From Neokomagataea tanensis (lineage in GTDB: Bacteria; Pseudomonadota; Alphaproteobacteria; Acetobacterales; Acetobacteraceae), in contig NZ_CP032485.1 in assembly GCF_006542335.1 (NCBI RefSeq), positions 1,002,501 through 1,066,500 of the forward strand: a stretch of DNA of 64,000 nt, written 5' to 3'. Position 1 is the stretch's first letter, and each line of letters opens with the position of its first letter. Of the stretch, positions 1-64,000 are shown one piece after another. Below the pieces are notes generated by a model. The model ran no database searches and had not been told where the DNA came from. It was given only the letters and a program-made list of their open reading frames with translations. The position numbers and the translations under genes are program-made.

Positions 1-521
1 GCATCCCCATACGCAAAGTCTGTCCGCCCGACCGTTTGGCGAAAAAGAGTATCCCCAACAAAAGCGCAGCCTTCAGCAGTATTTACAAAAACAATATGGC
101 CAGGCGTATGACCAGGCACGTGCCTAACTTCGAATGTCTCACCTAAAAAAGTGAGCCTATTCCCCGCCTCAAGATATTTGTCGGGCTCAACATTGCGCAT
201 CCCCTGCAATCCAAACGCTGCCGCCTGATCACAAATCGTGCCCAGCAAAAATGCATCTCGTATGTCTGGCCCCAAAATGGGCACTGCTTCACCTTGTCGG
301 GCAGTCAGTGCTTCCTTCAGCTCATCCGCACCACCTGCATGGTCTAAATGCCCATGTGTCAAGAGTATGGCTTCAACGTGCATCCCACCCAGAGTAGACA
401 CGATATCACCTACGTCTCCTCCCGGATCAATTACAACAGCACGCCCGCTGTCAGCAGAAACGACCATACAGTTTTGCCGAAAAGGCGTAACAGGAACTCT
501 TTGATATTTCAGCCTACCCAT
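1..521 (-). CDS. MBL-fold hydrolase, glyoxalase II-like (partial)
   Basis: Metallo-beta-lactamase-fold hydrolase of the GloC/YcbL group (hydroxyacylglutathione hydrolase-like, cytoplasmic, Zn-dependent). The reading frame is open on the minus strand from an ATG at 519-521 to the window edge, so the C-terminus is missing. It shows the metal-binding THGHLDHAGG motif, a downstream VPGHTPGH histidine and the GDTLFRQTVGR segment typical of this group. It is divergent from the RidA gene. Family assignment is firm; the substrate is inferred. Confidence 0.9.
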   Translation of the reverse strand, partial: MGRLKYQRVPVTPFRQNCMVVSADSGRAVVIDPGGDVGDIVSTLGGMHVEAILLTHGHLDHAGGADELKEALTARQGEAVPILGPDIRDAFLLGTICDQAAAFGLQGMRNVEPDKYLEAGNRLTFLGETFEVRHVPGHTPGHIVFVNTAEGCAFVGDTLFRQTVGRTDFAYGD

Positions 522-675
522 CCTGAGACTCCTCTCCGAACCATTATCCCACGTCAAAACATACAGCACCGCTCAAAGCGCAGGATGCAGAGCCCTATAA
601 CACAAAGTACGATTGACCACTTATACCCAGATGATCATTGTGCATGGTCCTCTCATAATCATATGGAGTCCTACC

Positions 676-1026
676 ATGAGCCGCATTCTTCGCACTGAAC
701 CCAACCCCGTCATGTCTAAAGCCGTCGAGTACCATGGCTTCATTTTCACACAAGGCGTTGTAGCCCGTGATTTATCTTTGGATGTCACAGCGCAGACAAA
801 AGATATTTTCGAGCAAATCGATGCCCTTCTAGAAACACACGGCACAGACAACACCCGTATTCTCCAAGCGCAAATCTGGCTGAAAGACATCGCTGACCGC
901 GATGCGTTCAACACTTTGTGGACAGCTTGGGTACCTGAAGGACAAGCCCCAGCACGCGCATGCGTTCAAGCCGTACTCGCAGATCCGCGTATGCTTGTCG
1001 AAGTGATGCTCATCACAACGAAATAA
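676..1026 (+). CDS. RidA/YjgF-family protein
   Basis: Protein of 116 residues of the RidA (YjgF/YER057c/UK114) family, small trimeric enamine/imine deaminases that clear reactive intermediates from PLP enzymes. The C-terminal half carries the family signature: an arginine in PARACVQAVL and the glutamate in LVEVMLI, which form the active-site pair in active members. The ATG at 676 was chosen because GGAGT lies just upstream and family homology begins there; an earlier in-frame ATG (613) would add 21 unrelated residues. Divergent from the MBL hydrolase. Confidence 0.9.
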   Translation: MSRILRTEPNPVMSKAVEYHGFIFTQGVVARDLSLDVTAQTKDIFEQIDALLETHGTDNTRILQAQIWLKDIADRDAFNTLWTAWVPEGQAPARACVQAVLADPRMLVEVMLITTK

Positions 1027-1063
1027 GTCATTTTTTGCCCCTGACAATTAAGGCACAAAAAAG

Positions 1064-1118
1064 GCGCAAACGCTAATTTTGAGGTTTTTTGTAAAACAAC
1101 AAAAATTTAGCGTTGCGC
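1064..1118 (+). other. Imperfect long hairpin in ridA-CHAP spacer
   Basis: The arm at 1064-1076 (GCGCAAACGCTAA) pairs with 1107-1118 (TTAGCGTTGCGC) with one bulged A, and an inner T-rich/A-rich pair closes further. It could be a ridA terminator or a leader element for the CHAP gene; there is no clean U tract after it. Confidence 0.4.
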
Positions 1119-1208
1119 TTTGCATTATTCACTTGCCAGGGTTGCAAACAGATTGTTACCTGCCTGTCACTGAAACAACACACGCAACCAAACTAGGACG
1201 ACGAATCC

Positions 1209-1874
1209 GTGCCGACGATGCTACGCCGCCCCAAGACCCTGCTTTCAGCGTTCGTGTTTGCTGCATTAGCAGTGTTTTCCGGCCAAGCTTCGGCACACGC
1301 TACTCATCACCACTCTGCCAGCCACCATCATGGTCATTCCCATGCTAAACGCTTGGCTTTTGCTCATTACCGTGGTGGTAGTCACGTCCTACAATGCGTT
1401 GCCTTCGCCAAAACAGCCTCTGAAGTTCAGTTACACGGCAATGCGCGCGACTGGTGGTATAACGCTGCTGGACGTTACGCACGCGGCCATGCCCCATCAG
1501 CGGGTTCTGTGCTGAACTTCCGCGGAATCCGCCGCATGCCTCTCGGCCATGTTGCGGTCGTTCGTGAAATTGCAAACAGCCGTACAATTTTCATCGACCA
1601 ATCACATTGGGCCGCAAACGGAATCGCTCGACACGTTCGCGTGGTTGACGTCTCACCGCGTAATGACTGGAGCGCGGTACGCGTTGCGCTCAACGGCAAC
1701 CAAGGCCGCCTAGGCAGCATCTATCCGACATACGGCTTTATCTACCCACACGCAGCACCAGACGAAGTTCCAATGCTCGCGCACGAAACACACGCCGCAC
1801 CGCACGGCTCGGAAGTCGCCTCCGCACCGAGCGACTCCATCGATACAGACGCTCCGAACCGCTCTGTTCGCTGA
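1209..1874 (+). CDS. Secreted CHAP-domain protein, His-rich N-terminus
   Basis: Exported protein of 221 residues. The N-terminus is a classical signal peptide (RRPK then a hydrophobic stretch ending in ASA). A histidine-rich segment (HATHHHSASHHHGHSH) follows, then a CHAP-like cysteine/histidine amidohydrolase-peptidase domain. Visible catalytic candidates are the Cys in SHVLQCVAFAK and the His in PLGHVAVV. Such domains usually cleave peptidoglycan peptides, which suggests cell-wall remodelling in the periplasm. The GTG at 1209 has AGGACGA upstream at good spacing; an ATG at 1218 is the alternative. The C-terminal tail is low-complexity (Ala/Ser/Asp). Confidence 0.85.
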   Translation: MPTMLRRPKTLLSAFVFAALAVFSGQASAHATHHHSASHHHGHSHAKRLAFAHYRGGSHVLQCVAFAKTASEVQLHGNARDWWYNAAGRYARGHAPSAGSVLNFRGIRRMPLGHVAVVREIANSRTIFIDQSHWAANGIARHVRVVDVSPRNDWSAVRVALNGNQGRLGSIYPTYGFIYPHAAPDEVPMLAHETHAAPHGSEVASAPSDSIDTDAPNRSVR

Positions 1875-1911
1875 AGCGGCTCGACACAATCTTTCTCGAT
1901 TTAACGCAAAC

Positions 1912-1949
1912 AAGCCGCTCTGTCAGTTCAGACAGGGCGGCTTGTTTTA
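1912..1949. terminator. Bidirectional terminator, CHAP gene / rlmH
   Basis: Near-perfect 13-bp stem, AAGCCGCTCTGTC (1912-1924) with GACAGGGCGGCTT (1931-1943), and T-rich flanks on both sides. The rlmH stop codon (1928-1930) sits in the loop, so the hairpin also encodes the last residues of RlmH. It serves two convergent genes. Confidence 0.8.
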
Positions 1950-2386
1950 TGATACGGGTGATTGGTTGCTATCGCCTGAGCCCGAAAAACCTGCTCAGCA
2001 AGCATGATGCGCACAAGCATGTGTGGCCATGTCATGGCCCCAAAGGACATTACGGCATCGGCCCTTTCAAGCACGCTGCGTTCTAGCCCTTCAGCCCCAC
2101 CTATAACAAAATGGATCGGCCTTCCGCTTTCCTGCCAAGACGTTAGTGCCTTTGAAAAAGACGGGCTATCAAACAAACGCCCTCCTTCATCAAGCACCAC
2201 AACAAAAGCATTGTCAGGGCAGGCTGCAAGCAGCAGTTCAGCTTCCCGGCGCTTTTGCTCAATAACCGAACCGCGCGCCGCAGGCACCTCCTGTACTAAC
2301 AGCGCAGGCCGAAGCCGGGCCGCATAACGCTCAAACAGCGCAAGCTCAGGCCCAGCTTTTAACTTACCAACCGCAACGAGCTTCAT
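1928..2386 (-). CDS. rlmH: 23S rRNA pseudouridine-1915 N3-methyltransferase
   Basis: RlmH (SPOUT family) of 152 residues, the usual length. It methylates pseudouridine 1915 in helix 69 of 23S rRNA on assembled ribosomes, using SAM. The SPOUT knot is visible: [10 protein letters not shown] glycine-rich SAM loop, [20 protein letters not shown], and the C-terminal HPYHK. It is the last gene of a minus-strand run azoR-ychF-proA-nadD-rsfS-rlmH, one base after rsfS, so co-translation with rsfS is likely. Confidence 0.96.
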
Positions 2387-2387
2387 T

Positions 2388-2921
2388 TTAGGAAGCCTCG
2401 CCGTCCTTTCCTACGGGAAGCTCTGCTTCAACCGCATCAAGATCAGAGCCCCACATTTTTTCAAGGCCATACATTTCCCGGCTTTCGGGCTTAAACAAAT
2501 GAACAACGACGTAGCCTGCATCAAGCAGAACCCAGTCGCTTCCATTCGCACCCTCAACCAGAATACGCTTGAAGCCAATTTCTGCCAGCTTCTTGTCGAT
2601 GTGATGCGCCATTGCGGCGATCTGACGATCAACAAAACCTGTCGCAATAACCATGCGATCTGCGAAGTTCGCACGACCCGTTAAATCGATGGTGACAATA
2701 TCTTCTGCCTTATCTTCTTCTAGGCTTTCGATAATGACCCCAAGCATCTTCGTTAGTGTGTCAGGCTCGACTGCCTCAACACGCTGAGCGTTTTTTTGCG
2801 GACCTGCCGCGACAGCTTTTTTGCGGGCTGTTGAAGCTTTCTTCGGTGCAGCTCCGTTCAGGTCGGTATCGTGTTCAGATGACGTTGTGATAACTTTTAC
2901 TCCTCGTCCGGATCCGGGCAT
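2388..2921 (-). CDS. rsfS: Ribosome silencing factor RsfS
   Basis: RsfS/Iojap family, 177 residues from this ATG. It binds ribosomal protein uL14 and blocks 30S-50S joining during starvation. The conserved core (about residues 55-165) contains [19 protein letters not shown] and [17 protein letters not shown]. The first ~50 residues are Lys/Ala-rich and poorly conserved. The ATG at 2921 overlaps the end of nadD by 25 bases with GGGCAGG upstream; a shorter protein cannot be excluded because a good purine tract (GAGGAG) lies 30 bases further in without a canonical start after it. Confidence 0.93.
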
Positions 2922-3478
2922 ACCTGCCCGGATTCACGTAATGCTGTAGCTGATATATCGTTCTGCGGCGCAGAAAGGAACGACCAACCGCACGCATCTG
3001 GCTGAGATAGCAATTTTGCCTGCCGAAAAGGCTTACGTTTATGCCGCAAAACCGACGCGGCTGGCCCATGTAAGGCTGAACCAAAACTTCCAGGCCGTGG
3101 CACAACTGCAACGGGAATTCGCTCTGCCAAACGACGCCAATCCCGCCAACGGTGAAATTGGGCCAATCCGTCCGCCCCCATGATCCATACAAAAGAAACA
3201 TGAGGAAAACGGCGCTGCAGCTCCACCACTGTTTTGTAAGTGTATCTCTGGCCTAACCTGGATTCGATATCCGTAACACGTATCCGCCGTCCGTCAGCCA
3301 AACGCCGCGCAGATGCCAAACGCGCCGAAAAAGACGCCATTCCGTCGCGTGGCTTCAACGGATTACCGGGTGAAACCATTAGCCAGACCTGATCCAGCCC
3401 CAAGGCCTTCAAAGCGCATTTGGCAACCTCGATATGGCCATAATGCGCCGGATTGAATGAGCCTCCCAAAAGGCCCAC
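2897..3478 (-). CDS. nadD: Nicotinate-nucleotide adenylyltransferase
   Basis: NadD, 193 residues, converts nicotinate mononucleotide and ATP to deamido-NAD in NAD synthesis. The nucleotidyltransferase motif GGSFNPAHYGH is at residues 5-15 and the ISATALR segment corresponds to the second ATP-binding ISSTxxR motif. A GTG start at 3478 fits the N-terminus of the family. It follows proA by 38 bases and overlaps rsfS, an arrangement common in bacteria. Confidence 0.95.
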   Translation of the reverse strand: MGLLGGSFNPAHYGHIEVAKCALKALGLDQVWLMVSPGNPLKPRDGMASFSARLASARRLADGRRIRVTDIESRLGQRYTYKTVVELQRRFPHVSFVWIMGADGLAQFHRWRDWRRLAERIPVAVVPRPGSFGSALHGPAASVLRHKRKPFRQAKLLSQPDACGWSFLSAPQNDISATALRESGQVCPDPDEE

Positions 3479-3516
3479 TTTGACCCGGCGACCATCACCA
3501 TATTTTGGGAGCCCGC

Positions 3517-4784
3517 TCAGCCGCGCACCTGTCCGTTACCGCGCACTTCGTACCGGTAGCACGTCAATTGCTCCAAACCGACAGGGCCTCGGGCGTGCAT
3601 ACGCCCCGTGGCAATGCCAATTTCCGCACCAAAGCCAAACTCACCACCATCACAAAACTGCGTGGAGGCATTCCACATCACCACAGCGCTTTCCGTTCCG
3701 TTCAGAAATGTCTCTGCGGCATTGGCATCTTCAGTAATGATAGCCTCAGTGTGGCTGCTGCCGTGGCGCGCTATGTGCTCTAGGGCAGACTCCACACCAT
3801 CAACAACAGCAACGGACAGAACCGAATCCAGCCATTCAGTATGGAAATCATCTGCTGTAGCTTTAGGCAACGATGGTACGATGGATCGTGCACGATCATC
3901 CGCCCGGAACGAACACCCCTTGGCTGTCAGATCCTGAACCAAAAGCGGCAAAATCTCTGGAGCAATCGCTGCATCGATCAGAACCGTCTCAGTCGCACCG
4001 CAAACACCTGTGCGCCTCAACTTGGCATCCAGAAGCACCTTCCGCGCCATCGCGAAATCCGCACCCGCGTGAATGTAAGTGTGACAAAGCCCCTCGGCAT
4101 GAGCAAGCACAGGTACGCGAGCCTCACGCTGAACACGTTCAACGAGAGATTTACCACCACGCGGAATAATCAAATCTACACTACCCGCCGCCTGCAAAAG
4201 CGCACCAACGAGTGCTCGATCTGCGCTTGGCATGATTTGCACACACGCCGAATCTAAACCCGCCTGCTGCAGTCCGTGTTCAATAGCTGTCTGAATGGCT
4301 CGTGCTGAGTGTAAGCTTTCGCCTCCCCTCGTAAGACAACGGCGTTGCCTGATTTTATGCACAATGCCGCAGCGTCCGCCCCAACATTTGGGCGGCTTTC
4401 ATAAATCATGCCGATCACGCCAATGGGGGCCGCGACACGCCGCATGTTAAGGCCATTTGGCTGCACCCACTCGTGCAGAACTCGCCCCACAGGGTCCGGC
4501 AGCTTGGCCACGTCCTCCAGCCCAGTCGCCATGGCATCCACACGCTCAGCCGTCAGCGTCAAACGATCCCGAAATGCAGCATTTCTGTCAGCACTCAGTC
4601 CGGCCAAATCACGCTGGTTTGCCGCAACGATCTCTGCTGAATGCACTCGCAACGCCTGCGCCGCCGCCGTTAATGCACTATTGCGCACTTCGGTACTTGC
4701 ACGTGCCAAAGACCGGGCAGCACGACGCGCCCGGTCCGTCAGCTCCTGCAAAACAGCAGAAGCATCATTTTCAACGTCAGACAT
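3517..4784 (-). pseudogene. proA: Gamma-glutamyl phosphate reductase, frameshifted
   Basis: ProA catalyses the NADPH-dependent second step of proline synthesis from glutamate. The N-terminal part (from ATG 4784) ends in AALCIKSGNAVVLRG and then loses frame; the rest of the protein (GGESLHSARA... with the catalytic Cys in RRTGVCGATE) continues in another frame to 3517. Adding one base to the C4 tract at 4325-4328 (G4 on the coding strand) restores a 422-residue protein, the normal length. The start overlaps the ychF stop by 8 bases. Either a true pseudogene or, quite plausibly, a homopolymer sequencing error. Confidence 0.9.
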
Positions 4785-5871
4785 TGAAGCGGAACAGAAG
4801 GACATCACCATCCTCAACGACGTATTCTTTGCCTTCAATGCGGAGCTTGCCGTTTTCTTTCGCGCCTGCTTCACCCTTGAAGTTCACATAATCATTATAC
4901 GCGACTGTTTCACAGGCAATAAACCCACGCTCAAAATCGTTGTGGATCACAGCTGCCGCCTGCGGTGCACGCGTGCCTTCCGTGATGGTCCAAGCCCGCG
5001 CTTCCTTAGGTCCAACCGTGAAATATGTTTTCAGACCCAGTAGCTTGTAACCAGCCGCAATGACACGGTCCAAACCACTATCATGCAGCCCAAGCCCTTC
5101 AAGAAAGTCACCACGATCTTCGTGAGGTAATTGGCTAACCTCAGCCTCAATCGCTGCGGATACAATCACCATGGCCGCACCCTCGGCTTCAGCCCGCTTG
5201 CGCACCGATTCCGAATGCTTGTTGCCCTCTGACGCAGCAGATTCTTCGACATTACACACATAAAGAACAGGCTTCGTGGTCAGCAACTGTAAGCGCGCCG
5301 CCTCCTTTTCCTGTCCTTCCGGTACAGCGGTGCGCGCTGGGCGGCCGTCACGCAAAGCAACAATCAGTGGCTCCATCAGCTCAAGCTGAGCCTGAGCTTC
5401 ACGGTCATTACCGCGTGCACGCTTCTGCAAATTCGTCTGGCGCTTTTCCAAGCTCTCCAGATCTGCAAGCATCAGCTCTGTTTCAATGATTTCAGCATCG
5501 CGGACCGGATCAACACCACCTTCTACGTGCGTGATGTCATCATCTTCAAAACACCGCAAAACATGAATAATCGCGTCCACTTCGCGGATATTCGCCAGGA
5601 ATTGATTGCCCAACCCTTCGCCCCGTGAAGCGCCACGTACCAAACCAGCAATATCAACAAACTCAAGACTTGTCGGAATTGAACGCTGCGACCCACCGAT
5701 TTGCGTCAAAACATCTAACCGCTTGTCTGGCACGGCGACACGGCCTGTATTCGGCTCGATTGTACAAAATGGATAGTTCGCTGCTTGTGCCGCTGCCGTT
5801 TCGGTCAGAGCATTGAACAACGTAGACTTACCAACGTTAGGCAGACCAACAATGCCGCAATTGAAACCCAT
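4777..5871 (-). CDS. ychF: Redox-regulated ATPase YchF
   Basis: YchF (Ola1) P-loop protein of 364 residues, the usual length; an Obg-family member that prefers ATP to GTP and associates with ribosomes. The G1 loop GLPNVGKST is at residues 9-17, the G3 region is DIAGLVRGASRGEGLGNQF, and the altered G4 (NVEE instead of NKxD) is the family hallmark explaining ATP use. A C-terminal TGS domain (ARAWTITEGTRAPQAA...) ends in LLFRFNV. The end overlaps proA by 8 bases, suggesting translational coupling. Confidence 0.97.
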   Translation of the reverse strand: MGFNCGIVGLPNVGKSTLFNALTETAAAQAANYPFCTIEPNTGRVAVPDKRLDVLTQIGGSQRSIPTSLEFVDIAGLVRGASRGEGLGNQFLANIREVDAIIHVLRCFEDDDITHVEGGVDPVRDAEIIETELMLADLESLEKRQTNLQKRARGNDREAQAQLELMEPLIVALRDGRPARTAVPEGQEKEAARLQLLTTKPVLYVCNVEESAASEGNKHSESVRKRAEAEGAAMVIVSAAIEAEVSQLPHEDRGDFLEGLGLHDSGLDRVIAAGYKLLGLKTYFTVGPKEARAWTITEGTRAPQAAAVIHNDFERGFIACETVAYNDYVNFKGEAGAKENGKLRIEGKEYVVEDGDVLLFRFNV

Positions 5872-5964
5872 TTTATACTCCCGTTACGTCAACGCAGCTT
5901 AGGCTACGGCTATGCAAAATATAATCGTTGCCTTCTGTTCGCAGAAACCGACGTAACGGACAAC

Positions 5965-5988
5965 CATCGGGGCACAAAAACCCCGATG
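5965..5988. terminator. Hairpin after azoR, possible terminator
   Basis: Perfect 8-bp stem CATCGGGG (5965-5972) with CCCCGATG (5981-5988) lies about 20 bases after the azoR stop and upstream of ychF. There is no clear U tract on the minus strand, so termination may be partial. Confidence 0.45.
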
Positions 5989-6008
5989 ATCTTTAGAAAA
6001 AACGTCGA

Positions 6009-6614
6009 TTACAGCGCGGCAATCTTGTCTTTAGCAGCTGCAAGAATAGCATCACGATTAGCTCCGCCGTTCCGCGCAAGGCCTTCCGCTATGATCGCTG
6101 TTACTTCTTGGCCCAAAGAAGCAAACACCGCCTTAAGGTAGGATGTTTCGTGCTCGAAGGCAGCAGCAGGCGTATTCTCTTCGTAAATACCGCCACGCGT
6201 CGCGACGATCACGATTTTCTTTTGCCCGATCAATCCTTCAATGCCCGTAGGCACATAGCGGAATGTACGTCCCGCAATCATCAAGCGGTCAATCCATGAC
6301 TTCAACTGGGATGGAACACCGAAATTATACAAAGGAGCCGCGATGACAACGATGTCCGCTGCCTCAAATTCTGCCAATACTTCAGCGGATTGCACGTGCT
6401 CATCACGGCGCGGTGCATCTGCAGGAATATCTTTTCCGAACTGGGAAAATAACTCCATATCAAGATGCGGTAGCGGCTGTGCGACCAGATCACGATGTGT
6501 CACTTCCAAATTGGCCTCTTTAGCTCGGAAGTGCGCGACAACATCAGCCGTCAAAGCTCGGCCCGTTGAGTGATCGCCTAAAATACTGGAATCAATGTGC
6601 AAAAGTTTAGTCAT
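6009..6614 (-). CDS. azoR: FMN-dependent NADH-azoreductase
   Basis: AzoR family flavoprotein of 201 residues, reducing azo compounds and quinones with NADH via bound FMN. The flavodoxin-like fold shows LLHIDSSILGDHS (FMN phosphate loop), APLYNFGVPSQLKSWIDR and ATRGGIY motifs. The ATG at 6614 is at the expected N-terminus (MTKLLHIDSS). An inverted repeat 17 bases upstream suggests dedicated repression. Divergent from dapB. Confidence 0.95.
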   Translation of the reverse strand: MTKLLHIDSSILGDHSTGRALTADVVAHFRAKEANLEVTHRDLVAQPLPHLDMELFSQFGKDIPADAPRRDEHVQSAEVLAEFEAADIVVIAAPLYNFGVPSQLKSWIDRLMIAGRTFRYVPTGIEGLIGQKKIVIVATRGGIYEENTPAAAFEHETSYLKAVFASLGQEVTAIIAEGLARNGGANRDAILAAAKDKIAAL

Positions 6615-6630
6615 GACGATCTATGTCCAT

Positions 6631-6652
6631 AAGTTCGAATTTTACCGAACTT
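6631..6652. promoter_or_regulatory. Inverted repeat operator candidate upstream of azoR
   Basis: Perfect 7-bp inverted repeat AAGTTCG-N8-CGAACTT in the azoR-dapB intergenic region, 17 bases before the azoR start. The spacing and symmetry fit a dimeric winged-helix repressor (MarR/HxlR-like); the regulator is not identifiable here. Confidence 0.5.
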
Positions 6653-6762
6653 TAGATAACATACGCTTCAGCCCATTTTGCAAGTGATGAAAATTGGAAA
6701 AGAAAGAAGCCCGCTGACTCTTCCCTTGCGCTCTGCCACCTTTTTCCGCTCAAAATAATCTT

Positions 6763-7503
6763 ATGACAGATTTACGCATTGGCATCGCAGGCATCACTGG
6801 CCGCCTTGGCTCCCTCTGTGCAGAAGAGGCTGGAACTGCTCTTTCTGGGGGTACTTCCCGTCATCCGGTGCCGGAAAAAAATATTACATCCTCACCAGAC
6901 GAACTCGCCAAACGCTCAGATGTGATCATCGATGTAAGCAATGCAGCCACGATTGCAGAACATGCCAAATGCTTTAGTCAAAATAATTGCGCATGGGTCA
7001 TTGGCACAACAGGCCTCGACAACGCGGCGCAAGATGCCATCAAAGAAGCCTCAACCCGGATCCCAGTTCTTCAAGCAGCAAATTTTTCGCCTGCTCTTAC
7101 TGTTTTCCTTGATCTGGCACGTCAAATTAGTGCCGCTCTTCCCAGTTATGATGCTGAAATTGTAGAGACACACCACCGCCAAAAACTTGACGCACCTTCC
7201 GGCACAGCCCTCGCTATCGGAGAGGCCGTCGCACAAGGACGCGGATTGTCTTTAAAAGACGTAGCACGCACGGACCAAAATGGCCGCCGCCCGGACAATG
7301 CCATTGGCTTTGCATCTCTCCGTGGCGGGCAAGTTATTGGTGCGCATGATTTACTGCTCTTAGCTGCGGATGAAGAAATTACTTTGTCACATCGCGCGCT
7401 CGATCGTCGTGTTTTTGCACGAGGAGCACTGCACGCCGCACGCTGGTTAGCCACTAAAAAACCAGGCCTCTACAGCATGGCAGACACACTGAAAAACGAA
7501 TAA
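6763..7503 (+). CDS. dapB: 4-hydroxy-tetrahydrodipicolinate reductase
   Basis: DapB, 246 residues, reduces 4-hydroxy-tetrahydrodipicolinate in lysine/diaminopimelate synthesis using NAD(P)H. The Rossmann motif GIAGITGRLG is at the N-terminus, GTTG and the catalytic ETHHRQKLDAPSGTA segment are present, and the C-terminal dimerization domain is complete. It is shorter than the E. coli enzyme (273 residues), as in many Alphaproteobacteria. Followed by a weak hairpin and then the metK leader. Confidence 0.95.
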   Translation: MTDLRIGIAGITGRLGSLCAEEAGTALSGGTSRHPVPEKNITSSPDELAKRSDVIIDVSNAATIAEHAKCFSQNNCAWVIGTTGLDNAAQDAIKEASTRIPVLQAANFSPALTVFLDLARQISAALPSYDAEIVETHHRQKLDAPSGTALAIGEAVAQGRGLSLKDVARTDQNGRRPDNAIGFASLRGGQVIGAHDLLLLAADEEITLSHRALDRRVFARGALHAARWLATKKPGLYSMADTLKNE

Positions 7504-7522
7504 TTGATACAAAATACCGGCA

Positions 7523-7550
7523 AAGGCCCCTAGAGGGCCCTTGTCCTTAT
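7523..7550 (+). terminator. Weak terminator after dapB
   Basis: AAGGCCCCT (7523-7531) pairs with AGGGCCCTT (7534-7542) with one mismatch, followed by a loose T-rich run (GTCCTTATT). Modest stability. Confidence 0.4.
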
Positions 7551-7575
7551 TATCACAGCACAGAAAAAATACGTT

Positions 7576-7720
7576 CCTGCACACCGCAGGACTTGACCTA
7601 GCGACGCAATTCCGTCAAGTGGTCCCATTCCGAAATACCGTTACCACAAATCTCGGCTTGTTTAGCGCCGAAATGGATGGTGCGGCCCTTTTCACCACTC
7701 ATTCCCTGCGAGGTCCCTGA
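7576..7720 (+). promoter_or_regulatory. Structured 5' leader of metK
   Basis: The leader contains successive helices: CCTGC (7576-7580) with GCAGG (7586-7590); ACTTGAC (7591-7597) with GTCAAGT (7614-7620); and TCGGC (7653-7657) with GCCGA (7667-7671) enclosed by CATT/AATG (7626-7629, 7672-7675). CCGCA (7584-7588) could alternatively close the whole element with TGCGG (7681-7685). Its location before SAM synthetase suggests SAM-responsive control, but it does not match the SAM-I or SAM-II consensus that I can recall. Confidence 0.45.
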
Positions 7721-8905
7721 GTGCGCAATTACGGCGATTTCCTCTTTACATCTGAGTCCGTTTCCGAAGGTCACCCTGATAAGGTTGCTGACCGCATTTC
7801 GGATACCGTTCTGGATGCTTATCTTGAAGCAGACCCAGAAGCACGCGTTGCTTGCGAAACCATGGTTACTACCAACCGCGTTGTGCTGGCTGGTGAAGTG
7901 CGCGGCCCGAAATCTGTCGAGGACACGCTGATCGATCGCGCACGCGAAGCCATTAAAGACATTGGCTACGATCAGGAAGGCTTCTCTTGGAAGCACGCTG
8001 ACATCACGTCCTACCTGCATGCTCAGTCCGCTGACATCGCCCAAGGCGTAGACAGCGCCGACAACAAAGACGAAGGTGCCGGCGACCAAGGCATTATGTT
8101 CGGCTTCGCAACACGCGAAACAGAACAGCTCATGCCAGCGCCCCTGTTCTACGCACAGACTATTCTGGAGCGCGTCCGTGACTACCGCAAAAACGGTGAC
8201 GCACGTGGCGTAGGCCTTCTGCCGGACGCTAAGAGCCAGGTCACACTGCGCTACGTCGATGGTAAGCCCGTCGGTGCAACCTCCGTCGTAATCTCGACAC
8301 AGCACGTCGAAGGCATGAGCCAACACACCATCCGCGAAACACTACGCGATGTCGTGCGTGAAGTTCTGCCAGAAGGCTGGATGTGCCCGGAAGACGAATT
8401 CTACGTAAACCCAACAGGCAACTTCGTCATCGGCGGCCCCGATGGTGATGCTGGTCTGACAGGCCGTAAAATTATTGTGGACACATATGGCGGTGCAGCT
8501 CCGCACGGTGGCGGCGCGTTCTCCGGCAAAGATCCAACGAAGGTCGACCGCTCTGCAGCCTACGCAGCGCGTTACCTTGCTAAGAACGTTGTCGCTGCGA
8601 ACCTAGCAGATCGCTGCACAATCCAGCTCAGCTACGCAATTGGTGTTTCAAAGCCACTTTCTGTGTATGTTGATCTCGACAATACCGGCAAAGACATTGA
8701 CGAAGCACGCCTCGGCGCCATCCTCAATGAACTGGTTGACCTGTCGCCACGCGGTATCCGTAAACACCTACGCCTGAACCGTCCAATCTACACGCCAACA
8801 TCAGCTTATGGCCACTTCGGCCGTACACCTGACGCAGCACTGGACAACTTCACGTGGGAACAGGCTGATCTCGTCGACGCACTGCGCAACGCTTTCAATC
8901 GGTAA
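7721..8905 (+). CDS. metK: S-adenosylmethionine synthetase
   Basis: MetK, 394 residues, makes SAM from methionine and ATP. The ATP/methionine motifs are visible: [12 protein letters not shown] (about residues 10-21), [12 protein letters not shown], and the P-loop-like [16 protein letters not shown]. The start is GTG 7721 with GAGGT upstream. The 217-base spacer from dapB carries a structured leader. trmB begins almost immediately after, so the two are probably co-transcribed. Confidence 0.96.
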
Positions 8906-8911
8906 TTCCCC

Positions 8912-9606
8912 CTGACTACGTCTCTTAAATCTCAACCGGAGCGCCTCTACGGCCGTCAACGCGGCCACCCGCTCCGGGCCCGTCAGCAGCGACTGCTTGA
9001 TGTGTCGCTGCCTCGGCTATCCTTGGCTACGCCAGAGAATCCTGCCTCTACATTTGGAGATGGCATTTCTGGCGTTTTCCTTGAAATCGGCTTTGGCGGC
9101 GGCGAGCACGCGCTCGACCAACACAGGCTTAACCCCGACGTTGGCTATATCGCTTCGGAAGTCTTCGAGAACGGCTTGTGTTCGCTCCTTTCTCGTCTAG
9201 TTCCCGAAGGTGAGGAAGAGACCGCTTCTCCCCCAAGAATTTTCGTCTTTGGGCGGAAGATGCCCGGCTACTTCTGAAAAGCCTGCCGGAAAACAGTCTC
9301 GACCGCGCTTATTTAATGTTTCCGGACCCTTGGCCAAAAGCACGTCACGCTAAGCGCCGCTTCGTCCACCCGGAAAATATCGCGCTTCTGGCACGTGCTC
9401 TCAAACCGGGAGCCGTATGGCGGGTTGCGAGTGATCACCCCGTTTATCAAGAATGGGTTGAAGAGGTCATGAAAGCACAAGACCTTTTCGATACGCCGCC
9501 TTACACCACAGAACGGCCTGAAGGCTGGTCACCCACCCGATACGAAAGCAAAGCTTTCCGGGAAGGTCGCCAACCATTTTATTGGACATTTACAAGGCGC
9601 AACTAA
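8912..9606 (+). pseudogene. trmB: tRNA (guanine-46-N7)-methyltransferase, frameshifted
   Basis: TrmB methylates G46 in the variable loop of tRNA with SAM. The first frame shows RLYGRQRGHPLRARQQRLLD, the SAM motif FLEIGFGGGEH and SEVFENGLCSLLSRLV; the second resumes at NFRLWAEDARLLL and includes MFPDPWPKARHAKRRF and the C-terminal SDHP...PTRYESKA. One extra base in the C5 tract at 9230-9234 restores about 231 residues, the normal length. The upstream frame has no ATG/GTG/TTG before the conserved N-terminus; CTG 8912 is the only near-cognate codon, and GTG 9002 would delete conserved residues. Pseudogene or sequencing error. Confidence 0.88.
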
Positions 9607-9661
9607 TACTGGTGCGTCGACTTGGTTTTCATTTTATTGATTCAAGCAGAGGCCCAAACTC

Positions 9662-11302
9662 ATGACAGAGATCGAACGCGACGAAATGGAATTTGACGTG
9701 GTGGTTGTAGGAGGTGGACCAGCCGGTCTATCAGCCGCCATACACCTCAAGCAAATTTCTCCCGACCTCAATGTCTGCTTGATCGAAAAAGGAAGCGAGA
9801 TCGGCGCACATATTGTGTCCGGGGCCGTTATCGAGCCCCGCTCCCTTGAAGAACTGCTGCCGAACTGGCGCGAAACAAACGCCCCCCTGCGTACGGAAGT
9901 CTCAGAAGAACAAGTCCTTTTCCTGACGGAAAAGCGGGCCTTCCCAATTCCTGGCCTTAATCTTGTCATGCCACACATGGCAAACCACGGAAATTACGTT
10001 GTTTCCTTGGGCGAAGTATGCCGCTGGCTGGGCGAGCAAGCCGAGGCTTTGGGTGTTGAAATTTACCCCGGATTCTCCGGCGCCCAACTACACATAGAAG
10101 ACGGATGCGTCACTGGAATCATCACCGGCGATATGGGCATTGAGCGCGACGGCTCTCAAGGTCCAAATTTCACACCTGGTATGATCCTGCGTGCGCGCCA
10201 AACCATTCTTACCGAAGGGACGCGTGGGTCCTTGTCAGCCCACGCCATGCAACATTTCAACCTGCGCGATGGTGTTGAGACACAAACATACGGCCTAGGC
10301 ATTAAAGAAGTCTGGGAGATCCCCGAGGAAAACCACCGCCCGGGCTTTGTACAACACAGCTTCGGTTGGCCACTAGATAACAGCACCTATGGCGGTGCGT
10401 GGCTTTACCATTTCGGCAAAAACCTTGTCAGCTATGGCTTCGTCACAGGGCTGGACTACCAAAACCCCCATCTCTCTCCCTTCGAAGAAATGCAGCGGAC
10501 CAAGAACCACCCCGCGTTTAAAAAGCATTTCGAAGGCGGCAAGCGCATTATTTACGGCGCACGCGCGCTCTCAGAAGGCGGCGTACAATCTATTCCACGC
10601 CTAACTTTCCCGGGCGGTGTACTCGCCGGAGACTCTGCTGGTTTCGTCAACGTGCCCAAAATTAAGGGTACACACACTGCGATGAAGTCCGGCATGCTTG
10701 CTGCGGAAGCCGTGGCAGATGCTCTCAACAACAATGAGCAACAAGCACATAGCTTGGAAGATCGCCTCCGCGCTTCATGGCTCTGGGATGAGCTTCACGG
10801 CGTCCGCAATATCCGACCAGCTTTTGCAAAATGGGGAGCTAAGGTTGGCGCCCTCTATGCTGGGATCGACTCGATGCTGTTGCGTGGCCGTGCACCATGG
10901 ACACTGCACCACCCGCATGCCGACCACGAGACCTTGCGTCTGGCCACAAAAACCTCCCCAATTGCCTACCCCAAGCCAGACAACAAACTCACCTTCGATC
11001 GCGTCAGCTCAGTTTTCCTCAGCGGCACCAACCATGAAGAAAACCAACCCATACATCTCAAACTCCGTGACCAGTCTGTATGGGGACCCGTCAATCACAC
11101 GCTCTATGACTCACCGGAAAGTCGCTACTGCCCGGCCGGAGTATATGAACAAGAGCAAAAAACGCCCGATCAATGGGATCTACGCATCAACGCCCAAAAT
11201 TGCGTGCATTGCAAAACCTGTGACATCAAAGACCCCACACAAAACATCGAATGGTGCACGCCAGAGGGCAGCGGAGGCCCCAACTACCCTGTCGGGATGT
11301 AA
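9662..11302 (+). CDS. Electron transfer flavoprotein-ubiquinone oxidoreductase
   Basis: ETF-QO, 546 residues, passes electrons from reduced ETF to ubiquinone at the membrane. The N-terminal FAD-binding motif VVVGGGPAGLSAAIHL is at about residues 15-30. The C-terminal [4Fe-4S] ferredoxin-like domain has NCVHCKTCDIKDP and a distal Cys in EWCTPEG. It is followed by etfB-etfA, its electron donor, making a functional electron-transfer module. Confidence 0.96.
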   Translation: MTEIERDEMEFDVVVVGGGPAGLSAAIHLKQISPDLNVCLIEKGSEIGAHIVSGAVIEPRSLEELLPNWRETNAPLRTEVSEEQVLFLTEKRAFPIPGLNLVMPHMANHGNYVVSLGEVCRWLGEQAEALGVEIYPGFSGAQLHIEDGCVTGIITGDMGIERDGSQGPNFTPGMILRARQTILTEGTRGSLSAHAMQHFNLRDGVETQTYGLGIKEVWEIPEENHRPGFVQHSFGWPLDNSTYGGAWLYHFGKNLVSYGFVTGLDYQNPHLSPFEEMQRTKNHPAFKKHFEGGKRIIYGARALSEGGVQSIPRLTFPGGVLAGDSAGFVNVPKIKGTHTAMKSGMLAAEAVADALNNNEQQAHSLEDRLRASWLWDELHGVRNIRPAFAKWGAKVGALYAGIDSMLLRGRAPWTLHHPHADHETLRLATKTSPIAYPKPDNKLTFDRVSSVFLSGTNHEENQPIHLKLRDQSVWGPVNHTLYDSPESRYCPAGVYEQEQKTPDQWDLRINAQNCVHCKTCDIKDPTQNIEWCTPEGSGGPNYPVGM

Positions 11303-11384
11303 ATATCTGCTGGGGATGTGACTTCCCCGTTCAGTTCAGCTAACTTGTCTCAGCTTTGTGAAGTTATAAGTGGCGGATTGGACA

Positions 11385-12134
11385 ATGAAGATATTAGTGC
11401 CGATCAAGCGCGTGGTCGATTACAACGTGAAAGTCCGCGTCGCAGCGGATGGTAGCGGTGTCGACACGCAAGGCGTGAAAATGTCAATGAACCCCTTCGA
11501 TGAGATCGCCGTCGAAGAAGGCATCCGACTGCGCGAAAGCGGAGCGGCGAAAGAGGTTGTGGTCGTCACCATTGGGGCCCAAGCAGCGCAAGATGTTTTG
11601 CGCACCGCCATGGCCATGGGTGCGGACCGCGCTATTCTGGTAAAAACAGACGATACACTTGAGCCGCGCGCCGTCGCGAACGCGCTCAAGGCCGTCATCG
11701 AGCGCGAAAATCCATCCATCGTGAGCATGGGCAAACAAGCCATTGACGATGACATGAACGCGACGGGCCAGATTCTGGCTGCCAAGCTCAACTGGCCACA
11801 AGCGACATTTGCCAGCAAAGTCGTTGTGAACGGTGACAAGGCAGAAGTCACACGCGAGATCGACGGCGGCACAGCAACATTTGCTGTCCCCCTCCCGGCT
11901 ATCATTACAGCAGATCTACGCCTGAATGAGCCTCGATACGCCTCGCTCCCGAACATCATGAAAGCCCGCAAAAAGCCTCTCGAGACAATTGAGCTCGAAA
12001 GCCTCGGCGTAGACACCGCATCACGCCTGACGACGATTTCGGTAGCAGAGCCAGCTGAGCGCCAAGCCGGCGTCATGGTAAGCAGCGTGGCCGAGTTGGT
12101 CGAAAAACTAAAGACAGAAGCGAAGGTGATCTGA
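11385..12134 (+). CDS. etfB: Electron transfer flavoprotein beta subunit
   Basis: ETF beta subunit, 249 residues, binds AMP and with EtfA forms the FAD-carrying soluble carrier that accepts electrons from acyl-CoA and other dehydrogenases. The family start [16 protein letters not shown] and the signature [31 protein letters not shown] segment near residues 175-200 are present. ATG 11385 is preferred over an in-frame GTG 15 bases upstream because the conserved N-terminus begins there. The stop overlaps etfA by one base. Confidence 0.95.
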
Positions 12135-13048
12135 TGACAGCTCTTGTTCTTCTGGAAATCGAAAACGGCGCAGTCCGACAGGCATCGCGCTCAGCCGTTG
12201 CCGCTGCAAGCGCCTTTGGTTCTGTTGATGTGCTTGTTCTCGGCGCAGGCGCAGAAGCTGCAGCGCGCCTTCCGGGCGTTGCCCGCGTCCGACACGCAGA
12301 GTCACTTTCTGATTCCATCGCCGAAAGTGCGTCTGCGCTACTTGCAAGCATTGCTGCCGAATATACGCATATCATCAGCGCAGCGACAGCAAACGGTAAA
12401 AACATCCTGCCCCGGCTTGCTGGGTTACTTGATGTTCAGCCTATCCCTGACGTCATTGCTATTCAGGATGCAGATACTTTCGTCCGTCCGATTTATGCAG
12501 GCAATGCACTCGCAACTGTGCGATCAAGCGATAACATCAAAGTTCTAACAGTACGCGGCGCCAATTTTGATCCGGTAGCAAGTGAAGGTGGAAGCGCATC
12601 TATCGAAGCAATCGCTCTTGATACATCTGCTACAATCCCTTCCGTTGAAGAAATCTCGGTCAACCTCTCAACATCCGAACGCCCTGAATTGGAATCAGCC
12701 AGAGTAGTTCTCTCAGGGGGTAGAGGGTTAAAAGACGCAGCAAACTTTAAGCTGCTTGACCCTATTGCAGACAAACTCGGCGCAGCCATTGGCGCTTCAC
12801 GCGCCGCTGTGGATTCAGGCTTCGCACCAAACGAAATGCAAGTCGGGCAAACGGGTAAAATCGTTGCGCCTGAGCTGTACGTTGCTGTCGGTCTATCTGG
12901 CGCAATTCAGCATTTGGCCGGCATGAAGGACAGCCGCGTCATCGTTGCAATCAATATCGATCCAGAAGCACCAATTTTCCGCGTCGCGGATTATGGGCTG
13001 GTCGCTGACCTGTTCACGGTTCTACCGGAACTGGAACAAGCGCTTTAA
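12134..13048 (+). CDS. etfA: Electron transfer flavoprotein alpha subunit
   Basis: ETF alpha subunit, 304 residues. The C-terminal FAD-binding domain is clear: [60 protein letters not shown] (in parts), and [16 protein letters not shown]. It overlaps etfB (TGATG), so the pair is translationally coupled and works with the upstream ETF-QO. Confidence 0.96.
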
Positions 13049-13084
13049 TAAAAACAGCGATCTACCAATTTATGGTAGATCGCT
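13047..13084 (-). terminator. Intrinsic terminator for minus-strand transcription
   Basis: Perfect 11-bp stem AGCGATCTACC (13056-13066) with GGTAGATCGCT (13074-13084). Read on the minus strand it is followed by GTTTTTATT; on the plus strand it is followed by GAAAAAGC. It therefore best fits termination of minus-strand transcripts from the lysis-like cluster to the right, although it may also end the etf transcript. Confidence 0.7.
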
Positions 13085-13166
13085 GAAAAAGCATCATATT
13101 CTACTTTTACAAAATCGCTCCCCCCTTGCAAAAACGAGTAACTCTCGTTAGAGGATGCGCCGTCGG

Positions 13167-13243
13167 CGGAGTGTAGCTCAGCCTGGTAGAGCACTGTGTT
13201 CGGGACGCAGGGGCCGGAGGTTCGAATCCTCTCACTCCGACCA
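13167..13243 (+). tRNA. tRNA-Pro (CGG)
   Basis: A 77-base cloverleaf with a perfect CGGAGTG/CACTCCG acceptor stem, D-arm GCTCAGCCTGGTAGAGC, anticodon loop TTCGGGA (anticodon CGG, reading CCG), T-arm GGAGGTTCGAATCCTCT, and encoded CCA. The AT-rich phage-like cluster starts 15 bases beyond its 3' end. Confidence 0.96.
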
Positions 13244-13257
13244 ATAATCCAAAAAAT

Positions 13258-13476
13258 TTATTGAATATTACAAGCTTTATGAAGCTCAACAAGCTGCATA
13301 GCACTTTGCAATAATGCAGGACATTCCTGCCAATGCGCGCGAATCTCAGCTGCCATTTCTGCCTGAAATGCTTTATCCCACTCATGCATAGGCGGACAAA
13401 ACGCACGCGGTGAAGGTTGAGAACTACACCCTCCCAGCACTAGAGCCAAAAAAACTACAGGAAATCTGTACTTCAT
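13258..13476 (-). CDS. Small lipoprotein, possible Rz1-like spanin
   Basis: Protein of 72 residues with a lipoprotein signal peptide (FPVVFLALVLGGCSS, lipobox Cys about residue 17) and a Pro-containing short mature region with three more cysteines. It overlaps the upstream TM/coiled-coil gene by 4 bases. That pairing of a small membrane-anchored coiled-coil protein with a small lipoprotein resembles phage Rz/Rz1 outer/inner spanins. Function inferred from context only. Confidence 0.65.
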   Translation of the reverse strand: MKYRFPVVFLALVLGGCSSQPSPRAFCPPMHEWDKAFQAEMAAEIRAHWQECPALLQSAMQLVELHKACNIQ

Positions 13477-13700
13477 GCCTCTCCTCGGTCCAAAATTGCC
13501 AGCAATTCATCGCGTGATCTCGGAGCGTCAACCCGTTGCTGAGCCATAGAACGCAAAGCTGCGTTCTGCTGTTGGACCAGAAAAATATCCTGCTGCGCCG
13601 ATTGAGCTTGCTGCCCGCGCTTACCCGCACGGTACAACAAGACCCCCGCCCCTAAAATCATTAAGATCGTAGAGGCGAGAACACTTAAGTTAAACGTCAC
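13473..13700 (-). CDS. Small TM/coiled-coil protein, possible Rz-like spanin
   Basis: Protein of 75 residues: one N-terminal membrane helix (about residues 4-24, LSVLASTILMILGAGVLLY) followed by a basic and Gln-rich stretch with coiled-coil character (QQAQSAQQDIFLVQQQNAALRS). The topology matches inner-membrane spanins. It shares 4-base ATGA overlaps with both neighbours, so the three genes form a tight cluster. Confidence 0.65.
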   Translation of the reverse strand: MTFNLSVLASTILMILGAGVLLYRAGKRGQQAQSAQQDIFLVQQQNAALRSMAQQRVDAPRSRDELLAILDRGEA

Positions 13701-13972
13701 ACCACAGGCTGTGAAACAGTGTTTGAGGTCGTGGTGCCGCTGGACTGGCTCAACGCCTGCTCTAACGACACTGCCCCATCAAAAATCTTCGCCATTGCGG
13801 CATCAACATCTGTGACGTTGATATGGCTACTCAAGCGCGCAACGAGCGCTTCTAGTACCCCTTGAGCTATCATTCCTCCAATGCTTACACCTTGCTGTAC
13901 CGTTTCTGTATCTGCTTTCCCAAGGCTCTGATTAATTAATTTTTCAAACGCCGAAATAGACAAAAGAGACAT
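13697..13972 (-). CDS. Hypothetical protein in lysis-like cluster
   Basis: Protein of 91 residues, acidic, without signal peptide or membrane segment; the C-terminus is Ser/Thr-rich. I do not recognise a family. It is coupled by a 4-base overlap to the spanin-like gene and lies 23 bases after the holin-like gene. Its position between a holin-like and an Rz-like gene is where an endolysin or accessory lysis gene often sits, but no lytic motif is visible. Confidence 0.6.
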   Translation of the reverse strand: MSLLSISAFEKLINQSLGKADTETVQQGVSIGGMIAQGVLEALVARLSSHINVTDVDAAMAKIFDGAVSLEQALSQSSGTTTSNTVSQPVV

Positions 13973-13995
13973 ATTATGTTCCTAAATTATGGTAT

Positions 13996-14241
13996 TTATT
14001 TTTTAATATTTGAATCTATAGATAATTTTGATTTACTACTTTCTATGTAATTAGAAGCCCAACCTATATTTAAACCCAATACTGAAATAACTCTATATGC
14101 ACTATATACAATTTTATTATTGGGCGGTGGAAATAAAACTGTAATGAGTTTACAAAAAATAATAAAAAAGGCTAACAGAGTTTCGTATTCTTTTGGAAAG
14201 ATATTCAATAACGTTGCTAAATCAACAAATGACCCATTCAT
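13996..14241 (-). CDS. Small membrane protein, holin-like
   Basis: Protein of 81 residues with two predicted membrane helices (TLLAFFIIFCKLITVLFP and VYSAYRVISVLGLNIGWA) and a Ser/Lys-rich C-terminal tail. The size and two-helix layout resemble class II holins. ATG 14241 was preferred over ATG 14280 because AGGGAT lies at good distance upstream. The gene is markedly AT-richer than the flanking housekeeping genes, consistent with horizontal origin. Confidence 0.55.
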   Translation of the reverse strand: MNGSFVDLATLLNIFPKEYETLLAFFIIFCKLITVLFPPPNNKIVYSAYRVISVLGLNIGWASNYIESSKSKLSIDSNIKK

Positions 14242-14475
14242 TATTTCATCCCTATAAAAATAAAAAAAGACACCTCTCATTGCGAAAAGATGCCTTACTA
14301 AAATTTCATGTTAATTATCAAACCATTTAAATTTATGGCTTAATGCCACAATACATACTTATTTAGCGCTTTTATGGCAAGCATTTATTTACAAATTTTC
14401 CACAATCAGTTGATTACATCCCTGTTTCCACCTACTTTGAAAGAGCAATTTATTTGCTGGACTCAGGAGGTTTTT

Positions 14476-14841
14476 ATGAGCCGCACTCTTCGAGGAGTAT
14501 TCTTCCTCGCTGCAATCGCCACAGCTTCTCCAGCCCTTGCAGAACCAGGCGGTTGCCTCAAATACGGTGCAGCTGGCGCCGTCGGTGGGCATTTTGTCAA
14601 ACATGGCGTCTTGGGCGCCGTCGGCGGTTGCGTAGCTGGCATGTATACGCGCCACGAATACCGTAAAGGAATCGCCGAAAAAGCTGCCCTTTGGGACAAA
14701 GAGCACCCAGCAGCTCCCGACGAAAAAGCAAGCTGGTGGCAAAGACACCACGATGCCGCTTCAGTAAAACAAAAAGCTGAATGGTACGATGCAGAGCATC
14801 CAAGCAACGGCGCTCCACAAAACAACGCTACACCCAACTAA
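14476..14841 (+). CDS. Secreted glycine-zipper protein
   Basis: Protein of 121 residues with a signal peptide (GVFFLAAIATASPALA) and an alternating Gly/Ala segment (KYGAAGAVGGHFVKHGVLGAVGGCVAG) typical of glycine-zipper membrane-inserting proteins, then a charged Trp/His-rich tail. ATG 14476 has a strong CAGGAGG site upstream; an in-frame ATG at 14374 would add an unlikely 34-residue extension. Function unknown; probably envelope-associated. Confidence 0.8.
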   Translation: MSRTLRGVFFLAAIATASPALAEPGGCLKYGAAGAVGGHFVKHGVLGAVGGCVAGMYTRHEYRKGIAEKAALWDKEHPAAPDEKASWWQRHHDAASVKQKAEWYDAEHPSNGAPQNNATPN

Positions 14842-14847
14842 CAAAAA

Positions 14848-14875
14848 ACCGCCCGTGGATTCTTCCACGGGCGGT
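14848..14875. terminator. Bidirectional terminator, glycine-zipper gene / hemH
   Basis: Perfect 12-bp stem ACCGCCCGTGGA (14848-14859) with TCCACGGGCGGT (14864-14875), loop TTCT. On the minus strand it is followed by TTTTTTGT, a strong intrinsic terminator for hemH; on the plus strand it closes the glycine-zipper gene. Confidence 0.88.
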
Positions 14876-14911
14876 GCTTGTAAGCTCAGTTATCCGTTAG
14901 GCTTTTAGCCT

Positions 14912-15946
14912 TTACTCAGCCGTCGAGAAGCCGCGCATTGCCTTACGTGTGAGATCCTCAATTAAGTCAATCGCAGCTACGTCATCATTCAAGCACGGTA
15001 TTAAAGCAAACTTCTCGCCACCGACCTCTTCAAACTCTTCACGAAGCTCATTTCCGATTTCGTCCAGAGTCTCGATGCAATCCGCCATGAAGCCTGGTGT
15101 TATGACAGCAATCTTAGTGACACCTTCATCCGGCAACTTAGATACGAATTCAGCAGTATAAGGCTTTAACCATTCCATTGGCCCAAAGCGCGACTGAAAT
15201 GTGAGCGGCATCTGCTCTTCAGTAAGATCCAAGGCTGTACGCAGAGCTGCCGTAGTGCGCTCGCACTCTTCCCTGTATCGATCTCCTTTTTCCACGCATA
15301 TTTTAGGCAGGCCGTGGAAAGATACGACCAATCTCTGGGGCTTGAAATCCAAGCTAGCCAGCTTCCGACGAACTGATTCCTCCAAGCCTTTGATGAACAA
15401 GGGGTGATCCGGAAACGAAGGCACTGTCAACACAGAAGGCTGACCACGCAGCTTCATCAGTGCACGAAACAACTGGTCGTTTGCAGTTGCCGTGGTTGTG
15501 GCAGAGTATTGGGGGTAAAGCGGGATGCTTATGATCCTGTCGCAACCCTGATCCATGAGCTCATCTACAGCGTGAGCTATAGATGGCTTGCCGTAACGCA
15601 TGCCCCAAGCTACCGGCACGTCCTCATTAGACAGCCTTTCCTTCAGCAATTCTGCTTGCTTCTCGGTGTACACCCTCAGCGGGGAGGCATTTTTTTCTTT
15701 GTCCCAGATCCGAGCGTAATTGGCTCCACTTTCAAACGGCCGACGCGCCAATACTGCGCCCTGCAATATCGGCTGCCAGACAACTGACGGCGCCTCGATG
15801 ACTCTGCGGTCAGAAAGGAACTCACTCAGGTAGCGCCTCACACCCCAGTATCCCGTATTGTCGGGTGTACCGAGGTTAATGAGCAGCACACCTGTGCGGC
15901 CATTTAAAGGGATTGGGGTGCGGGGGGTGCGATATACAAAAGCCAT
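14912..15946 (-). CDS. hemH: Ferrochelatase
   Basis: HemH, 344 residues, inserts Fe2+ into protoporphyrin IX to make heme. The N-terminal VLLINLGTPDN, the IPLYPQYS segment, the catalytic His in VVSFHGLPK and the Glu in CIETLDEIGNEL are all present. It has its own terminator and is preceded by a long hairpin-rich spacer. The other heme genes here (hemE, hemJ) are 30 kb away. Confidence 0.96.
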   Translation of the reverse strand: MAFVYRTPRTPIPLNGRTGVLLINLGTPDNTGYWGVRRYLSEFLSDRRVIEAPSVVWQPILQGAVLARRPFESGANYARIWDKEKNASPLRVYTEKQAELLKERLSNEDVPVAWGMRYGKPSIAHAVDELMDQGCDRIISIPLYPQYSATTTATANDQLFRALMKLRGQPSVLTVPSFPDHPLFIKGLEESVRRKLASLDFKPQRLVVSFHGLPKICVEKGDRYREECERTTAALRTALDLTEEQMPLTFQSRFGPMEWLKPYTAEFVSKLPDEGVTKIAVITPGFMADCIETLDEIGNELREEFEEVGGEKFALIPCLNDDVAAIDLIEDLTRKAMRGFSTAE

Positions 15947-16274
15947 AACCCAATAAACTGCTATGGGCTAAGAAGTTGCAATCCCTTAGCCCGTAAAACA
16001 CAAAGGGAAGTGTGAAACGCGTCCCAGAGGGGACGCTATCGTCGGTGCCTTACGCGAGCGTAAGAAAGAGAGGGTTTCAAAATCCCACTACACGCCGTTG
16101 CGGCAAATAACCCAACAGTAATCATCGAGATTTCGAAGTATGTTGGTGAGGTAATCATGAAGTTCATCTCTGACCTCCTAGAGCTCTTCTGGGGAAATCC
16201 TGAGCTCAATTAAGAGAGTGGCAATCTTACTTTTCACTTTCAAGAAAAAAATGCGTTTTCATGCAAAAAAATTG
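15947..16274. other. Hairpin-rich intergenic region, hemH to lysR
   Basis: A 328-base region without a conventional gene. It holds three hairpins in a row: GGGCTAAG (15965-15972)/CTTAGCCC (15985-15992), GCGTCCC (16019-16025)/GGGACGC (16030-16036) and CTTACG (16049-16054)/CGTAAG (16059-16064), then a possible 18-codon ORF. It may contain the hemH leader on the minus strand or a small RNA on either strand. Confidence 0.5.
16157..16213 (+). CDS. Possible 18-residue hydrophobic peptide
   Basis: ATG-started ORF of 18 residues (MKFISDLLELFWGNPELN) with GGTGAGGT about 6 bases upstream. The amphipathic/hydrophobic centre could insert in a membrane. The frame stays open without a start back to 16064. 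It might be a leader peptide, a small membrane peptide or chance; no family is recognised. Confidence 0.3.
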   Translation: MKFISDLLELFWGNPELN

Positions 16275-17198
16275 TCACAGACTTTTTAAGGAACTGTGAC
16301 AACGCATTTTCCGGGCCTGATGGATGAAATACAATTTGGCGCCACTCATTCTAACGGGACGGAAAATTAAATATAACGATGCTGTAAGAGGCGTCTTTTT
16401 GGATAGAGGCAAATACCTAATCTGAGACGGATGGTGCGCACCCATAGATTGCGGAACAATTGAAATGCCAAGCCCGCCTGCAACCAAATTTAATGCTGCC
16501 ATCAGCTGCGGGCCTTTCTGCCTAATACTTGGGGTAAATCCAGCACCATGACAGGCGTCAACTATCGTTCGGTAAAGCCCGTTATTGTATTGGCTTTGAT
16601 AAAGGATGAAGTCTTCTCCCTCTAAATCCCCCAAACGAATCCCATCAGCACACACTTGCTGAGCCAAAGCGTGACCAATCGGCACAGCAACAACCATTGG
16701 TTCATCAAAAAGCTGCTCGACAACAATGTCAGACGCATCGGGTATGGATGCCCGGACAAAGGCAACATCGACGCGATCATCCCTCAATGCACCCAGTAAT
16801 TGGCTGGAGTTGCCTTCCGTTAGGCTGACATCAACATCAGGCCAACGCTGACGAAAGTCTCCTAGAACAGCAGGAAGACTCGGATGGCACATAGCAGAGT
16901 TCGTAAACCCAACCGCCAACTCCCCACTTTCCCCACGCATTACTCGCCCAACATCGCGCACCGCTTCTTCCAAACGATCCACGACATCATATGCGCCATC
17001 TAACAAGGTGCGTCCGGCAGCCGTCAGACGCATCCCTCTCGGGTGACGCTCAAACAAAATAACGCCTAAGGCCTGCTCTGCTCTGCGCAAAAGTCTGGTC
17101 AGTGGGGGTTGCTGTATTCCGAGGCGCTCAGCCGCAAGGGTTAAATTGCCTTCTTCAGCAATTGCGATCAGCGCACGGAGATGACGTAATTCAAGCAT
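16275..17198 (-). CDS. LysR-family transcriptional regulator
   Basis: LTTR of 307 residues: an N-terminal winged HTH (MLELRHLRALIAIAEEGNLTLAAERLGIQQPPLTRLLRRAE in parts) and a C-terminal LysR substrate-binding domain. ATG 17198 is used because the HTH begins there; an in-frame upstream ATG at 17333 would run through the divergent promoter. It is divergent from the icd-acnA pair, so it probably controls them in response to a carboxylate, by the usual LTTR logic. The effector is unknown. Confidence 0.92.
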   Translation of the reverse strand: MLELRHLRALIAIAEEGNLTLAAERLGIQQPPLTRLLRRAEQALGVILFERHPRGMRLTAAGRTLLDGAYDVVDRLEEAVRDVGRVMRGESGELAVGFTNSAMCHPSLPAVLGDFRQRWPDVDVSLTEGNSSQLLGALRDDRVDVAFVRASIPDASDIVVEQLFDEPMVVAVPIGHALAQQVCADGIRLGDLEGEDFILYQSQYNNGLYRTIVDACHGAGFTPSIRQKGPQLMAALNLVAGGLGISIVPQSMGAHHPSQIRYLPLSKKTPLTASLYLIFRPVRMSGAKLYFIHQARKMRCHSSLKSL

Positions 17199-17201
17199 GC
17201 C

Positions 17202-17216
17202 ATACCTTTTAGGTAT
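17202..17216. promoter_or_regulatory. LTTR-box candidate ATAC-N7-GTAT
   Basis: ATAC-CTTTTAG-GTAT, a perfect inverted repeat with the T-N11-A core expected of LysR-type binding sites, lies 3 bases upstream of the lysR start in the lysR/icd divergent region. The position suits autorepression plus regulation of icd. Confidence 0.55.
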
Positions 17217-17331
17217 AACAATTCCCCTGCGCAAACATTTCCCATCACTGTCATTAAACAATAGAATATTTGTATAAAACAGGCGCTTTTCACTAACTTC
17301 CTGCCTCGAAACACCGTCAAAGGACGTTCCC

Positions 17332-18366
17332 ATGACCAGCTCTCACGTCGAACGCATTCCAGCCACCCTCATCGCCGGTGACGGTATCGGTCCTGACATT
17401 ACAGCTTCGGTTACAACCGTTCTTGACGCACTGGGCGCCCCTTTTGAATGGGATAAGCAAGAGGCAGGTCTGGGCGCTTTTGAAAAAGAAGGCACCGCAC
17501 TCCCAGAGAAAACCCTCGAAAGCATCCAACGCACAGGCCTCGTGCTTAAAGGTCCGCTAACAACACCCGTAGGCAAAGGCTTCCGGTCCATCAACGTCAC
17601 GCTACGTCAAAAATTTGACCTCTACGCAAACGTGCGCCCCACCCAAACACTCGTGCCCGGCGGTCGCTACGAAAACGTCGACCTTGTCGTTATCCGTGAA
17701 AACGTCGAAGGCCTTTATGCCGCGATGGAGCACTACCTGCCTTCAGGGAATGACCCACAAGCCGTCGCATACGGTGCAGGCTACAATACCCGCACAGAAT
17801 GTAACCGCATCGTGCGCTTTGCCTTCGAATACGCTCTGAAGAACGGCCGCAAGAAAGTCACGCTGGTCCATAAAGCGAACATCCTCAAAATCCTCAGCGG
17901 ATTATTTCTAGAGGAAGGCCGCCGCGTTGCCGCGGAATATGAAGGCCGCGTCGCCGTCGAAGAAAAAATTGTCGATGCCTGCGCCATGGAACTGGTCGTT
18001 AAGCCAGAACAATATGACGTCATGGTCACCACAAACCTGTTCGGCGATATTCTTTCCGACCTTACAGCAGGCCTCGTTGGTGGGCTTGGCATGGCGCCCG
18101 GCGCAAATATTGGTGAGACTATGGGCCTGTTTGAGGCAGTCCACGGCTCCGCACCAGACATCGCCGGCAAAGGAATCGCCAACCCGCTAGCCCTCATGAT
18201 GGCAGGTAGCATGATGCTCGCCCATGTCGGTCGCCTCGACCTCTCACAGCGCCTCGACAACGCCATGAAACACATCATCGAAGTCGACGGCATCCGTACC
18301 CGTGACCTCGGTGGTTCCGCCACGACAGAAGACGTCACACAAGCTCTTTTGCGCGCCATCCGCTAA
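17332..18366 (+). CDS. NAD-dependent isocitrate dehydrogenase
   Basis: Isocitrate/isopropylmalate dehydrogenase family protein of 344 residues, the short NAD-type IDH rather than the longer NADP-dependent Icd. It converts isocitrate to 2-oxoglutarate. Visible motifs: ATLIAGDGIGPDI, KGFRSINVTLRQKFDLYANVRP (substrate arginines), REN-EGLY, VHKANILK, and the metal-binding NLFGDILSDLTAGLVGGLG. The start ATG has AAGGACG upstream. It is followed 24 bases later by aconitase, so consecutive TCA steps are co-expressed. A homoisocitrate or isopropylmalate activity is less likely given this context. Confidence 0.9.
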   Translation: MTSSHVERIPATLIAGDGIGPDITASVTTVLDALGAPFEWDKQEAGLGAFEKEGTALPEKTLESIQRTGLVLKGPLTTPVGKGFRSINVTLRQKFDLYANVRPTQTLVPGGRYENVDLVVIRENVEGLYAAMEHYLPSGNDPQAVAYGAGYNTRTECNRIVRFAFEYALKNGRKKVTLVHKANILKILSGLFLEEGRRVAAEYEGRVAVEEKIVDACAMELVVKPEQYDVMVTTNLFGDILSDLTAGLVGGLGMAPGANIGETMGLFEAVHGSAPDIAGKGIANPLALMMAGSMMLAHVGRLDLSQRLDNAMKHIIEVDGIRTRDLGGSATTEDVTQALLRAIR

Positions 18367-18390
18367 TCACGCCCTTTCGGAGATATTTGT

Positions 18391-21081
18391 ATGAAACTCG
18401 TCGGCAACGACCTCCTGAATGCTGGCCGTGACCTCAGCGTTGATGGCCGCTCTTACCGTTATTTCTCTCTACCCGCCGCAGCAGAGAAAATTGGCGATGT
18501 ATCGCGCCTGCCAGTCAGCCTCAAAATCCTGCTGGAAAATACCCTCCGCTTCACAGACGGCACCAGCTACACAGAAGCAGACGCACAGGCTATTGCGGAT
18601 TGGCTTAAAAATGCCAGTTCCACACAGGAAGTCCCCTTCAAACCCGCCCGCATCCTGATGCAGGACTTCACCGGCGTTCCCGCCGTTGTAGACCTTGCCG
18701 CCATGCGCGATGGCATTCTCTCACTTGGTGGCGACCCTCGCCGCGTGAATCCACTCGTCCCAGTGGACTTGGTCATCGATCACTCCGTCATGGTGGATGT
18801 CTCTGGCCGTGAAGACGCGCTTCAGCAAAACGTCACCCGCGAGTTTGAGCGCAATGGTGAACGTTACGCCTTCCTGCGCTGGGGCCAACAAGCCTTTGAC
18901 CAGTTCCGCGTTGTCCCGCCCGGTGCCGGCATCTGCCATCAGGTAAACCTAGAATATCTCTCCCGCGTCGTCTGGACCCGTGAGATTGACGGCACCACCT
19001 ACGCCTACCCAGACACACTCTACGGCACCGATTCCCATACCACGATGGTCAACGGCCTCGGTGTTCTCGGTTGGGGCGTGGGCGGCATTGAAGCAGAAGC
19101 CGCCATGCTCGGCCAGCCCATCGCCATGCTGATACCTGATGTGATCGGCTTTCGTCTGGAAGGCAAACTGCCAGAAGGCACCACAGCAACAGACCTCGTG
19201 CTAACCATCACGCAAATGCTACGCGCTAAAGGCGTCGTCGGTAAATTTGTTGAGTTCTACGGCCCAGCGCTAAATGATCTACCACTGGCAGACCGCGCAA
19301 CAATCGCCAATATGGCCCCAGAATATGGCGCAACCTGTGGCTTCTTCCCCGTCGATGCACAAGCACTCGATTACATGCGCCAAACAGGCCGTGATGAGCA
19401 CCAAATTGCGCTGACAGAAGCTTATCTACGTGCACAAGGTATGTTCCGGGACACGAACACGCCGGACCCTATTTTTACCTCTTCTTTGTCGCTCGACATT
19501 TCAACAGTACGCCCCTCGCTTGCTGGCCCAAAGCGCCCACAAGACCGCGTTGCCCTCGATGTTGCTGCACCTTCCTTTGAAAAAGCCCTCACCGAAGCTT
19601 TAGGCGTCGCAGCAGACAAAACTCAAACAACCGCTCCCGTAGCCGGAACAGACTACAGCATCGGCCATGGCTCCGTTGTAATCGCGGCCATCACCTCCTG
19701 CACAAATACATCCAACCCAGCTGTACTCATCGCTGCTGGCCTCGTCGCACGTAAGGCGCGGGCTTTGGGCCTTACTCCGAAGCCATGGGTCAAAACATCT
19801 CTCGCACCGGGCTCTCAAGTGGTCACGGACTACTTGGATCGTGCGAATCTTACCGAAGACCTCAGCGCGCTGGGCTTCGATACGGTCGGGTATGGCTGCA
19901 CCACCTGTATCGGCAACTCCGGCCCATTACCGCAAAACATCGTCGATGCAATCGAAGAAAACGGCCTCGTGGCAACCTCCGTTCTCTCCGGAAACCGCAA
20001 CTTCGAAGGACGTATCTCCCCGAATGTCCGCGCCAATTACCTTGCCAGCCCTCCGCTAGTCGTTGCTTACGCCCTCTTCGGCACCATGCGCGAAGACATC
20101 ACCACAGCAATCCTTGGCCATGGCCCAGACGGTCAGGAAATTCGCCTAAAAGATATCTGGCCCAGCAACGCCGAAGTAGCCGAACTCATCGGTTCCGCCG
20201 TCACACGTGAAGCTTTTGTCGAACGCTACGGAAAAATCACCGAAGGCACCCCAGAGTGGCGGGCCCTTGGTGCAGCCGCGGATTCAGCAACCTTTAACTG
20301 GCAGCCAAGCTCTACCTATGTGCAAAACCCGCCCTATTTTGATGGTCTGACAGCAGAACCTGCACCACGCAAAGACATTACTGGCGCGCGCATTCTGGCC
20401 CTACTCGGTGACAACATCACCACAGACCATATCTCCCCCGCCGGTTCGATCGCAGCCAGCACGCCCGCTGGTGAATACCTGCAATCACATCAGGTTCCCG
20501 TGCGTGACTTCAACTCTTATGGCTCACGCCGTGGCAATGACCGCGTCATGGTCCGTGGCACTTTTGCCAATATCCGTATCCGTAACGAAATGGCCCCCGG
20601 TACTGAAGGCGGCATGACCTCCTTCCAGCCGGACGGCACCATCATGCCTATTTACGACGCAGCTAAACGCTACGAAGAATCCGGCACGCCACTCGTTGTA
20701 TTCGGTGGCAAAGAATACGGCATGGGGTCTTCCCGCGATTGGGCCGCAAAGGGCACACGCCTTTTAGGCATCACCGCCGTCATTACCGAAAGCTTCGAGC
20801 GTATCCACCGCTCAAACCTCGTGGGCATGGGCGTTCTACCACTCACTTTTGAGCCAGGTACCACACGCAAAACCCTGAACCTGAATGGGTCAGAGACCAT
20901 CGCTATTGAAGGCGTTGAAGATCTGGCGCCGGGCAAAACCCTCACCATGATCATCACCCGGCAAGATGGCAGCACACAAAGTGTCCCCTTGCTGTGCCGC
21001 GTCGATACAATTGATGAAGTCGCATATTTCCAGCACGGGGGCATCCTGCCCTACGTTCTGCGCGGCATGGCCTCCGCCTGA
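18391..21081 (+). CDS. acnA: Aconitate hydratase A
   Basis: AcnA, 896 residues, interconverts citrate and isocitrate. The [4Fe-4S] ligands are Cys437 (ITSCTNTSNP) and Cys503/Cys506 (GYGCTTCIGNSG). The C-terminal swivel domain has the GGKEYGMGSSRDWAAKG substrate loop. A good GGAG site precedes the ATG. Together with the upstream NAD-IDH it forms a citrate-to-oxoglutarate operon under probable LysR control. Confidence 0.97.
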   Translation: MKLVGNDLLNAGRDLSVDGRSYRYFSLPAAAEKIGDVSRLPVSLKILLENTLRFTDGTSYTEADAQAIADWLKNASSTQEVPFKPARILMQDFTGVPAVVDLAAMRDGILSLGGDPRRVNPLVPVDLVIDHSVMVDVSGREDALQQNVTREFERNGERYAFLRWGQQAFDQFRVVPPGAGICHQVNLEYLSRVVWTREIDGTTYAYPDTLYGTDSHTTMVNGLGVLGWGVGGIEAEAAMLGQPIAMLIPDVIGFRLEGKLPEGTTATDLVLTITQMLRAKGVVGKFVEFYGPALNDLPLADRATIANMAPEYGATCGFFPVDAQALDYMRQTGRDEHQIALTEAYLRAQGMFRDTNTPDPIFTSSLSLDISTVRPSLAGPKRPQDRVALDVAAPSFEKALTEALGVAADKTQTTAPVAGTDYSIGHGSVVIAAITSCTNTSNPAVLIAAGLVARKARALGLTPKPWVKTSLAPGSQVVTDYLDRANLTEDLSALGFDTVGYGCTTCIGNSGPLPQNIVDAIEENGLVATSVLSGNRNFEGRISPNVRANYLASPPLVVAYALFGTMREDITTAILGHGPDGQEIRLKDIWPSNAEVAELIGSAVTREAFVERYGKITEGTPEWRALGAAADSATFNWQPSSTYVQNPPYFDGLTAEPAPRKDITGARILALLGDNITTDHISPAGSIAASTPAGEYLQSHQVPVRDFNSYGSRRGNDRVMVRGTFANIRIRNEMAPGTEGGMTSFQPDGTIMPIYDAAKRYEESGTPLVVFGGKEYGMGSSRDWAAKGTRLLGITAVITESFERIHRSNLVGMGVLPLTFEPGTTRKTLNLNGSETIAIEGVEDLAPGKTLTMIITRQDGSTQSVPLLCRVDTIDEVAYFQHGGILPYVLRGMASA

Positions 21082-21224
21082 CACTCCTGTTGCCCAATAA
21101 ACAACATCAGGCAAAACATCTCGCGGCGGATGCATGTTCTTCTTGCACTCGCCGCACTCCACCCATAACGTAATCATCATCTGATAGTGCATCTACACTA
21201 TTAGCCACGCAGACAGATGGAGCG

Positions 21225-21247
21225 CCCGCCGGCGCGCCAGCGGCGGG
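21225..21247 (+). other. GC-rich hairpin upstream of ybjN gene
   Basis: CCCGCCG (21225-21231) pairs with CGGCGGG (21241-21247) around a 9-base loop, about 27 bases before the next start codon. There is no U tract, so it is a leader structure or a poor terminator for acnA. Confidence 0.4.
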
Positions 21248-21274
21248 AGCTTCCACGGCCTTGGGAGACCCGCG

Positions 21275-21781
21275 ATGCCTGCCTTGAACACCTCATCCCA
21301 CTCAGAAGCCGAATCCCACCCGCTCGACCTCATGGAACAAGTCTTGGGCTTGTATGAATGGGAGTTTGAACGCCTTGGCCCCAATGAAATGGTTGCCCAA
21401 GCTCCGGGGCAATGGTGCGATTATGGCCTGATTTTCACATGGTCAGATGAATTATCTGCCCTGCACCTCAACGCGGTGTTTGACCTCCATCCTCCTAAAA
21501 AACTGCGCTCCAATGCGTATGAACTCATCGCCTTGGCCAATAGCCGACTCTGGGTTGGCCACTTTATTGTAGATGCTGAAAGCCGCATCCCGGCCTATCG
21601 CCACACCTTGCTTATGCGAGGCACGTCTTCCCTACCAAGCGAAAGCATGGAAGATTTGATCGATATTGCCCTTTCAGAATGTGACCGTTTCTACCCGGCC
21701 TTTCAATTTGCGCTCTGGGGCGGCCAAAGCCCTCAAAGCGCGTTAGATGCTGCAATGCTCGATTGTATCGGAGACGCTTGA
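21275..21781 (+). CDS. YbjN domain-containing protein
   Basis: YbjN-family protein of 168 residues, with the type III secretion chaperone-like fold; function poorly understood. Recognised from LDLMEQVLGLYEWEFERLG, WCDYGLIFTW and the ELIALANSRLWVGHF segment. It ends two bases before proC; ybjN-proC adjacency is common in Alphaproteobacteria, but the functional link is unknown. Confidence 0.85.
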   Translation: MPALNTSSHSEAESHPLDLMEQVLGLYEWEFERLGPNEMVAQAPGQWCDYGLIFTWSDELSALHLNAVFDLHPPKKLRSNAYELIALANSRLWVGHFIVDAESRIPAYRHTLLMRGTSSLPSESMEDLIDIALSECDRFYPAFQFALWGGQSPQSALDAAMLDCIGDA

Positions 21782-21783
21782 CC

Positions 21784-22602
21784 ATGCCTGCCCCCTCAAT
21801 TCTTCTCGCCGGATGCGGTAAACTCGGGAGCGCCCTTCTAGGAGGGTGGCTCGCATCTCCAAACCCACCGCGCCTTGTCGTGCTGGACCGACACAAAACG
21901 TGTGACAACGATAACGTCACAGTCATTCGCACAGCGGACAGCGTTCCGGATGACTTTACGCCTGATATAATCGTCCTTGCTATCAAGCCTGCCGTTGCCG
22001 AAGACGTTATCGCTTCATTGGCTGAAACTCTTGGGGCGCGTCTAGATAAAGCCGCCTTTTTATCGGTTATGGCCGGACGTACATGCGCATCATTAAGTGC
22101 TGCTGCCAAAAAATCCGGACATTCATGCCCAACACTCCGTGCAATGCCAAACACACCCTCCACCTTAGGTGCTGGTGTCAGCGGCCTTTACGCCAGTCCG
22201 GAAGCGACAGAGCAGCAAACGCAGCTTTGCCATGACCTTCTCTCCGCAGTCGGTGATGTTGTAGAGGTCACTGAAGAAAAAGACCTTCTTGGCGTAACGG
22301 CTCTTTCCGGCTCCGGCCCAGCTTATGTTTTCCTTCTGGCTGAATTGCTGGAAAAAGCCGGACAAGCGCAGGGCCTCTCACCTGAAAATGCCCGCCAACT
22401 GGCACGCGGAACCATTTACGGTGCAGGGCGCATGCTCCACGAATTACCCGATGATGCTGAAAAACTCCGTAAGGCTGTCACCAGCCCGAATGGCACAACA
22501 GCCGCCGCGCTTGCCGAACTTATGAAAGAAGAAGCTTGGCCAACCGCTATCGAAAAAGCGATTAATGCCGCGGTTAAACGCGCTGACGAACTCGCTGGTT
22601 AA
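21784..22602 (+). CDS. proC: Pyrroline-5-carboxylate reductase
   Basis: ProC, 272 residues, catalyses the last step of proline synthesis. The Rossmann motif LLAGCGKLGSALLGGW is N-terminal, AIKPAV and the family signature TALSGSGPAYVF...LARGTIYGAGRML are present. ATG 21784 fits the conserved start; an in-frame upstream start overlaps ybjN. Intact proC is relevant because proA, an earlier step of the same pathway, is frameshifted in this window. Confidence 0.96.
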   Translation: MPAPSILLAGCGKLGSALLGGWLASPNPPRLVVLDRHKTCDNDNVTVIRTADSVPDDFTPDIIVLAIKPAVAEDVIASLAETLGARLDKAAFLSVMAGRTCASLSAAAKKSGHSCPTLRAMPNTPSTLGAGVSGLYASPEATEQQTQLCHDLLSAVGDVVEVTEEKDLLGVTALSGSGPAYVFLLAELLEKAGQAQGLSPENARQLARGTIYGAGRMLHELPDDAEKLRKAVTSPNGTTAAALAELMKEEAWPTAIEKAINAAVKRADELAG

Positions 22603-22626
22603 AAATTCGTCCAGCAAGTTCAAACC

Positions 22627-22648
22627 ACTGGGGCAATACTGCCCCAGT
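22627..22648 (+). other. Perfect hairpin after proC
   Basis: A 9-bp perfect stem ACTGGGGCA (22627-22635)/TGCCCCAGT (22640-22648) with a 4-base loop, 24 bases after the proC stop. No U tract follows on either strand, so it may be an mRNA 3'-end stabiliser or a weak terminator. Confidence 0.45.
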
Positions 22649-22766
22649 AACGCCATGAGAAATACCAGACAAGAAACGTCTTTCTCTGCACTTACGATGC
22701 AAACGGCTGGACAAATAAACGTTTCTCTCGCAGAGAGCAGCGCAATACGTTTTTTAGGAGACACCC

Positions 22767-23441
22767 ATGGACGACGGACTAAACACGCTTGACGGCGCAT
22801 CCTTACACCACGATGCCCCCGTTAGTCCGTTTGACGCCGCATTGCTGCGTGCAGCTTTTGACCGAGCTGGCTCCGAAGGGTGGCATCGCTTTTCCTTGGT
22901 CGATGCAGCGCTAGACGCCAAGCTTCCCATCGACGAAGTTCGTGCACGCTTTCCTATCAAAGCAAAGCTGCTGATAACCCTATGCCAGATCGCTGATAAA
23001 AGCGCGCTGCGCGATGAAAGCGAAGGAGCCGTCAAGGAGCGCCTCTTTGATCTCCTCATGCGACGTTTAGACGTGCTGCAAGAATACCGCTCCGGTGTCC
23101 AAGCTGTCATGCAGGCAATTCCCTATGACCCCGCTCTAGGCGCGCTCCTTGCTGCCCTAACACTGGATTCGATGCGGTGGATTACCGAGACTGCTGGCAT
23201 TGATGGAGCAGGTATCCGCGGTGCGTTCCGCATTAAAGCAATTGCCGGAATCTGGGCACTCTCCCTCAACACATGGCACAAAGATGAAAGCGCTGACCTA
23301 GGCACAACAATGGCTGCGCTTGAGAAAAACCTCGAAAAAGCTGAGCGTTTTGGCGCCTTACAACCCTCCCCTCGGCAGAAGCTTCACGACGCGCTTAACC
23401 ACTCCAGCCTACCTAATCATGATTTAGAAGTAGAATATTGA
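22767..23441 (+). CDS. COQ9-like protein
   Basis: COQ9-family protein of 224 residues. It has an N-terminal TetR-like helical region (AAFDRAGSEGWHRFSLVDAALDAKLPIDEVRARFP) and a COQ9-type C-terminal domain (DSMRWITETAG...FRIKAIAGIWALSLNTWHKDES). In mitochondria and Alphaproteobacteria, COQ9 presents quinone intermediates to the hydroxylase Coq7 in ubiquinone synthesis. The ATG at 22767 has GGAG upstream. Role inferred from family. Confidence 0.85.
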   Translation: MDDGLNTLDGASLHHDAPVSPFDAALLRAAFDRAGSEGWHRFSLVDAALDAKLPIDEVRARFPIKAKLLITLCQIADKSALRDESEGAVKERLFDLLMRRLDVLQEYRSGVQAVMQAIPYDPALGALLAALTLDSMRWITETAGIDGAGIRGAFRIKAIAGIWALSLNTWHKDESADLGTTMAALEKNLEKAERFGALQPSPRQKLHDALNHSSLPNHDLEVEY

Positions 23442-23492
23442 AAAAAGGGGGTTTACTCGCCCATCAAAACTGGATTAGAACGCACCCGTCCT

Positions 23493-23567
23493 TGGGGCGT
23501 AGCCAAGTGGTAAGGCAGCGGATTTTGATTCCGCCATGCGGAGGTTCGAATCCTCCCGCCCCAGCCA
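23493..23567 (+). tRNA. tRNA-Gln (TTG)
   Basis: A 75-base cloverleaf: acceptor TGGGGCG/CGCCCCA, anticodon arm GCGGA-TTTTGAT-TCCGC (anticodon TTG, reading CAA), T-arm GGAGGTTCGAATCCTCC, and encoded GCCA 3' end. Confidence 0.96.
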
Positions 23568-23755
23568 AGGATATTCCATAAAATAAAGCTTCCGTCAGTC
23601 TAAACGACAACGGTACAAGCCGTTTTAACGACGCAGTAACACCGCTCTTTCCAGAGCCCCTACTGCACCGGATGCGCAACCCCAAGCGACTCGCCTGACA
23701 CAATGCCTGAAAAGACCCAGACCCGTCTTTATACGGGCTTCAGGCATAGCTGATC

Positions 23756-23779
23756 GGGCACCTTTCAGCAGAGGTGCCC
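23756..23779 (-). terminator. Hairpin after gmk
   Basis: A perfect 8-bp stem GGGCACCT (23756-23763)/AGGTGCCC (23772-23779), 10 bases beyond the gmk stop on the minus strand. A second stem GCCTGAA/TTCAGGC (23705-23711/23739-23745) follows. There is no obvious U tract, so the terminator call is moderate. Confidence 0.45.
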
Positions 23780-23789
23780 AGCTTCCATT

Positions 23790-24416
23790 TTAGCGTGTAA
23801 ACGTCTTCACCAAATCCGCAATGCCTGTTTGCCGGCGCGTCACCTGCCGCGCAGATTGTAGAACAGACCGAGCCTGGGTGATGGCTGCATCCAATTCATT
23901 GTTCACGATGACATGGTCAAATTCTGACCAATGTGAAATCTCGTCGAGTGCAGCGCGCATTCTTTTCTCGATTTCTTCAGGATGATCGGACGCACGTCTA
24001 TGCAAGCGACGCTCCAATTCCTCCAAAGAAGGCGGTAGAACGAACAGGCTGACGACATCGTCCGGCAATGCTTGGCGCATGAGTCTGTGCCCTTGCCAGT
24101 CAATGTCAAACACCATGTCGTGCCCAGCGGCTAACGCTTCTTCAACAGGTTTTCTTGGGGTGCCATAACCTCTGCCGAAAACTTCCGCCCACTCCAGCAA
24201 GTCGCCTTGCTCAGCCATTTTTCGAAAATTCTCCAAATCGCGGAAATGATAATGCACCCCCTCGACTTCTCCCGGACGAGGTTGACGTGTCGTCACCGAA
24301 ACGGAATGTTTTAACGAGGGCTCAGAAGCACGCAACGCGTTCGCGATGGTCGACTTTCCTGCTCCCGACGGCGCAGAGATAATAAAACAAACTCCACGGC
24401 GTGACGGACGCGTCAT
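23790..24416 (-). CDS. gmk: Guanylate kinase
   Basis: Gmk, 208 residues, phosphorylates GMP to GDP. The P-loop SAPSGAGKS is at residues 14-22; the GMP-binding region contains SVSVTTRQPRPGEVEGVHYHF. ATG 24416 has GGAG 5-8 bases upstream and matches the family N-terminus; an in-frame upstream start would add 16 residues. Confidence 0.96.
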   Translation of the reverse strand: MTRPSRRGVCFIISAPSGAGKSTIANALRASEPSLKHSVSVTTRQPRPGEVEGVHYHFRDLENFRKMAEQGDLLEWAEVFGRGYGTPRKPVEEALAAGHDMVFDIDWQGHRLMRQALPDDVVSLFVLPPSLEELERRLHRRASDHPEEIEKRMRAALDEISHWSEFDHVIVNNELDAAITQARSVLQSARQVTRRQTGIADLVKTFTR

Positions 24417-24512
24417 AAGGAACTCCTTGTTACGCTTATCACCCACCAGCGCAGGCGATATCATTATTTTTCTGCTTAATGCCTGAATTTAGCAGTAGTG
24501 AAAACCGCAGCA

Positions 24513-25802
24513 TCAGGCATCGTTGTGCAATTGTGCCGCCAGAGTATTGCCCAGCGTACGCCGTGGCGGACCTCCTAGGATATGTCCTAGCGGAGCAAGA
24601 ATTTCGATGTGATCACAGATGATTTTGAGAACAGCGAGCATAGGCACAGACAAGATAGCCCCTGAAATCCCCCACAACCAGTTCCAAAACAAAAGTGATC
24701 CAACTACAAAGACAGGATTCAAGGTGAAGCGCCGCGCCAGCAACATAGGCGTAATAGTTTCGCCCTCTAAAATATGAATAAACAAATAGATCAATGGTGG
24801 GACGAGAGCATGTAGTACTGATGGAAAACTAAACAAACCCACTACAAAATAAACGACCATTCCCATTAAGGGACCAATTATAGGAATATAATTAAGCAAA
24901 AACGCTAATACACCCCAAAGCAAAGGGTTAGGAACGCCCGTCAACCAACATTGCAAAACATTCAGTACACCAACAACGACGTTCATAATCGTCACTGTCA
25001 CCAAATAGACAGACACATTATGCTCAATCTTCAGGGCCATCTGCACAACGCGGCGTTTTTCGGCAAATGTTGGCATAATTTCCACCACCCGCCGCAAGAG
25101 CGTGTCCCCTTCCGTCATTAAAAAAAACAACATGAGCAGCATTGAGAAAAAAGCATCCGCAAAATCGCGGGTCCCTGCCAGAACGGACGTCCCGAACCGA
25201 GACAATGCGCCATCGCCATCGAGAGACGAATTTGTGTGCACAACCCGCGTAACGTGGTGACCATTAAACAATGCCGATAAACGCATGTAATCTGACTGCA
25301 AAGCGTCAATCGGTCCACGCAAAAGCGCCATTTTTTGCTGCAAAGCAGGTAGTGCCTGAGGCACGCGCGAGAGCCACCCCGCAGCGGGCACGGAAATGGT
25401 TGTCGCCACTCCGCCCACAAGTCCAAACATCCCGGCAATAAGCAGCAATGCAGCCAAATGCCGAGGCAGATGAAGTTTTTGCGTCATAAAACGCATAGGG
25501 GCCAGCATCAGCAAATTGACCACCAACGCGAATACGAACGGTAAAAGAATCTGCGCCGTAAAATACAAAGAGTAGAAAACAGCCAGAACCGCCAAAACGA
25601 TCAAACACATATCCCGGACATTAATATGCTGCCTGAGAGAGCTTTCCGGCAAAGTGTAATGGGGCAACGACTCATCGTCGGCATCCCACCGTTTTGCGGT
25701 TTTTTTTCTCTTTTTATCCGTGCGGTTTGACGTTTGAGAGTCGGCAATCTTAGCCGAATCTTGCAGCTCATTAGACATATCTGCTGTTTGAGATCCTGAC
25801 AT
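24513..25802 (-). CDS. AI-2E family (PerM-type) transporter
   Basis: Membrane protein of about 429 residues of the AI-2E/UPF0118 permease family. After a hydrophilic, Lys-rich N-terminus (about 60 residues) there are two helices, a large extracytoplasmic segment, then helices ending with the family region FLLNYIPIIGPLMG...HILEGETITPMLLARRFTLNPVFVVGSLLFWNWLWGISGAILSVP (in parts). Transport substrate unknown; members have been linked to autoinducer-2 export or Na+/H+ exchange. Start uncertain: ATG 25802, 25844 or 25778 are possible. Divergent from pqqA. Confidence 0.88.
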   Translation of the reverse strand: MSGSQTADMSNELQDSAKIADSQTSNRTDKKRKKTAKRWDADDESLPHYTLPESSLRQHINVRDMCLIVLAVLAVFYSLYFTAQILLPFVFALVVNLLMLAPMRFMTQKLHLPRHLAALLLIAGMFGLVGGVATTISVPAAGWLSRVPQALPALQQKMALLRGPIDALQSDYMRLSALFNGHHVTRVVHTNSSLDGDGALSRFGTSVLAGTRDFADAFFSMLLMLFFLMTEGDTLLRRVVEIMPTFAEKRRVVQMALKIEHNVSVYLVTVTIMNVVVGVLNVLQCWLTGVPNPLLWGVLAFLLNYIPIIGPLMGMVVYFVVGLFSFPSVLHALVPPLIYLFIHILEGETITPMLLARRFTLNPVFVVGSLLFWNWLWGISGAILSVPMLAVLKIICDHIEILAPLGHILGGPPRRTLGNTLAAQLHNDA

Positions 25803-25967
25803 AAGACGCCCGAAAATGATTGAACTAACCCGAAATAACACCAAATCGGACTACACGTTTTTGTGTTCAGCGCAAAATTGCCCTTGAACTCTCCCCCCAA
25901 GAACAGACATTCTGCTCATAGTCGGAGGGTGCATCCCTTCCTTTTACGGCAAAGAACGGAGCTCACC

Positions 25968-26048
25968 ATGGCTTGGAACACACCAAAAGTCACCGAAATC
26001 CCATTGGGCGCAGAAATCAACTCCTACGTCTGCGGTAAAACCAAGTAA
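25968..26048 (+). CDS. pqqA: PQQ precursor peptide PqqA
   Basis: The 26-residue ribosomal precursor of pyrroloquinoline quinone. Glu16 and Tyr20 in the EINSY core are the residues cross-linked by PqqE and become the PQQ skeleton. The start has CGGAG upstream. It is followed by a strong hairpin and then pqqB, the classic way to make far more peptide mRNA than enzyme mRNA. Confidence 0.97.
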   Translation: MAWNTPKVTEIPLGAEINSYVCGKTK

Positions 26049-26062
26049 GGTTTCCTCAGAAA

Positions 26063-26094
26063 AACTGGCTCTTTCCCCTTAGAAAGAGCCAGTT
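26063..26094 (+). terminator. Hairpin between pqqA and pqqB (attenuator)
   Basis: A perfect 13-bp stem AACTGGCTCTTTC (26063-26075)/GAAAGAGCCAGTT (26082-26094), followed by ATATTG rather than a full U tract. The strength and position suggest a partial terminator or RNA-processing/stability element that makes pqqA transcript more abundant than pqqBCDE. Confidence 0.75.
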
Positions 26095-26164
26095 ATATTG
26101 ACGGGAACACAGAGGCGCGGCATGCGATATAGGTGATATCACCTCAAGCGGCGGCCTATATCCT

Positions 26165-27091
26165 ATGATTGATCTCCTCGTTCTCGGTTCAGGAGCTGGC
26201 GGCGGCTTCCCTCAGTGGAACTCAGCAGCCCCCGGATGTATTGCAGCGCGCAAGCACGATGGGACATCCCCCCGCACACAAGCCTCTGCAGCCGTCAGTG
26301 GCGATGGGAAGCGCTGGTTTTTATTTAACGCGTCGCCCGATATCCGGCAGCAAATCAACGAAAACCCGCCTCTTCATCCTGCGCCAGAGCACGCAGATCA
26401 ATTAAGGCACACCCCAATTCAAGCGGTCATTCTGACCTGTGGTGAAATTGACGCCGTCACTGGCCTCCTGACACTACGCGAGCGGGAACCTTTTTCACTC
26501 ATGGCGAGCCGCTCCACCCTCGACCAACTCAACGCAAACCCGATATTTGGCGCATTAGACCCCAATATAGTCCCGAGGGTTCCCCTAGAGTTGGATCAAC
26601 CATTTCCCCTCATCCATAAAGATGGCAGCGATAGCGGCCTCACCCTGACCGCGTTTGCCGTGCCGGGAAAAGCCCCACTCTATGCTGAAGCCGAGGGCTC
26701 ACGCCCTGACGAAACGCTTGGCCTCAGTATCTTCGATGGCACCAGCACTGTGTTGTTCATTCCCGGCTGTGCTGACATCACAACAGATATCGTAAAACGT
26801 GCGGAGCAGGCCGATCTTCTCCTGTTCGACGGTACGCTATGGCGCAATGACGAGATGGTACGCGCAGGTCTTAGCCCCAAGACAGGTAAGCGTATGGGCC
26901 ATGTATCCGTCGCAGACCCTGACGGCCCTATCGCGCTCTTTCGAAACTGTACGAAACCACAAAAAGTCCTGATCCATATCAACAACTCCAATCCCGTCCT
27001 GCTGGAAAAAAGCTCAGAACGCGAAATAGCCAACCAAGCGGGTTGGACCATTGCCGCTGACGGAATGATCTTCAGATTGGAAACTCCATGA
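26165..27091 (+). CDS. pqqB: PQQ biosynthesis protein PqqB
   Basis: PqqB, 308 residues, metallo-beta-lactamase-fold protein; now thought to hydroxylate the tyrosine-derived intermediate during PQQ maturation. The N-terminus VLGSGAGGGFPQWN is diagnostic, and NASPDIRQQI and GHVSVADPDG are conserved. Overlaps pqqC by 4 bases. Confidence 0.97.
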   Translation: MIDLLVLGSGAGGGFPQWNSAAPGCIAARKHDGTSPRTQASAAVSGDGKRWFLFNASPDIRQQINENPPLHPAPEHADQLRHTPIQAVILTCGEIDAVTGLLTLREREPFSLMASRSTLDQLNANPIFGALDPNIVPRVPLELDQPFPLIHKDGSDSGLTLTAFAVPGKAPLYAEAEGSRPDETLGLSIFDGTSTVLFIPGCADITTDIVKRAEQADLLLFDGTLWRNDEMVRAGLSPKTGKRMGHVSVADPDGPIALFRNCTKPQKVLIHINNSNPVLLEKSSEREIANQAGWTIAADGMIFRLETP

Positions 27092-27822
27092 CTTCTTCTT
27101 TGTCCACTCGCCTTACTCCAAAAGAACTGGAAGAGCGCCTTCGTGCTATCGGGGCAGAGCGCTATCACAACCGTCATCCATTTCATCGCAAATTGCATGA
27201 CGGGCTATTGAACAAGCAGCAAGTTCAGGCTTGGGCTCTGAACAGGTATTATTATCAAGCCAGCATTCCAGCAAAAGACGCCACACTCCTCGCGCGCCTA
27301 CCGACAACAGAGCTACGCCGTGAATGGCGCCGGCGCATTGAAGATCATGACGGTACCGAGCCAGGTACGGGCGGTGTTGCGCGCTGGCTCGTGCTCACCG
27401 ACGGGCTCGGTCTTGACCGCGCTTACGTCGAAAGCCTGAAAGGCTTATTGCCCGCTACGCGCTTCTCGGTAGAGGCTTATATTCATTTCGTTAGAGATCG
27501 ATCTATTTTAGAGGCAATCGCCTCCTCACTAACGGAATTATTCTCCCCGACCATCATCAGTGAGCGTGTCTCTGGCATGCTTCAGCACTATGATTTCATT
27601 TCCAAAGACACACTGGCCTATTTCACACCGCGACTCACCCAAGCGCCACGAGATTCAGACTTCGCACTTGGATATGTGCTCGAACATGCCAAAACGATCG
27701 AACAGCAAGAAGCCGTTCTTGCCGCCTTGGAATTCAAATGTTCCGTCTTATGGACTATGCTGGACGCCCTAGACCACGCCTACGTCCACAATAACATTCC
27801 CCCCGGCGCATTTATTCCATGA
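27088..27822 (+). CDS. pqqC: Pyrroloquinoline-quinone synthase PqqC
   Basis: PqqC, 244 residues, an all-helical cofactor-less oxidase that performs the final ring closure and eight-electron oxidation to PQQ. Conserved segments include RYHNRHPFHRKLHDG, RYYYQASIPAKDA, RIEDHDG and WTMLDALDHAY. It overlaps pqqB and pqqD by 4 bases each. Confidence 0.97.
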   Translation: MTSSLSTRLTPKELEERLRAIGAERYHNRHPFHRKLHDGLLNKQQVQAWALNRYYYQASIPAKDATLLARLPTTELRREWRRRIEDHDGTEPGTGGVARWLVLTDGLGLDRAYVESLKGLLPATRFSVEAYIHFVRDRSILEAIASSLTELFSPTIISERVSGMLQHYDFISKDTLAYFTPRLTQAPRDSDFALGYVLEHAKTIEQQEAVLAALEFKCSVLWTMLDALDHAYVHNNIPPGAFIP

Positions 27823-28112
27823 CCACTGAAACACCAGCGCACATCAACCCAGAACGTGTTCCGACGCTCGCGCGAGGTTACCGCCTTCAACACGACAAAG
27901 TCCGCAACCTCTGGCTTATTCAAGCGCCAGAGCGCGCACTTGTTTTAGAGGGCGCTGCACCCGAAATTATGAAGCTGGTAGATGGCAGCCGTACAGCAAA
28001 CACGATCATAGAAACCCTCGTTGCGCAGTATGACGCGCCCCACGACTTAATAGCGCAGGATGTTTACACCTTGTTTGCAGACCTTACACAAAAAGGAGCT
28101 TTAAGGGCGTGA
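27819..28112 (+). CDS. pqqD: PQQ peptide chaperone PqqD
   Basis: PqqD, 97 residues, a RiPP recognition element that binds PqqA and presents it to the radical-SAM enzyme PqqE. The core RLQHDKVRNLWLIQAPERALVLEG is in parts typical of the family. It overlaps pqqC and pqqE by 4 bases. Confidence 0.95.
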   Translation: MTTETPAHINPERVPTLARGYRLQHDKVRNLWLIQAPERALVLEGAAPEIMKLVDGSRTANTIIETLVAQYDAPHDLIAQDVYTLFADLTQKGALRA

Positions 28113-29179
28113 CAATTGCCGCCCCTATGAGCCTCTTGGCGGAACTCACGCACCGTTGCCCTCTCGCCTGTGTCTACTGCTCTAACCCCCTGCAATTGGA
28201 ACGCCGCGCGGCGGAAATGAACACCGCCGGGTGGTTAAAAACACTTGATCAAGCTGCAGAAATGGGAATTTTGCAGGTTCATTTTTCAGGGGGTGAGCCT
28301 ATGGCCCGCCCGGATCTGCCTGAGCTCATCCGTCATGCACGCGATTTAAATCTTTATACCAACCTCATCACATCCGGTATTCTGCTGAATAAAGACACGC
28401 TCGCCGCATTGGACGATGCAGGCTTGGATCATATTCAGCTCTCTTTCCAAGATGTCACAAATGAAGGCGCCGAACGCATAGGCGGCCTCAAAAATGCCCA
28501 ACCACGGAAGCTGGAAGCTGCGCGATTGATTGGAGCGCTCGGTATTCCTCTCACCCTCAATTTCGTTGTTCACCGTGAAAATATTGAGCGTATCCCGGCC
28601 ATGTTTGCGCTCGCACGCGAACTCGAAGCACAGCGTGTTGAAATTGCTCATACTCAATATTACGGCTGGGGCCTTAAGAACCGAGCCGCACTCCTGCCAA
28701 GCCGGGAACAACTTGAAAGCGCCACACGCTTTGTCGAGCAAGAACAGAGCAAAGGTGGTCTAGCGATTGATTACGTCACCCCTGACTATCACGCACAAAC
28801 CCCAAAGCCTTGCATGGATGGCTGGGGACGGCGCTTTATCAACATAACGCCCAGCGGCCGGGTATTGCCCTGCCATGCGGCAGAAATAATTCCGAACGTT
28901 CATTTTCCGAACGTAGAAGAAGACTCTCTGCAAAACATCTGGTTCGATTCTGAACTCTTTAATCTATTCCGCGGAACGGACTGGATGCCTGAACCATGCC
29001 GTTCTTGCTCCAAGAAGGAAGAAGACTGGGGAGGGTGCCGCTGTCAGGCGCTAGCTTTGACCGGGAATGCCGCCAACACAGATCCCATTTGTACAAAATC
29101 GCCTATGCACCATACGGTGGATACTGCTCTCAAAGAAGCACAAGCACAAAACCCGAAATTACTATACCGCCGCTTTTAA
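28109..29179 (+). CDS. pqqE: PqqA peptide cyclase PqqE (radical SAM)
   Basis: PqqE, 356 residues, forms the Glu-Tyr carbon-carbon bond in PqqA. The radical-SAM cluster motif C-x3-C-x2-C is Cys17, Cys21, Cys24 (RCPLACVYC); FSGGEP follows; a C-terminal SPASM domain has CHAAEII and CRSCSKKEEDWGGCRCQ. GTG start 28109 overlaps pqqD. The 3' end overlaps the convergent TPR gene by 18 bases, with no terminator between them. No pqqF-like protease lies nearby. Confidence 0.97.
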   Translation: MTIAAPMSLLAELTHRCPLACVYCSNPLQLERRAAEMNTAGWLKTLDQAAEMGILQVHFSGGEPMARPDLPELIRHARDLNLYTNLITSGILLNKDTLAALDDAGLDHIQLSFQDVTNEGAERIGGLKNAQPRKLEAARLIGALGIPLTLNFVVHRENIERIPAMFALARELEAQRVEIAHTQYYGWGLKNRAALLPSREQLESATRFVEQEQSKGGLAIDYVTPDYHAQTPKPCMDGWGRRFINITPSGRVLPCHAAEIIPNVHFPNVEEDSLQNIWFDSELFNLFRGTDWMPEPCRSCSKKEEDWGGCRCQALALTGNAANTDPICTKSPMHHTVDTALKEAQAQNPKLLYRRF

Positions 29180-30646
29180 GGTTATGAACTCACCCAATGC
29201 TTGCACCATTGCATGCACTGGCTCTTGCCAACTCCCTGGTTTCGACTGACGAAATATCCGCATCGTCGAATACCAAGGAGTTGTATCTCCAGCATCCCCC
29301 CAACGCCAGCACGCGTCAAAGCGAGATAGCAACCAAACAGTGCGTCCCATACCGGCCATCAGATGAGCGATGGATGTATCCACCGCAATTAGAATATCAA
29401 TTTCACGCAGCCGGACAGATGTATCAAAAAAATCTATAATATCTTTTGTTCCATCACTAATTTTATTAGCGTATTTTTGTCGCTGTACCGCCGCTTGCCC
29501 CATCTGAAAGCTAATAAATTCCATATCAGGTAGCGCCAATAACGGGGCCAATGCTTCAAGCGAAACACTCCGCCTTAAATCCGTTTGCCGCGCCTTAATA
29601 TCACCCGGCCTTGGGTCTCCAGCCCAAACAAGGCCGACCTTCATAGCGCGCCCGACTTTTTCAAAACACCCGTTGGATTGATCGGCCCCAGTGTTCAAAT
29701 AAGCTTCTGCTGCTTTTTGCCTCGGATCATAATTCAACCGAGCAGGAAGGCTGAGCAATGGGCAATGCACATCAAAATACGTTCCTTTCTCCAACACTGG
29801 GAAAGCTTTAAAAACTCCCTCAACACCTTGCGCCAAACGCACGAGCGGAGGAGGGACTTGCACGATAACCCGCGCACCTTTCTGTGCAAGTTGAGGAAGC
29901 AGTCGGAAAAACTGCAAACTATCTCCGTAACCCTGCTCATGATGAATGAGGATTGTTTTGCCATACAAATCCTCCCCTTCCCAAACGGGCACATCAATAT
30001 CTGTTCTTAGTGTTTGGCAATCCAACCAGCGCCACTCATATTCACGCCAACCTGCACTGTAATTGCCTGACTTCAGGAGTGCTGTTGCTCTGCCAAATCT
30101 TAACGCAGCATGGCCGGGATCTATCTCGAGCGCACGATCGTAATATTCCAGCGCATCGTAAGAGCGGTTCAGACATTGCAGAGCATGGCCCGCGTTATTC
30201 AACGCTATAATATTGTTCGGACTTATTGCCAAAGCATCTACAGCGGCAGACAACGCATCAGAAAAATGACCGGCCCTCGCCAACCCCATACTGTAATCTA
30301 TTTTATAATGCTCGTTCCTATCGTCCAAAGCACACGCATACCGCAAAGCCGCTAAAGCTTTTCCAAAATCGTCTTTTGCAATACGGACTAAGCCAAGACG
30401 GTGCCACCCACGCGGGTTAGACGCCTCATTGCGCAGAGAAAGAACGTAGTAATGCTCTGCTAAATCGAGCAGACCACAATGCTCACAAACACCACCGAGC
30501 AAAAAGGCTCCATGGGACGTTCGTGGCATATACGCCTCAGCATCCTTCACGCAGCACAACGCAAGGTCGTGCTGTCCGCTTCTTTCGGAAGCTATAGCAG
30601 CCCGGAGACTCTCTAAAAATTTAGGGCTTTCTATACAATCGGCCAT
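29162..30646 (-). CDS. TPR protein with glycosyltransferase-9-like C-terminus
   Basis: Protein of 494 residues. The N-terminal ~220 residues are tetratricopeptide repeats (e.g. NNAGHALQCLNRSYDALEYYDRALEIDPGHAALRFG region); the C-terminal half (about 240-480) resembles the heptosyltransferase/GT9 fold common in TPR fusions (HHEQGYGDSLQFFRLLP, KVGLVWAGDP, DILIAVDTSIAHLMAGMGRTVWLL). ATG 30646 has GGGAGG upstream. It is on the same strand as flgE-flgK-flgL and htpG, so a role in flagellar or surface glycosylation is possible but not shown. Confidence 0.82.
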   Translation of the reverse strand: MADCIESPKFLESLRAAIASERSGQHDLALCCVKDAEAYMPRTSHGAFLLGGVCEHCGLLDLAEHYYVLSLRNEASNPRGWHRLGLVRIAKDDFGKALAALRYACALDDRNEHYKIDYSMGLARAGHFSDALSAAVDALAISPNNIIALNNAGHALQCLNRSYDALEYYDRALEIDPGHAALRFGRATALLKSGNYSAGWREYEWRWLDCQTLRTDIDVPVWEGEDLYGKTILIHHEQGYGDSLQFFRLLPQLAQKGARVIVQVPPPLVRLAQGVEGVFKAFPVLEKGTYFDVHCPLLSLPARLNYDPRQKAAEAYLNTGADQSNGCFEKVGRAMKVGLVWAGDPRPGDIKARQTDLRRSVSLEALAPLLALPDMEFISFQMGQAAVQRQKYANKISDGTKDIIDFFDTSVRLREIDILIAVDTSIAHLMAGMGRTVWLLSRFDACWRWGDAGDTTPWYSTMRIFRQSKPGSWQEPVHAMVQALGEFITLKAAV

Positions 30647-30729
30647 GCTTCCTCCCACAAGAAAGCATGGCCGACGCAACACTAACAAAGTGCTAATATT
30701 CTAGTCTTCAAAAGATGAAGAAAGAATTT

Positions 30730-32595
30730 TTAAGCAGCGCTACCCTGAGCAAGCAGACCAGCTAAACGACGAGCGAAGCCTGTTGGGTCTGGAACAGCTT
30801 CACCTTCCTGCACACGCGCCAAGTCCAAAAGAATATGCGCGTAATCGGAAACATCCTCACTGTGCTCGACGCGCGCAGCTAAGCTACGGATCAAAGCGTG
30901 ACGTGGGTTGATTTCCAACACAGGCGGTGTTTCAGGCATGCCTTGGCCTGAACGACGCATGAGACGCTGCATGGCTAAGTCCGGCCCGCCTTCAAACGTC
31001 ATTACAACCGCACTACCCGTCAAACGGACTGTCCCGCGCACATCTTTTACAGCCTCGCCCAACGCGTCACGCAGCGCAGGTAATAGCTTTTCAAGATCAA
31101 CCGGGCTCTCGCTCTCTTCTTCTGTCGTAACGAACTTTTCCAGATCACCATGAGACTGAACAACAGAACGAAGTGCTTTGTCGTTATAGGAATGCAAACG
31201 TTCTGGCCAGAAGGCATCCACCGGGTCAGCCAACAGCAGAACCTCAACGCCTCGCGCGCGGAAGCCCTCTAATTGGGCCGAGTTACGCAATGCGTCCAAA
31301 TTATCGCCCGTCAGATAATAAATGGCGTCCTGCCCGTCCTTCATCCGCTCGATATAAGCGTCCAGCGTGGTTAAATCGTCGTCATGCGTGGACCGGAAAC
31401 GCGCGAATTTTGCAATTTCTTGGCGGTATTCCGCATCTTCCCACAACCCTTCTTTAACGACAGGACCGAAATTATCCCAAAACGTGTTGAATTCAGGCGT
31501 AGCGTCTTTCGCGCGTTTTTGAATTTCACTCAAAACACGCTTCGTGACGGCCTTCCGAATACGCTGGAGCGTAGGAGTTGCTTGAAGCATCTCACGGGAA
31601 ACGTTCAAAGGCAGGTCTTCTGTGTCCACGACACCCTGAACAAAACGCATCCAGTTAGGCAACAACTCTGCTTCGTCCGTAATGAACATACGACGAACAT
31701 GCAGGTGCACGCGGCTTTCACGCGACTGCTCCATGAAGTCGAAAGGACGTGCTCCAGGGATAAACAGCAGAGATGTAAACTCCGTCGTCCCTTCAGCATT
31801 CCAATGCAGTGTTACGTAAGGTTCATCAAAAGCGCGGGCAACATGACGGTAAAATTCCGTGTATTGCTCTGCGGTTATGTCTGATTTGGACTTGCGCCAG
31901 ATAGCCGTTCCTTCATTGGCCGGCTTGTCTTCGCTCGTCCCGTCTTCATTCTTCTCTTTAAGTGTGATCGGCCACGAAATGTGGTCAGCCCATTTTCTAA
32001 TGATAGAACGCAAACGCCATGGGTCCAAAAACTCTACAGCGTCATCCTTGAAGGAAAGCTCAATTTCTGTGCCCGGCGTTGAGCGCGTTGCGGGGCTGAG
32101 CGTAAAATCCCCCTTGCCACTCGAGGACCAAGTCCATGCCTCATCAGATCCCGCTTTACGAGACGTCACATTGACATGATCCGCCACCATGAACGCAGCG
32201 TAGAAACCAACACCAAATTGACCGATTAGGCTTGGGCGGTCCTCTGGTTTAGCGTCGTTCAACTTCTCGCCGAACTGGCGCGTTCCGGAACGCGCAATCG
32301 TACCTAGATTTTCGACGAGTTCGTCATGGCTCATACCAATACCATCATCGGTAATGACCAGTCGCTTTGCATCTTTATCCGGATCGATACGAATAGCCGC
32401 ATTATCTGGCAGAGCAAGCGCAGCGTTTGTTAGTGCTTCAAAACGGCGCTTATCAGTCGCATCGGCAGCATTAGCAACAAGCTCACGCAGGAAGATTTCC
32501 CGGTCGGAATACAACGAGTGCACCACCAAATCGAGTAGACGCCCGACTTCTGCGCTAAACTCTCTTTTCTCAACATGCCCAGATGCATCACTCAT
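30730..32595 (-). CDS. htpG: Molecular chaperone HtpG (Hsp90)
   Basis: HtpG, 621 residues, ATP-dependent bacterial Hsp90. The N-terminal GHKL ATPase has [23 protein letters not shown] and [14 protein letters not shown]. The middle domain contains NVSREMLQ with the ATP-contacting Arg. ATG 32595 has AGGGAG upstream; an in-frame upstream start would add 28 unconserved residues. Confidence 0.97.
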
Positions 32596-32662
32596 ACCGT
32601 TATACTCCCTGATGAGATGGTCCCGATTCATATGCGACGCGGGAAAAAAAAATTCAACGTGC

Positions 32663-33730
32663 TCAAATGTAGTTCGCAAGTGTCATACTCTTCATATTTG
32701 CTATCACGCTATAGGACGCTTGGAGTTGATTTTGCGTATCCGTTAACTGTGTGGAGACACTTGCCATATCTGCATCTTTTGCCTGCCCTAACTGGCTGGT
32801 TAAGGCTGAGTTCATTTGATCCAAAAATGTCGATTGGCTGGAGAGCATATTTTGCTGAACCCCTAACTGTGCAGATGCATCCGACAGCCCATTATTTACA
32901 GAATTATTAGAGACCTGTATTCCAGAGATTAAGGAATTATAAGAATCACTTCCAACTTGATTACCGCTCAATGAAGCAACAACCATCAAATTACGCATTA
33001 AATCACGTATCGGTGAACCTGTTGTTTCAGAAGTGGAAGCTCCACCCTGCGAAGCAACCCACCCCACTGTCTGCGCACCGCCTGGCCCTAAAATCAGCTT
33101 TTGCGTCTGCATAGACATCTCCTCTGCCGAACCTGATAGCGCAGTAGAGAACGGAGCTTCATCGCCCGTGTTACCGGCAATACGCAAACTATCCTGCAAA
33201 ACAACCTGCCCAGTATTTGTGCCGAGTTGCTGAACTGAAGCACTAATAGCTTGGCTCATAGCAGAAGACTGTAAATCCCCTTTAATGGGAGCTATTGTAG
33301 AAGCATCCCCAGAAAAAACATAAACTCCATTCGACTGCGTATTTAGCAGCGCCCCCAATAAAGAAAGGGAAGCCTTTGCAGACTGAGACGCAGAAGCAAC
33401 GGCAGCGCTTGTCGGAGTTCCAACCAAAGACGAAATACTCGCTGTCAAATTAGAAGATATTGTTGATATTTGCGACAAAGCACTCTGCCCAACACTAAGC
33501 ATCGTTTGGGCATTTTGCACATTACCACTCCACGCCGACACTTGTGTCAAAGCTGGCTGCACAGCCAATGCTTGCGTTCGGGCTGAGCCTAGCCCAGCGT
33601 AATCAACGGACGTAACACCAGTCGACACTTGTGCTTGCAAATCTGTCTGGCGCTTTGAAAGCGTATTTATTCCAGAAGATAATCCAAAAAAAGCGGCTCC
33701 AAAGCGCATTTCAGAGACTATACCCGTCAT
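32663..33730 (-). CDS. flgL: Flagellar hook-associated protein FlgL
   Basis: FlgL/flagellin-family protein of 355 residues, the HAP3 junction between hook and filament. Rich in Ser/Gln/Asn, with coiled-coil D0/D1 ends: N-terminal [18 protein letters not shown] and C-terminal [35 protein letters not shown] (in parts). It lies 2 bases after flgK in a flgE-flgK-flgL operon. A small flagellin is an alternative, but the partner genes favour FlgL. Confidence 0.88.
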
Positions 33731-33732
33731 GA

Positions 33733-35223
33733 TTAATTCCCAACGGCACTTAATAATGATGAGAACATAGATTGAACCGCTGATATAATCTTCGCATTCG
33801 CGGAGTAGGCATTTTGCAAAGAAACGATATTCGCCATTTCTTTATCAATCGATACGCCTGATGCACTCGAAAATTGAGATTGCAAATTTGTTTGTGTGCT
33901 TTGTGCCAACGAGGACCTGCTGCTTGCATCAGCAGCGACAGATGCTTGGTTTGCGGTCAAAGCCGTCGCTAGACTAATTAAATCTTGCTGACCGCTATAC
34001 CCCAAATTTAGCGTCCCAGAAACGCCCAACCCTGTGCTCGGGACCCCGGTAACAGTTGATCCAAACGTCTGCGACAAAACGTTTTGCACAGCCGTTCCAG
34101 CATTTAACAATGATGGGGCATCTTGATACTGACTGGAAACACGTATCGTCTGTGCGAAACCAAGACTTCCTGATGGAGGGCTTGAAGTTTGATCGGCGGC
34201 CGGAATTTGCCCGGCAGAGTCTGTAAAGAGTGATATGCCCTGAGCTTGGAAACGACTTGCAACGCTGTAAGCCAATGAATCGCACTGTGCCTGCATAACA
34301 GGCAATGTATTATCTCTCAGATCAATGGAGGCTCCTAACGTCCCTCCCTTCAGGTTGGCCGTAACGTCAACGCCATTCAACATAATACCCGGTATAGCCT
34401 GGCCATTTTCACTTGCTGGGTAGGTACTACTCTCACTTATGGTTGCATCAGAGGTCGTTAACGGAAAATTATCTGTAACAACTATCTGTCCAGAGGAGGA
34501 GGTTGCTCGTGTTGGTAGCGCTACTCCGTCAGTCGTAGAAATATTCATGTCCCCGTTGGCGGAAACCTTCCATGTAATTCCCATATCACCAGATAAGGAA
34601 TTCAAGGCAGTGAAACGTTGATTTTCTAAATCTGCGGTATCTTTCCCTACAGATTTCAAACTCATAATCTGCGTCGAAAGCGAACCAATGGTCGTTAAAT
34701 TTGTATTGATGTCCTTAACAGTGGATACGACACTATCTTGGGCGTTTTGCCTCTGTTGCTGAATATTTTGCGCAATATTATTCAAACTTTGTGAAAAGTT
34801 TTGTGCCGCTGAAACCACGCTACTCTGTGCCGCAGAGTTAGTTACATTAGACGATAAGGACACTACCGCAGAGCGAATATTTCCTAACAGATCCGAAAGC
34901 GTGCCACTTGAACCCGAGGCGGCAGAAGTCGATCCTTGAAGCGCCGCAATTGTGGACAGCGTATTGTTTTGGGTGCTGGCATATGATGCCAAGCTGTTTT
35001 GTGCGTAGAGGGCTGTCTGCACTTGGGTGTTTGTGGCAAGGCGCGTTCCCGCGACTAAAACACCATTGCCAACACCGTTACCAGCACTTGCGACGACAGT
35101 TGGCTGTTCTGCTATATAGCCAGCAGTGCTCGCATTGGCCGTATTCTGGGACGAAACAGACATCGCATACTGAACGGCATTCAAACCACTCGATGCAATC
35201 GATAGTGCGTTATTTAACCCCAT
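33733..35223 (-). CDS. flgK: Flagellar hook-associated protein FlgK
   Basis: FlgK (HAP1), 496 residues. The N-terminal rod/hook motif ALSIASSGLNAVQYAMSVSSQNTANASTAGY and the C-terminal VSIDKEMANIVSLQNAYSANAKIISAVQSMF (in parts) define the axial-protein family. Caps the hook before filament assembly. Between flgE and flgL on the minus strand. Confidence 0.93.
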   Translation of the reverse strand: MGLNNALSIASSGLNAVQYAMSVSSQNTANASTAGYIAEQPTVVASAGNGVGNGVLVAGTRLATNTQVQTALYAQNSLASYASTQNNTLSTIAALQGSTSAASGSSGTLSDLLGNIRSAVVSLSSNVTNSAAQSSVVSAAQNFSQSLNNIAQNIQQQRQNAQDSVVSTVKDINTNLTTIGSLSTQIMSLKSVGKDTADLENQRFTALNSLSGDMGITWKVSANGDMNISTTDGVALPTRATSSSGQIVVTDNFPLTTSDATISESSTYPASENGQAIPGIMLNGVDVTANLKGGTLGASIDLRDNTLPVMQAQCDSLAYSVASRFQAQGISLFTDSAGQIPAADQTSSPPSGSLGFAQTIRVSSQYQDAPSLLNAGTAVQNVLSQTFGSTVTGVPSTGLGVSGTLNLGYSGQQDLISLATALTANQASVAADASSRSSLAQSTQTNLQSQFSSASGVSIDKEMANIVSLQNAYSANAKIISAVQSMFSSLLSAVGN

Positions 35224-35243
35224 GATACGTTGTCTCTAACGCT

Positions 35244-36497
35244 TCACTGAATCATCGCTAACGTTGTCTGAAGCATCTGATTAGACGTAGAAACAACCTT
35301 GGTGTTGGCACCATAAGCTTGTTGGGCCACAACCAATTTTGTCAAATCTCCCGTAAGATCTGTGGTTGAACTTTCCAACGAGGACGTTGCGAGCGAGCCT
35401 GCGCCATTTGTTCCTACGGCATTCAAACTTGCTCCGCCAGAACCCGACGTCGCGGTATAAGCTTGCCCATTCTGCACAGATAATGAATCTGGGTCAGCGA
35501 ATGTTGCCAGCGGAACTTTCGCCACTAATTGGGAAAGACCGTTATCGAAACTCGCCATAATGGAACCGTCTTTTTGCACGCTCAAGCCAGTATAATTGCC
35601 GCTTGTCACGCTGTCTGACGTCGTGACAAGCGAAGATGACGCAGACGATGAGGTGCCAAGGCTGACGCCGGATGTTCCGCCAATTGTTCCAAGTTTCACA
35701 CTTAAATTTTGTGGTGCACCTGCATAGTTAAAAACAGCGGAGGTACCATTTGTCCCCACCGTTCCCCCAACCGATTTCAAAGAACCGTCAGTATTAAAAA
35801 CAACACTTGTCTGATTAGAATAATCATTCCCGTTTGAAACGGTCCAGGTGAGCGGATCCGAAGCTGATTGCTGCCAATTGAGCGTCACGTTATGCGCAGC
35901 ACCTTGGCTATCGTAAGCGGTTGCTGTGGTTGATGTCATAACGCCGGTCGTGGCGGTACTTCCGACAACGCCAGAAACAGTTAAAGACGTGCTTTTTGTG
36001 GGCTGAAAACTAAGATTGCTTGAAACCTGAATTGGCGAAATATTGGTGCTCAAACTTCCCCCATTTTGCACCTGATATCCTTGTAAATAATAACCCGATG
36101 TATTGACCAAATACCCGTCACTATTTTGAGAGAAATCACCATTACGTGTATAAAAATTTTGCGTGTTAAATGACGTGGTTCCCTGAGCAGTCGTTCCGCC
36201 GCTTGGTGCCAATACGCTGAAAAAACCCCGCCCCGAAATAGCCATGCCCAACGGGTTGGATGACGTAGTCACACTACCCTGATACTCTGTATTCTGCGTC
36301 GTAACGGCTGCAACGCTATCGGACGAACCCTGCAGGCTCGCCTTTGTCTGAGCCGTGACGTAATCAGAAAAACTCGTACCCGTGGATTTGTAACCGACCG
36401 TCTGGCTGTTAGCGATATTGTTCGACAAATCGCTAAATGCATGTGACTGCGCGTTAAGCCCGCTTACTGCTGTGTTCAGCGCATTAAACAAAGACAT
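35244..36497 (-). CDS. flgE: Flagellar hook protein FlgE
   Basis: FlgE, 417 residues, polymerises into the hook joining motor and filament. N-terminus SLFNALNTAVSGLNAQSHAFSDLSNNIAN-type motif and the C-terminal LTKLVVAQQAYGANTKVVSTSNQMLQTTLAMIQ (in parts) are typical. ATG 36497 matches the family start; an upstream in-frame start is unlikely. First gene of the flgEKL operon; the remaining flagellar genes are outside the window. Confidence 0.93.
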   Translation of the reverse strand: MSLFNALNTAVSGLNAQSHAFSDLSNNIANSQTVGYKSTGTSFSDYVTAQTKASLQGSSDSVAAVTTQNTEYQGSVTTSSNPLGMAISGRGFFSVLAPSGGTTAQGTTSFNTQNFYTRNGDFSQNSDGYLVNTSGYYLQGYQVQNGGSLSTNISPIQVSSNLSFQPTKSTSLTVSGVVGSTATTGVMTSTTATAYDSQGAAHNVTLNWQQSASDPLTWTVSNGNDYSNQTSVVFNTDGSLKSVGGTVGTNGTSAVFNYAGAPQNLSVKLGTIGGTSGVSLGTSSSASSSLVTTSDSVTSGNYTGLSVQKDGSIMASFDNGLSQLVAKVPLATFADPDSLSVQNGQAYTATSGSGGASLNAVGTNGAGSLATSSLESSTTDLTGDLTKLVVAQQAYGANTKVVSTSNQMLQTTLAMIQ

Positions 36498-36678
36498 ATG
36501 CACTCCTAGCCTCAGAACATCCACCACGGCCCGTTTTTACGTCGCGGCATTTCAGCTAATTTTGCATTTTTTCGTTAATAAAGAGCTTACAACAGCCTTT
36601 TTCTTGAGCACTTATTTTGACACGATGAACACACTCAACTCTGGCGCTTTCGGTACGAACAAGGCACAATGAGGCAAC

Positions 36679-38058
36679 ATGTCCCCTGCACCACATATCA
36701 CCGCCTCACCCCGCATTCCCGATAACCCGCCAATACGCCCTGCGCGTTTTGTCCACGGCAGTATCATGCGGCACGTTATTACTATGGCGGGCACAGGGGC
36801 GATCGGCCTTATGGCTGTTTTTGCCGTCGATCTTCTGAATTTCTTCTATATTTCCAAACTGCATAACCCCGCACTAACGGGTGCAATCGCGTTTGCAACA
36901 TCCATTAGTTACGTCCAAATCTCTGTTGCAATCGGCCTAACCATTGGACTTGGTGCATGCATCGGACGGCTTATCGGCGCACGCCAGCACGACGAAGCAC
37001 GGCGCATGGCCTCGGCTTTTCTCGCCGTTATGGTCGCTCTCGCCTTAGTCCTTGGATTAACGACCGCTATTTTTGCCCCTAATTTTTTACGCATGCTTCG
37101 CGCTGATGGAAATGCACTGGATCAGGCTACCCTTTTCCTCCGGATTACAGCGCCAGCTTTTCCACTTGCCTGCTTAGGCATGGGCCTTTCTGCTTTGCTT
37201 CGTTCCGTTGGTGATGCACGACGCTCTATGCGCATGACCCTCACGGGAGCAGCCGTCTCAGCTTGTCTTGACCCAATACTAATCTTTGGCTTTCACCTTG
37301 GGTTAGAAGGGGCTGCGATCAGCACAATATTGTCGCGCGCCGCAATTACTGCCAGTGGTTTTCTTAATCTTCGCGGGCATGACATGCTCGAATGGCCCGA
37401 TATCAAAGCTATTCGGCCAGCTGTGCAAAAAATCGGCGGCATTGCTTTACCAGCGATCGCAACCAACCTTGCCACTCCGACCGGCGCGCTCTTTGTAACG
37501 CATGCCATGGCAGCCTTTGGTCTTAATGCTGTTTCTGGCCAGGCCACAATTGATCGCATTGTCCCCGTCGCCTTTGCTCTCGTCTTTGCACTCACAGGCT
37601 CGGTCGGCCCTATCATGGCGCAGAATTTGGGCGCTCAACACTATGACCGCGTCAAAGAAACACTCATGGCGGCCCTTAAACTAACCGCGCTTTGTGTGAT
37701 GCTGACATGGCTTGCCCTAGCACTCGGTCAGAACATCATACTCGATATATTTACTGTTAATGGCGTCGGTGTTGATATTGTCAAATGGTTCTGCCAGTGG
37801 CTCGTATCCAGCTACATGTTCATCGGTCTTTTGTTCGTAGCAAACACTGCGTTCAACAATCTGGGCCATCCATTTTATTCGACCGGATTTAACTGGGGCC
37901 GAGCAACACTCGGCACAATTCCGTTTGTCTGGATTGGTGCACATTACTTCGGCCCCATTGGTATTTTGTTCGGTCAATCGTTGGGCGCAGTAATTTTTGG
38001 CACGGCAGCCATCTTAACTGCCTTTCGCGTCATACATAAACTGGGGCCAACCCATTAA
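36679..38058 (+). CDS. MATE family efflux transporter
   Basis: Multi-pass membrane protein of 459 residues with about 12 helices in two homologous halves, as in MATE (multidrug and toxic compound extrusion) antiporters. Segments such as GTGAIGLMAVFAVDLLNFFYISKLHNPALTGAIAF and FALTGSVGPIMAQNLGAQHYDRVKETL (in parts) match the family. Likely exports cationic drugs or metabolites in exchange for H+ or Na+; substrate unknown. Transcribed away from flgE and followed by a terminator. Confidence 0.9.
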   Translation: MSPAPHITASPRIPDNPPIRPARFVHGSIMRHVITMAGTGAIGLMAVFAVDLLNFFYISKLHNPALTGAIAFATSISYVQISVAIGLTIGLGACIGRLIGARQHDEARRMASAFLAVMVALALVLGLTTAIFAPNFLRMLRADGNALDQATLFLRITAPAFPLACLGMGLSALLRSVGDARRSMRMTLTGAAVSACLDPILIFGFHLGLEGAAISTILSRAAITASGFLNLRGHDMLEWPDIKAIRPAVQKIGGIALPAIATNLATPTGALFVTHAMAAFGLNAVSGQATIDRIVPVAFALVFALTGSVGPIMAQNLGAQHYDRVKETLMAALKLTALCVMLTWLALALGQNIILDIFTVNGVGVDIVKWFCQWLVSSYMFIGLLFVANTAFNNLGHPFYSTGFNWGRATLGTIPFVWIGAHYFGPIGILFGQSLGAVIFGTAAILTAFRVIHKLGPTH

Positions 38059-38063
38059 CCCAT

Positions 38064-38105
38064 ACTTTGGAGCGCTCGCTACGCTCCAAAGTGCTCTCCT
38101 TTTTT
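38064..38105 (+). terminator. Terminator after MATE gene
   Basis: An 11-bp stem ACTTTGGAGCG (38064-38074)/CGCTCCAAAGT (38082-38092) followed by GCTCTCCTTTTTT. It overlaps the end of the convergent aldo-keto reductase gene. Confidence 0.8.
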
Positions 38106-39150
38106 AAGGTGCTGGGTTAGCATTCAGCTGATGCACCGCATCAATATCTTTTTCCATTTCCGGTGTAATTACGAGGCTTGTTGACCCCAAAACAGCATTT
38201 AATTGCTCAATACTCGTTGCACCAATAATATTGGAGGCAACAAACTTTCTGGATGTGACAAAAGCTACAGCCATCTGAACAAGGTCTACACCATGCTTCT
38301 TGGCGACATCCATATATGATTTAATCGCTGTATCAACGCCGGGCTTTTCATAGCGCTGCCCACGGTTAAACAATGTTGTCCGCGCACCAGCTGGGCGGGC
38401 ACCATCAAGATACTTCCCTGTCAGATAACCTTGAGCCAAAGGAGAATAAGCTAAAAGGCTAACATGCTCCCTCATTGATTGTTCAGCCAAGCCGATCTCG
38501 AAGGTTCGGTTCAACAAATTATAAGCATTCTGGATTGAAACGACCCGAGGCAAACCGGACTTAGAAGCCTCTAAATACTTGGAGACCCCCCAAGCCGTCT
38601 CGTTAGAGAGTCCGACATAACGTATCTTGCCTTCCCGTACCAAATCCCCGAGAACAGAAAGCGTCTCTTCAATACTAATTTCGTCTGCATCAGATATATT
38701 TTTAAATGTTGTTCCGCCCTCTCCAAATAATCCAATAACACGATCCGGCCAATGAAGCTGATAAACGTCAATATAATCCGTCTGTAACCGGCGTAATGAA
38801 CCCTCAACAGCATAGCGTATCTGTCTGGATGTTAAGCGCGCTTCTTCTCCATCGGGTCTAAACCACGGATTTTTAGAGCGTCCAACAACTTTACTGGCAA
38901 GAATAACATCATCACGCTTTTTACGGTTTTTGAACCACTCCCCTATAATTGTTTCGGTTGCGCCATAAGTTTCCGCGCGCGGGGGTATGGAATATAATTC
39001 TGCCGTATCAATAAAGTTAATACCATTCTCAAGAGCTAAATCTAACTGTTGGTGCCCTTCTTCTTTAGTATTTTGTTGTCCAAATGTCATTGTACCAAGG
39101 CATATTTCACTTACCATTAAGCCTGTTTTTGCAAGTTCACGTTTTTTCAT
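38104..39150 (-). CDS. Aldo/keto reductase, Tas-like
   Basis: NADPH-dependent aldo/keto reductase of about 348 residues, closest in layout to E. coli Tas. The catalytic tetrad is visible: Asp and Tyr in FIDTAELY, Lys in ILASKVVG, His in VYQLHWPDR. ATG 39150 has GGATG upstream; ATG 39159 is an alternative. Convergent with the MATE gene, divergent from the Hint gene. Substrate unknown. Confidence 0.92.
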   Translation of the reverse strand: MKKRELAKTGLMVSEICLGTMTFGQQNTKEEGHQQLDLALENGINFIDTAELYSIPPRAETYGATETIIGEWFKNRKKRDDVILASKVVGRSKNPWFRPDGEEARLTSRQIRYAVEGSLRRLQTDYIDVYQLHWPDRVIGLFGEGGTTFKNISDADEISIEETLSVLGDLVREGKIRYVGLSNETAWGVSKYLEASKSGLPRVVSIQNAYNLLNRTFEIGLAEQSMREHVSLLAYSPLAQGYLTGKYLDGARPAGARTTLFNRGQRYEKPGVDTAIKSYMDVAKKHGVDLVQMAVAFVTSRKFVASNIIGATSIEQLNAVLGSTSLVITPEMEKDIDAVHQLNANPAP

Positions 39151-39277
39151 ATCAAACATCCAATTTATTTTTAGAAATACATTTTGAATGCATAGATATA
39201 AAATATCAATTCCATAATATTATAATATTTAGAAAAAACTCTAATTTTTATGAAACTACTTCGAGAAACAGACTTTT

Positions 39278-39342
39278 AAGGAATAAGTTTCTTTGCAATT
39301 TGTTGTTAGTAAAAAAACAACAACTATTCCTTCCAATAAGGA
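39278..39342 (+). promoter_or_regulatory. Candidate translational switch upstream of Hint gene
   Basis: AAGGAATA (39278-39285) can pair with TATTCCTT (39325-39332), enclosing TTGTTGTT/AACAACAA (39300-39307/39316-39323). The same TCCTT (39328-39332) can instead pair with the ribosome-binding AAGGA (39338-39342) across a 5-base loop. The two pairings exclude each other, one exposing and one hiding the ribosome-binding site. Confidence 0.4.
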
Positions 39343-39351
39343 TTACCAAAA

Positions 39352-40842
39352 ATGGCTACGAATCTTACAGACAACAACAGTGCATCATACGCCAACGGTG
39401 GAAGCTACAACATCAATGGTGGCATATTAAACATTGGTGGTTCGGGCGGACTGATTTTCAATTCAGCTGGTACGGACAATGCAACAGCAACAGTCGGTTC
39501 CGCTGCTGGACAACTTAACATCAATATCTCCTCATCCTTACTTTCATTCTCAGGAAATCGAACAGCAAATCTAACAATCACCAACACTCCACCGTCGAAT
39601 TTTCTAATAAATCTTAGCCTTTCTGGTACCTCGAGCACTGCAACAGCAAGGTTTGCCAATGGTACAACCACTATTACTGCTGTTGTTTCTGGCGGTGTAT
39701 TCCCTCTAAGAAGCACCATCACGATTAATATTACAATGCCAGGTAACCCGTACAACTTGGGTTCAACCACTCGCACCCTTCTCTCAAGCAATGGCAATGC
39801 ATCAATCTGCTACCTCCCTGGCACAAAGATCGAAACACCTAAGGGTCAAGTTCTGGTTGAAGACCTCGCACAAGGTGATGAAATCTACACCTTCGTCAAC
39901 GGTCAAAAAACAACCGATGTTATCCGTTGGGCCGGCCACAAAACCGTAAATGCCAAAACGCAGGACGATAAGGCTATTCGCGTTAAGGCCAACGCTCTGG
40001 CTGACGGTGTCCCATTCAAGGATCTGCTGGTTACACCAGAACACTGCCTTTTCCTGAATGGACGTTTCGTGCCAGCACGTATGCTGGTTAACAACCGCTC
40101 TATCGTTATCAATGCGGCTGAAACATTCGAAATCTATCACATCGAAACCGAAAAACACGCCGTTATCATGGCTGACGGTGCATTTGCTGAAAGCTACTTG
40201 GACACGGGCAACCGCCAAAGCTTCCACTCTGATGACACAGTCGTTTTCGGCGGATTTGACGCTGCTAAAGACTGGGCAGAAGATGCCGCTGCACCACTCG
40301 ACGTCAGCAAAGAGTTTGTAGAGCCTCTCTACAACGACCTGCTTCAGCGTGCTGAGACACTGGGCTTCGCTTCTGAAGCATCAGACGCGCAGTTCGTAAA
40401 CGATCCGTCACTTGCACTGATCACGGCGGAAGGTGACGTGCTGCCGCTTCTGCGCACGTCAGGCCAACATGCTGTTTTCCAAGTCCCAGCGGGTCTGGAC
40501 CGGGTTTATCTGACATCGCGCACGATCAGCCCACGCGACTTGCTCGGTGCTTTTGTTGATGACCGTCGTCAACTAGGCGTCATGGTCAAAAACGTCACCT
40601 TGTTTGATGGCTCAGAAACGCATCACATCACATCTCACCTCGGAAACAACACTGTATCCGGTTGGGAGCAGCAAAATGAAGCAGACCGCCGTTGGACAGA
40701 TGGCTGCGCGGAAATTCTGCTGAACAACCGTAACGCTCAATCCGAAGGGGTTCTCTCCATCGAAATCGTTGCTGGCGGTCCGTACCTCGCAGGATCAACA
40801 AACAGCGCCGCTACCAGCGTTGCAAAGGTTGCAGCAGCCTAA
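39352..40842 (+). CDS. Hint-domain (hedgehog/intein-like) protein
   Basis: Protein of 496 residues. The N-terminal ~155 residues are Asn/Ser/Thr/Gly-rich and beta-repeat-like, typical of adhesin or surface proteins. A Hint domain starts at ICYLPGTKIETPKG (about residues 157-170) with VEDLAQGDEI and the LLVTPEHCLFLNGRFVPARMLV block. Hint domains autoprocess by Cys-mediated N-S acyl shift. No classical signal peptide is visible, so export could be type I-like. AAGGA precedes the ATG. Function in acetic acid bacteria is not established. Confidence 0.88.
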   Translation: MATNLTDNNSASYANGGSYNINGGILNIGGSGGLIFNSAGTDNATATVGSAAGQLNINISSSLLSFSGNRTANLTITNTPPSNFLINLSLSGTSSTATARFANGTTTITAVVSGGVFPLRSTITINITMPGNPYNLGSTTRTLLSSNGNASICYLPGTKIETPKGQVLVEDLAQGDEIYTFVNGQKTTDVIRWAGHKTVNAKTQDDKAIRVKANALADGVPFKDLLVTPEHCLFLNGRFVPARMLVNNRSIVINAAETFEIYHIETEKHAVIMADGAFAESYLDTGNRQSFHSDDTVVFGGFDAAKDWAEDAAAPLDVSKEFVEPLYNDLLQRAETLGFASEASDAQFVNDPSLALITAEGDVLPLLRTSGQHAVFQVPAGLDRVYLTSRTISPRDLLGAFVDDRRQLGVMVKNVTLFDGSETHHITSHLGNNTVSGWEQQNEADRRWTDGCAEILLNNRNAQSEGVLSIEIVAGGPYLAGSTNSAATSVAKVAAA

Positions 40843-40850
40843 CTGATTAA

Positions 40851-40881
40851 AAGAAGGGGCCTAACTAACAGGCCCCTTCTT
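40851..40881. terminator. Bidirectional terminator, Hint gene / S9 peptidase
   Basis: A perfect 12-bp stem AAGAAGGGGCCT (40851-40862)/AGGCCCCTTCTT (40870-40881) between two convergent stops, T-rich on both sides. Confidence 0.85.
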
Positions 40882-40883
40882 AC

Positions 40884-42794
40884 TTAAAGCGACGCAAAGA
40901 CTGCCTGATAAAAGGCTAACTCGCGCACAAATGCATCCATAACAGTCTCTTTTTGCCGAAAGCCATGCTTCTCCCCGGCATAGACATGCAGTTCAGCCTG
41001 CTTAAGGCACGCAACCATGTCTTCCGCTTGCGAAAGCGCTACCACTTTGTCTTCATCACCATGTAAAAACAAAACAGGCTGAGCAATATCTTCTGCAAAT
41101 GTCAGAGGAGAGCGCTGCAAATAGACGTCCTCTGCTTGAGGATAAGGACCGATAAGGCCGTCCAAATATCTTGCCTCGAATTTATGGGTTTCTTCCACCA
41201 AACCTCGTAAATCCGTTACGCCGTAAAGCACAGTCCCAGCAATAAAGACTTTCGATCGTGCCAAAGCACCCAAGACCGTCAAGCCGCCTGCGCTGCTACC
41301 GCGAATTGTGCAGCGCTTAGGATCTACCCTTCCCTGATCTATTACGGCCTTCCCTGCGGCTAAAACATCATCAATATCTACAACGCCCCACTTACCATCC
41401 AAAGCTTTCCGGTAGTCGCGGCCGTAACCTGTAGAGCCCCTATAATTCACGTCCAAAACCGCGAAACCACGTGACGTCCAAAACTGCACTTTGAAAGCAA
41501 ATCCTGGGTTCGCACGCCCAGTGGGGCCACCATGAGCCATGACAACCAAAGGCGGCAGTTCGTCTGCTTCAAGTGCATAATGATGGCTGGCAGGCGCATA
41601 ATACAGTGCATGTGCAATAGCCCCACCAGTCGTTTTGAACGTCATTGGCTGTGGGATAGACACATCTTGTTCTGTCACACCTTTAGGCAACTCTACGCTG
41701 TTGCGTATCACATGTCTTAGCCCGGATAATCCGCCAACCATGATACGTGGCGGAACATCTGATGGCGTATCTATCCAAGCAAAGCGACCATCAGACAAAG
41801 GCTCCGGCACATTTGAGGGAGAAATATCTGTGTAAGATTTCCATACTCCCTCCTTCAACTCCTGAACAATATTAAAGCCGTCTGAAACACCAAGGGCTAA
41901 AAGATTATTGGCATCGACAGGGAGCAAACTACGCTGCCCGAAAACCCAATGTGGCAAGCCTATTTCCGCCCCAGAGAATGGGTGCGTTTGTCTGTTCCAT
42001 TCGCCAGCTTCGTGTATGAAGCTTACCGGTGCCCAGAAGCCCGAGCTATCCTCTGTCGCAAATAAGGCGCCATCCTTGCTCCAGCGGGGCTCTATAATGC
42101 TGCACGTTTCCGGCCCCGTTAAATCAGTAATCCGCCCTAGAGAGAGCCCACCCTCCTTGCTGTGGTGTAAAGAGGCAACATGCAATTGTGTCTGCGTCCA
42201 AGGCATATGAGGGTGCTGCCATGAAAACCATGCCAACCAGCCACCATCCGCCGATGGACGGGGTGCTGCGTAAAAATCGGCTCCCTCCAGCAGAACTGTC
42301 TCTTGGCCCGAGCGTGTTACAAATACCAACACGGACACAGGCTCACCCGCGTCTTGATGTTGCTCTCGCACAGCGAAAGCGCCACTGCCATCAGTTGCCC
42401 ATGTAATATCGGCGTAGCGATGCACATTGCTTTGCAAAACGCATTGCTCTCCAAACCATAACCCACCAGTTTTACGGTCGCTGAACACCAACTCTGGGCT
42501 GTTATCAGCACCCAGCCGAACATCCCAAGCGCCACCACCATATTCGTGAACAGATGTTCCTACACTAACCTGCACAGGTGAAAGATCTGCATAGCCACCG
42601 CCGGGCGTAAAAGCCGTGATAACGCTCCGCCCTGAATCCTCTGGCCGTGTTTCCAGCCACAACACCCAGTTTCCTGCTGTCCGTAATTCGTTAAAGCTGA
42701 GCGTTTTGCCTGCAACCAGTGAGGGAGATACCCAAGATGGCCAAAATCCAGCCTTAACGGCACCTTCTGATTTTTGCTGATGCAAATCCATCAT
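40884..42794 (-). CDS. S9 family prolyl oligopeptidase
   Basis: Serine peptidase of 636 residues (S9, prolyl oligopeptidase/acylaminoacyl peptidase type): an N-terminal beta-propeller and a C-terminal alpha/beta hydrolase. The triad is visible: Ser in IRGSSAGGLTVLG, Asp in FLHGDEDKVV, His in AGEKHGFRQ; the oxyanion region is VMAHGGPTGR. No signal peptide, so cytoplasmic. ATG 42794 or the adjacent ATG 42791 may be used. Divergent from the DedA gene. Confidence 0.93.
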   Translation of the reverse strand: MMDLHQQKSEGAVKAGFWPSWVSPSLVAGKTLSFNELRTAGNWVLWLETRPEDSGRSVITAFTPGGGYADLSPVQVSVGTSVHEYGGGAWDVRLGADNSPELVFSDRKTGGLWFGEQCVLQSNVHRYADITWATDGSGAFAVREQHQDAGEPVSVLVFVTRSGQETVLLEGADFYAAPRPSADGGWLAWFSWQHPHMPWTQTQLHVASLHHSKEGGLSLGRITDLTGPETCSIIEPRWSKDGALFATEDSSGFWAPVSFIHEAGEWNRQTHPFSGAEIGLPHWVFGQRSLLPVDANNLLALGVSDGFNIVQELKEGVWKSYTDISPSNVPEPLSDGRFAWIDTPSDVPPRIMVGGLSGLRHVIRNSVELPKGVTEQDVSIPQPMTFKTTGGAIAHALYYAPASHHYALEADELPPLVVMAHGGPTGRANPGFAFKVQFWTSRGFAVLDVNYRGSTGYGRDYRKALDGKWGVVDIDDVLAAGKAVIDQGRVDPKRCTIRGSSAGGLTVLGALARSKVFIAGTVLYGVTDLRGLVEETHKFEARYLDGLIGPYPQAEDVYLQRSPLTFAEDIAQPVLFLHGDEDKVVALSQAEDMVACLKQAELHVYAGEKHGFRQKETVMDAFVRELAFYQAVFASL

Positions 42795-42817
42795 TTTCCA
42801 TCCTGTGGGTATGTCTT

Positions 42818-43570
42818 ATGCTAAGCATACCAAGCTTACCGGCCGTAACCAACAACGACCAGCTTACGAACGGAACCCAAACTCTGCCTCACCTATCTCC
42901 CCTCCTCGAAGACTTGCTGCGACATTATGGCTATGGGGCCATTGGGATCATTGTCATGCTGGAAAGCATGGGGCTGCCATTACCCGCAGAAAGTATTATT
43001 ATTGCCGCATCCCTCTATGCAGGCAGCACCCACCACCTCGAAATCCAATGGATTGTTGTCGCGACAATCATTGGCGCAATCATGGGTGATAATCTGGGAT
43101 ATCTTATCGGGCATCGCTACGGCTACAGCCTCTTGCGCAAGCACGGAACCAAAGTTGGCCTGACTGAAGAACGCTTATTACTTGGGCGCTACCTTTTTAA
43201 GCGCCATGGCGGGATTATCGTTTTCCTTGGCCGGTTTGTCGCGATACTGCGCGTTTTCGTAGCGCTCCTAGCCGGTGCAAACCGTATGCCTTGGACAACA
43301 TTTCTCTTTTACAATGCATTAGGTGGCATTGCTTGGGGCGGCGGTTACGCCATCATCACTTACCAACTAGGTAAGCAAATTGAAAAAATAACAGGCCCTG
43401 TTGGTATCACTCTTGCAGCTTTCAGCGTTGTATTCATTGTTGGCGCTTTTTTGTTCCTGAAAAAGAACGAGAAACGCCTGACAGAAGAAGCCCTCGAGCA
43501 AGCGCGCCTCGAGGAAAACAATTCCTCGTCTCCGGCAAAGCAGAGATCATCAAATGGCCATCACAGCTAA
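42818..43570 (+). CDS. DedA family membrane protein
   Basis: DedA/SNARE-associated family protein of 250 residues with several membrane helices. Typical motifs: the re-entrant MLESMGLPLPAESIIIAASLYAG, GAIMGDNLGYLIGHRYG, and FLGRFVAILRVFVALLAGANRM. Family members act in lipid (undecaprenyl phosphate or phospholipid) flipping and membrane homeostasis. A hydrophilic Glu/Ser-rich tail follows. It overlaps the SDR gene by 17 bases. Confidence 0.92.
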   Translation: MLSIPSLPAVTNNDQLTNGTQTLPHLSPLLEDLLRHYGYGAIGIIVMLESMGLPLPAESIIIAASLYAGSTHHLEIQWIVVATIIGAIMGDNLGYLIGHRYGYSLLRKHGTKVGLTEERLLLGRYLFKRHGGIIVFLGRFVAILRVFVALLAGANRMPWTTFLFYNALGGIAWGGGYAIITYQLGKQIEKITGPVGITLAAFSVVFIVGAFLFLKKNEKRLTEEALEQARLEENNSSSPAKQRSSNGHHS

Positions 43571-44507
43571 CGCCCCTTCCTCCCTTCTTGGTAAAACGGC
43601 GCTGATTACTGGCTCCACGGGCGGGCTTGGATTTGAAACCGCAGTCAGCCTCGCGGCAAGAGGAGCGAACGTTATCCTCAGCGGACGTTCGTTAGAAAAA
43701 GGTCATGCCGCACTGCAAGAGCTGCGACACCGCGTTCCTACAGCCATCGCGCGGTTTGAAGTGCTTGACCTTGCTTCATTAGCCTCGATTGCAGAATGTG
43801 CTGCCAGCCTGAAATCACACGGGGAACCACTACACTTCCTTGCCAATAATGCGGGGGTCATGGCTCCTGCCCAACGCCTGACAACCAAAGACGGCTTTGA
43901 GCTCCAGTTTGGCACAAACCACCTTGGGCACTTTGCACTAACGGGGCATCTTCTCCCTCTCTTAGCGAGAGGAGAAGCACGAATTATGACTGTTGCCTCT
44001 CTCGCCGCCAAGAAAGGCTCCCTGCCCTTTGGCGACCTGAATGCACGCCATCACTACCAAGCATTTGAGCGTTACCAGCAAAGCAAACTCGCAAATCTTC
44101 TCTTCGCGTTCGAGCTTGATCGCCGGGCGAAAAAAGCGCCGTGGCCTATTCACTCACGTGCAGCTCATCCCGGTTGGTCTGCCAGCAACATCATGTTGAA
44201 TAACGCAGCTTTTGATCAGAAAAGCAGCTTGGTCCCGCGTTTGGCACGCAAAGCCATACGCTCAGTGGGCTGGAAAATTTTTACATTCATGGGCCAAGAT
44301 GTCGCGCAGGGAGCGGAACCACTTTTATATGCGCTGACAGCACCACAAGCGAAAGATGGCGGCTATTACGGCCCCAAAAATAGAGATGAAAGGCGCGGGC
44401 CACCTGCGGAGGCCTTCATCCCGGCTCTAGCTCGTGATCCTGAACTTGCACGCCGCTTATGGACATTATCCGAGACCATGACCGGCGTAAGATACGGCTT
44501 GATCTAG
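43554..44507 (+). CDS. Short-chain dehydrogenase/reductase
   Basis: SDR of 317 residues, retinol dehydrogenase/protochlorophyllide reductase-like. NAD(P)-binding TGSTGGLGFETA, NNAGV motif, a Ser in MTVASLAAKKG and the catalytic YxxxK in RYQQSKLAN are present. It begins inside the end of the DedA gene, so it is likely co-translated. Substrate unknown. Confidence 0.93.
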   Translation: MAITANAPSSLLGKTALITGSTGGLGFETAVSLAARGANVILSGRSLEKGHAALQELRHRVPTAIARFEVLDLASLASIAECAASLKSHGEPLHFLANNAGVMAPAQRLTTKDGFELQFGTNHLGHFALTGHLLPLLARGEARIMTVASLAAKKGSLPFGDLNARHHYQAFERYQQSKLANLLFAFELDRRAKKAPWPIHSRAAHPGWSASNIMLNNAAFDQKSSLVPRLARKAIRSVGWKIFTFMGQDVAQGAEPLLYALTAPQAKDGGYYGPKNRDERRGPPAEAFIPALARDPELARRLWTLSETMTGVRYGLI

Positions 44508-44512
44508 TTAAT

Positions 44513-44552
44513 AACCCGGCATCAGGCGACTAAAGCCTATGCCGGGTTTTGA
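44513..44552 (+). terminator. Terminator after SDR gene
   Basis: Stem AACCCGGCAT-c-AGGC (44513-44527) with GCCT-ATGCCGGGTT (44535-44548), one bulged C, then TTGAGC. Shared with the convergent transferase gene. Confidence 0.8.
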
Positions 44553-44555
44553 GCA

Positions 44556-45308
44556 TTAAGATGGCTGCGCAGTACGCCAATTACCCTCTGGCGAGTTTTT
44601 ATATTCCATTTCGGCATGATAAAATGCTTCCCCTAGAGCGTGATGGTGTCGGAACACGACGCCCGTATCTTTGGGAAGAACTTGCTCATCGACTGCTTTT
44701 TGCGCCAACCAGCGCGCCACTTTCATCGTGGTAACACCAGGTCCAGTCTCGACCCAAATATTCTCAAAGCTCCGCGTTTTAACGAAGCGATCCACATTTT
44801 CGAACAAGCCATTTAAAATAGCCTGCATGACGGGATGCCGGGCCTCTGTCATGAAAAAATCGTTGTCGATGCACCACGGCTGGCCAATAGAGTACGTCAG
44901 CAAGCAGCTAAAGTTCTGCCCTGCGCCTATTTTAGCAATAGGGCCATGGGCTAAAGTATCGACGTCAACGTAAACACCACCATTCTGGTATAAATCACAT
45001 ATACGCCAAAAATCAGATTTCATCGCTGCATGAAAACATGCATCGTATAAAAGAGCTGCATCTTGTCCGTAATGAATGTAAATAAAAGAACGTGCTTCTT
45101 CATCATCTATAATATGATGTGAGAATTCTTTATTAAAGTTTTTAAAGCTTTCTATATTTTTTGAAACTTCTTCCGGTATTTCTTTTGAATGCCAGTATTG
45201 AATAAGTCTTTTAGGAATATTTTCAGGAATACCGTTGACAAAACTCTCTGCAATATTGGGGAGCCAACCTGTTTCAATTCCCGCTGTGAGCAGGTCAAAA
45301 CATGGCAT
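44556..45308 (-). CDS. GT32-type glycosyltransferase (DXD sugar-binding)
   Basis: Protein of 250 residues of the Gly_transf_sug/GT32 group (Och1- and capsular-type sugar transferases). The motif KSDFWRICDLYQNGGVYVDVDT includes the DXD metal/nucleotide-sugar site; IPKRLIQYWHSKEIP is the usual N-terminal block. ATG 45308 has AGGAG 5 bases upstream; the longer TTG start (45359) is less likely. Likely adds sugar to a surface polysaccharide; acceptor unknown. The lower GC of the centre suggests possible acquisition. Confidence 0.85.
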   Translation of the reverse strand: MPCFDLLTAGIETGWLPNIAESFVNGIPENIPKRLIQYWHSKEIPEEVSKNIESFKNFNKEFSHHIIDDEEARSFIYIHYGQDAALLYDACFHAAMKSDFWRICDLYQNGGVYVDVDTLAHGPIAKIGAGQNFSCLLTYSIGQPWCIDNDFFMTEARHPVMQAILNGLFENVDRFVKTRSFENIWVETGPGVTTMKVARWLAQKAVDEQVLPKDTGVVFRHHHALGEAFYHAEMEYKNSPEGNWRTAQPS

Positions 45309-45437
45309 TCTTTCTCCTGCATAAACAGCTTGCAAAGAATTTGGAGTTTGTATCGTCAACGGTCTAATCTCCCAATATCGTGCCGCGCCAAAGACTTAGT
45401 ATGCAGGAACGAAATACTACAATGAAAGTTACTCGTT

Positions 45438-45884
45438 TTACGGCCTGACGATAATCATAATCACAACTATCATCATTAGTAACGTCGGAACTTCATTTGC
45501 TATCCGATAATATCTCTCATTGTGCTGATTATCATGCCGCAAAAACTGCTTACGCCATACCCCACAAAAACCGTGGAATGCACATAAACCAAGTACGGAT
45601 ACGAGCTTAACCCACCACCAAGGAGCTGCCCAATCGATAATACCCGGTAATGATGCAAGGGCCCCACCAGCCAGAATAGTTACGATCATGGCAGGATTCA
45701 TGATCTGGCGTAGCAACTTACGCTCCATAACTGTGAAGCGTTCGTAGTCTGCTGTACCCCGTTCTGCTTGACAGTGGTACACAAAAAGCCTTGGCAAATA
45801 AAACAGGCCTGCCATCCATGCCGTAAAAGCCATGATATGCAATGCTAGAAGCCACTGCATATGCGCCAGCAAGATATTCACCAT
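45438..45884 (-). CDS. hemJ: Protoporphyrinogen oxidase HemJ
   Basis: HemJ (UPF0093), 148 residues, four-helix membrane protein oxidising protoporphyrinogen IX to protoporphyrin IX. The conserved His and Trp residues appear in LHIMAFTAWMAGLFYLPRLFVYH and in ERKLLRQIMNPAMIVT and HNERYYRIANEVPTLLM. It overlaps the HAD gene by 7 bases in a hemE-HAD-hemJ operon, so two heme steps are co-expressed. Confidence 0.92.
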   Translation of the reverse strand: MVNILLAHMQWLLALHIMAFTAWMAGLFYLPRLFVYHCQAERGTADYERFTVMERKLLRQIMNPAMIVTILAGGALASLPGIIDWAAPWWWVKLVSVLGLCAFHGFCGVWRKQFLRHDNQHNERYYRIANEVPTLLMMIVVIMIIVRP

Positions 45885-46582
45885 TTTTTGCCCTGACTGG
45901 TAATAACAGTTTCAACCAAGGGGGCTAACTCAGATAAATGCGCTATCCGCACGAAGCCAGGTTGTGGCCAAAAAGACGGTAATGGTTGCCCCTCATCTCG
46001 GAGCAAGATGCAACTCATACCGGCACGCCACGCGGCCTCCGCACCTGGATCACTATCCTCAATAACAAGGCAGTTTTCTGGCGCTCGTCCCTCTTGTTCT
46101 GCTGCGTACAGATAGACGGCAGGTGACGGCTTGGGTTGTTTCATGTCAGTTGCTGAATGAATACGGTTTTCCGGGAAAAAACCTGTCATTCTTGTTCGTG
46201 AAAACTTAGCTTCCATTTCTTGAATAGAAGAATTTGATCCAACACGAACCGGCATTCGCAAACGCCGAATTTCTTCTAGCATTTCTACAGAACCACTTAC
46301 AGGTTCTGCCATTTTTTCCATTAAGCGTACAAGATTTTCACGCAAAATGAGCGCCGTATTTTCTGGTAATTTACGGTCCAGTTCGTGCTCCAGATCGCGC
46401 ACAACATCAGGCAAGGCCATCCCTACGAAACGCTTATGGGCCTCTTCATCGGTGAGTTCCAGCCCCAGACTACGGGCATATTGCGCCGTAGCCTGACACG
46501 AAGCCACCTCACTATCGACAAGGACACCATCACAATCAAAAATGATGAGTTCCAAACGTCCAGAAGGGTCTAATGCTGTCAT
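45878..46582 (-). CDS. HAD family hydrolase (phosphatase)
   Basis: HAD phosphatase of 234 residues, phosphoglycolate phosphatase/beta-phosphoglucomutase-like. Motif I is FDCDGVLVDSE (nucleophile Asp), motif II is the Ser in VGSNSS, motif III Lys in KQPKPSP, and motif IV IEDSDPGAEAA. It overlaps both hemE (4 bases) and hemJ (7 bases). Small-molecule substrate unknown. Confidence 0.93.
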   Translation of the reverse strand: MTALDPSGRLELIIFDCDGVLVDSEVASCQATAQYARSLGLELTDEEAHKRFVGMALPDVVRDLEHELDRKLPENTALILRENLVRLMEKMAEPVSGSVEMLEEIRRLRMPVRVGSNSSIQEMEAKFSRTRMTGFFPENRIHSATDMKQPKPSPAVYLYAAEQEGRAPENCLVIEDSDPGAEAAWRAGMSCILLRDEGQPLPSFWPQPGFVRIAHLSELAPLVETVITSQGKKW

Positions 46583-47628
46583 AGAGACCTTACCGCTGCC
46601 ACCAATTCTGCCACATGTTCAGGCGGTGTATGCTGCATTACGCCGTGCCCGAGGTTAAAGACATGGGGCCGATGACGCAAGGAATCCCGAATAGCCTGAG
46701 CTTCCTGAACAAGGGCCTCACCACCTGAAAACAATATGGTTGGGTCTAGGTTACCTTGCAATGTGACATGTGGCGCGTGTTGATCGAGCAAAGCAGCAAT
46801 CTGTACCGGATCTGCGCTCGTATCCAAAGCGAGAGTACCAACGCCAGTTTTAACGGCATATTCGACAGCCATAACCCCAGCCAAGCGCGGGAAACCAACA
46901 ACAGGAATATGCGGATACCGGTCGTTAAGCAGGCTCACAATTTTGCGCGTTGGTTCAATAACTGCACGCCTGAAAGCTGATGGAGGCAATAAACCTGCCC
47001 AAGAATCAAATAACATAACTGCTTGAGCGCCAGCTTCTATCTGACCAAAAAGCATTTCTGCGGTTTGATTAACCAAAAGGTCAATCAAACGGTCAAAAAC
47101 GAGTGGCTCCTCCATCATCATTTTTCGCGTAATTGCAAAATCTCTGGAGCCACTACCTTCGACCATGTAGCACGCTACTGTGAAGGGACTTCCTGCGAAG
47201 CCAATAAGAGTTGTTTGCTCAGGTAGGGATTTTGTCAAACGGGTCAATGTTTCGCGGATTGGTGCCGTGACATCCGCAATGCGTTTTGGATCAAGGCGCT
47301 TTAGGTCTTCCTCGGAACGAATAGGCTGAAGAATAGGCCCTTTTCCCTCAACAAACTCAAGCGACTGCCCCATAGCCCAAGGCAGAATGAGAATGTCCGA
47401 AAAAAGTATGGCTCCATCCATGCCGTAACGGCGGATTGGCTGGAGTGTCAGCTCTTCTGCAATGTCAGGCGTTGTGCACCGCGTCAAAAAGTCAGCTTGT
47501 GCCCTCAAAGCTCTAAATTCTGGCAAATAACGCCCTGCTTGGCGCATCAACCAGAGTGGAGGCGGCCATAATGCTTCGCCCTTAAGTGCACGAAGAAGAG
47601 GTTTTTGAGAGGATGCTGAAGCAGTCAC
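46579..47628 (-). CDS. hemE: Uroporphyrinogen decarboxylase
   Basis: HemE, 349 residues, decarboxylates uroporphyrinogen III to coproporphyrinogen III. The signatures PLWLMRQAGRYLPEFRALR (substrate arginines) and GFAGSPFTVACYMVEG are present, with catalytic Asp in FSDILILP. GTG start 47628. It is the first gene of hemE-HAD-hemJ and directly adjoins the proposed replication origin, as hemE does in Caulobacter. Confidence 0.97.
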   Translation of the reverse strand: MTASASSQKPLLRALKGEALWPPPLWLMRQAGRYLPEFRALRAQADFLTRCTTPDIAEELTLQPIRRYGMDGAILFSDILILPWAMGQSLEFVEGKGPILQPIRSEEDLKRLDPKRIADVTAPIRETLTRLTKSLPEQTTLIGFAGSPFTVACYMVEGSGSRDFAITRKMMMEEPLVFDRLIDLLVNQTAEMLFGQIEAGAQAVMLFDSWAGLLPPSAFRRAVIEPTRKIVSLLNDRYPHIPVVGFPRLAGVMAVEYAVKTGVGTLALDTSADPVQIAALLDQHAPHVTLQGNLDPTILFSGGEALVQEAQAIRDSLRHRPHVFNLGHGVMQHTPPEHVAELVAAVRSL

Positions 47629-48052
47629 ATCTAGAGCCTTTTTATGCAGTTTCAGAGGAGAACAGCGAATTCATAGCGCTCACTAACCATGAATAATAAA
47701 AGAAAGAAATCCTGTTGGGATTATAGAACCCTGTGGTACTTGGGGTACCCGGCTTTCAGAGAATGTACCCCAGCTTTTGCACAGTGTGTACAACTCTGTC
47801 GCCTAAGGATAAAGCGGGCTGTATGATTCTATCCCGATTTACCCACAGAAGGCCTGTGTACAATCCCCACAGGATGGAGGTGTACCCATTCATCCCCAGT
47901 ACTCGGTACCTTCCTGTGGTAAGGCAGTACCGTCCCCATGTACCCCAGTACTCGAACGCAGTGCTGACAGGTGTATAAACATGTCCAAGCCCGATTCCCA
48001 ATACAGGTCCCACTTCGCTGATCGGGACTGCGCTAGAGCAGGAGGCCGATTT
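47629..48052. other. Candidate chromosomal replication origin (oriC)
   Basis: A 424-base non-coding region upstream of hemE. DnaA-box-like 9-mers (consensus TTATNCACA): TTGTACACA on the minus strand at 47785-47793 and 47855-47863, TTACCCACA at 47839-47847, TTATACACC on the minus strand at 47970-47978, each one mismatch. TGTACCCCAG is repeated at 47764-47773 and 47939-47948; CCCCAGTACTCG occurs twice. GATTC (GANTC) sites lie near 47825 and 47993. AT-rich bases 47680-47725 could be the unwinding element. Position next to hemE and a base-skew switch support the call. Confidence 0.65.
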
Positions 48053-49570
48053 TTAATGATCATAGCCATAATGGTGACCATGTGGGCCTGCATGGTGCGG
48101 TACGCCATGCCCAGCGGTCGTAATTTTCGCTAGTAACGGATAGGCAAAGCGGTAACGCTCTTGAGCATGGGTGTAAGCTTCCACCAACTCCGGGATGGGC
48201 GAGATTGTTTCAGAACGCTCGGGTGGTGTACAAACGTTCTCCACATCCTCTGAGCTGAGCGCCAACCGGGCAAGGCGTGCAGCGCCAAAGGCTCCGCCTT
48301 GCTCACCATGCGCTAGACGGTGCAGGGGAAGGTTGAGAACAGACGCTAGTATAGACACCCACAGGCGGCTGCGTGAGCCCCCTCCAATAACATCTGCCGA
48401 GCGAATGACTGAGCCAGCCTCTTTGAGGCCGTCTAGGGCATCTCTGAAGGAGTGAGCAACGCCCTCTAGGACGGCTTGTGTAAGTTCCTGACGGGACAGG
48501 CTGCGGTCCAGCCCGAAAAATGCCCCGCGAACACGACCATCATTGTAAGGTGTACGCTCGCCATTGAGGTAAGGTAAAAATAACGCACGGGAAGGACGCA
48601 CAACCTGCTCAGGCAATTCGTCAAGCAAAGTTGAAACATCACAATGGTTAATTTCAGCCCACCACGAAAGTGACGATGCTGCTGAAAGGGTTACGCCCAT
48701 TTGGTGCCAGCTCTGCGGTAGTGCATGGCACATTGCGTGAATGGCGCTGTCTGTATTGGGCCGGAAGCAGTCAGTTGTACACCACAACACTCCTGACGTG
48801 CCGAGCGACAAAAAAGCATTACCCGTGTGAACAGCGCCAAGCCCAATTGCTGAGGCTGCATTGTCGCCCGCACTACCGGCAATAATAGGCTGGTGTTTTA
48901 TACCCCAGCGTTTCGCTAATGCTGGTAAGAGCTGCCCAGCGATGTCTGTGCCTTCACACAAGCGTGGCATTGCATCGCGCGTGAGGCCTGTTGCTTTGAG
49001 TGCTTCATCTGACCATTCGCGTTGGCCAACATCAAGCCACAGCGTCCCGGATGCATCAGACATGTCTTCAATTTTTTCGCCGCATAACTTCAGGCGTAGC
49101 CATGCTTTGGGCAAAAGAACGGAATGAATTTTTTTGAAGATATCAGGCTCATGTTTGCGGACCCACAGCACTTTAGGCGCCGTAAAGCCCGGCATAGCAA
49201 TATTTCCGCAGACAGCACGACTTTGCGGAAAGAGCTCTTCAAATTCTTTGCACTCCTCGTCGGAGCGCACATCGTTCCACAAGATGCAAGGACGCAAGAC
49301 CTCATCAGCAGCACCCAGCAAAACAGCTCCGTGCTGTTGACCTGAAAGACCAATTGCTTTGACGTCTGCCATAGCTTCCGGGGAAGCTGCCTGAAGGCCA
49401 TCGAGAGCTTCAAGCAGGGCAGCCCACCATTGCTCCGGGTCTTGTTCGCTCCAGCCGGTTTGTGGTGACTGTACGGTCAAGGGCACCGTTTGATCGGCAA
49501 GAATATTCTGGTTCTCGTCAACCAAAATGGCTTTCAGGCCTGAGGTGCCTGCATCAATACCAATATACAT
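48053..49570 (-). CDS. xylB: Xylulokinase
   Basis: XylB, FGGY kinase of 505 residues, phosphorylates D-xylulose to xylulose-5-phosphate for the pentose phosphate pathway, central in acetic acid bacteria that oxidise pentitols. YIGIDAGTSGLKAILVD is the N-terminal phosphate motif, with SGQQHGAVLL and the C-terminal VIGGGSRSRLW. ATG 49570 begins the conserved region; a GTG at 49597 is an alternative. The C-terminus has an odd His/Gly-rich tail (HGVPHHAGPHGHHYGYDH). Confidence 0.94.
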   Translation of the reverse strand: MYIGIDAGTSGLKAILVDENQNILADQTVPLTVQSPQTGWSEQDPEQWWAALLEALDGLQAASPEAMADVKAIGLSGQQHGAVLLGAADEVLRPCILWNDVRSDEECKEFEELFPQSRAVCGNIAMPGFTAPKVLWVRKHEPDIFKKIHSVLLPKAWLRLKLCGEKIEDMSDASGTLWLDVGQREWSDEALKATGLTRDAMPRLCEGTDIAGQLLPALAKRWGIKHQPIIAGSAGDNAASAIGLGAVHTGNAFLSLGTSGVLWCTTDCFRPNTDSAIHAMCHALPQSWHQMGVTLSAASSLSWWAEINHCDVSTLLDELPEQVVRPSRALFLPYLNGERTPYNDGRVRGAFFGLDRSLSRQELTQAVLEGVAHSFRDALDGLKEAGSVIRSADVIGGGSRSRLWVSILASVLNLPLHRLAHGEQGGAFGAARLARLALSSEDVENVCTPPERSETISPIPELVEAYTHAQERYRFAYPLLAKITTAGHGVPHHAGPHGHHYGYDH

Positions 49571-49676
49571 GTGGGTGGATCCCGTTTCGGCGTTCACTGC
49601 TGCAAACGTGTTACGCTCCGTGCCCTTGAAAAGGGGATCACGATTTTTGTGATGCTGCGCACATTTACGCGATCTT

Positions 49677-50540
49677 TTAGCGGCTTTGACGTCTCAGAAA
49701 AGGGCGTGCTGTATCCCAGACTTTTAGGCCACGAAGTGCAAGATCCGCTATCCCGGGCAGTAAGCGTGGCTGCATGAGTGAAGGGTTGAAAGCTTCCATA
49801 CGCCGGGCATTTTCTCGGTAACAATCTTCCACGAAGCCGCGAAACGAGAAGCCTTCCAAGAAAAGATTGGTTTGAGTGACGGCAAAATCTTTTCCGTCAT
49901 TAGCGTCCTGGCCGCGTTTTGCCATTCCAAACAAACGCTTGGCAGCACGACTGTAGAAACGAAGGGTTTTAAGCTGTCTGCGCGTGCTACCCAGACCTTT
50001 TTGACGTTCGCGCCAAGCCATATAGTTAATAAAAAAAACGATGTGGCGCGTTTCTTCAAACATCAAGACATCGAAAATTTCGAACATTGCTTCGGGCAAA
50101 AAACGGGACTGACGCGCTGTTTTAAAAGCACCAAAGCCTAAAAAAGCGTCCAGACATTCACCAAACCCAAAATCGATAAAGGCTGTTTCAAGATCCTCGG
50201 GGAATTTTTCAAGAGGCTGAGGATGTGCGTCCAGGCCGTAGCGGTCAATCATCACTTGGATAAGTTTGGCGTGCCGTGCTTCTTCGAGGCCTTGAAGCGC
50301 GACGGCTTCCCTCACTATTGGATCGGCAATCTGTGGGGTGAAAGCGTCCACGATTGCTCCAGCCCGGCGTTCCGTGTGGTAAACTTCTTGCCAGAAAGGA
50401 ACGGCCCTCAACTTCGCGAGGTCAGTTTCCGAGAGTTCAGGCCAAGGAAGGCTGTCCGGATCGAATACCTGATGCGTATCAATGAACTGCTGGCAGAAAA
50501 AGCGCTTATGCTGCTCTGAGCCTGCTTCGATCACGGACAT
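49677..50540 (-). CDS. Ferritin-like diiron domain protein (copy 1)
   Basis: Protein of 287 residues with a four-helix ferritin-like core. Diiron-type ligands appear as EEARHAKL (about residue 97) and FEETRHIVFF (about 157), plus earlier Glu residues near YHTERRAG. Paralogous to the next gene, which is 20 bases upstream, so they form an operon. AGGAGG precedes the ATG. I recognise the fold class but not a specific enzyme; an oxygenase or desaturase-like role is possible. Confidence 0.82.
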   Translation of the reverse strand: MSVIEAGSEQHKRFFCQQFIDTHQVFDPDSLPWPELSETDLAKLRAVPFWQEVYHTERRAGAIVDAFTPQIADPIVREAVALQGLEEARHAKLIQVMIDRYGLDAHPQPLEKFPEDLETAFIDFGFGECLDAFLGFGAFKTARQSRFLPEAMFEIFDVLMFEETRHIVFFINYMAWRERQKGLGSTRRQLKTLRFYSRAAKRLFGMAKRGQDANDGKDFAVTQTNLFLEGFSFRGFVEDCYRENARRMEAFNPSLMQPRLLPGIADLALRGLKVWDTARPFLRRQSR

Positions 50541-50560
50541 AATGCCCTCCTTTATGCAGG

Positions 50561-51583
50561 TTAGGCTGCGGCCTTATGTTTTCTGAACCGTGACTGCATT
50601 TTGTCCCAGAACTTGGCGCCCTTTATGATCGTCCGTGCGATTGCGGGGGTCGTTGTTGGGCGTCTCAGTCTTGGATCATAGCCTGAGAAACGACGTGCAT
50701 CTTCATCAAGGCAGAGTTGCATGAGTTCGGGCACTTTAATGTCAATATCCGTGACATCCTTCGCGCCGCTAACTGTGAAGTTGTTGTCTTGTGTTTGCTC
50801 ATTGCCGTTGTCGTCCATGGAGCGTGCCAAGCCCATGCGTTCATAGGCAAGGAAAGCCCATACAGCGATAACGCGCAGTTCAAACCAAGGGCGTTTCCAA
50901 AACGGCATTACGGCGCGATGCCATGCGAGCCAGTTGGCAAAGAGAAGAATATGGCGGCACTCTTCCTGCATGACCGGCTCAAACGTTTCGATGAGTTCGA
51001 GTGGGAAAAGTCCTGAGCGTTCAGCAAGAGCGAACAACCCAAAGGCAAAGAAACTATCAACGCATTCAGAAAAGCCCGTTACCAAATAGGCCCATTCCGT
51101 ATCTTTTGGCTCTTTGTATTCTGGTTCCGGAGCCATTTGAATGTTGTAGGCCGCGACAAGCTTAGACAGCACTTCTTTGTGGCGGTTCTCTTCCCACGCA
51201 TTGCGCGAGAGAGCGTCCTTCATGTCCGGGTCATCAATCATGGCAGCATATGCGGCCATGCGAAGACGTGCTTTGCCTTCTGTTTGCACGGCAATATCCC
51301 AAATAGGGAGTGACGTGATGCGGTGCAGCGTAACGGGGTCTAGCTCAGGCCAAGGAATGACTGAAGGCTTGTAGGGGTTGAACGTTTCCCGGAACATTTG
51401 CGCCGTTGCACGTTTGTGCTCTTCCGTGCCGGGTTTTAATGGTCCGGGTATGTCACTGCTCCAGTGCCGGGCCTCATAATCAACCCGTTCGAGCGTTTTC
51501 TGCGAGGGGGCATCTGGCAGATGAGAATAGATCTCTTCGATCGATTTGGCGCTTTTGAAGGAAGAATGAGGCGCGCTGGTCAT
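50561..51583 (-). CDS. Ferritin-like diiron domain protein (copy 2)
   Basis: Protein of 340 residues, longer paralog of copy 1. Shared blocks: KRATAQMFRETFNPY...IPWPELD, WEENRHKEVLSKLV (ligand ExxH), FSECVDSFFAFG and QEECRHILLFANWLAWH (ligand ExxH). The extra N-terminal ~60 residues and a C-terminal segment before the Arg/Lys-rich end differ. Tandem duplication with divergence; the two may act as a heteromer. Function unknown. Confidence 0.82.
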   Translation of the reverse strand: MTSAPHSSFKSAKSIEEIYSHLPDAPSQKTLERVDYEARHWSSDIPGPLKPGTEEHKRATAQMFRETFNPYKPSVIPWPELDPVTLHRITSLPIWDIAVQTEGKARLRMAAYAAMIDDPDMKDALSRNAWEENRHKEVLSKLVAAYNIQMAPEPEYKEPKDTEWAYLVTGFSECVDSFFAFGLFALAERSGLFPLELIETFEPVMQEECRHILLFANWLAWHRAVMPFWKRPWFELRVIAVWAFLAYERMGLARSMDDNGNEQTQDNNFTVSGAKDVTDIDIKVPELMQLCLDEDARRFSGYDPRLRRPTTTPAIARTIIKGAKFWDKMQSRFRKHKAAA

Positions 51584-51635
51584 GACAATGTTCGCGGCGT
51601 ATTATTCATACGCCGTGCTCCTGAATGGTTGAGCG

Positions 51636-52250
51636 TTATACGAGGTCTGTTGCAGACGAAATCACACGGTTTACAAGCCCGTATTCAATCGCTTCTTCTG
51701 CGGACATCCAGTAGTTACGATCCGTGTCCTTGGCAATTTTTTCGTATGTTTGACCAGTTTCACGTGCGAAGAGGCGGTTCAGTCGCTCGCGCATTTTGAT
51801 GATTTCGCGGGCTTCAATGTCGATGTCAGTCGCTGGACCGCGGACCCCGCCCATTGGTTGGTGCAGCAAAAAGCGTGTGTTTGGTAAGCAAACGCGACGC
51901 TCAGGGCGGCCTGCTGCGTAAATGAGCGCGCCGGCGGATGCCACCCAACCGGTTCCGATCATGTTGATAGGAGCCACAGAATCCACAAAGCGGATCATGT
52001 CGTGGATAGTGTCGCCACTTTCGACGTGGCCACCGGGTGAATTGACGTAGACGTCGATGGGTTTGTCAGACTCACCAGCAAGAGCAAGCAGGCGCCCTGT
52101 GACTTCACGGGCAAGCTTATCGTTAATTCCGCCAAAGATCAGAACTTTGCGCTGATCAAAAAGCCGATTTTCCAGTTCAGGCCCTACAGAGGTCTTGGCC
52201 TCTTCTTTGGCCGGGGTGTCTGTTTCTTCGTCAAAGCGTCGGAAGGTCAT
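51636..52250 (-). CDS. clpP: ATP-dependent Clp protease proteolytic subunit
   Basis: ClpP peptidase of 204 residues. The triad is Ser105 (GTGWVASAGALIYAAG), His130 (TRFLLHQPMGG) and Asp175 (KDTDRNYWM). It stands alone, not next to tig/clpX/lon, so it is probably a second ClpP paralog rather than the main operon copy. Divergent from the lipoprotein gene. Confidence 0.93.
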   Translation of the reverse strand: MTFRRFDEETDTPAKEEAKTSVGPELENRLFDQRKVLIFGGINDKLAREVTGRLLALAGESDKPIDVYVNSPGGHVESGDTIHDMIRFVDSVAPINMIGTGWVASAGALIYAAGRPERRVCLPNTRFLLHQPMGGVRGPATDIDIEAREIIKMRERLNRLFARETGQTYEKIAKDTDRNYWMSAEEAIEYGLVNRVISSATDLV

Positions 52251-52427
52251 GCGTATGATGTCCTTGATGTTTACAGTGATCCTGCGTCTTCTTTCCCTAT
52301 CCTGCGCTTCGTTTGCCTCGGTGCCAAGCCCGATGCTGCACGAAGTCTCGCCATAAAGGGCGAGAGAGGGTAGGTTTCTTTAAATTTCATCTTTTGGTTG
52401 GCCCAAAACAAGAGCGGGGTTGCGGCA

Positions 52428-53318
52428 GTGCTTAGACGAAAACACGGAATGCTAATCGGTGGTTTCCTTTTGGGGCTGGCGGGATGTGCACATCAGGACG
52501 GCGTGGAAACCACTAATCAGTGGTGGCACAACTTTGAAGGTGGAGAGATTGCCAAGCTTCGTCCGCCACCGCCCGGGCAAAGCGACCCGTATCCGTTGGT
52601 CAGTAAAACGCCCACGCAAGAGCCTGACCTTCCCTCGCCTGCTGCGCGAGAGCTACAAACCCAACAACTGGAAATGGACCGGAACCTTGCTCAGCGTGTT
52701 AGTGCTGCGCAGGGGCCATTGCCCGTTGTGCCTAAAACTGCTCCCCCAGCGCCAGTATTCACGCCAAATAATGCGACAATGGGGGCTGCAGACGACAAAA
52801 ATACCGTGCCAAACTCCGCACCAGCTCCGGTGGCATCCTCCAAGGCAGCACCAGAACTCGCTATGCCTCAGCTGGTAACGAAAAAAACCGTCACGTCTGG
52901 TTCTCTGCCGGACATGCCGAGTGCCCCCCCTGCTCCGATTTCTTTTGCTGGGTTTGCAGTCCCCGCGACGGCAAGTAGCGCGAGCAGTTTGGTGCCGGAT
53001 ATTGATGCTTCCACACCTGAAGGAACCCTGATCCGCTTTCAGGTTGCTACAGATCAAACGGTAGGAGATGCAGTCGCATCTTATCGGCGCATTGCCGGGC
53101 AGCGTGGAGGAAAGCGGGTAAAGATACTCGGGTTCGGCGCCGCTATGAGTGCGGATGCAGGGCTGGCCCCCGCTGATCAGGTGCGAGAAGTCTCTTTAGG
53201 GCTGCTGCGGGCGCAAACCGTGGCACGGGGTTTGGTCGCGCAGGGAGTGCCGCAATCCATGATTGATTTGCAAGGCGCAGCAATAGGTGATGGAGTGCGA
53301 GTCCGTATTACGAAGTGA
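52428..53318 (+). CDS. Lipoprotein with OmpA-like C-terminus
   Basis: Protein of 296 residues: lipoprotein signal peptide with lipobox LLGLAGC, a long Pro/Ala/Thr-rich linker (about residues 45-180), and a C-terminal region (TLIRFQVATDQTVGDAVASYRRIAGQRGGKRVKILGFGAA..., in parts) resembling OmpA-type peptidoglycan-associated domains. GTG 52428 gives a normal positively charged n-region (LRRKHG); TTG 52398 or ATG 52449 are alternatives. Probably outer-membrane anchored. Confidence 0.78.
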   Translation: MLRRKHGMLIGGFLLGLAGCAHQDGVETTNQWWHNFEGGEIAKLRPPPPGQSDPYPLVSKTPTQEPDLPSPAARELQTQQLEMDRNLAQRVSAAQGPLPVVPKTAPPAPVFTPNNATMGAADDKNTVPNSAPAPVASSKAAPELAMPQLVTKKTVTSGSLPDMPSAPPAPISFAGFAVPATASSASSLVPDIDASTPEGTLIRFQVATDQTVGDAVASYRRIAGQRGGKRVKILGFGAAMSADAGLAPADQVREVSLGLLRAQTVARGLVAQGVPQSMIDLQGAAIGDGVRVRITK

Positions 53319-53387
53319 GGGAGTTTCGCTTCGTAAAAAACCTGTCTATCGTCACGGGTTCAACCCATTTCTAACTTTGAGCTGATC

Positions 53388-54626
53388 ATGACTGAAGAGT
53401 TCCATCGCATCCGCCGTCTGCCTCCTTATGTGTTCGCTGAAGTGAACAAGGCCAAGGCAGCCGCCCGCGCGGCCGGTGAGGACATTATTGATCTAGGAAT
53501 GGGGAACCCAGATTCTGCACCGCCGGAGCACGTCACCCAAAAATTGGTAGAGACGTTGAACAACCCTCGTGTCCATGGCTACTCCGTCAGCCGTGGTATT
53601 CCGGGGTTACGTCGTGCGCAAGCTGCTTATTACGAGCGGCGCTTTGGTGTGAAACTAGACCCAGAGACGGAAGTTATTGTTACCCTTGGTTCCAAGGAAG
53701 GGCTGGCCAATCTTGCATCCGCAATTACCAGCCCCGGCGATACCATTTTGGTGCCTAACCCGTCTTACCCCATCCATCAGTTTGGGTTCATTATTGCTGG
53801 TGCGTCTGTAAGGTCCATACCAGCAACGCCAGATGAGGATATGTTGCGTGCACTATACCGTGCCGTTAAACATTCCGTTCCTAAGCCCACGGCTTTGATT
53901 GTTAATTTCCCGTCTAATCCGACGGCATTTTTGGCGGATATCGATTTTTATAAAGAGCTCGTGGCGTTTGCCCGGCGTGAAAATATCTGGATCTTGTCAG
54001 ATCTGGCTTACAGTGAAATTTATTTTGGCGATGTGCCTCCGCCTTCTATTCTTTCTGTGCCCGGTGCCAAAGACGTAGCCATTGAATTTACGTCTATGTC
54101 CAAAACGTATTCCATGGCTGGTTGGCGTATGGGGTTTGCCGTCGGCAATCCACGTTTGGTTCAAGCCCTGACGCGCATCAAGTCATATCTTGATTATGGT
54201 GCGTTCACGCCTATTCAGGTGGCATCTGTTGCAGCTTTGAATGGCCCTCAGGACTATGTTGCAGATATGCGGAATTTATACCGCGATCGCCGGGATGTGC
54301 TGTTGCGGGGTTTACACGCAGCGGGCTGGGATGTTCCCACGCCTGAAGGCTCAATGTTTGCGTGGGCACCTATTCCGGAAAAGTTTGCGGAAATGGGCAG
54401 CGTTGAATTTTCTAAACTGCTTTTGAAAGAGGCAGGTGTTGCTGTTGCACCGGGCTTAGGTTTTGGTGAGTATGGCGATGGATTTGTAAGAATTGGATTG
54501 GTGGAGAACACGCAGCGTCTACGTCAGGCTACGCGCTCCATTAGAGGATTTATGAACCGTCACGGAGTAGGCCGCCCAGCGGATGCTTCATCAGCGGATA
54601 CAGGAATAAAGGTGGCATCATCGTGA
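53388..54626 (+). CDS. PLP-dependent aminotransferase (AlaC/LL-DAP type)
   Basis: Class I/II aminotransferase of 412 residues. The PLP Lys is in SMSKTYSMAGWR; DLGMGNPDSAPP and IVNFPSNPTA are typical of the AlaC / LL-diaminopimelate aminotransferase-like subgroup. It overlaps hom by 4 bases, and this aminotransferase-hom-glpX order is common in Alphaproteobacteria. The likely role is alanine or aspartate-family amino-acid transamination; exact substrate inferred. Confidence 0.9.
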   Translation: MTEEFHRIRRLPPYVFAEVNKAKAAARAAGEDIIDLGMGNPDSAPPEHVTQKLVETLNNPRVHGYSVSRGIPGLRRAQAAYYERRFGVKLDPETEVIVTLGSKEGLANLASAITSPGDTILVPNPSYPIHQFGFIIAGASVRSIPATPDEDMLRALYRAVKHSVPKPTALIVNFPSNPTAFLADIDFYKELVAFARRENIWILSDLAYSEIYFGDVPPPSILSVPGAKDVAIEFTSMSKTYSMAGWRMGFAVGNPRLVQALTRIKSYLDYGAFTPIQVASVAALNGPQDYVADMRNLYRDRRDVLLRGLHAAGWDVPTPEGSMFAWAPIPEKFAEMGSVEFSKLLLKEAGVAVAPGLGFGEYGDGFVRIGLVENTQRLRQATRSIRGFMNRHGVGRPADASSADTGIKVASS

Positions 54627-55912
54627 AACCATTGCGGATCGGATTAGCGGGTCTCGGCACAGTTGGGGTTGGTGTTATTAAATTGCTGCGTGCTCACGCA
54701 GAAGAACTGTCTGCACGCGGTGGGCGTCCTGTAGAGGTTGTTGCTGTCAGTGCGCGCAGCCGGGACAGGGATCGCGGTATCTCGCTTGATGGTCTGCGTT
54801 GGCACGATGATCCTGTATCGTTGGCGCAAGACACGGAAATTGACGTTGCTGTTGAGTTGATCGGTGGTTCTGAGGGGCCTGCGCGATTAATGGTCGAAGC
54901 GGCCTTGGGGCGCGGTATACCGGTCGTTACGGCTAACAAGGCTTTGGTCGCTTTGCACGGCAGTGCTTTGGCCCGTTTGGCAGCAGATAACAATACGACG
55001 TTGTTATTTGAGGCTGCGGTAGCGGGCGGAATCCCGGCGATCAAGCTCGTAAGAGAAGGCTTGGCTGCTGAACGTCTGGACCGCGTAGGCGGTATTCTGA
55101 ATGGTACGTGTAACTATATCCTGACAGAGATGCGGACATCTGGTCGGGATTTTTCTGATGTTTTAGCTGAGGCACAAGAAAAGGGTTATGCTGAGGCTGA
55201 GCCATCAACGGACGTAGATGGGTGGGATGCTGCACATAAGCTCGCTATTTTGGCGGGTATTGCTTTCAACCCAATTCGTTTTGAGAGTTTGCCTGTTGAA
55301 GGCATTCGCAATGTTACAGCGGCCGATCTACGATTTGCGACTGAATTAGGTTACCGCATTAAATTATTGGGCCTTGCCCGGCAGCATGAGGGCAAGGCGC
55401 TGGAAGCTTGGGTGCGCCCTTGTATGGTGCCGGTGGTTGCGCCGATTGCTGGTGTTGAGGGTGTTTTCAACGCGGTGACGACGTCGGGCCCCTTTTCTGG
55501 GCCAATAACAATTTCTGGCCGCGGCGCGGGTGAAGGCCCTACAGCAAGCGCTGTAGTTGCGGATTTAATTGATCTGGCGCGCGGTGCTTCTCTTCCTGTT
55601 TGGGGGGTTGGAGCGGTTTCAGACGCGGTGGAATGCGGTTCACTTGCGGATGTTGAAAGTGCTTTTTATATCCGCTTGGATGTAGCAGATCGTTCAGGAA
55701 CGATGGCTGACCTGACGTCTGTCCTGCGTGATCACGACGTATCTGTGCATTTTGTCTCTCAGCATGAAGCGGCGTCTGGCCGTGCTTATGTCGCACTGGT
55801 TACGCATGGAGTTGCCGAAAGCGCAGTCCGTGAAGCAGCTAAAGGGCTGGCAGCTTTGCCGGCCGTTAACGGTGAGCCGTTAGTATTAAAAATCGAGGAT
55901 AGTCTGCGATGA
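54623..55912 (+). CDS. hom: Homoserine dehydrogenase
   Basis: Hom, 429 residues, reduces aspartate semialdehyde to homoserine toward threonine and methionine. N-terminal GLAGLGTVGVGV, the family signature GGILNGTCNYILTEM, and a C-terminal ACT domain (FYIRLDVADRSGTMADLTSVL) that suggests threonine feedback control. GTG start 54623 overlaps the aminotransferase; it also overlaps glpX by 4 bases. Confidence 0.96.
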   Translation: MKPLRIGLAGLGTVGVGVIKLLRAHAEELSARGGRPVEVVAVSARSRDRDRGISLDGLRWHDDPVSLAQDTEIDVAVELIGGSEGPARLMVEAALGRGIPVVTANKALVALHGSALARLAADNNTTLLFEAAVAGGIPAIKLVREGLAAERLDRVGGILNGTCNYILTEMRTSGRDFSDVLAEAQEKGYAEAEPSTDVDGWDAAHKLAILAGIAFNPIRFESLPVEGIRNVTAADLRFATELGYRIKLLGLARQHEGKALEAWVRPCMVPVVAPIAGVEGVFNAVTTSGPFSGPITISGRGAGEGPTASAVVADLIDLARGASLPVWGVGAVSDAVECGSLADVESAFYIRLDVADRSGTMADLTSVLRDHDVSVHFVSQHEAASGRAYVALVTHGVAESAVREAAKGLAALPAVNGEPLVLKIEDSLR

Positions 55913-56910
55913 GCGCTGCGCGTATTGCCCCACCGGAGCATCCTAAAGATCGTAATCTGGCATTAGAGCTTGTCCGGGTGACCGAAGCTGCAGCGATTGC
56001 TGCGGCCGTTTGGACAGGGCGCGGGTGTAAGAACGAAGCGGACGGTGCTGCGGTAGAAGCAATGCGTGCAGCCTTTGATACAGTCTCCATCGATGGTGTG
56101 GTGACCATTGGTGAAGGCGAGATGGATGAAGCCCCCATGCTCTACATTGGGGAGCATGTTGGGTGTGGTGGCCCAGCGATGGATATTGCTGTCGATCCGC
56201 TGGAGGGGACAAACCTGTGTGCCCGGAGTTTGCCCAGCGCTCTCACCGTAGTTGCGTTGGCGGAGCGCGGCGGCTTTCTTCATGCGCCTGACGTTTACAT
56301 GGAAAAAATTGTCGTTGGCCCGGATCTTCCTGACGGGGTGGTAGACCTTGATTCCTCTATTCAGGCAAATCTGCGTTCCCTTGCCAAAGCTAAAGGCAAA
56401 GATGTTTCAGAGTTGGTGTTGTGCGCTTTAGACCGTGAACGCCATGAAGACCTCATTGCTTATGCGCGTGAAGCAGGTGCTCGTGTGATGTTGGTTACGG
56501 ATGGCGATGTCGCAGCATCAATCGCGACATGTTTGCCGGAGGGTGGTGTCGATATTTACGCGGGGTCCGGCGGGGCACCTGAGGGTGTTTTGGCGGCAGC
56601 AGCGCTACGTTGTGTAGGGGGGCAGATGCAGGGTCGTTTACTGTTCGACAATGACATCCAACGCCAGCGCGCTGCTGATATGGCGCAAGGGCGCGATCCT
56701 GCCCGGCGTTTGTTCTTGGATGATATGGCTTCTGGCCCTGTTTTATTCTGTGCGTCGGGTGTTACGACTGGGCCTCTGCTAAGGGGTGTCCAAGGTGTGG
56801 GAACACATCGGGTCAGAACAAATTCGTTAGTAATGCGCTCTTTGACGGGCACGGTGCGCTATATTGAGAGTTTGCACGACCGTCGCCTCGGGGCGCGAGG
56901 TTTAGACTGA
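55909..56910 (+). CDS. glpX: Class II fructose-1,6-bisphosphatase
   Basis: GlpX, 333 residues, hydrolyses fructose-1,6-bisphosphate in gluconeogenesis. Metal and substrate motifs GEGEMDEAPML, VDPLEGTN and YAGSGGAPEGVLAAAALR (in parts) are intact. Overlaps hom by 4 bases and lies 10 bases before recJ. Confidence 0.96.
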   Translation: MSAARIAPPEHPKDRNLALELVRVTEAAAIAAAVWTGRGCKNEADGAAVEAMRAAFDTVSIDGVVTIGEGEMDEAPMLYIGEHVGCGGPAMDIAVDPLEGTNLCARSLPSALTVVALAERGGFLHAPDVYMEKIVVGPDLPDGVVDLDSSIQANLRSLAKAKGKDVSELVLCALDRERHEDLIAYAREAGARVMLVTDGDVAASIATCLPEGGVDIYAGSGGAPEGVLAAAALRCVGGQMQGRLLFDNDIQRQRAADMAQGRDPARRLFLDDMASGPVLFCASGVTTGPLLRGVQGVGTHRVRTNSLVMRSLTGTVRYIESLHDRRLGARGLD

Positions 56911-56920
56911 ACGGTATAAA

Positions 56921-58714
56921 ATGACAGATACAACACGTTGCGTTCTTGGCGTTGATCATAGCGCGGGAGGACGGCAATGGGTTTGGCGTGACGCATCTTT
57001 AGGCCAAGAAGAGCACCGCGTTGCGCTCGGGATGGCTCAACGTTTGGGCATTCCTGAGCTTCTGGCCCGTATTTTATCTGCTCGCGGCATAACAGCAGAA
57101 ACAGCAGAAACGTTTCTTACACCGCGCTTACGTGACCTTATGCCTGACCCTTCGTGCCTGAAGGACATGGATAAAGCCGCTCTACGCCTCGCTGAAGCGG
57201 TTACTAAGCAGGAAACAGTAGGTTTGTTCGGCGATTACGATGTCGATGGTGCCTGCGGCACAGCGCTCATGGCTGACTTTTTGCGTCAGTTAGGGTGTGG
57301 TGTGCAGACGCATATTCCTGACCGTATTACCGAAGGATACGGGCCGAATGTTGCGGCTTTAGAGAGAATGATTTCTGGCGGGGCCAGCATCATTATCTGT
57401 ATTGATTGCGGAACAGCTGCAGTCAGTATTCTGGATGAAATTGCTCAAAAAGCAGATGTTATTGTTTTAGACCATCATAAGCCTGATGGGGCTATGCTGC
57501 CGCGAGGCATCGTTGTTAACCCTAATCGGTTAGATTGTGATTCTGGCCTAGGTTCAATTTGTGCAGCGGCTGTCGTGTTTATGACGATGACGGCTGTAAC
57601 GCGTGCGCTCAGGCGATCAGGCTGGTTCCAAAATCATCGTGAGCCTAATTTGATGGGCGCTTTGGACCTTACAGCGCTCGCTACGATTTGTGATGTCATG
57701 CCTTTAGTCGGTTTAAACCGGGCTTTTGTGCAGCAAGGTCTGAAAGTAATGGCACGTGGTGAACGCCTCGGTCTTGTGACCCTGTCTGCTGTCGCAGGCG
57801 TGAGAGAAGATGCCAGTGCAATGTCTTGTGGGTTCGCTCTTGGCCCGAGGATCAATGCAGGTGGCCGTATTGCTAAGGCAGATTTGGGCCTGAATTTGCT
57901 GCTGGCGGAAGATCAAGAGGTTGCACAGCAGTTAGCAGAAGAATTGGATCAGGTTAACCGTCAGAGGCAGACGGTAGAGAGTGATATCCTCGACTATGCG
58001 ATGGAGCATGCCGGACAACAGGTGCAAGCAGGGCATGCTGTTATTTTTCTGCATAAAGGGGGGTGGCATCCTGGAGTGGTGGGCATTGTTGCTGGGCGAA
58101 TAAAGGAAAAATTCAATCGCCCTGTTTTGGTGGGGGCATTAACGGAAGGCGTTATAAAGGGGTCAGCGCGCTCCGTGCCGGGACTTGATCTGGGAGCGGC
58201 GATTATTGCAGCGCGCCAGTCAGGTCTTCTCCTTACTGGCGGGGGCCATGCCATGGCAGCAGGTTTTTCTGTAGCGGAAGAAAAAGCTGATGAGCTTCAT
58301 AGTTTGTTGGATGAAACTCTCTCAGCCGCACGCGAGCTCCCCCCTAGAGATGCTCTGAAAATTGACGGTGTTGTCAATGTGAGGGGGGCGTCTTTGGATG
58401 TAGCCAAGCAGTTGGAGCGCCTGTCTCCGTTTGGGCCGGGAAATGAAGAGCCATTACTGGTGGTGCAAAATGTCCGTTGCGTAAAAGCAGACCGGATTGG
58501 CCGTGACGGTAATACGATGCGGGTATTGCTGCGCGGTGAGGATGGAGGGGTAACCTTGAAGGGCCTTGTGTTCCGCGCTGGTGATGCAGATTTTGCGGGA
58601 ACACTGGAAGATAAGGCGATGCCGTTGCTGCATGTTGTAGGTCAATTACGGCCGGAAAGCTGGCAAGGACGAGAAAATGTGACCTTTTTTATCGTCGATG
58701 CGAAAAAAGTTTAA
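56921..58714 (+). CDS. recJ: Single-stranded-DNA exonuclease RecJ
   Basis: RecJ, 597 residues, a 5'-3' ssDNA exonuclease for recombination and mismatch repair. DHH motifs: GLFGDYDVDGACG (motif I), CIDCG, VLDHHKPD (motif III); DHHA1 domain with GGGHAMAAGFS. C-terminal OB-fold segment present. Last gene of the aminotransferase-hom-glpX-recJ run. Confidence 0.96.
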   Translation: MTDTTRCVLGVDHSAGGRQWVWRDASLGQEEHRVALGMAQRLGIPELLARILSARGITAETAETFLTPRLRDLMPDPSCLKDMDKAALRLAEAVTKQETVGLFGDYDVDGACGTALMADFLRQLGCGVQTHIPDRITEGYGPNVAALERMISGGASIIICIDCGTAAVSILDEIAQKADVIVLDHHKPDGAMLPRGIVVNPNRLDCDSGLGSICAAAVVFMTMTAVTRALRRSGWFQNHREPNLMGALDLTALATICDVMPLVGLNRAFVQQGLKVMARGERLGLVTLSAVAGVREDASAMSCGFALGPRINAGGRIAKADLGLNLLLAEDQEVAQQLAEELDQVNRQRQTVESDILDYAMEHAGQQVQAGHAVIFLHKGGWHPGVVGIVAGRIKEKFNRPVLVGALTEGVIKGSARSVPGLDLGAAIIAARQSGLLLTGGGHAMAAGFSVAEEKADELHSLLDETLSAARELPPRDALKIDGVVNVRGASLDVAKQLERLSPFGPGNEEPLLVVQNVRCVKADRIGRDGNTMRVLLRGEDGGVTLKGLVFRAGDADFAGTLEDKAMPLLHVVGQLRPESWQGRENVTFFIVDAKKV

Positions 58715-58767
58715 ATTTGTGCTTGACCGTAGAGGCTGCTGCCCTTATACACCCACTCACGCCTCCA

Positions 58768-58843
58768 GTCCCGTTCGTCTAGAGGCCTAGGACACCGCCC
58801 TTTCACGGCGGCAACACGGGTTCGAATCCCGTACGGGACGCCA
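58768..58843 (+). tRNA. tRNA-Glu (TTC)
   Basis: A 76-base cloverleaf: acceptor GTCCCGT/ACGGGAC, anticodon arm CCGCC-CTTTCAC-GGCGG (anticodon TTC, reading GAA), T-arm ACGGGTTCGAATCCCGT, and encoded GCCA end. Confidence 0.96.
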
Positions 58844-59189
58844 ATAATTGGCCTTTATAAGGTATAATAACCTTACAGCGCGTACTTCAAGAAAAACAAT
58901 CATTAAAACTTAGTGATATCTACCTAAAACGCAACGCTCGCGCTTATTTTCTGTTAGAATTAATCCGTGAAAAATCCCAAAAAAGAACCTTGCTTGTAAA
59001 TAAAGCAAATCGAAACGTAGGTCATCTTAGGAAGATACGAAACGATCTGCGCCGTATGCCCTTATTCATTTTAAGAAAGTGTTTTCCATAGGTGGGGAAA
59101 CACACGCAAAATACTCTGCGCGTTGATGCGTTGTGTCAGGGTTGCTAGGTCTTTTTGCGTAACATTTGTTCAAAATGAGAGGGAGACTT
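58844..59189. other. AT-rich intergenic region after tRNA-Glu
   Basis: No conventional gene. It contains a 76-codon open stretch (58861-59091, plus strand) without an early start codon, and otherwise AT-rich sequence ahead of the MscS gene. It may be degraded foreign DNA inserted beside the tRNA. Confidence 0.4.
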
Positions 59190-60002
59190 ATGGGGAACCA
59201 TGTTGCTACGCTTTGGGATCAATTCCATGAATGGCTCCCGGTTGTTCTAAGCTACTTGGGGAAGGTAGCACTGGCCCTTCTGGTTTTGCTGATTGGTTGG
59301 AAGATCATCAACATGGTCACGCGGGCCATGGACAGGATGATGACCGCAAGTCACCTTGAAGAGACGCTGCGTGGCTTTTTAAGCAGCGTGGTCGGTATGT
59401 TGCTGAAGGCATTATTGCTGATCAGTGTTGCTTCCATGGTCGGTATTGCCACAACGTCTTTTGTTGCCGTTCTTGGTGCGGCAGGGCTTGCTGTTGGTAT
59501 GGCGCTGCAAGGTAGTCTGGCTAACTTTGCGGGTGGCGTTTTAATTCTGCTTTTCCGCCCGTTTAAAATTGGTGACTCAATTACATCCGGCAGCAGTACC
59601 GGTAAGGTCATTTCTATTGAGATGTTCAGGACAGTGCTGCGGGATTCCAGCAATGCTATAATTTATGTCCCGAACGGTAACCTTTCCAATAACATCGTTA
59701 TCAATAACACGCAGGGCGAGCGCCGTTTGGCTGCTGTTTCTTTGATGATTGATTATACTGATGATACCGATAAAGCGCGCGCTATTATGCTTGGCCTGCT
59801 TGAAGGGGACGCACAGATTTTGGACCCTGCATCGGCTGGTGTTTCTTTTCAGGCAAAGCCTGGGAATATTGGCGTCACACTCGAATTTTGGTGTGCTGCG
59901 GGCTCTGTGAGCGGGCTAATCGCAAAATACTCGGAGGCGTCAATTAAAGCGCTCAAAGCTGAGGGCTATAGATTGGGTGTCACCGCCCGCCCAGCGAGCT
60001 GA
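59190..60002 (+). CDS. mscS: Small-conductance mechanosensitive channel
   Basis: MscS-family channel of 270 residues, releasing solutes on osmotic downshock. Three N-terminal helices, the pore-lining TM3 (VAVLGAAGLAVGMALQGSLANFAGGVLILLFRPFKIGD, in parts), then the cytoplasmic beta and alpha/beta domains. ATG 59190 has GAGGGAGA upstream; TTG 59166 is an unlikely alternative. Followed by a strong terminator. Confidence 0.94.
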   Translation: MGNHVATLWDQFHEWLPVVLSYLGKVALALLVLLIGWKIINMVTRAMDRMMTASHLEETLRGFLSSVVGMLLKALLLISVASMVGIATTSFVAVLGAAGLAVGMALQGSLANFAGGVLILLFRPFKIGDSITSGSSTGKVISIEMFRTVLRDSSNAIIYVPNGNLSNNIVINNTQGERRLAAVSLMIDYTDDTDKARAIMLGLLEGDAQILDPASAGVSFQAKPGNIGVTLEFWCAAGSVSGLIAKYSEASIKALKAEGYRLGVTARPAS

Positions 60003-60050
60003 AATAAAAACTTAATTCACAATTTCCTTTTACAAAATGACGCTTTGGAG

Positions 60051-60079
60051 GCCCGTGTAACCTTGGTTGCACGGGCTTT
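60051..60079 (+). terminator. Terminator after MscS gene
   Basis: GCCCGTGTAAC (from 60051) pairs with GTTGCACGGGC (to about 60076) with a T-G wobble, then a run of T. Strong intrinsic terminator. Confidence 0.9.
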
Positions 60080-60206
60080 TTTTATGCCATCGAAAGATGA
60101 TGTTTCTTTTTTGTAATATATTTACGTCAAAATATGTCTGGATTGTGTCGAAGTTTTATGCTTCAGAAACATGCGACTTATTCTCATTTTCATAGATTGA
60201 GAGATC

Positions 60207-61700
60207 ATGACATATTCAACTCCAGAGAAAGGCTGTGTTGCGAAGCGTATATGTTGCCTTAGCCGTATACTCTTAACGGGCACTGCTCTTACTATTTTTG
60301 CCGGTCAGGCGGCGCGTGCTGTCCCTCCGCGGATCAATATTGGGAATGCTGCTGAAGCTGGTGATGAATCATCCACTGGCGTATTTGGCTTTTTGTCCAA
60401 CTGGCGACGAACGGCCAATTTTTTGGGCGATATGTGGGGGTTACGGCCTGAGTTGGGAAAGTACGGCGCTGTTTTGGCAATGCAGGAAACGTCGGAAGTA
60501 TTTGGCAACGTAAGTGGCGGTAGCAGACGTGGCGCAGCGTATAATGGCTTGTTTCAGGCTGTGCTGCAGGTGAACACTCAGCGTGCTTTCGGTTGGTACG
60601 GTGGAACGTTCAATGTGAGCATGGAGCAAATTCACGGCCGTAGTTTGAGCGCGGATAATTTGCAGGTTTTGCAAACCGTAAGCGGGATTGAGGCGGATCG
60701 CTCAACACGGCTCTGGGAGCTATGGTTTGATCAGAAATTCTTGGATCAGCAAAAATTAGACATCAAAATTGGTCAGCAGAGTTTGGACCAAGAATATATG
60801 GTCAGTAGTAATGCTCTGGTCTTTGCTAACACGATGTTTGGTTGGCCTATGGTCCCTTCAGCAGACTTACCAGGAGGCGGCCCAGCGTATCCGCTTTCAG
60901 CGCTGGGTGTGCGGGGACGTTATTGGTTGGCGACTCCACTTTACCTGATTGGCGGTGTGTATAGTGGTAGCCCGACCAAACATGTCGATGGCGACCCGCA
61001 GCAAACAAACCCTTCAGGCACCAGCTTCCCCCTAAACCGTGGTGTGATGGCGATTGCAGAGCTGCAATATGTTTATCCCGCTCTAGGTGCGATGGTATCT
61101 CCCGACGAAGTTGAGCCGCTTTCGCACGTGTATCGTCTTGGTGGTTGGTATAATTCTGAACCCTTTGCGGACCAATACTGGGACAATTCAGGTACGCCGC
61201 TCGCGTCTCCAAGTAGCAATGGTAATGCTCTTGCTCATCGAGGTGCTTTTTCTATTTATGCTGTGATGGATCAAATGCTGTGGCGCAGTCATTTTGACCC
61301 TAACCGCACAATTAATGTTTTTGGCCGTGCGATGGGGGCACCGCAATCGTCACGCGTGCCAATCGACTTCAGTATGAATTTCGGTTTTACATTTAAGGAC
61401 CCCTTGCCGTACCGAACGGATGATACGTTTGGTATCGGAATGGGATACACGCATGTTAGTCACGCTTTAGCTAAATATGATAAAGCTGTAGCCTACTATA
61501 CGGGACAGTATTCGCCTGCGCAAACGGGTGAAACATATTTAGAGATGACGTATCAGTTCCAGTATACGGGTTGGTTACAGATCCAGCCTGACTTCCAGTA
61601 TATTTTTAATCCATCTGGTGGTGTGCCGAATGTCAATAACCCTAACCGACGGGTTCATGATGCGGCTGTGTTCGGTTTGCGTACTAACATCGCGCTTTAA
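60207..61700 (+). CDS. OprB-type carbohydrate porin
   Basis: Outer-membrane porin of 497 residues, OprB family (carbohydrate-selective). A signal peptide ends near AARA; the mature protein shows alternating beta-strand pattern, repeated aromatic residues at strand ends and a C-terminal aromatic-rich strand ending in LRTNIAL. Imports sugars or polyols. It precedes the propeller and DyP genes closely and probably shares a transcript with them. Confidence 0.88.
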   Translation: MTYSTPEKGCVAKRICCLSRILLTGTALTIFAGQAARAVPPRINIGNAAEAGDESSTGVFGFLSNWRRTANFLGDMWGLRPELGKYGAVLAMQETSEVFGNVSGGSRRGAAYNGLFQAVLQVNTQRAFGWYGGTFNVSMEQIHGRSLSADNLQVLQTVSGIEADRSTRLWELWFDQKFLDQQKLDIKIGQQSLDQEYMVSSNALVFANTMFGWPMVPSADLPGGGPAYPLSALGVRGRYWLATPLYLIGGVYSGSPTKHVDGDPQQTNPSGTSFPLNRGVMAIAELQYVYPALGAMVSPDEVEPLSHVYRLGGWYNSEPFADQYWDNSGTPLASPSSNGNALAHRGAFSIYAVMDQMLWRSHFDPNRTINVFGRAMGAPQSSRVPIDFSMNFGFTFKDPLPYRTDDTFGIGMGYTHVSHALAKYDKAVAYYTGQYSPAQTGETYLEMTYQFQYTGWLQIQPDFQYIFNPSGGVPNVNNPNRRVHDAAVFGLRTNIAL

Positions 61701-61710
61701 GAGGCTCACA

Positions 61711-62880
61711 ATGCGAAATATGTATCTAAAAAAATGGGCAGTGCTTGGGTTGTCTTTTGGAGCGGTGTTTGTGGCGATTATTGCCCGAGCCGAGGCTCAG
61801 CCGAAGGGCTTTCTTGAGACGATTCATCGACATGCGACACTGGCCTCAACAAGTCCGGGAAATGGCGATTTAAATCCATACGCGCTGTTCGTGATTCAGC
61901 AAGACAGTGGTGTTTTGCATAAAAACGACGTGCTGGTGACCAATTTTAACAATATTACCAATCTTCAGGGTACAGGGACCACGATAGTGGCCTATCATCC
62001 TGAGACAGGAAATATTTCAGAGTTTGCCAACCTTCCGCGTGACCTCCCTGCTTGCCCGGGTGGGGTAGGTCTTACGACGGCTTTGACCGTGCTTAAAAGC
62101 GGGTGGGTTATTGTTGGTAGCGCACCGAGTAAAGATGGTTCGACGCTGACAAAAGGAGATGGCTGTCTCATCGTTCTAAACACAAAAGGGCAGTATGTAA
62201 CCGCTTGGAAGGGGCCATTAATTAATGCCCCTTGGGGGGACATTGCTGCGCTAGACCGTGGGGATAGTGCAACTCTGTTCGTGTCTATGTCGGGCTATGA
62301 TTTGCCCGGGCCGTACGTCAAAGACCCTGTGACGCATTATCCCCCGATTATTCATAAGGCTACGGTTTTGCGGTTGGATTTGACTATTCCGCAGGGGCAG
62401 GTGCCTGTTCTGCAAAAGCAAACTGTTATCGCGAGTGGATTTTCTGCCCGTGCTGACCGCGATAATTTTTTATTCGGTCCGACAGGCTTAGCGTTGGATA
62501 CGGACGGAACACTATATGTGACTGACGGCTATGATGAGGCCGTTACAGCTATTGATAATGCCGTCAGCCGGACCGATGCCGTGACACGAAGCGATGATGC
62601 CGTGGGGCGGATTATTTCACGGGGAGGTCTGTTGAACTGGCCGTTGGCTATGATGTGGGTGCCTGGTCATCATTTGCTGGTTTCTAACGGGCGCAACGGT
62701 CAGGTTGTTGAGATTGATCCAGTAGCAAAGAAGCAGCTTTATGCTCAATGGATCGACAATGATCAGGCGCAACAACCACCCGGCAATGGTGATCTTTTCG
62801 GATTGGCTATGACGCCAGACGGGAAAAGTTTTTATTACGTCGAAGACGATATGAACACGCTTAACATCAGCACTCCTTAA
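61711..62880 (+). CDS. Secreted beta-propeller (NHL-like) protein
   Basis: Exported protein of 389 residues with signal peptide (ILGL-type hydrophobic core ending near RAEAQ). Repeats such as FGPTGLALDTDGTLYVTDGYDEAV and NGDLFGLAMTPDGKSFYYVED indicate a six-bladed NHL/SMP-30-like propeller. ATG 61711 has GAGG upstream; the ORF upstream runs into the porin. Binding partner or catalytic function unknown; it sits between a porin and a periplasmic peroxidase. Confidence 0.83.
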   Translation: MRNMYLKKWAVLGLSFGAVFVAIIARAEAQPKGFLETIHRHATLASTSPGNGDLNPYALFVIQQDSGVLHKNDVLVTNFNNITNLQGTGTTIVAYHPETGNISEFANLPRDLPACPGGVGLTTALTVLKSGWVIVGSAPSKDGSTLTKGDGCLIVLNTKGQYVTAWKGPLINAPWGDIAALDRGDSATLFVSMSGYDLPGPYVKDPVTHYPPIIHKATVLRLDLTIPQGQVPVLQKQTVIASGFSARADRDNFLFGPTGLALDTDGTLYVTDGYDEAVTAIDNAVSRTDAVTRSDDAVGRIISRGGLLNWPLAMMWVPGHHLLVSNGRNGQVVEIDPVAKKQLYAQWIDNDQAQQPPGNGDLFGLAMTPDGKSFYYVEDDMNTLNISTP

Positions 62881-62899
62881 GCGAGGAGAAGTCTTGGAG

Positions 62900-64000
62900 A
62901 TGGTTACAAAAATATCGAGACGCTTCTTACTTGAGGCGTCTTTAGGAGCATCATTGAGTGCTTTCATCGCCGGGCGTGCTTTGGCGGGGAGTGTGCAAGC
63001 ACTGCCTGTCATGCATCAACCGGGAATTGAGACACCGCAGCAGCCATTTGTCTATTTCATTACATTTGATGTTGTGACCGAAGAGAAGTCAGCATTAATT
63101 GCGCTGATGAAGCGTTGGACAAATGCCGCTGACGCATTAATGGCCGGTCGTGCAGCTCCGGGTTTAGTGGATTCTGAAGAAACGGAGGGTTTAAATCAAA
63201 ACGATATAACCCTTACTTTTGGTTTCGGTCCCACTCTGTTCAGCAAAGATGGCAAGGACAGGTTTGGCCTTGCTGCCCGTAGGCCAGCTCCTTTGGCGGA
63301 TTTGCCGCGTTTTACGGGGGACCAGCTCGTGGCAGCGAGAACTGGAGGGGATTTGTGCGTGCAATGCTGTGCTGATGATCCCCAAACTGCATTGCATCTG
63401 GCACGCATAGTGTCGCGCCTAGCTTACGGTGTGGCAGATGCACGCTGGGCGCAATCAGGTTTTCTGCCGTCGTTTGGCAAGGGGAAAACAGCACGCAATT
63501 TAATGGGCTTTAAAGACGGCACTATTAACCCCGATATTCACAATGAAAAGATTAAGGAGCAGTTTGTATGGGCCGCTCCAGATGACGAGCAATGGATGCA
63601 AGGTGGCAGTTACTTGGTCGCGCGTCTGATCCGTGTTGCTGTTGAGCACTGGGACCGAATGAATGTTCCGTTTCAGGAGCAAACAATGGGCCGCCAAAAA
63701 GCAAGTGGCGCACCGATTGGTGGAAGAAAGGAGTTTGAGCCTCTTTCTCTCAAGCAGATGGACCACGACGGGAACCCTATCACGGCGCAAAATGCGCATT
63801 CGCGGCTTGCTGCACCAGAAGAGAATGGTGGCGCACAGATTTTGCGCCGGGCGTATTCTTACGAAAACGGTCTTAGTGTTATTGCAGAGAGATGGCCGCC
63901 TTGGAGGCAGGCTAACGAATTTGATACCGGTTTATTATTTCTCGCGTATCAGCGAGACCCGAGAACTGGTTTTACCAAAATTTTTGAGCGTATGGCGAAA
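62900..64000 (+). CDS. DyP-type peroxidase, EfeB-like (partial)
   Basis: Heme peroxidase of the DyP/EfeB family, truncated by the window end. The N-terminus has a twin-arginine signal (ISRRFLLEASLGASLSAFIAGRALA, in parts), so it is exported folded to the periplasm. The GxxDG motif is GFKDGT; the distal Asp and Arg regions of the family (e.g. HSRLAAPEEN) are visible. GGAG precedes ATG 62900. No stop before 64000. Such enzymes can degrade dyes or release iron from heme. Confidence 0.92.
   Translation, partial: MVTKISRRFLLEASLGASLSAFIAGRALAGSVQALPVMHQPGIETPQQPFVYFITFDVVTEEKSALIALMKRWTNAADALMAGRAAPGLVDSEETEGLNQNDITLTFGFGPTLFSKDGKDRFGLAARRPAPLADLPRFTGDQLVAARTGGDLCVQCCADDPQTALHLARIVSRLAYGVADARWAQSGFLPSFGKGKTARNLMGFKDGTINPDIHNEKIKEQFVWAAPDDEQWMQGGSYLVARLIRVAVEHWDRMNVPFQEQTMGRQKASGAPIGGRKEFEPLSLKQMDHDGNPITAQNAHSRLAAPEENGGAQILRRAYSYENGLSVIAERWPPWRQANEFDTGLLFLAYQRDPRTGFTKIFERMAK

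Follow-up and report, generated by a model that had tools for sequence, protein, structure and literature searches.

Escherichia and Bacillus start chromosome replication from origins at the dnaA/dnaN side. A second arrangement, with the origin next to hemE, is known from Caulobacter and has been predicted for Rickettsia and Wolbachia; in the accessible part of the comparative survey, the origin-bearing gap measures 404 bp in Caulobacter, 384-396 bp in the three Rickettsia listed and 402 bp in Wolbachia wMel (PMC1914354). The same part of that survey places COG1806 at the flank in Caulobacter and Rickettsia and another neighbour in Wolbachia, so COG1806 does not appear to be essential to hemE-side origins. 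In Hyphomonas, marker-frequency measurements gave a peak near hemE, according to the portion of the report at hand (PMC6650430), and Ori-Finder is described in the available text as using hemE as an indicator gene (PMC2275245).

Here, we analyzed a 64-kb window of the Neokomagataea tanensis chromosome (C1:1002501-1066500 of the 2,477,279-bp contig). It holds a 424-bp non-coding gap between hemE and a gene for an FGGY-family sugar kinase, presumably a xylulokinase, both on the minus strand; the extent of the gap, as given in the earlier note, is confirmed by the flanking reading frames. From sequence analysis we conclude with high confidence that this gap is the chromosomal replication origin (oriC), a reading that is based on the reversal of strand composition, the single match of a sequence model, a conserved core, and the position of that core at the skew turn where hemE lies elsewhere. 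Like the origins of Caulobacter crescentus (Cori), Rickettsia, Wolbachia and Hyphomonas, the proposed origin adjoins hemE and has parS sites in its neighbourhood, and its gap has the length of about 400 bp seen in the first three. In the relatives tested, maf is found on the other flank, which we take to be the gene order of Caulobacter as well. Unlike in Caulobacter, a sugar kinase gene occupies this flank in N. tanensis, and a COG1806 neighbour is missing: a search for COG1806 (PF03618) gave no match in this genome, while the control search matched Caulobacter. The gap further differs from described hemE-side origins in that it holds no full CtrA or IHF site, is dominated by a GTAC-centred array, and lies near the opposite end of the chromosome from dnaA. 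It shares with dnaA/dnaN-side origins the DnaA boxes adjoining an AT-rich stretch, whereas a distance of 1.05 Mb, or 85% of that to the antipode, separates it from dnaA itself. As hemE-side origins are known from Caulobacter, Rickettsia and Hyphomonas, the kind of origin is not new; what sets this origin apart within that kind is its lineage-specific motif array and the displacement of dnaA. The suggestion of an undescribed element therefore stands for the sequence and not for the kind, since hemE-side origins have been described in other alphaproteobacteria. Searches of an open-access library returned no mention of the GTAC array or of a dnaA far from the origin; DoriC may list some of these origins.

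Table 1. Features of the hemE-side gap and its surroundings (positions in the 64-kb window).
Feature	Position	Strand	Remark
hemE, uroporphyrinogen decarboxylase	46579..47628	-	PF01208, E 6.4e-112
Intergenic region, entire proposed origin	47629..48052		Bounded by the hemE and FGGY-kinase reading frames
AT-rich low-stability stretch, candidate unwinding element	47668..47727		Adjoins the last box
CTAACCAT, half-site-like	47683..47690	+	One mismatch from the putative CtrA half-site TTAACCAT; weak
Conserved origin core, about 224-225 bp	47730..47953	-	Runs 5'-3' on the minus strand towards hemE; inside the 277-column aligned block
CCACAGG	47730..47736	-	In many other loci belongs to a one-mismatch box such as TCATCCACA
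GGGTACCCC block, palindrome inside	47742..47750	-	From the alignment
GGGGTACATT block	47762..47771	-	From the alignment
DnaA box-like TTTTGCACA	47775..47783	+	Fifth box
DnaA box-like TTGTACACA, second copy	47785..47793	-	70 bp from the first; full 9-mer absent in most Acetobacter loci
DnaA box-like TTACCCACA	47839..47847	+	Identical word at the same place in three other Neokomagataea loci; elsewhere other near-boxes or none
DnaA box-like TTGTACACA, distal copy	47855..47863	-	All nine positions invariant in the 42-sequence alignment
GTACCGAGTAC block	47899..47909	-	From the alignments
GGGGTACATGGGGA block	47933..47946	-	From the alignments
DnaA box-like TTATACACC	47970..47978	-	Outside the conserved core; not listed there in three other Neokomagataea loci
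FGGY-family sugar kinase	48053..49597	-	PF00370 and PF02782; occupies the maf position of the relatives tested

The gap contains five DnaA boxes, each one mismatch away from TTATNCACA, and no exact copy (Table 1). Four of them had been named in the earlier note, and the box at 47775-47783 joins them. Both repeat pairs reported there were also recovered, TGTACCCCAG at 47764 and 47939 and CCCCAGTACTCG at 47894 and 47943, and neither occurs elsewhere in the window. The gap itself has 11 copies of the word GTAC, and the best 424-bp window has 12, whereas 424-bp windows average 0.66 copies and those clear of the gap hold at most 4. GTAC, which is the densest feature, had been noted only in part. 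Shuffling the gap 2000 times with dinucleotides preserved never gave as many as 11 GTAC (mean 1.82) or five DnaA boxes (mean 0.37), and gave as many as five repeated 10-mers twice (mean 0.10). In 764 kb of sequence from this genome, three of the longer GTAC words came together within 300 bp nowhere else. GANTC sites, which had likewise been pointed out, are present twice in the gap (47825 and 47993) versus 92 times in the 64-kb window, so that their enrichment is only mild. The AT-rich patch is real: by nearest-neighbour energies it forms the least stable 60 bp of the gap and falls within the weakest 1.3% of the window, which makes it a likely candidate for the unwinding site. Using consensus motifs for CtrA and IHF, we found no TTAA-N7-TTAA in the gap at up to two mismatches and no IHF site at up to one; the only trace of CtrA was the half-site-like CTAACCAT, judged against TTAACCAT, which we take to be the CtrA half-site. 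Such sites are regulatory and were not counted as needed for an origin.

The position of the gap in the chromosome was assessed by strand composition, sampled over about 31% of the chromosome. All 12 stretches sampled between C1:1 and 1,050,500 had a negative GC skew, and all 12 between 1,050,501 and 2,270,000 had a positive one; between 2,270,001 and 2,470,000 the skew was weak and mostly negative (18 of 20 ten-kilobase bins). Within the window, GC skew reached its minimum at 49,456 and keto skew at 50,180, on a flat floor extending from about 47 to 50.5 kb. The skew check that the earlier note had put forward thus came out in favour of the gap, as the sampled chromosome turns here and not at dnaA. 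All five parS-like sites of this genome (up to one mismatch) were located at C1:1,099,456-1,170,188, that is 49-120 kb from the core, one of which may be a chance match since the reversed-pattern control also gave one. parS sites were present in 12 of the 13 genomes searched (none in G061; G148 was not computed), and in 11 relatives their distance to the core was 8-123 kb. The stretch that borders the window on the left, C1:982501-1002500, has a GC content of 0.26-0.36 and is perhaps a recently acquired island.

The main competing reading, an origin at dnaA (C1:412) with the hemE gap doing something else, appears highly improbable in the light of these data. It can draw on three DnaA boxes, one of them exact and the others with one mismatch each, at 403-703 bp upstream of dnaA (L253) and on two Acetobacter genome papers that, in their accessible parts, assign oriC to a position near dnaA (PMC3751514, PMC13209655). 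Yet skew is weakly negative on both sides of dnaA, a negative-to-positive turn was found at dnaA in none of eight relatives (stretches 20-40 kb either side), and none of the five parS-like sites is near the gene. Instead, dnaA lies 8-136 kb from a dif-like site in nine of nine genomes, three of which have equally good matches elsewhere, and in one of the two papers the assigned oriC itself coincides with the skew maximum and is 51 kb away from the dif claimed there (PMC13209655, as far as the accessible text goes). The boxes upstream of dnaA are perhaps autoregulatory.

To examine the conservation of the gap, we collected hemE loci, of which 80 were kept; the 68 loci other than L042-L053 were aligned with the window (69 sequences). 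The hemE of N. tanensis is 83-85% identical to that of three Neokomagataea records. In the core alignment, 58 of 277 columns were invariant and 90 were conserved in at least 95% of the sequences. An alignment of the distal half (42 sequences) showed GTACCGAGT and TTGTACACA to be invariant and GGGGTAC to be nearly so, and GGGGTAC and GGGTACCCC occur again in the proximal half. The kilobase upstream of hemE held 6-13 copies of GTACC/GGTAC in the 68 loci, with a background of 0.08-1.74 per kb in the same loci. The repeats are accordingly kept upstream of hemE in relatives, which is the outcome that the earlier note had named as a check on its proposal. maf flanks the core in all eight relatives tested, out of 14 outside Neokomagataea; L074, L090, L093 and three others were left out, the nearest frames of the three named loci looking different or being masked by overlapping frames.

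A sequence-only model built from the 42 distal-half sequences was then run on 150 family genomes, with stricter filters for sets of more than 40 genomes. It matched once each in 46 genomes, including once in N. tanensis; 41 of the matches had E values below 1e-7, and the other five (E 0.06-0.46) were counted as chance. Some of the 41 are of the same species as training sequences, while the five in which hemE lies apart from the core are not, and the Bombella/Saccharibacter group contributed no sequence to the training set. Among genomes with a hemE identity of at least 63%, 37 of 39 carried the core, compared to 4 of the remaining 111, indicating that the array marks the acetic acid bacteria and not the whole family. 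The two exceptions, G061 and G039, have a hemE as close as that of core carriers, yet gave no model match to the core.

In 36 of the 41 core genomes, the core has the orientation of hemE and is positioned 156-293 bp upstream of it, as would also be expected of a hemE control region (promoter, leader or repressor array). The other five (G030, G090, G104, G135 and G145), all of Bombella/Saccharibacter type, have the core 20-26 kb away from hemE and provided the strongest test, albeit an unplanned one. In all five, the core is intact, with both TTGTACACA copies and most GTAC words; the GTACCGAGT block of the G090 core (L149) deviates. In each of these genomes, the change from negative to positive skew falls at the core, and hemE resides inside one arm. 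In 4-kb bins, G104 shows -0.08 left of the core and +0.10 right of it and is still positive around hemE, with about 5 kb just left of the core unbinned. A stretch with an AT content of 65-66% comes after the core in the three of the five that were checked. Four of the five belong to the 12 Bombella/Saccharibacter-group loci L042-L053, of which the core search covered these four, and the kilobase upstream of hemE in these 12 contains only 0-3 GTACC/GGTAC. L045, from the same record as G090, keeps three one-mismatch DnaA boxes about 110-180 bp upstream of hemE, with the core about 20 kb away. Since the skew turn stays with the core and not with hemE when the two are separated, the core appears to mark the origin and not merely a control region of hemE. 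The separated genomes thus argue strongly against hemE regulation as the main role of the core, and we rate that role as extremely improbable, while a promoter may overlap the origin. Equally hard to credit is the parallel use of two origins, at hemE and at dnaA, for which one could cite the box cluster upstream of dnaA and a sequence-based prediction for another alphaproteobacterium, Ochrobactrum anthropi (PMC4403523, available part), against the single negative-to-positive turn of the sampled chromosome and the lack of any at dnaA. Both the dnaA-side and the two-origin readings were set aside on skew and parS.

Across relatives, the skew turn follows the core in most cases. In 20 genomes including N. 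tanensis, a negative-to-positive turn spanned the core in 14, with a weak signal in G042, G055 and G117; it was negligible in G127 and absent from the core in five. In three of these five, the turn is displaced to the hemE side, by about 40 kb in G020 and in Gluconobacter roseus (G150) and by about 25 kb in G. cadivus (G151), and in Gluconacetobacter diazotrophicus PA1 5 (G155) no turn occurred between the two stretches read. The fifth, G023 (core at C1:1874348-1874470), turns about 33 kb off on the non-hemE side, near its parS sites, as after a one-arm inversion or a shift of the origin. One-arm inversions would explain displaced turns; as skew turns at the core in Gluconobacter cerinus (G152), a local inversion of this type is likely, though unproven, in its relatives. 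When only the 8-kb flanks of hemE loci were considered (72 loci, 8 of the 80 being too short), 31 changed from negative to positive, and the right flank was higher than the left in 68. Evidence against an origin at the gap consists of the inexact boxes, a skew that does not turn at the core in 5 of 20 genomes and turns weakly in several others, the sign change in only 31 of 72 loci with 8-kb flanks, the missing core in G061 and G039, the boxes upstream of dnaA, and the lack of an IHF or full CtrA site in the gap. Taken with the skew turn, the conservation and the separated genomes, the origin interpretation of the earlier note is nevertheless supported.

Placing the origin at hemE leaves dnaA at a distance of 1,049 kb from the core in N. 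tanensis, which equals 85% of the half-chromosome. In all 12 genomes with a core in this comparison (G148 was outside the set), the position of dnaA corresponds to 0.66-1.00 of the distance between the core and its antipode. We searched 14 genomes for dif with a palindromic 18-mer at up to three mismatches and with a reversed-pattern control. The control matched in six of them (once in G064, G117 and G055, twice in G118 and three times in G148 and G036), so weak dif-like matches can be chance. The distance of 8-136 kb between dnaA and the dif-like site given above holds for the nine genomes computed, with the site on the same contig. In G011, G023 and G042, matches with equal mismatches exist elsewhere, and the one near dnaA or with a sequence common to other genomes was chosen; these three distances hence favour a dnaA near dif. 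Left out were G020, whose two matches are on contig 4 and not on the chromosome contig, G055 and G061, which have no dif-like match at up to three mismatches, and G117. The latter has two three-mismatch matches, barely above the control; its match on C1 is separated from dnaA by about 860 kb, which speaks against the reading. In G148, the best match is 7.6 kb from dnaA. The dif-like site of N. tanensis (C1:22193) is found at the edge of a zone of weak skew of about 230 kb (2.27 Mb through 0.02 Mb), which may reflect a recent rearrangement or a spread of termination, and which suggests that the terminus is a zone. The displacement of dnaA does not extend to the whole family: in two genomes lacking a core match, G089 and G134, some 180-190 kb separate the gene from hemE. 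In the acetic acid bacteria examined, then, the usual arrangement is reversed: a long distance separates dnaA from the origin, and in most cases a dif-like site lies close to the gene.

This layout bears on the published Acetobacter assignments. For the 3.26-Mb chromosome of Acetobacter cerevisiae, the accessible part of the paper puts the claimed oriC near dnaA (PMC13209655). Its position at the skew maximum and close to the claimed dif is easier to reconcile with a dnaA close to the terminus than with an origin at this place, and, judging from that part, the published oriC is probably at the wrong end of the chromosome. For the Acetobacter strain of PMC3751514, the available text places oriC near dnaA and dif opposite; this strain may not be consistent with a dnaA near the terminus.

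How might the hemE-side origin work? DnaA would bind the paired TTGTACACA boxes and their weaker neighbours and would melt the AT-rich stretch on the hemE side, from where one fork would depart to either side; the new origins would then be segregated by ParB bound to the parS sites 49-120 kb off. The DnaA of this genome carries GNRDHTTVMHAV near its C-terminus, which we take to be the canonical recognition signature for TTATNCACA-type boxes. As TTGTACACA differs from TTATNCACA by one mismatch and its distal copy is invariant in 42 sequences, binding of DnaA at TTGTACACA is likely. None of the GTAC-centred words GGGGTACA, GTACCGAGTAC and GGGTACCCC is a DnaA box, and given the canonical DnaA signature, their conservation over genera suggests a second protein. 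We are less sure that they would be the sites of a lineage-specific protein which controls or helps initiation. More speculatively, the GTAC array could be a platform for such an origin protein and the near-terminus dnaA could couple the doubling of dnaA to the end of the replication round, which together would amount to a control of initiation unlike that of Caulobacter or E. coli; we consider this combination possible and rather unlikely.

For the acetic acid bacteria, including the industrial producers of vinegar and cellulose, the core is a short, transferable origin marker. Such a marker matters where oriC has been assigned to the dnaA neighbourhood, as in the accessible parts of PMC3751514 and PMC13209655. 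In this lineage, the origin carries a conserved motif array that canonical DnaA boxes do not explain, and the initiator gene is found near the terminus; both features are directly testable in Gluconobacter, Acetobacter or Komagataeibacter.
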